From the IMG/VR virus record IMGVR_UViG_3300031600_000032, positions 1-23,929 of that record: 23,929 nt of DNA; one strand, 5' to 3'. Shown here in pieces: positions 1-23,929 of the stretch. The notes beneath the pieces are model-generated. The model was not told the origin of the DNA. It did no database searches and was given only the letters and a program-made list of their open reading frames with translations. How positions within the stretch are numbered: the first letter of the stretch is position 1; each line of letters opens with the position of its first letter. The DNA comes from a virus. The position numbers and the translations under genes were made by a program.

Positions 1-1009
1 TTACTTCATCCCCAGGTATTGGTATACTACTAAATTTACCTCTAACATACCCTAACATTTCTTTACATAATGCCAAAGTATATTCAAATATCCACCTGCG
101 ACCTATAGAATTTATCCTATTATATTCAGGATTTTTAAAAGGGCTATTAGAGATATTTGAAACCACATTATTACCTGATATACTGCTGCTCGACCTCTCA
201 TCCGTATAAATGTATTCTATAAACATAGATGATCCCTGTATCGTTGGTATAGGAAATATTTGTAACTTATTATTTATTAATCTGAAAGTAAATGATGGTC
301 CTCTTACTTGTCTACTTATTTCAGTTAAATTTAAACTCATTAAATCTAAAGAAACAGGTCGCATTAAGTATGATACTCCTGGAATCGCAACTCCCCCACC
401 TAAATTACTTATCATCCCTTGAAAACCAAAACCTGATCCTGAATAGGGGTCTAATAATCTAGTTATTGCTGGGGATTGTTGGTAATAAACTCTTTTAATT
501 TCAATACTACGAGTATTTTGATCCTCAACATTTATAAGAGATTGTACATCATAGGTTTGTTGGTTATAATTTAGGGGCACTTCAAACCTTCTCCAATCAA
601 CAAACCCTCCAGATCCTGATTCACTACCATACTGTTTAGATATTGATATTACAGAATTTTGGTTAGGTGTATAATTTCGGTCATTTAAATAGGTATTGTT
701 ACCATTTTCATCTTTAAAGATGTCTAAACTTGTTCCTTCTAAATCTAATTGGTTATCACGAGTTTTAAATGAATAAACTTCATTACCATATGTTGTTATT
801 GCAGACTCAAATGCAGTAAAAAAATTAGTCTTTCCTAATTCAACCCCCATTACAGGATAACCCAACCTTGAGGCACAATATTTTATTAACTTTTCTCCAT
901 CTGATTTAAATTCATCATCATCATCATAAAAACCAAAAGCCGTTAAATCTATTTCATATGTGTTATCACCACTATAATAATTTTTATCTAAGTTATCGAA
1001 TGTGTCCAT
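1..1009 (-). CDS. Neck (head-completion) protein, gp13/gp14-like, partial
   Basis: Open frame of 336 codons from ATG at 1009-1007, running without a stop off the left edge, so the C-terminus is missing. The N-terminal third contains KYCASRLGYPVM followed by ELGKTNFFTAFESAITTYGNEV. The last visible part reads ALCKEMLGYVRGKFSSIPIPG. Both blocks resemble what I remember of neck proteins of marine T4-like phages, which close the portal vertex and join head to tail. Assignment is by remembered family pattern, and I cannot tell gp13 from gp14. It lies downstream of the capsid gene behind a terminator and has its own candidate late promoter at 1020-1031, so it is probably the first gene of a new unit. 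The ATG was chosen because it sits 10 nt after that motif and there is no earlier in-frame ATG. Confidence 0.6.
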   Translation of the reverse strand, partial: MDTFDNLDKNYYSGDNTYEIDLTAFGFYDDDDEFKSDGEKLIKYCASRLGYPVMGVELGKTNFFTAFESAITTYGNEVYSFKTRDNQLDLEGTSLDIFKDENGNNTYLNDRNYTPNQNSVISISKQYGSESGSGGFVDWRRFEVPLNYNQQTYDVQSLINVEDQNTRSIEIKRVYYQQSPAITRLLDPYSGSGFGFQGMISNLGGGVAIPGVSYLMRPVSLDLMSLNLTEISRQVRGPSFTFRLINNKLQIFPIPTIQGSSMFIEYIYTDERSSSSISGNNVVSNISNSPFKNPEYNRINSIGRRWIFEYTLALCKEMLGYVRGKFSSIPIPGDEV

Positions 1010-1019
1010 TTATAGTATT

Positions 1020-1031
1020 TTATTATAAATA
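1020..1031 (-). promoter_or_regulatory. Candidate late promoter (motif A) for the neck gene
   Basis: The coding strand reads TATTTATAATAA, ending 10 nt before the neck-protein ATG. It is identical to the elements at 4751-4762, 7701-7712 and 18874-18885. The repeated AT-rich element before unit-leading genes suggests a phage-specific promoter of the T4 late type (TATAAATA class). The function is inferred. Confidence 0.5.
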
Positions 1032-1124
1032 TAAATTTGAATTGAAAATAGATGTAGAATGTTATATTGAAAATTAGGGTTTTAACATAATACAAAACTG
1101 TTTTAATAATGGCATGTGTTATAT

Positions 1125-1164
1125 TTTTAATAACGTTATAACCCCGATATTTATGTTATTAAAA
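1125..1164. repeat. AT-only inverted repeat between capsid and neck genes
   Basis: TTTTAATAAC at 1125-1134 is perfectly complementary to GTTATTAAAA at 1155-1164, with a 20-nt loop; one G-U and one A-T pair could extend the stem. It lies in the 255-nt gap (1010-1264), which also holds the capsid terminator and the neck promoter. The stem is weak and has no U-tract, so it is not a convincing terminator. Nothing else codes in this gap. Confidence 0.35.
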
Positions 1165-1207
1165 TGTGGGATTTATCTAAATTATATATGCTTGTTAATG
1201 TAAGAAC

Positions 1208-1236
1208 AAAAAAACGGGAAACATAAGTTTCCCGTT
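1208..1236 (-). terminator. Intrinsic terminator after the major capsid gene
   Basis: Perfect 10-bp stem, 1213-1222 (AACGGGAAAC) with 1227-1236 (GTTTCCCGTT), and a 4-nt loop. Reading the minus strand, the stem runs into seven T at 1214-1208. It is 29 nt past the capsid stop codon and is a textbook rho-independent terminator in the direction of transcription. Confidence 0.9.
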
Positions 1237-1264
1237 AATTTTATTTAAATAACCTTTCAGTATA

Positions 1265-2947
1265 TTATATGGTCTCTAACCCACTTACAAAAAGTCTAGC
1301 ATAGAATTCTGGTCTTATCATTTTCTTAGCGAATCTGGTAAGTAATCCTTTACTAGGTGTGAATGTTTCTGGATCGTACACTAAAGGTGTCATAATTAAT
1401 GGAATATATGGTGCAAATACCGCCCCAGCTTCTAAGAATTGATTACCTCTATATCCTAATAGGATTGTGTTCTCAGTCATAAATGGGTTTTTAAATACTT
1501 TGTACCTACCATTTAATTGACCTGTCTTTTGTACACCAAAAGCATATGAATTTTTACTCACATCACCATCTGAACTAGATGAGAAACCTGGGATTGATTC
1601 AATAATTGTTGCTACACTTGGAGAAACCACCATGAAGTTAGCTCCACCTCTAAAGGTTTTCTGGTGTATACCGTTACTTAATTTTTGTAATTTAGTACCG
1701 ATAGTTTGGAACCATCCACCTTGTGTGTTATAAAAACCACCTGTATTAACATCTTCTGATACGAAATCAGCTCCTGAGAAGAAAGTGTTATTTTTAGCTG
1801 ACCAATATTCATCACCACCTTTGGCTCCTTGAATAAGCATATCTAACATTTCTAAGTCAATTTCCATAGATACGTGGTCAGTCATCATATCACTGATTTC
1901 TGCCTCAGCATCAACGTTTTGATATTTGTCAATGTCAGTTGCGAATTCTTGAGTCCAAGATGCTTTTAACTTTCTTGTTTTCGCAGTAATTGATTCACTT
2001 CTCATTTGAAGCTTTAACTCAGGTATTTTAATACCATCTGCGTTATCGGGAACCAATGATCCATTTTGATCTTCAAAATCACCTCTTGCGTTATCTTTAG
2101 TTTGTAAAGCTTGCTCTACTATAACATCTACACTTGTAGGAGTACCTGCACCTGGGTCTGCACCTGCTGGAAATACACTTTTATCTACAATAAAAATAAC
2201 ATTGTCCCCATCTACACGAGTAAACTCTGGGAAAATAGATACTTCTGGGATAGTTACAGGTGTACCGGGATTTGTTGAATCTTCTTTTAATCTGAAACCT
2301 CTTACAGCTTCTAAATCAACAGCCGCATTTAAATCAGCTTTTGGTACAGTTACTCTAACTAAATCTTCAGCTGCTACGGCAGCATATAATCTAGAATCGA
2401 ATCTAATGTCCTGCTTTGTAGCTGTTGCTAAGGCAATACCTTCTGAAGTTGATTCTACAGTATTAATAGAGTAGCTAAATCTACCTGCCCCATAAAAACC
2501 ACCACTTGCTTCGTTTCCGAAAGGCTTGTTATCTCCAGTGTTACCATAAAGTGAATCACCTTTCTTGAAAGGTCCTTTATCAGTACCATATTGAAAATCT
2601 AGGAAGAATACTAATCCCGATGGTAAGTTTAATGGTTGAACAGATACAAATTCTTTAGATGAAATTTGACCAAAAATCTTTCTTACCATTGGTAATGCGA
2701 TTCCGGCCCATTGCTCACCTACTCCAGATGTGAATGTACCACCAGCTTGTCCACCTCCGGAAAGAGATGTTTCTACTACTAATTGTTTTGTTTGGTTTTC
2801 GAGAATCATACTCATGTTGTTTTTCTCAACATCATTACTTAAATTCTCTAGCAAACCCGTTTGCTCCCATTTGTTACTCAACCTTTGAGCTTTTTGTTGG
2901 ATAGATTTATAAGGGTTTGAACTTTCTAATAATTGTTTTAATTCCAT
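1265..2947 (-). CDS. gp23: Major capsid protein (T4 gp23-like)
   Basis: 560 residues, slightly longer than T4 gp23 (521). The protein forms the hexameric shell of the head. Family signature: after a 60-residue helical leader, a Gly/Ala-rich stretch leads to PMVRKIFGQISSKEFVSVQP, then LPSGLVFFLDFQYG, matching the conserved gp23 block around 'VQPM..PTGQVF'. The C-terminus (PLIMTPLVYDPETFTPSKG, then RPEFYARLFV) is also typical. T4 gp23 is cut by the prohead protease after residue 65. Here the likeliest cut is after Glu59 in QLVVE/TSLSGGG, just before the Gly-rich stretch (inference). It is the last gene before a strong terminator. The leader is A-rich, with no Shine-Dalgarno box. Confidence 0.96.
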   Translation of the reverse strand: MELKQLLESSNPYKSIQQKAQRLSNKWEQTGLLENLSNDVEKNNMSMILENQTKQLVVETSLSGGGQAGGTFTSGVGEQWAGIALPMVRKIFGQISSKEFVSVQPLNLPSGLVFFLDFQYGTDKGPFKKGDSLYGNTGDNKPFGNEASGGFYGAGRFSYSINTVESTSEGIALATATKQDIRFDSRLYAAVAAEDLVRVTVPKADLNAAVDLEAVRGFRLKEDSTNPGTPVTIPEVSIFPEFTRVDGDNVIFIVDKSVFPAGADPGAGTPTSVDVIVEQALQTKDNARGDFEDQNGSLVPDNADGIKIPELKLQMRSESITAKTRKLKASWTQEFATDIDKYQNVDAEAEISDMMTDHVSMEIDLEMLDMLIQGAKGGDEYWSAKNNTFFSGADFVSEDVNTGGFYNTQGGWFQTIGTKLQKLSNGIHQKTFRGGANFMVVSPSVATIIESIPGFSSSSDGDVSKNSYAFGVQKTGQLNGRYKVFKNPFMTENTILLGYRGNQFLEAGAVFAPYIPLIMTPLVYDPETFTPSKGLLTRFAKKMIRPEFYARLFVSGLETI

Positions 2948-2968
2948 TTTTTTTGTTTTTCTTTTCTT

Positions 2969-3934
2969 TTATTTTTTAATACCTGCAATTCGTTGCCATC
3001 TAGCAGTCATACCATTGTCTTCATTTATGGGTTGAGATGCTTTTTTGTTTTCAACGATTTGTGTTGTTTTGGAGGCAAAAGGTTTGTGTTTAGTATTTAA
3101 AGGCTTTGAGACCAATGAATCTTTTAACATTTCATAAATCAATTTAGATTCTTTTATAGAAGTTGCATTATCAAATGTTTTTACTACGTATAATTTTTTA
3201 GATTCTGTCAAACTCTTTTCTTTAAGAATTCTATTAGAATATAAAAGTTTTGAATTTAATAAATTTAATTGCTTATTAGACTCATTTAACTTTTTTAAAG
3301 TTTTTTCAACTAAACTCTGATCTCTCTTTGCTTTATTAGAATTTTCTTTAAGGAACTTTAATTTTCTTTTTAGAGATTTATTCTCTTTAATTGCACTATC
3401 GTATCTTTTAAATTTATTCATCTCTAACATGCCATCATCATCGGAATCATCATCCATAATGTCATCTTCTAAATCAGTAGCGTCTAATTCACCTTCGTCT
3501 ATCATATCTTGGATTACTCCTTCTATGAATTCTTCAAGTTCATCTTCAGTCATACTTGAAATATCAACTTCTGAATCATCATCCATGTCTAAATCATCAC
3601 CCATGTCTAAATCATCACCCATGTCTAAATCATCATCACTATCGATATCTTCCATATCATCATCTGCTTCTTCACTTAGATTTTCATCTAATTCATCGGA
3701 AGAGTTGTCTAACTCAGATAATAATTCGTCTAAATTTATATCATCCATATCATCCATATCATCATTGTCATCATCATCAGATGAATTCATTTCTAATATT
3801 CTTTTAGATAACATAGATTTCATTTTGGGGCTGAAATTTTCTTCAAGTGATACCTTGGCATTTTCTAAAGCTAACTCTTTGATGCTTTTAACATCTAGGA
3901 TTGCCTCCTGTAATAATCTTTTATTCTTACTCAT
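2969..3934 (-). CDS. gp22: Prohead scaffold/core protein (T4 gp22-like)
   Basis: 321 residues, directly upstream of the capsid gene, as gp22 is in T4. A basic N-terminus (about 1-50) is followed by an extremely Asp/Glu-rich region (about 50-170) with LDMGDD repeats. After that come a long Lys/Glu/Leu coiled-coil region (about 175-250) and a C-terminal helical part with LLNSKLLYSNRILKE and KLYVVKTFDNATSIKESKLIY. I recognise that last block from scaffold proteins of T4-like phages. The protein would assemble the prohead core and then be degraded by the protease. LLQE/A at residues 7-11 fits the (L/I)xE/(A/G/S) cleavage rule. The acidic region produces a long Ser-rich shadow frame on the plus strand that is not a gene. 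Confidence 0.85.
   Translation of the reverse strand: MSKNKRLLQEAILDVKSIKELALENAKVSLEENFSPKMKSMLSKRILEMNSSDDDDNDDMDDMDDINLDELLSELDNSSDELDENLSEEADDDMEDIDSDDDLDMGDDLDMGDDLDMDDDSEVDISSMTEDELEEFIEGVIQDMIDEGELDATDLEDDIMDDDSDDDGMLEMNKFKRYDSAIKENKSLKRKLKFLKENSNKAKRDQSLVEKTLKKLNESNKQLNLLNSKLLYSNRILKEKSLTESKKLYVVKTFDNATSIKESKLIYEMLKDSLVSKPLNTKHKPFASKTTQIVENKKASQPINEDNGMTARWQRIAGIKK
3583..3636 (-). repeat. Three 18-bp tandem repeats in the scaffold gene
   Basis: The 18-bp plus-strand unit beginning CCATGTCTAAATC occurs at 3583-3600, 3601-3618 and 3619-3636. The third copy differs at its last base. It encodes LDMGDD, LDMGDD, LDMDDD within the acidic core region. An in-frame repeat of this kind can change copy number without breaking the gene. 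Confidence 0.9.
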
Positions 3935-3955
3935 AAAAATTTGTTTTTGTGAAAT

Positions 3956-4018
3956 ACGTTTATTAAAAACGTAATGGAAAGTCTTGTATGATTGGTGTTA
4001 TATTGAAGTTAATAACAC
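3956..4018. other. Leader region of scaffold gene with two small inverted repeats
   Basis: The 172-nt gap 3935-4106 between protease and scaffold genes holds ACGTTT-ATTAA-AAACGT (3956-3972) and GTGTTAT/ATAACAC (3995-4001 with 4012-4018, 10-nt loop). Further upstream the coding strand reads TATGTATAAG (about 4025-4034), a weak match to the motif seen before other units. These could be leader structures or operators; the evidence is only the symmetry and the position. Confidence 0.3.
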
Positions 4019-4046
4019 ATCGATGCTTATACATACCAGGAAAGAC

Positions 4047-4088
4047 AAAAAAAAACCAAATCTTTATATGATTTGGTTATCTTTTTTT
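4047..4088. terminator. Intrinsic terminator after the protease gene, possibly bidirectional
   Basis: 9-bp stem, 4054-4062 (AACCAAATC) with 4070-4078 (GATTTGGTT), and a 7-nt loop. On the minus strand it is followed by nine T (4055-4047), terminating transcription from the protease gene that ends at 4107. The plus strand also has a run of seven T (4082-4088) just past the stem, so it could block antisense reading too. Confidence 0.85.
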
Positions 4089-4106
4089 AAATATAATAAA
4101 ATGTTT

Positions 4107-4733
4107 TTATAAAGGACAAGTACCATGTAAACATATTAACTCTCTAACAATATTATTAAAATTGCTATATTTACTAGGTTCGGATTTTATACTCTCATTC
4201 AAACTACCTTCTGAACTATTGTCTATATGATATGTTGAATTAGAATTAGAAGGATCAGATACAAAATCCCAACATAATAATTCAAAATCATTTTGTACCT
4301 CTAATATACCTCCTACTTCTACAAGACTACCCATCCCCCTTGAAGATACACCTACAGTAATTCTATTTTCTAATAAAGCCCTAAGTATGTTTCCTGATGG
4401 GGTGGGTAGAATTTCTATTTCACCATGTAAATTATCCCCAACCCACCAAAATTTAGTGATATTATGGGATACATTTTTTAAATTTATTATTTGTGATTCG
4501 GGATGATCAAGCTCACCTAGGGCACACCTTTTATTTACTTTTTGGAGATATAAATCCATCTCTCTTTCCCATAATTCCTTTGAGTAATACCGACCATTCC
4601 CATTTTTTAATTCAGCTGTCGCTAATACTCCTTGAACTAATAAATTTCCTCTATCAGATTTAGTAGATTCATATATAGAGTTTTTAGAAGTAGGGGTAAA
4701 ATATATGGTTTCTATTAATAATTGCTTCTTCAT
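4107..4733 (-). CDS. gp21: Prohead core protease (T4 gp21-like)
   Basis: 208 residues (T4 gp21 is 212). This herpes-assemblin-like serine protease matures the prohead by cutting scaffold and capsid precursors. LGELDHPE supplies the catalytic His77, and GVSSRGMGSL the nucleophile Ser130 or Ser131. The acidic member may be Asp156 or Asp160 in CWDFVSDP. The start is the second in-frame ATG (4733-4731): the longer frame from 4769 would translate through the promoter-like motif at 4751-4762. SLNE/S near residue 180 looks like a self-cleavage site. It sits between a small unknown gene and the scaffold gene, in the T4 position. Confidence 0.93.
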   Translation of the reverse strand: MKKQLLIETIYFTPTSKNSIYESTKSDRGNLLVQGVLATAELKNGNGRYYSKELWEREMDLYLQKVNKRCALGELDHPESQIINLKNVSHNITKFWWVGDNLHGEIEILPTPSGNILRALLENRITVGVSSRGMGSLVEVGGILEVQNDFELLCWDFVSDPSNSNSTYHIDNSSEGSLNESIKSEPSKYSNFNNIVRELICLHGTCPL

Positions 4734-4750
4734 ATTTATGGGATTGTTTT

Positions 4751-4762
4751 TTATTATAAATA
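4751..4762 (-). promoter_or_regulatory. Candidate late promoter (motif A) for the protease gene
   Basis: TATTTATAATAA on the coding strand, 17 nt before the protease ATG. It falls inside the over-long reading frame from 4769, which helps decide the start at 4733. Promoter role inferred from recurrence. Confidence 0.5.
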
Positions 4763-4789
4763 CACCCATATATTAAAAAAATTAGTTTT

Positions 4790-5059
4790 TTAAGAATCTC
4801 TCATGTTTTCAGCTAATGTCTTTTTAGATACTTGACTACAAGCATATATCTCATTTTTATATAAGGATAAGTCTGAGGGGATTTTGTTCGTTCCAGATAT
4901 AAAGATATCTTCGCTTATTTCAATATTGTCTACCCTCCTCATTCCATTAAAACTTCTAAATGTATTCCGTGTTGTTCTATACCAACTATTTAAATTTGTT
5001 AGGTATATCTCTAAGTAGCCATTTTTATCAAAATTATATTTTAAACTATTTTTACCCAT
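4790..5059 (-). CDS. Small conserved-looking head-module protein, unknown
   Basis: 89 residues from ATG at 5059-5057. A frame from 5101 exists, but it runs through the promoter-like sequence at 5084-5095, so the inner ATG is preferred. The protein is basic at the start (MGKNSLKYNFDKNGYLEIYL) and contains WYRTTRNTFRSFNGMRRV, then SGTNKIP. I do not recognise a function. No membrane segment or metal site is seen. T4 has small core proteins gp67 and gp68 between portal and protease, but this one lacks the acidic tail of gp67, so position alone is not enough to equate them. The coding strand and spacing are consistent with a real gene in the head cluster. Confidence 0.7.
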   Translation of the reverse strand: MGKNSLKYNFDKNGYLEIYLTNLNSWYRTTRNTFRSFNGMRRVDNIEISEDIFISGTNKIPSDLSLYKNEIYACSQVSKKTLAENMRDS

Positions 5060-5083
5060 AACTAATTTTATTGTTATTATATG

Positions 5084-5095
5084 TAAATATACGAA
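5084..5095 (-). promoter_or_regulatory. Candidate host-type promoter (motif B), overlapping a motif A-like site
   Basis: The coding strand reads TTCGTATATTTA. A TTTG lies at 5112-5115, 20 nt upstream of TATATTTA, which fits the Bacteroidota TTTG-spacer-TAnnTTT layout. The same 12-mer, with at most one change, precedes the genes starting at 13551 and 21674. TACATATAATAA (5074-5085), close to motif A, follows directly, so this unit may have both promoter types. An 8-bp direct repeat CCAAATGG (plus strand 5098-5105 and 5111-5118) lies in the spacer and could be an operator. Confidence 0.45.
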
Positions 5096-5148
5096 CCCCA
5101 AATGGTAATACCAAATGGGATTCTTATTATATTAAAATCAAATATTTG

Positions 5149-6435
5149 TTAAAAAGATATATTTTCTAATGCTTTATAAACTTTGTCTATTTTATTTTTA
5201 TTTATTTTATTTTCTCCTAAAATATTATTTACAAGGGTATTTCTTTTATTAGAATCTACCATCACATCATAAAACTCACTTAGTGAATCAAAGTTACTTT
5301 CTATATATTTAGATGTCATCTCTTCTTCTTCATCATTTTCATTCATATCATCATTATTACTAACGCCCTCAAAAGTAACATCTATTCCGTAATCAATAAA
5401 TATTTCGTTGAGTTCAAGTTCCAATTGATCTATATTATTACTTTCAGGAAAGAAAAAATAAGCTTCTGGTGAATACCCATTGTTCTTCTTAGGGGTTATT
5501 AGTTCACCATAATAATCTAAATCGTCTAAAATATCTAGTAACAAGTTAAAATCCTTTCCTGATGATGGTATTACATCTAACCCTTCCTCTGAATCTTCTT
5601 TTTCTACAGCATCTAAATCTTCGTTTAAATCTTTTGAGTGTAGTGGTAAATCAATCCTCTTTCCATCAAACATATAATTGTATTCAAACCCCTTTGAAAA
5701 TAAAAATTCATCGAGCATTTTTATCACCATAAAAGCATCGTCCCTATCCTCTACTTTTAAACATAATGTTCTTTTGTTTTTTAACTCCAAATCAATGGGA
5801 AAACCCTCATCCAATTCGGCAACAGCTTCTTCAAAGTCTGATTTAAATGTTATGCATAATTCGAATATGTCTTCGGATTCATACAGGTTTTCTTTAATTT
5901 TCCTCTTTGTCATTCTCCTCTCTTTTAAAATATTACTATTTTTGGGAGTGTACTCTTCCATACCTGAAGATTTGTAATTTCCTTTAACTTCTTCTGTTTC
6001 TTTAGATGTTTCATACCCAATACCCTTTATCCCAAATGCAGAATTTTTAGTATAATAACTAACATCATCAGATAAATTTTTAGCAACTATTTTTTGAATT
6101 TCAGCTACACTTTTACCTTGATTTTCCACACTATTCATTTCAGCATAAAACCCCTTATAAAATCTAGAACCATTATTCATGGCATCACTAACTTCCTCTC
6201 CATGTTCACTACCTTTATTAACATATTCCTTAAACTTTTCAAAAAAGTTCACATTAATTATATCCTTTTTTACTTCATTAATGGTATTATTACTCTTTAA
6301 TGAATGTATCATTTCACTTAGAGAATTAAGGTTTGTGAATTTACCAGGGAAGGTATTTTGGATTTGTTTTTTAAAATTAAAAGGAGAAACCTCCCCTTTC
6401 TTAAATAATTTATAATTTTCTTGTATGGTTTTCAT
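5149..6435 (-). CDS. Head-module protein between portal and protease, unknown function
   Basis: 428 residues. The N-terminal region (about 1-135) starts with a short helix and a KKGEVSPFNFKKQIQNTFPG segment and ends with SDDVSYYTKNSAFGIKGIGY. A charged linker (about 140-185) follows, then two alpha/beta-looking stretches (about 188-265 and 293-365) that may be a duplicated ferredoxin-like fold. The tail is acidic (NDDMNENDEEEEM) and then helical. I remember similar N-termini in proteins next to the portal gene of T4-like marine phages, but know no function. LYE/S at 184-187 fits the prohead protease cleavage rule, so it could be an internal core protein (inference). It starts 13 nt after the stop of the preceding gene. 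Confidence 0.8.
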   Translation of the reverse strand: MKTIQENYKLFKKGEVSPFNFKKQIQNTFPGKFTNLNSLSEMIHSLKSNNTINEVKKDIINVNFFEKFKEYVNKGSEHGEEVSDAMNNGSRFYKGFYAEMNSVENQGKSVAEIQKIVAKNLSDDVSYYTKNSAFGIKGIGYETSKETEEVKGNYKSSGMEEYTPKNSNILKERRMTKRKIKENLYESEDIFELCITFKSDFEEAVAELDEGFPIDLELKNKRTLCLKVEDRDDAFMVIKMLDEFLFSKGFEYNYMFDGKRIDLPLHSKDLNEDLDAVEKEDSEEGLDVIPSSGKDFNLLLDILDDLDYYGELITPKKNNGYSPEAYFFFPESNNIDQLELELNEIFIDYGIDVTFEGVSNNDDMNENDEEEEMTSKYIESNFDSLSEFYDVMVDSNKRNTLVNNILGENKINKNKIDKVYKALENISF

Positions 6436-6448
6436 TTATTTTATGTAT

Positions 6449-6832
6449 TTATTTTTCGAACAATTTAATTTTTTTGATTAATTTAGATTTAAAGTTCTTT
6501 GGTAACTTATACCCTTTAGGCACTTTCTTAGAATTCCCTTGTAGTGCTACCCCCCCATCAGATGTAACCATGGTTTCATTTAATTTATTATATCTATCAG
6601 GATAATTTTTTCTAAAAAATGTTCTAGTTTTATTCCTTAAATCACGATGTTCCTTGTAAAGAGATTGAATACCGTCATCCCCAGTAGTTGTATAAAGTTT
6701 TTGAATATCATTTATAACTCTATTAAAGTCTTTTACTATCCTATTAACATTAGGGGCATATACAACATCCCAGGTTTGTTTTCCAGTATCTTTGTCTTTA
6801 TCTACTAGTTTAGTACTAAATCCTTCTTTCAT
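6449..6832 (-). CDS. Small basic head-module protein, unknown
   Basis: 127 residues, strongly basic, mostly helical. It has DVVYAPNVNRIVKDFNRVI in the first half, a middle RDLRNKTRTFFRKNYPDRY segment, and a Lys-rich C-terminus (KLPKNFKSKLIKKIKLFEK). No known domain is recognised. It is separated from the preceding gene by one nucleotide and from the next by 13, so it is co-translated within the portal-protease block. Position between portal and protease suggests a head or core component. Confidence 0.75.
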   Translation of the reverse strand: MKEGFSTKLVDKDKDTGKQTWDVVYAPNVNRIVKDFNRVINDIQKLYTTTGDDGIQSLYKEHRDLRNKTRTFFRKNYPDRYNKLNETMVTSDGGVALQGNSKKVPKGYKLPKNFKSKLIKKIKLFEK

Positions 6833-6833
6833 G

Positions 6834-7688
6834 TTATATTAAGTTTTCAATTTCATCAATTAATTCCTCACATAATAAAAGTTCTAAGAGAACATCATCA
6901 GTTACATTTTGGGATTTATCAAATACTTTTATATTATTGCTTATTTCTTCTAATTTTATCTTTACAATTTTATCTTCAGATTTTTTAGTATTTTCTAATA
7001 ATCTACCCTTAATTTCCCCAACTTTTTTATTATAAAATTCCCTTAATTTACTTGAGGAACCCATACAATTAATATATTGAGATAATATGTTTTTTTGGTT
7101 TTCGTTTAATTCCTTATATTTTTCATTGAACTTTTTAGATAAGATTTGAAATGTTAATAATTTCGTTTCTTTATCTAAACCTTGTATTTCTTTTAAATCC
7201 TCATTTATCTCTTCAGTTTTAATACTGTTAGGGGACATATATTCCAAAATTGTTTTTTTATCCTCTAGCGCATCAGGTATATTATGGGCTATTTTATTTT
7301 TATGATGTTCCAATAATTTATAAATAGAGGCGTATTCTTTATAATCTTTAATTTTATAAGAAAATATTTCATCTACGTCATAGTACTTCTTAATTTCCTT
7401 AATTAAGTTATATTTTTCCCTATTTAAAGTTTTATACTTAAAATTACTATGGATATCTATTAATTCAGATAAAAATTCTTTCCCTTTAACATCATCAAAA
7501 GATCCCTTACTCTCTATAATAGTATTGTATAAAGAGTATTCCTTATTGATTTCTCCTTTGGTGTAAAATTCTTTAAGGATTCCAACTGCTTTGGAATTTT
7601 TATTTTTTAAGGTATCGGAGGTTACTTGTCTTATTAAAAATTCAAATAGTAGCCCGGTATTTTTATATTTGGAATGTTTTAAACCCAT
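6834..7688 (-). CDS. Conserved protein downstream of the portal gene, unknown
   Basis: 284 residues, highly charged and helical. It begins MGLKHSKYKNTGLLFEFLIRQ and later has EKYNLIKEIKKYYDVDEIF and DYKEYASIYKLLEHHKNK. I remember proteins with this N-terminal pattern beside the portal gene in marine T4-like phages, without a known role. No membrane segment or catalytic motif is visible. It leads a three-gene unit and has a motif A promoter candidate exactly filling the spacer to the portal stop codon. A structural or assembly role in the head is likely from context only. Confidence 0.8.
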   Translation of the reverse strand: MGLKHSKYKNTGLLFEFLIRQVTSDTLKNKNSKAVGILKEFYTKGEINKEYSLYNTIIESKGSFDDVKGKEFLSELIDIHSNFKYKTLNREKYNLIKEIKKYYDVDEIFSYKIKDYKEYASIYKLLEHHKNKIAHNIPDALEDKKTILEYMSPNSIKTEEINEDLKEIQGLDKETKLLTFQILSKKFNEKYKELNENQKNILSQYINCMGSSSKLREFYNKKVGEIKGRLLENTKKSEDKIVKIKLEEISNNIKVFDKSQNVTDDVLLELLLCEELIDEIENLI

Positions 7689-7700
7689 TTATATGTATTT

Positions 7701-7712
7701 TTATTATAAATA
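7701..7712 (-). promoter_or_regulatory. Candidate late promoter (motif A) after the portal gene
   Basis: TATTTATAATAA on the coding strand, flush against the portal stop codon (7715-7713) and 12 nt before the ATG at 7688. It makes up half of the whole 24-nt spacer. Confidence 0.5.
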
Positions 7713-9596
7713 TTAATCTTCCAACTTAGAATCGTCTAGCATAGTATTTTTATAATCATCTTTTTTTTCATCTTCTGTGATTATTAATTTAGTTGATTTC
7801 CCTGGTTGGTATCTCTCTAGAGATTTTTCTAGGGAGTGGTTTAATATGGGTTTCTTAGAATTGTTTTTTTTCTTAATTTCATTAGCATTTTTTACATCCT
7901 TCATTCCTTTAACACCTAACCTATCTTTACCCAAATTATCTTCTTGTTTATTTCTTTTAGTTGTTTTATCAAGTGGTCGACCTAGTGTTAAGTCATCACC
8001 ATACCCTTCGGGGACATTACTTGGATCTGATGTAGTTCTTCCCTTACCATATAATGAGGCTAAATCATGAGGCGTACCATAAGATTTACCAGATTCAAAG
8101 GGATCATTTCCTTCTTCTCCTACTTGTGTTAATCTAAATTCTTCTTTAGCATCATATAAAAGTTGGTTTCTATATGAGTTTACTTGTTCTTCACTAAAAT
8201 TAAATATATTCTCGTATATCCAAGATTTAGGTACTATTTTATTAGTTAATAGGGACTCAGCGGCTTCACTTTTGGCCTTAAATAATTCAATTTTTTCCTG
8301 CTCATATATAATAGAAGGAGTTGTTAATTTTAGATCAAAATTAACTAAATCCTCATCTCTAAATCCTAATGAATAAAGGTGGACTATTGCTATTTTATTA
8401 AGTTCAGAAGTTAATATCCTTTGGATTCTATCTATTGTTCTACCGAACCTTATATCTTCAGAAGCTAGTGTAGCTTTACCCTCTAAGTCGGCTTCAAATC
8501 CCAAAAATGCTTTGGGTACCTTTAAAGCCGCAAACAAATGGTCTCTTAAATACTCAACGTCTTTGATACCATCATATTGTAAACCAGGGGCTGTGTCTAC
8601 TTTAGTATGTTGACCATCTCCTCTAGTAGGTATATACATGTCTTCTAACATGTTAGCTAAATTATATCTTAAATTATATTGTCCTGTTTTTGGGTCTTGA
8701 TGAGGATCTCTTTTCAATCTGCTCATTGTATCCTGCATGAAACCTTCAATTTCATCAGCTGGTATGCCTGCTACATTTACATAATATATTCTTTTTTCGG
8801 GGGCTCTTGTTATTCTATGAACTAACATGGCTTCTTCCATTAAAGAATATTGTTTATATAATGTACGTGCGGGTTCAAGATAACTACGACCGTATGGAAG
8901 ATAGCTAACATCAGCAATTAACCTGAAATGAGCCATCTCATAATTTTTAAAACTTACTTGACCCTCTCTCCCATTGGAGATTCCATCACCCCCAACAATA
9001 CCATTTGGGTGGTAATCGAATTTTACACTGTGTGGGTTTTCTTCATCAAACCCCTCATGTCTTGATATATTATAAGAAGTATATGGTATTACGTTATAAA
9101 CCCCAAATTTTTCTGCTATTTCCAGTTTTAAGAAAAAATCACCATATTTACACATTTGTCTACTCCATGCCCACAAATTAAACTCTATGTTTAATACATC
9201 ATAAAATAAATTTTCTAAATGTTCATAAATTTCTTCATTACTTGATTGAACAGTTAATACTTTATCCATTTCATTTTTTAAGGAGCATTCGTCTGCTATT
9301 ATATCTAAAGCTGATGCTATAATGGGATTTGTATCCATTAAGTCATATTCTGAATATAGTTGAGGTCTTAAGTATTGAAATTGTTGTTGTAGGTGCCTTC
9401 CATATAAAGAGCTATTATTCATAGACATATTGTTATATCTACCTACTAACGAATTTGTTCTTATATTTTGACTGTTTTGTATTTTATTTATATCAACAGT
9501 ATTAATTTTATTCCCCCCAACATTTCTAATTATAACATCAGTAGAAAATACTCTGTTTAACCTTTGAAATAAACCTGTTTTAACTTTATTTGCCAT
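7713..9596 (-). CDS. gp20: Portal vertex protein (T4 gp20-like)
   Basis: 627 residues (T4 gp20 is 524). Forms the dodecameric ring through which DNA is packaged. Family blocks in order: DTNPIIASALDIIADECS near residue 90, YGDFFLKLE near 150, RITRAPEKRIYYVNVAGIP near 260, and VKVPKAFLGFEADLEGKATL-type sequence near 360. Next come ASEDIRFGRTIDRIQR and then the 'EAAESLLTNKIVPKSWIYEN' helical clip region. The extra length is a charged, Lys-rich C-terminal tail of about 100 residues. The gene directly follows the terminase gene; in T4 the tail sheath and tube genes 18 and 19 lie between them, and they are absent here. Confidence 0.96.
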   Translation of the reverse strand: MANKVKTGLFQRLNRVFSTDVIIRNVGGNKINTVDINKIQNSQNIRTNSLVGRYNNMSMNNSSLYGRHLQQQFQYLRPQLYSEYDLMDTNPIIASALDIIADECSLKNEMDKVLTVQSSNEEIYEHLENLFYDVLNIEFNLWAWSRQMCKYGDFFLKLEIAEKFGVYNVIPYTSYNISRHEGFDEENPHSVKFDYHPNGIVGGDGISNGREGQVSFKNYEMAHFRLIADVSYLPYGRSYLEPARTLYKQYSLMEEAMLVHRITRAPEKRIYYVNVAGIPADEIEGFMQDTMSRLKRDPHQDPKTGQYNLRYNLANMLEDMYIPTRGDGQHTKVDTAPGLQYDGIKDVEYLRDHLFAALKVPKAFLGFEADLEGKATLASEDIRFGRTIDRIQRILTSELNKIAIVHLYSLGFRDEDLVNFDLKLTTPSIIYEQEKIELFKAKSEAAESLLTNKIVPKSWIYENIFNFSEEQVNSYRNQLLYDAKEEFRLTQVGEEGNDPFESGKSYGTPHDLASLYGKGRTTSDPSNVPEGYGDDLTLGRPLDKTTKRNKQEDNLGKDRLGVKGMKDVKNANEIKKKNNSKKPILNHSLEKSLERYQPGKSTKLIITEDEKKDDYKNTMLDDSKLED

Positions 9597-9616
9597 TATG
9601 CATTTTTAATTATCTA

Positions 9617-11221
9617 TTATTTTTTACTCACCCAACTAAAGTCTATAGCACCATGTTTAGTATGTTGTATAAATGCTTCATGGGTGTTTCTATGTCTATT
9701 ATACGAATTCTGGGTGGGGATTACAACGTCCCTTTCGTATTGATGTTTATTTGTTTTAATATGGTTTAACAACATTCTTGACTCGTCTTGTCCTAAGTTT
9801 TTAAATTTAATGGCGGTTTCCCTTACGAAACACCCTATGCCTAAAGCCATAATTAAATCATCATTAAACCCATGTTGGGCCTGTGCCTTACCATTCTTCC
9901 ATATAAAAACTTCACTCTCATTTATTGTCCTTTGTGAGTGAATTATTATCCCTAAATCCTTAAAGTTTTCCCTTAGCTTACCTATAACCATGGGCCTCGT
10001 TTTACTACTCATAGTAAAACCAGGAACCATTTCTTTTTGGTTTTGATATCCACTAGAATATTTGTCTAGATTGAAAGTCCCCCCCTTAGTTGAATAAAAT
10101 AAATTTTTATAGTTAAGATCTATGGGTACTTGAAGTGTATTCCATCCTACGTTTGCATTCTCTATTACTAAAAGGGCGTTATTGTATTCTGTAGATACGT
10201 TTACTAATAAATGTCCAAAATTTTTTGTTCCTATTTTACCCTTAAACTCAGCCACTTGTTCATTAGCTTCTATATCCATAATATGAAAGGCTGAGTAGTC
10301 AGCAGCATCTCCTCGTGCTACATCAGCAACCACCATATAAGTTCTAGTATAATCGGGTCTTTTAAAAATCCACATCTCTTTTGCATCCCCCCTTTTTTCA
10401 ATGGGTGTCATTATATTTTTATCGTGGTCCTCCATATATTCATTATTGAATACATTCCCCCCCGATGCTAAAAATGAGCAATCACATTCTTGTTTTGCTA
10501 AATCTTCATCACCTAAAATAATATCTTGTTCATCTCTCCAGGATTGGTTTCTTTCTGGATGAACTGTCCAAGGTAATTTTATAGGGAGAAAACCATTTTC
10601 TTGAGCTTGTGCTTTAGACCATGTTCTGTGAAACCAATTACCTTTACCATTGGGAGTTGATAAGACAATGGCTTTCCCCCCAGTAGCTAAAGTTTGTTGA
10701 GCTGCACCCCAAATAGTATCTATGTTTCCAATAAAAGCACCCTCATCAATTATTAATAAAGAAACGGCCTCAGATCTACCAGCATCAGATGATGAAGGAG
10801 TTGCTTTCATTTGAGAATCGTTTTTTAATTTAAGGGTTAATGCACTTTTTTCTAAAGGTCTTCCTAAGGCTAACCAATTAGGTAAATTATCGTACATGTA
10901 TTTTACCTTTGTTATCATGTTCTTAGCGGTATCCTGCTTAGTCGCTATACAAAGTATATTCTTACTCTCATTAAATATCATCATGTGGAGAGCATACCCG
11001 GCACACAATGTAGAAATACCTAATTGTCTTGATTTTAAAATTATTGAATAGTCATGTTTCTCAAAAAGTTTTTGAACTTTTTTTTGAAATGGGAATAGGT
11101 GGAATGGCAGTTTACCCTTATCAGGGTGTTGTATGTAACAGTATTTAACCATAAAATATATGGGGTCCTGACTACATTTTATGTATTCCTGTTTAATTAT
11201 GTCTTTTATACTAGTATCCAT
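9617..11221 (-). CDS. gp17: Large terminase subunit, packaging ATPase/nuclease (gp17-like)
   Basis: 534 residues (T4 gp17 is 610). Packages DNA into the prohead and cuts the concatemer. ATPase domain: adenine-binding LFPFQKKV near residue 42, Walker A KSRQLGIST at 63-71, Walker B SLLIIDEGAF at 154-163, and coupling motif VLSTPNG at 186-192. Nuclease domain (RNase H fold): Asp300 in MVVADVARGD, Glu354 in LVIENANVG, and a C-terminal Asp in FNDDLIMALG. The Walker A places Lys before SRQLG instead of after it (T4 has SRQLGKTT). No small terminase gene is visible nearby. Start ATG at 11221, 6 nt after the stop of the spanin-like gene. Confidence 0.96.
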   Translation of the reverse strand: MDTSIKDIIKQEYIKCSQDPIYFMVKYCYIQHPDKGKLPFHLFPFQKKVQKLFEKHDYSIILKSRQLGISTLCAGYALHMMIFNESKNILCIATKQDTAKNMITKVKYMYDNLPNWLALGRPLEKSALTLKLKNDSQMKATPSSSDAGRSEAVSLLIIDEGAFIGNIDTIWGAAQQTLATGGKAIVLSTPNGKGNWFHRTWSKAQAQENGFLPIKLPWTVHPERNQSWRDEQDIILGDEDLAKQECDCSFLASGGNVFNNEYMEDHDKNIMTPIEKRGDAKEMWIFKRPDYTRTYMVVADVARGDAADYSAFHIMDIEANEQVAEFKGKIGTKNFGHLLVNVSTEYNNALLVIENANVGWNTLQVPIDLNYKNLFYSTKGGTFNLDKYSSGYQNQKEMVPGFTMSSKTRPMVIGKLRENFKDLGIIIHSQRTINESEVFIWKNGKAQAQHGFNDDLIMALGIGCFVRETAIKFKNLGQDESRMLLNHIKTNKHQYERDVVIPTQNSYNRHRNTHEAFIQHTKHGAIDFSWVSKK

Positions 11222-11227
11222 AGGTTT

Positions 11228-11989
11228 TTAAAATTTTAAAAACTGGGGTGTATAATTTACCCCTATCAATAAATATGGACGATATAGGTTATTGCTACTA
11301 TCTGGGATTAAGTTGAAACCGAATGATAACCCTAACCCAAAGTTTTGTTTTTTAGTACCACTGCGTGTTTTTTGGTCTATTAATATTGAATTTCCATTAC
11401 TAAATTTAACATTTGGGTTATCAGTTTGTAAGTTTAAAAACAGCTCATTTTTTTCATTTTTAAATAATGTATTATTAATCCACAAATTATTAGTAGATTT
11501 ATATTGTGAAAGCCCTACACTTAGGGTACCATTTGTTATAGTATAGGGGGTTTTAATAGATAAAGACTGTTTACTTTTTCCCCAATCCCAAATTTTGTTT
11601 AATTTAATACTATCTTTCGTTACTACGTTTTCAATTTCATCTTCTATTTCCGTACTTGATATGTATTCTATAATAACTACGGGTTCCTGATTTTTGAATA
11701 AATTTAAACTATCCTTATACTTTTTATTAATTTTCTCATATTCTTCTAGTGTAAAAATTAAACTTCTCATATTTCCTAAAACATTACCATTTTTTAATAT
11801 TAAATTTTCAATAGTATCGTTTTTGGCTTCAAAATTATTTCTTACTCTTTCAATCTCATACTCCTTTTCTTCAAGTTTATTATAGGATGATTGTAAAAAT
11901 ATACCTAATATAACAATAATCCCAATTAAAATAAATTTAAAATTTTTCGGATTAGTTATCCAACTAAGTATGTTTTTTACTACTAACAC
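11228..11989 (-). CDS. Spanin-like membrane protein with beta-rich C-terminus
   Basis: 253 residues from a GTG start (11989-11987); a TTG at 11998 is an alternative three codons earlier. One N-terminal membrane helix (FKFILIGIIVILGIFLQ) is followed by a charged coiled coil of about 90 residues, as in i-spanins (Rz). The C-terminal part is rich in beta strands and ends QNFGLGLSFGFNLI and YRPYLLIGVNYTPQFLKF. That ending recalls Bacteroidota phage proteins whose C-terminus looks like outer-membrane beta hairpins. It probably bridges inner and outer membranes for lysis (inference). The gene overlaps the end of the DUF5675 gene by 7 nt, suggesting coupled translation. Confidence 0.65.
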   Translation of the reverse strand: MLVVKNILSWITNPKNFKFILIGIIVILGIFLQSSYNKLEEKEYEIERVRNNFEAKNDTIENLILKNGNVLGNMRSLIFTLEEYEKINKKYKDSLNLFKNQEPVVIIEYISSTEIEDEIENVVTKDSIKLNKIWDWGKSKQSLSIKTPYTITNGTLSVGLSQYKSTNNLWINNTLFKNEKNELFLNLQTDNPNVKFSNGNSILIDQKTRSGTKKQNFGLGLSFGFNLIPDSSNNLYRPYLLIGVNYTPQFLKF

Positions 11990-12402
11990 GATGAACAAAT
12001 TATATTTATAATAACATCTCCTTCAATAAATAACAAAAATTCTTCCATTGTGTCAACCGAAGAAGAAACATCTAAAGTATCATTATTATCTATTAACACA
12101 AAATCATTCCCCAATGCTATACAACCCAAAAGTTGGTAATGGAAATTCGCTGGATGGATTAATATCTCAGATCTACCATCAACGTCCTGTATCCATATGG
12201 TTCTCCCAAATTTAGGAGAGTCATGGAGTATTCCTTTATATTCACCCAAGGGTATACAACTAATATGAGTTTTGTTGTTTAACCAGGGCAATTCTAACGT
12301 TTTACAAGTAAAAAGTACCCCATTGTTTTTATCTAGGACATAAAGAACCCCAAGAGTCTGATTTTCTTCAGAGGGGTACCTGTCAATTAATATTTTAACC
12401 AT
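11983..12402 (-). CDS. DUF5675 family protein, lysis-associated
   Basis: 139 residues. The family pattern is clear in order: DRYPSEENQTLGVLYV, CKTLELPWLNN, SCIPLGEYKG, GRTIWIQDVDGRSEILIHPAN and LLGCIALG. DUF5675 proteins occur in phages and often sit by lysis genes; their biochemical activity is not known to me. The conserved HPAN...GCIALG resembles the layout of cell-wall-acting folds with a His and a Cys, but this is only a visual likeness. Neighbours support a lysis role: the next gene encodes a spanin-like protein overlapping it. No separate endolysin is seen in the window. The last codons (IICSSC) overlap the next start. Confidence 0.8.
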   Translation of the reverse strand: MVKILIDRYPSEENQTLGVLYVLDKNNGVLFTCKTLELPWLNNKTHISCIPLGEYKGILHDSPKFGRTIWIQDVDGRSEILIHPANFHYQLLGCIALGNDFVLIDNNDTLDVSSSVDTMEEFLLFIEGDVIINIICSSC

Positions 12403-12413
12403 GATATAAAATT

Positions 12414-12737
12414 TTATTCTATGCCTGCATCATCTTTAGCTTGTTTTAGATCATTTACGGCGGTAGTTAATTCTTTAGTTTGCTCAATATCTTCTTCAGA
12501 AACTTCATTCATACCCTTGAAAACATCAAATTGATACATCCCCAATTTTCCATCATCAAATTGAACTGTTATTATTTCATTATCTAAATCACTTGATTTT
12601 ACAAGTCCAGTTTCACCCTGTTTATTAATAGGATCCGAGGTAAGATTAGAAGGTATTCTTACTTTTGTATTTAAGGGGAATTTGTTTTCACTTAGTCTCC
12701 TTCTAAATACTTTAGATATTTCACTTATCGTATTCAT
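12414..12737 (-). CDS. Small protein with SH3/KOW-like strand pattern, unknown
   Basis: 107 residues. A helical start (ISEISKVFRRRLSENKFP) precedes a beta-rich middle, GETGLVKSSDLDNEIITVQF then DDGKLGMYQFDVF, which has the turn-rich look of a small SH3-like or KOW-type barrel. The C-terminal tail is acidic and helical. I do not recognise the family. It is the first gene of the run that leads into the lysis, terminase and portal genes, with motif A in the 20-nt spacer upstream. Confidence 0.7.
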   Translation of the reverse strand: MNTISEISKVFRRRLSENKFPLNTKVRIPSNLTSDPINKQGETGLVKSSDLDNEIITVQFDDGKLGMYQFDVFKGMNEVSEEDIEQTKELTTAVNDLKQAKDDAGIE

Positions 12738-12743
12738 ATTTTT

Positions 12744-12755
12744 TTATTATACATA
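12744..12755 (-). promoter_or_regulatory. Candidate late promoter (motif A) for the lysis-packaging run
   Basis: The coding strand reads TATGTATAATAA, one base from the consensus, 6 nt before the ATG at 12737 and 2 nt after the previous stop. It is the only obvious promoter candidate upstream of the terminase and portal genes in this run. Confidence 0.45.
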
Positions 12756-12757
12756 TA

Positions 12758-13285
12758 CTAACTAGTTATCTCGTTTAAAACTATACTAATCCTATCTTCC
12801 ATGTTTGTAGTATCTATTAATGTATGTGGAACACTATATTCTTTTAAGATATTAAGTATGGTTTTATCTATTAAAGTCCTATAAACGGAATTGATTTCTC
12901 TAACACCATTATCTTCAATGTTCACCCCCTTAGTAGAAATGTAAAAAATGTGGTCATATTCAAGAATAATATGTTTAGCGTATTCTTCAAAGATTATCTT
13001 TTTCACTACTCTCATACTTTTAGACTGTCTAGTAAATGCCATTACATCTATTATAGTTCGGTCCGTCAGTAAATTATCATAAAGTAATTCAGATGCTCTT
13101 TCTGCTAAAAAAACGGTTTGACCCAAAAATGTTGAATCAGTATTTAAAGGTATTCCCAAACTTTTTAAATATCCACTCCTTTCTGTTGCCAATAAGTAAC
13201 CCTCAAATTCTGGTAACTTACCTAATTCCTTTACTAAAGTGGTTTTACCCACACTCATACTTCCACAAATTCCTATTTTTGACAT
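12758..13285 (-). CDS. P-loop nucleotide kinase-like protein (AAA_28 / NadR-kinase-like)
   Basis: 175 residues. Walker A GSMSVGKTT at 8-16, then TERSGYLKSLGIPLN, GQTVFLAERASEL, and LLTDRTIIDVMAF at 72-83 holding an Asp-Arg pair and a second Asp, as in small-molecule kinases. GVREINSVYRTLIDKTI (127-143) supplies Arg residues likely for a lid. The fold matches the AAA_28 group that includes the ribosylnicotinamide kinase domain of NadR, and also resembles deoxynucleoside or dNMP kinases. Substrate cannot be told from sequence. It lies after the 84-residue gene in a two-gene unit with a motif B promoter. Confidence 0.8.
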   Translation of the reverse strand: MSKIGICGSMSVGKTTLVKELGKLPEFEGYLLATERSGYLKSLGIPLNTDSTFLGQTVFLAERASELLYDNLLTDRTIIDVMAFTRQSKSMRVVKKIIFEEYAKHIILEYDHIFYISTKGVNIEDNGVREINSVYRTLIDKTILNILKEYSVPHTLIDTTNMEDRISIVLNEITS

Positions 13286-13296
13286 ATTTATTATTT

Positions 13297-13551
13297 TTAG
13301 TTTCTAAAATCACTTAAACTATTTTTCATCGATTGGTTTTTGTAATATGGGACCCCTGTTCTTTGAGATCGAATTTCTCTCCATTCTTTTTCTTCATACT
13401 CTATACCATAAAGAAAGTATTGACATTTATTCTTCTCGCCTCCAGGTATCAAAGCGGGTCCATCCCAATTATGTAGAACACCGTCCCAACTATAAGCTAA
13501 AGTACCATCTTCTTTTTTTAACTTTCTACTTTTTGCAAACTCTGTTTTCAT
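13297..13551 (-). CDS. Small Trp/Gly-rich protein with 'WDGPA' motif, unknown
   Basis: 84 residues. Contains AYSWDGVLHNWDGPALIPGG and then a QYFLYGIEYEEKEWREI strand-helix. This recalls short phage proteins with 'LHR-DGPA' and 'ynG-ys--eW' repeats, whose function is unknown. It is the first gene of a unit with motif B upstream, and ends 11 nt before the P-loop kinase-like gene. The preference for this ATG rests on the A-rich leader (CATAAAATAAT) just before it. Confidence 0.75.
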   Translation of the reverse strand: MKTEFAKSRKLKKEDGTLAYSWDGVLHNWDGPALIPGGEKNKCQYFLYGIEYEEKEWREIRSQRTGVPYYKNQSMKNSLSDFRN

Positions 13552-13569
13552 ATTATTTTATGTTTTGAC

Positions 13570-13581
13570 TAAATATACGAA
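13570..13581 (-). promoter_or_regulatory. Candidate host-type promoter (motif B) for the kinase-like unit
   Basis: TTCGTATATTTA on the coding strand, identical to the element at 5084-5095, 18 nt before the ATG at 13551. No good TTTG is seen at the expected upstream spacing, so the support is mainly the shared 12-mer. The rest of the 145-nt gap (13552-13696) shows no gene and no convincing terminator. Confidence 0.4.
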
Positions 13582-13696
13582 TAATTGTTAAATGACACTA
13601 GCTATTTTATATTTCTAAACACTACAAATTACGCATTTGATAATATACCTTATTAATAATGGGGAATGTGGTGTTCATATTGTAATATGTCTGTAA

Positions 13697-15013
13697 TCAT
13701 GAGATTTTTGCGAATATTGATGAATATCTTGTACATGAACTGGCATATGATATTATGTCTGAAAGGACATATTCTATCTTGTTCTTATTTGACTCCAATA
13801 TTGATAAAAATTGTAAGGATAAATATTTTGATACTATATAGTTTTTACCTTTATTTTGTAATATTTCATCAAATTGTTTCCTATTTTCCCCATCAGTATA
13901 TTTACACCATAGTAGGAACAACTTATCCTGAAAGGGGGCATCATTTGATTGGTTTTTTATTTCTTGGGCACTTGGTAATGTTTTGTAACCATTATCACTT
14001 AAAAATGTGTTTATAACACCTATTCCTATTTTACCATGGGCAGCATGTTCCCCTAAAATTTCACCAGCAAAATTGGTTGCATAATTGAAAGTTCTAAGAG
14101 TCATAGAAGAGTTATTATATTTTATAGACACGTTGTTTGATTTATAAGTAGAATTATAACCCTTGTAGTTTACAACAGAACATTTCTTATCTACCCCATT
14201 AATTATCTCAATTTTAATGTCATTTCCAGTTTTTTTAAGGGACACCCCAATCAATTTATTATCTTCAAATAATTCAAAAAGATAAAGATTTAATTCTTCT
14301 AAATTATTGGGAAAACTAAATATGTTTGATTCATCAATTAACCATATATCGGAGGCATTCCATTTATCGGAGTTAATGGTTATCCCCATTTTCTTTTTAG
14401 CGATTTTATATTTATTATATAAACCCTTTATAAATTTACTATCTCTGTGATGTATGTATTCTACACCCCCATATTTACTAAACAAGAGGTTTGAAACTAA
14501 TATCATACTATTTAACCATATTTCATCTTTATGCAAAAACGAAACAACGTCGTTAAACTTACTTTTTAAATCTACAAACTCATAGGCTTTTTGTAAATTA
14601 AAGTTTTGTATATCCTCAATGCTTACTTCTCTTTTTAAAACATTAAAGGAAAGGGCATTTATTAAACACTGAGATGATTCTTGTAAAGCTGTATTCTTGC
14701 TTCCCGCCCTACCAGCAGATGATCCAAACTCTTTATTTTTCTTAAATTTAGATAAAGTTACACTATCACCCCCAACATCATAAAAGGCCGTTTTATTATA
14801 TTTTAATTTATCGTACTCTCGATTGCACAATATAGTTATCCCTTCTTTAGATAAATCCTTATCTAGAACTATAAAAGTATTATCGTTTAATTCAATACTT
14901 TCCCCTTTAGAAATTTTATCTAACAACAAATCCCCTCTAAATTTATATTTAGTGTGAAATTTATGATTTCCGTAAAAAGGTTTATCTAGGTCAACAGTTT
15001 TTAAACTTGCCAT
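13697..15013 (-). CDS. Large protein with PD-(D/E)XK-like motifs, unknown
   Basis: 438 residues from ATG at 15013-15011; the longer frame from TTG 15064 lies across a hairpin and is rejected. Motifs: GSSAGRAGSKNTALQESSQC (97-116, with Glu112), DKWNASDIWLID (216-227) and LIGVSLKKTGNDIKIEI (254-270). A spaced 'E ... K-x-N-x-(S)DIW ... SLKK' series is seen in restriction-enzyme-like PD-(D/E)XK nucleases, where Asp222, a strand acid and Lys260 would form the metal site. No (D/E)xK with an acid two residues before the Lys is seen; Ser258 is there, so activity is uncertain. It could also be a virion protein with a degenerate nuclease fold. Confidence 0.7.
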   Translation of the reverse strand: MASLKTVDLDKPFYGNHKFHTKYKFRGDLLLDKISKGESIELNDNTFIVLDKDLSKEGITILCNREYDKLKYNKTAFYDVGGDSVTLSKFKKNKEFGSSAGRAGSKNTALQESSQCLINALSFNVLKREVSIEDIQNFNLQKAYEFVDLKSKFNDVVSFLHKDEIWLNSMILVSNLLFSKYGGVEYIHHRDSKFIKGLYNKYKIAKKKMGITINSDKWNASDIWLIDESNIFSFPNNLEELNLYLFELFEDNKLIGVSLKKTGNDIKIEIINGVDKKCSVVNYKGYNSTYKSNNVSIKYNNSSMTLRTFNYATNFAGEILGEHAAHGKIGIGVINTFLSDNGYKTLPSAQEIKNQSNDAPFQDKLFLLWCKYTDGENRKQFDEILQNKGKNYIVSKYLSLQFLSILESNKNKIEYVLSDIISYASSCTRYSSIFAKIS

Positions 15014-15046
15014 ATTCTTATAAATTTTTATATATTGGTGAGGATA

Positions 15047-15078
15047 ACATAACCCTATGCGCAAGGCCAGGGTTATGT
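15047..15078. other. GC-rich hairpin between genes
   Basis: 10-bp perfect stem, 15047-15056 (ACATAACCCT) with 15069-15078 (AGGGTTATGT), and a 12-nt loop rich in G and C. It is the most GC-rich intergenic element in the window. No U-tract follows on either strand, so it is not a standard terminator. Next to it, TTAAAATTTTAA (15080-15091) is a 12-bp perfect palindrome. It lies in the 99-nt gap 15014-15112, just upstream of the 438-residue protein gene, where it may be an operator or leader structure. Confidence 0.55.
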
Positions 15079-15112
15079 GTTAAAATTTTAAGTTTTAATT
15101 ATTATTTTGTAT

Positions 15113-15538
15113 TTATTCCATATCTAGATCATCAATCTCATCCATACCTTCACTATCATTTATATTATCGGGATTAATGGGTGCAAATTGTAATATTCTC
15201 GATATACTTTTTGATGCCCTATCAGATTGATTAATATTGGATAAATTATAAAGTTTACCTTCTACTTCAGCTGTCCAAAATGTCTTATTATAAATCAAGT
15301 TAAAATATTGGTTATTTTTAAGACTAACTCTAAATGTAGATGGTTTAGGAGCCATCAAGTCTATTGATTTAACAAATAAACCAAAATCAATAGTTAACAA
15401 GTCAACTAAAACTTCCCTTAATTCTGGAAATTTATATACTGTATCAAAACCCAATTTTTTAAAATTTTTATTTTTAATATTTTGATAAATTTTTGGGCCT
15501 CGATTTCGAATAAATTTTTTAATAGACTCTAAATCCAT
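15113..15538 (-). CDS. Small protein with acidic tail, unknown
   Basis: 141 residues. Basic N-terminus (IKKFIRNRGPKIYQNIKNK), a middle with FRVSLKNNQYFNLIYNKTFW and EVEGKLYNLSNINQSDRASK, and an acidic C-terminal tail (SEGMDEIDDLDME). I do not recognise a family. The similar acidic ending of its upstream neighbour, and the 4-nt gap between the two genes, suggest they act together, perhaps as head or virion proteins. No catalytic motif or membrane segment is visible. Confidence 0.75.
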   Translation of the reverse strand: MDLESIKKFIRNRGPKIYQNIKNKNFKKLGFDTVYKFPELREVLVDLLTIDFGLFVKSIDLMAPKPSTFRVSLKNNQYFNLIYNKTFWTAEVEGKLYNLSNINQSDRASKSISRILQFAPINPDNINDSEGMDEIDDLDME

Positions 15539-15542
15539 TTGT

Positions 15543-17663
15543 TTACTTTAAGATATTATTTCTAGTATAGAATGTAATTGTATTACCAATTTGAGTAATA
15601 AGCTTTTCATCTCCTAATTCTTTGGCTAACTCTAAAGCTTGTTGTAGATGTAATGATAATTCTTGACCATCCTCAGCATCAGCTTCGAAACCCGATAATT
15701 CATCATCATCTAAATCATCTATACCACCACCATCTTTATCTTCTTCGTTTTCATTTAATGTAACGTTGGCGTCCCATCTAATATCACCATTACGTACTAA
15801 TTTTAAATTAATATCGGGATTACCTTCTAATGTTTCTTCACCTCCAACATTTTTTAAATAATCTATTAATTCCAAAAATGTTTCAGATTCATAATAATCG
15901 GAAGTTCCATATTCTGATTTTTTCCATACTCCCGATTGTATACCACCTTCTTCTGATACGCTGTCATTAAATAATCCAGTAATATAATCTTCAAAAACAT
16001 TTCCTTGAAGAGACCCTTCTTCATTTTCATTTAGGTTTGATTCCTCTAAATTCATTTTATCTTTGATTAATTTTAATGCTTCTTTACTTAACTCCCCACC
16101 TTTCATTTTGAGTTGTTTTAACATTCTAATTATTTCATCTAATCCTGCATCAGCGGAGTGGCCCCTATCTCTAGCGGGACCCCCCATTCCATCATCATAT
16201 TCATCTAAGCTTTCCATATCAAAAGACTCTTCTTCAAAATCATCCCCTAATTCTACTTCCCTTGATATTTTTTCATAATCTTCACCATCTACAAATTCCA
16301 TGAAGTCTTCTTCAATTTCTTCTTCATCCATGTCACTCATAGAACACTGAGATTCTACTAAATATCTTCTATAAAACTCTACTTCTTTTTTAGTTCCTAT
16401 TTTGGATAAAAAATTTGTAGGTCTTCTAACACCTTCTCTTAATCTTCTATGTTTGTTTTCTAATAGACCCATTTCTTCCATGTCTTCCATATCATCTACT
16501 GATGATAAAATATCTGTAGAAACACCTCCCTCTTCATAATTTGGGTGGTCTTCAATTTCTTCCATCGTAGAGTCTAAAGCCTCTCTTACTTTGGCATCTA
16601 ATGATAATGGTGCTTTAAAACTTAAGGCAAAATCCCTTGTTTTTGTACCAATGTCAGTACCAGCATCATCATCTAACTCTTCTATTTCCCCTTCTGAGAA
16701 TTCGGATAAAAATTGAGATTTAATTTCTGCTTCAAAAAATTTTCCTTTATAACTAGGGTCAAATTGGTATTCCCCAAATATACGTACTACCAGAAATTCT
16801 TTGTTTTCTCTAAGGGATTTTCTACGTCTACTTTCTCTTAAAGTTCTTAGTTTTGAACTACCTCTTTTATTTTTTCTACGTCTGTTTTCTCTTAAAGTTC
16901 TTAGTTTTGAACTACCTCTTTTATTTTTTCTACGTCTGTTTTCTCTTAAAGTTCTTAGTTTTGAACTACCTCTTTTATTTTTTCTACGTCTGTTTTCTTT
17001 TAAATCAGATATAACTTTTCCTCCAACTTTTGGCAGACCATCTAGGGATGTTAAGTTGTTATTACTACATTCTAAATCACCTACTATTTTTTTAGGTCCA
17101 CCTTCTAATGATGTTAATTCATTATCGGAACAATCAAAATCCCCACCTATTAATTTTGGACTACCTTTCAAAGATTTCATTCCATTACCACCACATGAAA
17201 AATACCCTCCCACTTCTTCTTGAGGGGCACCTTCTAATGATTCTAATTGGTTATTCCTACAGTCATAATCCTCCTCTACTGTTTGTGGTCCACCTTTTAA
17301 GGAAGTTAAATTATTATCAGTGCATGAAAAGTCATCTGTTCTATCTGGACAACCTTCTAATGATGTTAAATTATTTTCAGAACAATTAAATATCCCCGTT
17401 ACAGAATTAAATTTTACAGGAATAAAATCTAGATCCCGGGCTGCTATATCAACGTGACCCTCTACATCGATACTCATATCATTGTTAATGGTATAACCAC
17501 GTATTCTAAGCTTTTTACATATTGCATCGACCTCTTCCTTTGATTTTGGAAAAATACCTTGACCCTCGTTTGCTTCACCTAAGGATTGACGTGGTCCTCT
17601 ATATAAAGGAGATTGCCCCAATCTATTTTCTTTTAAATACTTTCTTAAATTGAATTCACTCAT
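15543..17663 (-). CDS. Mosaic LRR / Arg-Lys repeat / acidic protein, possible internal head protein
   Basis: 706 residues. N-terminal 1-90 has RKYLKENRLG and SLGE/A. Six leucine-rich repeats of about 20-21 residues span 92-215 (pattern F-x-C-S-x-N-x-LTSLEGGP). Next are three identical 18-residue units of ENRRRKNKRGSSKLRTLR (223-276), half basic. The rest (about 290-706) is acidic with alpha/beta and helical stretches, long Asp/Glu runs and a helical C-terminus (LSLHLQQALELAKELGDEKL). LxE/(A/G/S) sites (SLGE/A, TLRE/S, RLRE/G, NLEE/S) fit the T4 prohead protease rule, so it may be packaged and cut in the head; this is inference. Function is not recognised. Motif A lies in the upstream spacer. 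Confidence 0.85.
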   Translation of the reverse strand: MSEFNLRKYLKENRLGQSPLYRGPRQSLGEANEGQGIFPKSKEEVDAICKKLRIRGYTINNDMSIDVEGHVDIAARDLDFIPVKFNSVTGIFNCSENNLTSLEGCPDRTDDFSCTDNNLTSLKGGPQTVEEDYDCRNNQLESLEGAPQEEVGGYFSCGGNGMKSLKGSPKLIGGDFDCSDNELTSLEGGPKKIVGDLECSNNNLTSLDGLPKVGGKVISDLKENRRRKNKRGSSKLRTLRENRRRKNKRGSSKLRTLRENRRRKNKRGSSKLRTLRESRRRKSLRENKEFLVVRIFGEYQFDPSYKGKFFEAEIKSQFLSEFSEGEIEELDDDAGTDIGTKTRDFALSFKAPLSLDAKVREALDSTMEEIEDHPNYEEGGVSTDILSSVDDMEDMEEMGLLENKHRRLREGVRRPTNFLSKIGTKKEVEFYRRYLVESQCSMSDMDEEEIEEDFMEFVDGEDYEKISREVELGDDFEEESFDMESLDEYDDGMGGPARDRGHSADAGLDEIIRMLKQLKMKGGELSKEALKLIKDKMNLEESNLNENEEGSLQGNVFEDYITGLFNDSVSEEGGIQSGVWKKSEYGTSDYYESETFLELIDYLKNVGGEETLEGNPDINLKLVRNGDIRWDANVTLNENEEDKDGGGIDDLDDDELSGFEADAEDGQELSLHLQQALELAKELGDEKLITQIGNTITFYTRNNILK
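16833..16994 (-). repeat. Three perfect 54-bp tandem repeats
   Basis: Units at 16833-16886, 16887-16940 and 16941-16994 appear identical base for base, with partial copies on both sides. Each encodes one 18-residue Arg/Lys-rich unit. The length is a multiple of three, so copy changes keep the frame. Perfect identity implies recent expansion or ongoing homogenisation. Confidence 0.95.
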
Positions 17664-17675
17664 TATCTTTGTTTT

Positions 17676-17687
17676 TTATTATACATA
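17676..17687 (-). promoter_or_regulatory. Candidate late promoter (motif A) for the mosaic protein gene
   Basis: The coding strand reads TATGTATAATAA, the same variant as at 12744-12755, 12 nt before the ATG at 17663 and 7 nt after the previous stop codon. Confidence 0.5.
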
Positions 17688-17694
17688 TGTTGTT

Positions 17695-18291
17695 TTATTT
17701 ACTTAAATATTCACCTATAATAGTACCTAATGATACTTTTTGTTCTCTTAAAACATCCAATTCATCCTTACTTAAATTTTTAATATTATTACAATATTCT
17801 ACACCTAATGTTCCTATAAAATCCCCTTGGATACTTTTTAATGCAAACATATATGAGGATTTTGTTTTATAGGCATCAAAAAAAGTATGCAACCCATACC
17901 CTAGAGTCTCAGCGTAATTAGGTAAAAGGATTTCTCCCTCTCTATATAAAAAAGAAAGTGATTTGGAAAATAATGTTACAGGAATGTTTACGAAATTGTC
18001 TTTCAAGATGGTTGAGCCCGGTAAAGCTTCTTCATAAGTAACCGAAAATTTAGCTATGCTTTTTCCAGTTGGGTAAAAACTCCCCCCATTATGAAATTGT
18101 GTTACCCAAACTCTGTCAGCTTTAGTGTTGTTTTTTATTGATATTAATATCTCATCTATTTTCATACTTGCTTCCAAAGAATCTATAATATATCCCTTCT
18201 TATTTTGAACCTCCCAATGTTTTTTTACTAATGCTAGCAACATCGGTCCTACAACTGCTATTATGATGGCAGCTATTATTTCTATTTGCAT
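17695..18291 (-). CDS. Membrane-anchored GAF-like sensor protein
   Basis: 198 residues. One N-terminal membrane helix (IIAAIIIAVVGPMLLALV, 5-22) is followed by a short linker helix and a domain of about 140 residues. That domain has ADRVWVTQFHNGGSFYPTG (58-76), then KFSVTYEEALPG, and ends with SSYMFALKSIQGDFIGTLGV and a C-terminal helix. The strand-helix order and the 'R-V-x-x-x-x-F-H-N-G-G' opening look like a GAF-type small-molecule-binding domain facing the cytoplasm. A ligand is not predictable. It follows the zinc-ribbon gene by 3 nt. No output domain (kinase, cyclase, HTH) is attached, which is unusual for a sensor. Confidence 0.7.
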   Translation of the reverse strand: MQIEIIAAIIIAVVGPMLLALVKKHWEVQNKKGYIIDSLEASMKIDEILISIKNNTKADRVWVTQFHNGGSFYPTGKSIAKFSVTYEEALPGSTILKDNFVNIPVTLFSKSLSFLYREGEILLPNYAETLGYGLHTFFDAYKTKSSYMFALKSIQGDFIGTLGVEYCNNIKNLSKDELDVLREQKVSLGTIIGEYLSK

Positions 18292-18294
18292 CCG

Positions 18295-18864
18295 TTATCT
18301 TTTTAAACTATTTAAATATTCTATAACTTGATCTTTGTTTTTTTCTATAGATTCGATATTATCACCACCTACCCAATTTTCAACATCCCCATCTTCCGTT
18401 ACGTAATCCTGTTTATTGTTTTTCGCGTCTTCTACCCAATTAAGAAATTCGGTTATTTTGTTTTCTATATCTTCGTTGTGTATCTTATTTTCGTATTCGG
18501 ACCACTTTCCTGATAATTTTATATCATGTTCCTTCTTAATGACACAATTGAAACAAGTTTTATGAAGTCTATAATATTCACTGTCTATTTTTTTTTTCAT
18601 TATAGAAGTACAGTTAGGACAAAAAAGAGGGATTTTCACCTCATCTTTAATTTCTTTATTTTTTATTATGTTTTGCCGTAAACCATCTATGATAGTCCAC
18701 TGTTTACCAAATTCGCTCCAAATTTCTCCCTCTGTTCTCTCTACAAATAACTTGTTGTATCCTGCTTGTTCATGAGTTTTATCTTCTCCCTTGCCTGAGA
18801 TTAGGTTTCTTAATCTTTGTACCTTATTTTTGGTAAATTCTTTTTGTAATAGACTATCGCCCAT
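18295..18864 (-). CDS. Zinc-ribbon protein, unknown
   Basis: 189 residues. A four-Cys site, FCPNC (Cys82, Cys85) and TCFNC (Cys104, Cys107), forms a likely zinc ribbon. Upstream are YNKLFVERTEGEIWSEFGKQW and IDGLRQNI; the C-terminal half is helical and acidic with EFLNWVEDAKNNKQDYV. I remember similar proteins in T4-like marine phages without a firm role. It could bind nucleic acid, RNA polymerase or another protein. It leads a two-gene unit with the GAF-like gene and has motif A directly upstream. Confidence 0.75.
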   Translation of the reverse strand: MGDSLLQKEFTKNKVQRLRNLISGKGEDKTHEQAGYNKLFVERTEGEIWSEFGKQWTIIDGLRQNIIKNKEIKDEVKIPLFCPNCTSIMKKKIDSEYYRLHKTCFNCVIKKEHDIKLSGKWSEYENKIHNEDIENKITEFLNWVEDAKNNKQDYVTEDGDVENWVGGDNIESIEKNKDQVIEYLNSLKR

Positions 18865-18873
18865 AAATGTTTT

Positions 18874-18885
18874 TTATTATAAATA
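18874..18885 (-). promoter_or_regulatory. Candidate late promoter (motif A) for the zinc-ribbon unit
   Basis: TATTTATAATAA on the coding strand, flush with the HAD gene stop codon (18888-18886) and 9 nt before the ATG at 18864. It fills most of a 21-nt spacer. Confidence 0.5.
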
Positions 18886-19377
18886 TTAAATTCCTAAACT
18901 AGATAATTGAGAAAGAGTATTATCGATATCAGTATGATGTATACCAATACCACCACGCCCCACCCAATCTTTGATAATATGTATATTATCATCGATTAAT
19001 ATAGAATTGGGACCCCACAATTCTTTTTTTTGATTCTTAAATTTAAAACATATTTCAGGCTTATTTTTAAATAGCGAACCAGTTTTTTCTTTAACCCATA
19101 TTTTCTTCCCCACTCTTGATATATTGTTTCTTGATGGGGAAGTTAATATTTGATAATGATAATTTTTTATCTTATCCATTAATTTATGGGCACCCTCCAT
19201 AATAGGTAGATTTTTCCAAAAATTCAGCCCGTGGATTATGTCTATTAGAACCCAAAACTTTACAACTCCATGTTTATTTATATAAGATTGGGGGTTTTCT
19301 CCCGATATGTCAATAAAATGTTGTTCGAAATCTGCTAAAACCCCATCTAAATCTAAGTAGAACTTGTAATCTTTCAT
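18886..19377 (-). CDS. HAD-superfamily phosphatase, 5'-nucleotidase-like
   Basis: 163 residues. Motif I FYLDLDGVLADF gives the nucleophile Asp9 and Asp11; motif II ILTSPS gives Thr79 or Ser80; motif III Lys is probably in KNQKKELWG; motif IV SILIDDN gives Asp129-Asp130. A small helical cap follows motif I (residues 20-60). The pattern resembles 5'(3')-deoxyribonucleotidases, which remove phosphate from nucleoside monophosphates. The 3'-phosphatase half of T4 polynucleotide kinase is also a HAD enzyme, so an end-healing role with the upstream kinase is an alternative. It starts 9 nt after the double-zincin gene. Confidence 0.85.
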   Translation of the reverse strand: MKDYKFYLDLDGVLADFEQHFIDISGENPQSYINKHGVVKFWVLIDIIHGLNFWKNLPIMEGAHKLMDKIKNYHYQILTSPSRNNISRVGKKIWVKEKTGSLFKNKPEICFKFKNQKKELWGPNSILIDDNIHIIKDWVGRGGIGIHHTDIDNTLSQLSSLGI

Positions 19378-19386
19378 AATTTTTTA

Positions 19387-20403
19387 TTAAAATTTTATAC
19401 TTAGACCCTTACCATATGACCTCCAAGTTTCTATAATATATTGGGAATCCTTCCCATTAATATTATTTTTCATTAAATATTCTTTCATTAATGTTAATAG
19501 GGGTCTTTTTTGTTTTTTTGCTCTAAAATACAACCCCTGTATATTAGCATCTATTTCTTTGGGTAATAAAAAATAAGATTTACTATCGTTTACAACTTCC
19601 ATGATATCTCTTAAATGTTTATCATTTCCCTTAAGTTTACTAGGGATAATATTCACAGAATTTTCGCTATGTGTAGTATGTTCTATTTCGTGTCTTACTA
19701 TGTCTTTTAGTTCAAATGAAAGATTTTCCCAATTTTTTGGGAACATATCTATAGATGCATAACATATAATTTCTATTAAATTTTCATCAACAAAAAACCC
19801 ACCATCGGTTTCCATCTCATTATACTCATCAGAGAGATATAAAGTGGCTTCAACATCAATGTCTATGTCATTATTTATAAAATTGTTTGAAAATTCAATT
19901 TCTTGATTGGGGGTATTATTTAAATTATCTTTCCAATAATTAAATATAGAAGAGGATATTTCATTACTTATTTTATCATATCTCCCTTCATTCACATTAA
20001 ATCTTTTTTCAATGCTATTACCATTTTGTTTTATATTGTCCTTATAACTTCTTAATAGTAACCCCCCATCTCGATAAGCCTCGCTTTCTAATTCTTTCAA
20101 AACACGGTCTTCTTCTATATTATCTGTTTTTATACCCCCCAACTTTCCTTGTAATTCTTGCCTCCAATGGATTAGTTCATGACAATACGTGCTTATTATA
20201 TCTCGGAGGTGCCTTCCATCTGTATATAAAGTTATTATCCTAACACCTGGTTTATAATGACCAGTGTACCCATTAAACCAGTCACCACTATTTTCTTTAT
20301 TATTATCCATAATTTCTAAAATAGGGGGGTCAGATTTTATACCATTTTTTTCAATAAAAAATTGGTTTATGTCTTCTATAATTTCTGTTAAATTATCAGT
20401 CAT
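19387..20403 (-). CDS. Double zincin-like protein (two HExxH motifs)
   Basis: 338 residues with two separate metallopeptidase-like halves. First: GYTGHYKPGVRIITLYTDGR, then CHELIHWRQE (His75-Glu76-Leu-Ile-His79), with a possible third ligand Glu in LESEAYRDG (106-113). Second: VEATLYLSDEY and GGFFVDENLIEIICY, then VRHEIEHTTHSE (His238-Glu239-Ile-Glu-His242), with PKEIDANIQG (281-290) as possible third ligand. Each half has the strand-then-helix layout of zincins. Substrate is unknown; host-protein or virion-protein processing are possibilities. No signal peptide. It begins 3 nt after the nucleotidylyltransferase stop. Confidence 0.8.
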   Translation of the reverse strand: MTDNLTEIIEDINQFFIEKNGIKSDPPILEIMDNNKENSGDWFNGYTGHYKPGVRIITLYTDGRHLRDIISTYCHELIHWRQELQGKLGGIKTDNIEEDRVLKELESEAYRDGGLLLRSYKDNIKQNGNSIEKRFNVNEGRYDKISNEISSSIFNYWKDNLNNTPNQEIEFSNNFINNDIDIDVEATLYLSDEYNEMETDGGFFVDENLIEIICYASIDMFPKNWENLSFELKDIVRHEIEHTTHSENSVNIIPSKLKGNDKHLRDIMEVVNDSKSYFLLPKEIDANIQGLYFRAKKQKRPLLTLMKEYLMKNNINGKDSQYIIETWRSYGKGLSIKF

Positions 20404-20406
20404 ATA

Positions 20407-20925
20407 TTATTTTATTATGCTAATTAACCGTTTTAAATCTCCATTACTTATTGTGGGAAGGTATTTTTTTAGCTCTATATAATTCTTGTCCATTATACAT
20501 ATTCTAGTATTGGTACCACTTATATTCTGATTTGTAGTTTTTATAATGTGAGTTTTTAGATTAGGATACTTGTTATATACGGATTTAACTCTAGATGTGG
20601 AATTATTTTTATCTTCTTCTACTCCTTCTCTTTCTCCTAAAACAAATCCAATTTCATTCAACTCTTTATTATTTTTTACAAATCTTACCATAGAACCTAT
20701 TGGGGCGGTGGAGGCCACTATTTTAATTTTATTACTTAAATAGGGTTTATAAATTTCCCACACACCCATTGATTGTTCTTGTGTGATACCCCCTCTCTCT
20801 TTAGCACCAACATAAATAATAAATTTATCTATATCTGGTACTTCTTCTAATGTTTGTTTTACAACATTAAAATGACCAATGTGGGGTATTTTAAAACCCC
20901 CTCCATATAAATATATTTTTTTCAA
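20407..20925 (-). CDS. Nucleotidylyltransferase (HxGH/ISxTxxR family)
   Basis: 172 residues. GGGFKIPHIGHF (8-19) is the nucleotide-binding GxFxPxHxGH motif, and ISGTNTR (135-141) the second signature; both bind ATP or CTP phosphates. The family includes NMN adenylyltransferase, phosphopantetheine adenylyltransferase and cytidylyltransferases. The substrate is not readable, but NMN is plausible given the size and a NadR-kinase-like gene at 12758. The start is TTG (20925-20923) overlapping the TGA of the kinase gene by 4 nt (TTGA); the next ATG is past the active-site motif, so the TTG is needed. Translation is likely coupled to the kinase. Confidence 0.88.
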   Translation of the reverse strand: MKKIYLYGGGFKIPHIGHFNVVKQTLEEVPDIDKFIIYVGAKERGGITQEQSMGVWEIYKPYLSNKIKIVASTAPIGSMVRFVKNNKELNEIGFVLGEREGVEEDKNNSTSRVKSVYNKYPNLKTHIIKTTNQNISGTNTRICIMDKNYIELKKYLPTISNGDLKRLISIIK

Positions 20926-21674
20926 CTTTTTTTAAATTTTTCTAATTTATTTGCTAAGTCTGTAAGTGTATCAAATTCTTGTTTTTTATGAGATAATTTT
21001 ATTATGTTATTAAGATCTTTTAATTTTTGAAAATTTCTTTTAATTTCTTCTTTGGTGGTTTTTGGTTTAGATTTAATATTTACATCTTTATATTTTAATA
21101 AATCATTTATAGTAAATAACTTATCGGGTATGCCACTCATATTTATTAAACTAAAATTTTGTTTGAATAATTTTTTATACTGAGGTATTAAGCCTACATA
21201 ATCCGCCCAAGTTCTATTGATTATAGATGATAAAAGTCTTCTGTCTCTATTTTGATTTCTTTTTAATGTTATTAATGGGTGACTATATACCCCTATCATG
21301 AATATATCGTACCCTTGCTCTTCTAATTTTTTATATAATTTTAAAGTAATATTAAAACTTCCGGATGTGGTATCTATTATTATATTTTGAAAATTTGATA
21401 TTAATAAATCCCTTTCTTCCTTATTAGCTTTGTGGGCTTTACCCATTAATTTCCCACCTAGTGATCTCTCTTGAGGCGTCCATTTAGTATGGTCGGGATT
21501 AAGACCCTCTTCACTTATAAACACTTCATAATATTTATCCACATTAAGGATTTTATAACCTTCTAAAACTGTGGGTAATTTTTTGATTAGTGTGGATTTT
21601 CCACTAGCAGCGGGACCTCCCAATATTATGGCTTTGGGGCGCCCACTTTTTAATATGTTTACCATTTTTTTCAT
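20922..21674 (-). CDS. P-loop kinase (AAA_33 / zeta-toxin or polynucleotide-kinase-like)
   Basis: 250 residues. Walker A GGPAASGKST at 19-28, a substrate-side Asp in NVDKYY (46), strand-end IIIDTTSGS at 98-106, and an Arg-rich lid TLKRNQNRDRRL (136-147). These features match small P-loop kinases of the zeta-toxin, polynucleotide-kinase and adenylylsulfate-kinase groups. A Lys-rich helical tail (about 195-250) could contact nucleic acid or protein. The start ATG at 21674 is used; a second ATG three codons in is possible. It is the first gene of the block to 18886 and overlaps the nucleotidylyltransferase by 4 nt. Motif B lies upstream. Confidence 0.82.
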   Translation of the reverse strand: MKKMVNILKSGRPKAIILGGPAASGKSTLIKKLPTVLEGYKILNVDKYYEVFISEEGLNPDHTKWTPQERSLGGKLMGKAHKANKEERDLLISNFQNIIIDTTSGSFNITLKLYKKLEEQGYDIFMIGVYSHPLITLKRNQNRDRRLLSSIINRTWADYVGLIPQYKKLFKQNFSLINMSGIPDKLFTINDLLKYKDVNIKSKPKTTKEEIKRNFQKLKDLNNIIKLSHKKQEFDTLTDLANKLEKFKKS

Positions 21675-21695
21675 AACAATATATTTTAATTTGTA

Positions 21696-21707
21696 TGAAT
21701 ATACGAA
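21696..21707 (-). promoter_or_regulatory. Candidate host-type promoter (motif B) for the kinase-transferase unit
   Basis: TTCGTATATTCA on the coding strand, one base different from the other two copies, 21 nt before the ATG at 21674. A TTTG lies 18 nt upstream of TATATTCA, giving the Bacteroidota-like spacing. Confidence 0.45.
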
Positions 21708-21727
21708 TCATAAATACAATACAAAAA

Positions 21728-22480
21728 TTATTTTAATTTTAAAGATGTTGGAAGTGTTGAAAATATAGGCTTTTCATATGGGTTTTCAATTTTATAGATG
21801 TCTAAAACGTTTTTGAAAATTTTTAAATTGTCCTCATATGATCTTGAGGATTGAAACATTTCCCAACCCTTACCTTGCATTTTTTCTTTATTGAATTTCC
21901 TTTTAGAAGATTTTAACCACAATATACCAACTTCGTCTATTTTTACACCAAAACATTCCTCATAACATTTTCTGTATATTGCAGTTTGTAATTCATACGA
22001 TGTATGTAAATAATTGGATGTTTTAAAATCTATAATCCACACCTTCCCATCTATTTTACAAACCAAATCACAGGTTCCGGCTACTTTTATTTCGTCTGAA
22101 AATAAATATACTTCAGCTTCTAAGAGTTCGGGTTTATAGGTTTCCCAAAATTCTACAAATCTCATTACCATATTCCACACTAAAGTAGAATATTTAGGGG
22201 CTCCTTTATGATCTAAATATAATAATTCCTTACCTCCTAGAAAGTCCTCTATTAGACCATGTACAAGATTACCATCATCCGCTGCTTTTTTTACTATAAA
22301 TTTTGAGGAATATCCTACTTTCATTAACCAATCTTCAAAATGTTTACCCTTGGGATATGACCCCAAAACATGTGTTATGGAAGGATAATAATTTTTATTC
22401 CTTCTATAGAATCTTGAATCCGATAAAGTTATTTGGGAGTGGTCTTCTGATATTTTTAAGTTTCTTTTAAAATCTGTCAT
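21728..22480 (-). CDS. PD-(D/E)XK nuclease, RecB/Cas4-like
   Basis: 250 residues with the full motif series of the RecB/Cas4 type: His74 in NLVHGLIEDF, Asp138 in GTCDLV, WIIDFKTS (Asp151, Lys153), and QTAIYR (Gln165, Tyr169). These bind metal and cut DNA; exonucleases of this type process recombination or replication ends. No Cys cluster of Cas4 type is visible. It starts 3 nt after the primase stop, so the two are co-translated and probably act in phage replication or recombination. No domain beyond the nuclease core is seen. Confidence 0.9.
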   Translation of the reverse strand: MTDFKRNLKISEDHSQITLSDSRFYRRNKNYYPSITHVLGSYPKGKHFEDWLMKVGYSSKFIVKKAADDGNLVHGLIEDFLGGKELLYLDHKGAPKYSTLVWNMVMRFVEFWETYKPELLEAEVYLFSDEIKVAGTCDLVCKIDGKVWIIDFKTSNYLHTSYELQTAIYRKCYEECFGVKIDEVGILWLKSSKRKFNKEKMQGKGWEMFQSSRSYEDNLKIFKNVLDIYKIENPYEKPIFSTLPTSLKLK

Positions 22481-22483
22481 TTT

Positions 22484-23431
22484 TTATTTTATTTTATATC
22501 TCATTATTTTTTCCAAATCCAACGGAGGTGAATTATATATAATTTTATTTATATTATTAAACCCTATTTCATTAGGGTCAAGGTTATCTAATTCTACTAA
22601 ATGGGGGATAAACCCATCATTAAGAAGATTTTGGCTAAATCTTAGGGCTTCATTTTTTGCGTCTGGGTCTAGTACTATATAAAAGTGTTTGTTTTGACTC
22701 TTTTGTATTATTGTTTCATATATTACAGGTTGAAAATCCTTCCCCAATAATGGAATACAATTTCTTTTTATACTAAAATAATCAAATATTCCCTCACATA
22801 ATACTATGGGTAACCACCAATTAATATCTAATTCATTGGCTATTAAGTTCCTTGATACTTTTGGGTTTTTGTAACCATTGGGGTGACCTTGAAAACTTCT
22901 TGCACTAAAGAATATTAAATCCCCAGTATTATCATATATTGGGATTATTAGGTACCCAGAATATTTACCAGATTCACAATACCCTATTTTGTATTTAATA
23001 ATCTCTTTATAAGATAACCCTCTACTTAAAACATAACTAAGGGCATGTTTTCCCTCTATGTCAAACAAACTTAAATTTTCAAAATATTTTGTCTCCTTAG
23101 GTAGACTAATATCATCTACTGGGGGTGTGTGGTTATCACTAGAATCGTTATTGTAATGGGAGGGTATTATATTTTTTAATTCCTCAAAATACCTTGAGTT
23201 TAATCTAAGTGTTTTAAATAAAGATTGTATACTCTTTCCCTTTAACCCTAATTTTTTACTCCCACAAACCCAACATTGATATTGAAATGTTTTTAAATTT
23301 ACTTCTAATTTATTTTTTGTTGGGTGGCAATTATTAGGACAAGAAAAGGCGTGGTTTTCATGTGCTGTAGTATAACTGTTTCCTAGGACTCTTTCTAACA
23401 AATCCAACAACATTTTGGGGTTATAATTCAT
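22484..23431 (-). CDS. DNA primase, DnaG/gp61-type
   Basis: 315 residues (T4 gp61 is 342). N-terminal zinc-binding domain: CPNNCH (31-36) and CWVC (53-56). Linker rich in Asp/Ser (about 90-112). Core: GLSYKEIIKYKIGYCESG, GYLIIPIYDNTGDLIFFSAR, then TOPRIM motifs VLCEGIFDYF (Glu213, Asp217) and YIVLDPDAKNEALR (Asp255, Asp257). It makes RNA primers for lagging-strand synthesis with a helicase not in this window. It lacks a helicase domain, as in T4, where primase and helicase are separate. Confidence 0.92.
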   Translation of the reverse strand: MNYNPKMLLDLLERVLGNSYTTAHENHAFSCPNNCHPTKNKLEVNLKTFQYQCWVCGSKKLGLKGKSIQSLFKTLRLNSRYFEELKNIIPSHYNNDSSDNHTPPVDDISLPKETKYFENLSLFDIEGKHALSYVLSRGLSYKEIIKYKIGYCESGKYSGYLIIPIYDNTGDLIFFSARSFQGHPNGYKNPKVSRNLIANELDINWWLPIVLCEGIFDYFSIKRNCIPLLGKDFQPVIYETIIQKSQNKHFYIVLDPDAKNEALRFSQNLLNDGFIPHLVELDNLDPNEIGFNNINKIIYNSPPLDLEKIMRYKIK

Positions 23432-23476
23432 ATTGTATTTTGGTCTAATATAATGTAAACTTATTAAACTAACAAC

Positions 23477-23929
23477 CTATACCATCACGTCTTTTATAAA
23501 AAATTTCCCTAGAATATTTGCATTATAATACAATTCGGGGTTTTCCAATACTTTATTCTCAAACTGATTTTGAGTTTCTCTATAAGTTAATTGTTTACTG
23601 TTAAACGCAAAACTAATAATTTCTTTTTTTATTTTATCTTCAGGAAGTTTATGTAACTCATCTAATTGTTTATTTGAATTAGTACCTCTATAGTTTTTCC
23701 AACTTGATTCTTTTACCACTAACTTTTTAGTGGGTAATTTTCCCCTAGTTTTATTTTTTTTTCTTTCTTCCTTAATATTTTCTAACTCTTTTTTCCCTAA
23801 TTTTTTATTTTGTTTAGAATATAGGTTTTTTTTACCTATATATTTTTTATTGTTTTCTAAATTGGTTAAAACATAAACAAAACCAAAACAACCTTCTGGA
23901 AAGTCATTTATATCTTTTATAATTTTTTC
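23477..23929 (-). CDS. GIY-YIG endonuclease, N-terminus cut by window edge
   Basis: 150 visible residues, open to the right edge. A short frame starting at a GTG (23719) would miss the catalytic part; read through, the frame continues upstream with GFVYVLTNLENNKKYIGKKN, the GIY-YIG signature (VYVLT ... KYIGKK), then a Lys-rich stretch and SSWKNYRGTNSNKQL. The last region (LTYRETQNQFENKVLENPEL, YNANILGKFF) fits the C-terminal part of phage single-domain GIY-YIG proteins. It may be a DenA-like or homing-type nuclease; the cut prevents a choice. Confidence 0.82.
   Translation of the reverse strand, partial: EKIIKDINDFPEGCFGFVYVLTNLENNKKYIGKKNLYSKQNKKLGKKELENIKEERKKNKTRGKLPTKKLVVKESSWKNYRGTNSNKQLDELHKLPEDKIKKEIISFAFNSKQLTYRETQNQFENKVLENPELYYNANILGKFFIKDVMV

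Follow-up and report, generated by a model that had tools for sequence, protein, structure and literature searches.

A two-zincin protein of a T4-type phage and its possible place in a family of head-cargo polyproteins

The protein P0001, encoded at 19387..20403 of the window (the whole 23,929-nucleotide stretch of virus record IMGVR_UViG_3300031600_000032 that was analysed), consists of two independent zincin-like modules and belongs to a 66-sequence family, A4. Sequence comparison points to conserved motifs in both modules, to enrichment of a short site at the joints between modules, to targeting-like N-termini in relatives and to the presence of a gp21-type protease. From these we infer cleavage, packaging, ejection, protease activity and targets. 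Our tentative reading, which falls just short of an even chance, is that P0001 is a two-module member of a head-cargo family of T4-type phages of Bacteroidota, the modules of which would be diced by the gp21-type protease and injected.

The P0001 reading frame runs on the minus strand from an ATG at 20403 to a stop codon that ends at 19387 and encodes 338 aa. A first-pass annotation of this DNA had described two zincin motifs 163 residues apart in one protein, and translation of the ORF confirms this spacing, first His to first His, for HELIH (residues 75-79; 20167..20181) and HEIEH (residues 238-242; 19678..19692). It had also placed the gene within a nucleotide-enzyme operon, which agrees with the neighbouring genes. 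There is an NMN adenylyltransferase-like gene immediately upstream (20407..20925; TIGR00482, 2.6e-5, below its cut-off) with the motifs GGGFKIPHIGH and ISGTNTR, overlapped by a P-loop kinase-like gene of the zeta-toxin/CPT type (20922..21674; PF06414, 6e-10), and a 5'-deoxyribonucleotidase-like (NT5C) gene lies immediately downstream (18886..19377; phrog_2643, 4e-28). This 23.9-kb virus record contains a T4-type head cluster of portal, terminase, prohead protease and major capsid protein. The T4 gp21-like prohead (head maturation) protease is encoded at 4107..4769 (phrog_207, 1.3e-53) and the major capsid protein, with the N-terminus MELKQLLE|S, at 1265..2947 (phrog_138, 8e-60); maturation of the latter is likely to occur at the putative site LVVE|T. 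The genes given here with coordinates are all on the minus strand. A Pfam search of P0001 gave no match, and neither did a PADLOC search for membership of a defence or antidefence family.

Two other features of the window are recorded here. An 18-bp tandem repeat at 3570-3635, within a scaffold-like ORF (2969-3934), encodes an acidic DDLDMG repeat. The PHROG 447 label 'NAD synthetase', which falls on the protein at 23477-23719 (minus strand) and on gp100 of Flavobacterium phage immuto, seems misleading; it was set aside for the window protein, in which Pfam finds a SegE-type GIY-YIG domain.

An AlphaFold2 model of P0001, made with an input of 66 sequences, has a mean pLDDT of 86.8 and shows two distinct domains with a disordered linker between them (residues 128-140; 19984..20022), where model confidence is below 50 at residues 135-137. 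From the model and the alignments, zincin 1 comprises residues 1-127 (20023..20403) and zincin 2 residues 141-338 (19390..19983). The earlier suggestion that each motif is accompanied by a strand and a downstream acid is borne out: both motifs are predicted to lie in helices that follow a beta-sheet, and a later helix in each half carries an invariant Glu (E106/E108 and E283). Both motifs and these downstream Glu residues are invariant in the 66 aligned relatives, and both motifs are kept in immuto, a cultured phage (37% identity), so that the pairing goes beyond chance. Of the refuting findings named in the first-pass annotation, neither a motif lying outside a helix nor a lack of conservation was encountered. 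Neither half matched a solved structure by sequence, and fold searches of the whole model and of zincin 2 against the PDB gave no significant match; the nucleotidyltransferases at the top of the results were disregarded, their TM-scores being near 0.2.

Zincin 1 is predicted to have a helix (residues 2-20), three strands (28-32, 48-51 and 56-60), the HExxH helix (66-84) and a Glu helix (100-127), an arrangement typical of zincins, in which the HExxH helix comes after a beta-sheet and the next helix bears a Glu. H75, E76 and H79 are invariant. Conservation marks E106-S-E108 (20080..20088) as the candidate third zinc ligand, both Glu residues being invariant in the 66 aligned relatives and in 23 diverse zincin 1 members. 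None of the members searched matched a curated family above its cut-off. The class of zincin 1 is nevertheless fairly safe, because members have sub-threshold Pfam matches that are mostly to metallopeptidases (M91, DUF6782, M76, PipA, MPTase-PolyVal, SprT and M78). Among predicted viral structures there are IrrE-like and uncharacterized phage proteins that match, the IrrE-like ones being matches to zincin 1. There is also a similar, functionally uncharacterized predicted phage protein for zincin 2, which does not decide the peptidase question.

The putative class of zincin 2 rests on motif, conservation and predicted topology. The model has a helix, four strands, an HExEH helix (225-245) and a Glu helix (281-298), and the module modelled alone reaches a pLDDT of 90.6 and a pTM of 0.88. 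R237, H238, E239, E241 and H242 are invariant, as is E283 (in LPKE; 19555..19557), the candidate third zinc ligand from its conservation, in both the 66-sequence and a 73-sequence alignment. On its own, zincin 2 has no Pfam metallopeptidase match, its fold search against solved structures in the PDB gave no match with E<=0.001, and its RHExEH has an unusual invariant Arg and second Glu. All this would suit some other fold, metal-binding or structural, in which HExEH occurs by coincidence, a reading compatible with the others discussed here. We consider such a fold unlikely, however, as the predicted core has its sheet, HExxH helix and Glu helix arranged as expected of a zincin and E283 does not vary.

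The two halves are independent modules rather than a regulator and its enzyme, because homology between them is undetectable, each is also found by itself, either can come first and, in relatives, anything from no residues to 425 separates them. Comparison of the zincin 1 and zincin 2 profiles detected no similarity (2.5%); internal duplication of one zincin, which was considered as an origin of the pair, is unsupported since the two profiles do not recognize each other. Among 139 distinct ORFs, some of them cut by contig ends, 76 have the architecture adenylyltransferase-zincin1-zincin2 and 25 have adenylyltransferase-zincin1; zincin 1 is alone in 15 and zincin 2 in three, so that relatives having each half alone do exist, and the order is reversed in six and zincin 2 duplicated in one. 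No zincin 2 was detected in the records of 130-175 kb phages carrying zincin 1, which may be incomplete. HExxH is intact in all 100 domains that were not selected by motif (50/50 zincin 1 and 23/23 zincin 2, that is 73/73, and 27/27 in loci found via other patterns). The first-pass annotation had raised the idea of an inactive half serving to regulate the other. A half that regulates or positions its partner would suit the tandem arrangement in one chain seen in the window, but with both motifs intact in every relative examined, each half found solo and in either order, and large modules inserted between them, this idea is highly improbable and we have dropped it. Each zincin-like module is probably catalytic by itself.

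As a sole query, P0001 retrieved nothing from viral contigs and a two-sequence alignment was needed, with which 18 loci were found in IMG/VR; when the halves were used separately, IMG/VR yielded 296 loci for zincin 2 and at least 581 for zincin 1. Only immuto among 50,697 phage records has the zincin pair, as the last third of gp088 (907 aa, annotated as an NMN adenylyltransferase). The bacterial genome collection yielded few matches, and these come from metagenome-assembled contigs, of which two are named Winogradskyella and Flavobacteriales. These names, together with immuto, point to Bacteroidota hosts. The phages that carry relatives, many of them aquatic viruses, have T4-type heads.

The relatives are polyproteins of up to about 1,400 aa, in which an NMN adenylyltransferase-like domain and zincins are combined with zinc ribbons, phosphatases and other modules. 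In most of them the adenylyltransferase-like domain is fused N-terminal to the zincins and there are several unrelated enzymatic domains per chain; P0001 has the two zincins only and its neighbours are separate genes. One locus (L021) has adenylyltransferase, zincin and nucleotidase activities in one chain, as judged by an NT5C match, and by sequence similarity the zincin polyprotein of another (L097) ends in an NT5C-like sequence. The tandem fusion had been described as unexpected. The fusion itself is real, but it is not an oddity of a single phage and exemplifies a modular polyprotein system that is widespread.

Several further modules were seen in these chains. The 1,312-aa chain at L097:3214-7149 has a third kind of HExxH module (QLAHEGVHLTR), two zincin 2 copies and a YunG-like module. 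The polyproteins of L021, L036 and L163 have a module starting GKQVGxLYHxT or similar, which is possibly ADP-ribosyltransferase-like and has no Pfam match. Many chains (L008, L013, L015, L018, L027, L036, L097 and L099) share a small zinc ribbon, CDNCGWSWxIKDGGDDLYxCHKCGHDN, that often has LxE sites on its flanks. Finally, in L007, L010, L012 and L018 there is a very basic module (DPKKGTGKKPKGSGRRLYTDE...) between the adenylyltransferase and zincin 1.

The joints between modules in relatives share a short motif (LNE|G, VMAE|G, LKE|G, INE|N and others), and the T4 gp21 prohead protease is known to cut after L/I-x-E (PMC9026906). Each of the 75 distinct junctions upstream of zincin 2 carries [LIVM]xE|G: P3 is always L, M, I or V and P1 always E, while P2 and P4-P6 vary. 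Enrichment was measured over 45 sequence clusters against equal windows of other ORFs from the same loci (200 draws). The site [LIVM]xE[GSAN] is present at the zincin1>zincin2 junction in 23/23 clusters compared with a background of 9.0 (maximum 14), and at the adenylyltransferase>zincin1 junction in 29 of 36 compared with 19.4 (maximum 27), relatedness being partly uncorrected in both comparisons. Motifs of the [LIVM]xE type occur in linkers at twice the shuffle frequency and are depleted in domain cores. A gp21-type protease is present in the window (4107-4769) and in 10 of 11 large records. P0001 itself keeps one such site, the candidate prohead-protease site VNE|G (residues 137-140; 19984..19995), which was read from the sequence and falls in the least confident part of the linker; its P3 is V and not the L/I of T4. 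The boundary between the adenylyltransferase gene and P0001 coincides in position with an LxE site of relatives, as would be expected if the parts work separately.

It has been proposed that the MPTase domains of polyvalent proteins process the chains that carry them (PMC5512222), and the zincins described here might do likewise. We regard autoproteolysis of this kind as very unlikely, because the junctions carry the T4 gp21 motif (PMC9026906), which recurs in the N-terminal region of zincin-free head proteins (capsid, scaffold and protease). Additionally, the zincins of the window are already separate from the other enzymes. Cutting by the gp21-type protease is the reading we retain.

In T4, a capsid-targeting sequence makes up the first ten residues of IPIII, and the propeptides of the internal proteins act likewise (PMC9026906). 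Where the adenylyltransferase is the first domain of a chain, it is preceded by an N-terminal extension such as MNSLVKSLIQPLLE|A. In such chains, [LIVM]xE is found at positions 9-21 in 49/53 of them compared with 32% of other ORFs; many of these sites have a P1' other than G, S or A. The scaffold, protease and capsid proteins of these phages have the same short motif near the N-terminus too. Two standalone zincin 2 genes (L016 and L028) start MKYIKxFExFxxNE|GRYD, which looks like a targeting peptide together with its cut. A targeting-like N-terminus is absent from P0001, from immuto gp088 and from the product of the window's adenylyltransferase gene. The packaging of P0001 is therefore less certain than that of its family, and the packaged and diced reading is weaker for it.

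The missing targeting-like N-terminus and the arrangement as separate genes in a nucleotide-enzyme operon would both fit a two-domain protease that is made in the cytoplasm during infection and never packaged. VNE|G would then be the conserved start of the zincin 2 fold, and EGRYD, which is nearly invariant, could be structural. We think a cytoplasmic protease rather unlikely: P3 is hydrophobic in 75/75 junctions whereas neighbouring positions vary, and the sites and N-termini of the family match those of prohead substrates.

Similar N-termini were seen elsewhere. A 706-aa ORF of the window (15543-17663, minus strand) starts MSEFNLRKYLKE|N and has a 54-bp tandem repeat of 3.5 copies (16818-17004) whose units encode basic peptides (KLRTLRE|NRRRKNKRGSS) with LxE|N at their bounds; from its sequence it looks like another head-cargo polyprotein. 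In immuto (NC_055915.1, 93455-128506; L002 and L186), targeting-like N-termini occur on many proteins of doubtful or no assigned function, including gp77, gp79, gp80, gp92 and gp93, which suggests that this phage carries a large internal cargo.

Taken together, the data suggest the following model. In most relatives, the zincin modules would be strung behind the NMN adenylyltransferase-like domain in a polyprotein that an N-terminal targeting peptide brings into the prohead. There, the gp21-type protease would cut between modules after [LIVM]xE, and the freed enzymes would be ejected with the DNA. The zincins may then cut host (perhaps defence) proteins and the adenylyltransferase may rebuild NAD+. 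The phage of the window has a gene each for the adenylyltransferase, the zincin pair and the nucleotidase; a single cut at VNE|G (139/140) would part the zincins. The two zincins are most likely separate enzymes delivered with the genome against host proteins, beside a possible NAD+-rebuilding enzyme. A wider idea is that these phages make RNA-virus-like polyproteins of shuffled enzyme modules (adenylyltransferase, several metalloproteases, phosphatases, zinc ribbons and others, with the two zincins among the most widespread), which the head-maturation protease would dice in the prohead, a single gene thereby supplying the full complement of ejected anti-host enzymes. This idea is possible but somewhat less than evenly probable.

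If the model is true, the head-maturation protease has the additional role of cutting cargo polyproteins, and LxE motifs offer an easy way of recognizing from sequence the enzymes that phages bring into cells. For hundreds of uncultured phages, this would help to predict from sequence which enzymes are injected. It would also provide two new metalloprotease families for testing against host or defence targets. The packaging idea is testable in immuto, the one cultured phage.

Literature phrase searches, in which subscription papers were poorly covered, found no cargo polyprotein cut by a prohead protease, which is weak evidence of novelty. No virion proteomics bearing on the packaging of these proteins was found in the literature. 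In phage NAD+ reconstitution (NadR/NadM/NadV; PMC9503650) there is likewise an adenylyltransferase-like domain with HxGH and SGTxxR-type motifs, here beside or fused to zincins, but no NadV-type gene was recognized in the window and adenylyltransferase is here a predicted activity. Known zincin-like metallopeptidases (M91, DUF6782, M76 and IrrE/M78-like) share HExxH and a downstream Glu on a second helix, whereas no zincin 1 member was seen to reach a curated cut-off and zincin 2 matches none of these families. The C-terminal third of immuto gp088 is the zincin pair of P0001 (37% identical, with VMAE|GRYD between the modules), but there it is fused to nucleotidyltransferase-like and adenylyltransferase domains in 907 aa and the annotation misses both zincins.

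The closest comparisons are with T4 internal proteins and polyvalent proteins. Like T4 IPI-III and Alt, which are cut by gp21 (PMC9026906), the relatives have a short N-terminal peptide ending LxE and a gp21-type protease in their genomes, and there are small proteins with MKYIKxFExFxxNE|G (L016 and L028). In contrast, the T4 cargo described in PMC9026906 is not an enzyme chain, and P0001 has no N-terminal peptide and has V at P3. Polyvalent proteins (Iyer et al., 2017; PMC5512222) are, in the passages drawn on here, large multi-domain phage chains of unrelated enzymes, encoded by phages and conjugative elements and predicted to enter the host with the DNA, in which a zincin-like metallopeptidase is the commonest domain, sometimes several per chain. 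Those passages do not describe an LxE-type junction motif or adenylyltransferase-zincin chains. The junctions reported here bear a prohead-protease-type motif and would not rely on an embedded zincin, and the MPTase model PF18818 matches, weakly, one of 23 zincin 1 members (E 0.017), which is not that of the window. Both multi-enzyme, injected, zincin-bearing phage proteins (polyvalent proteins) and packaged proteins cut by gp21 (T4) are already known.
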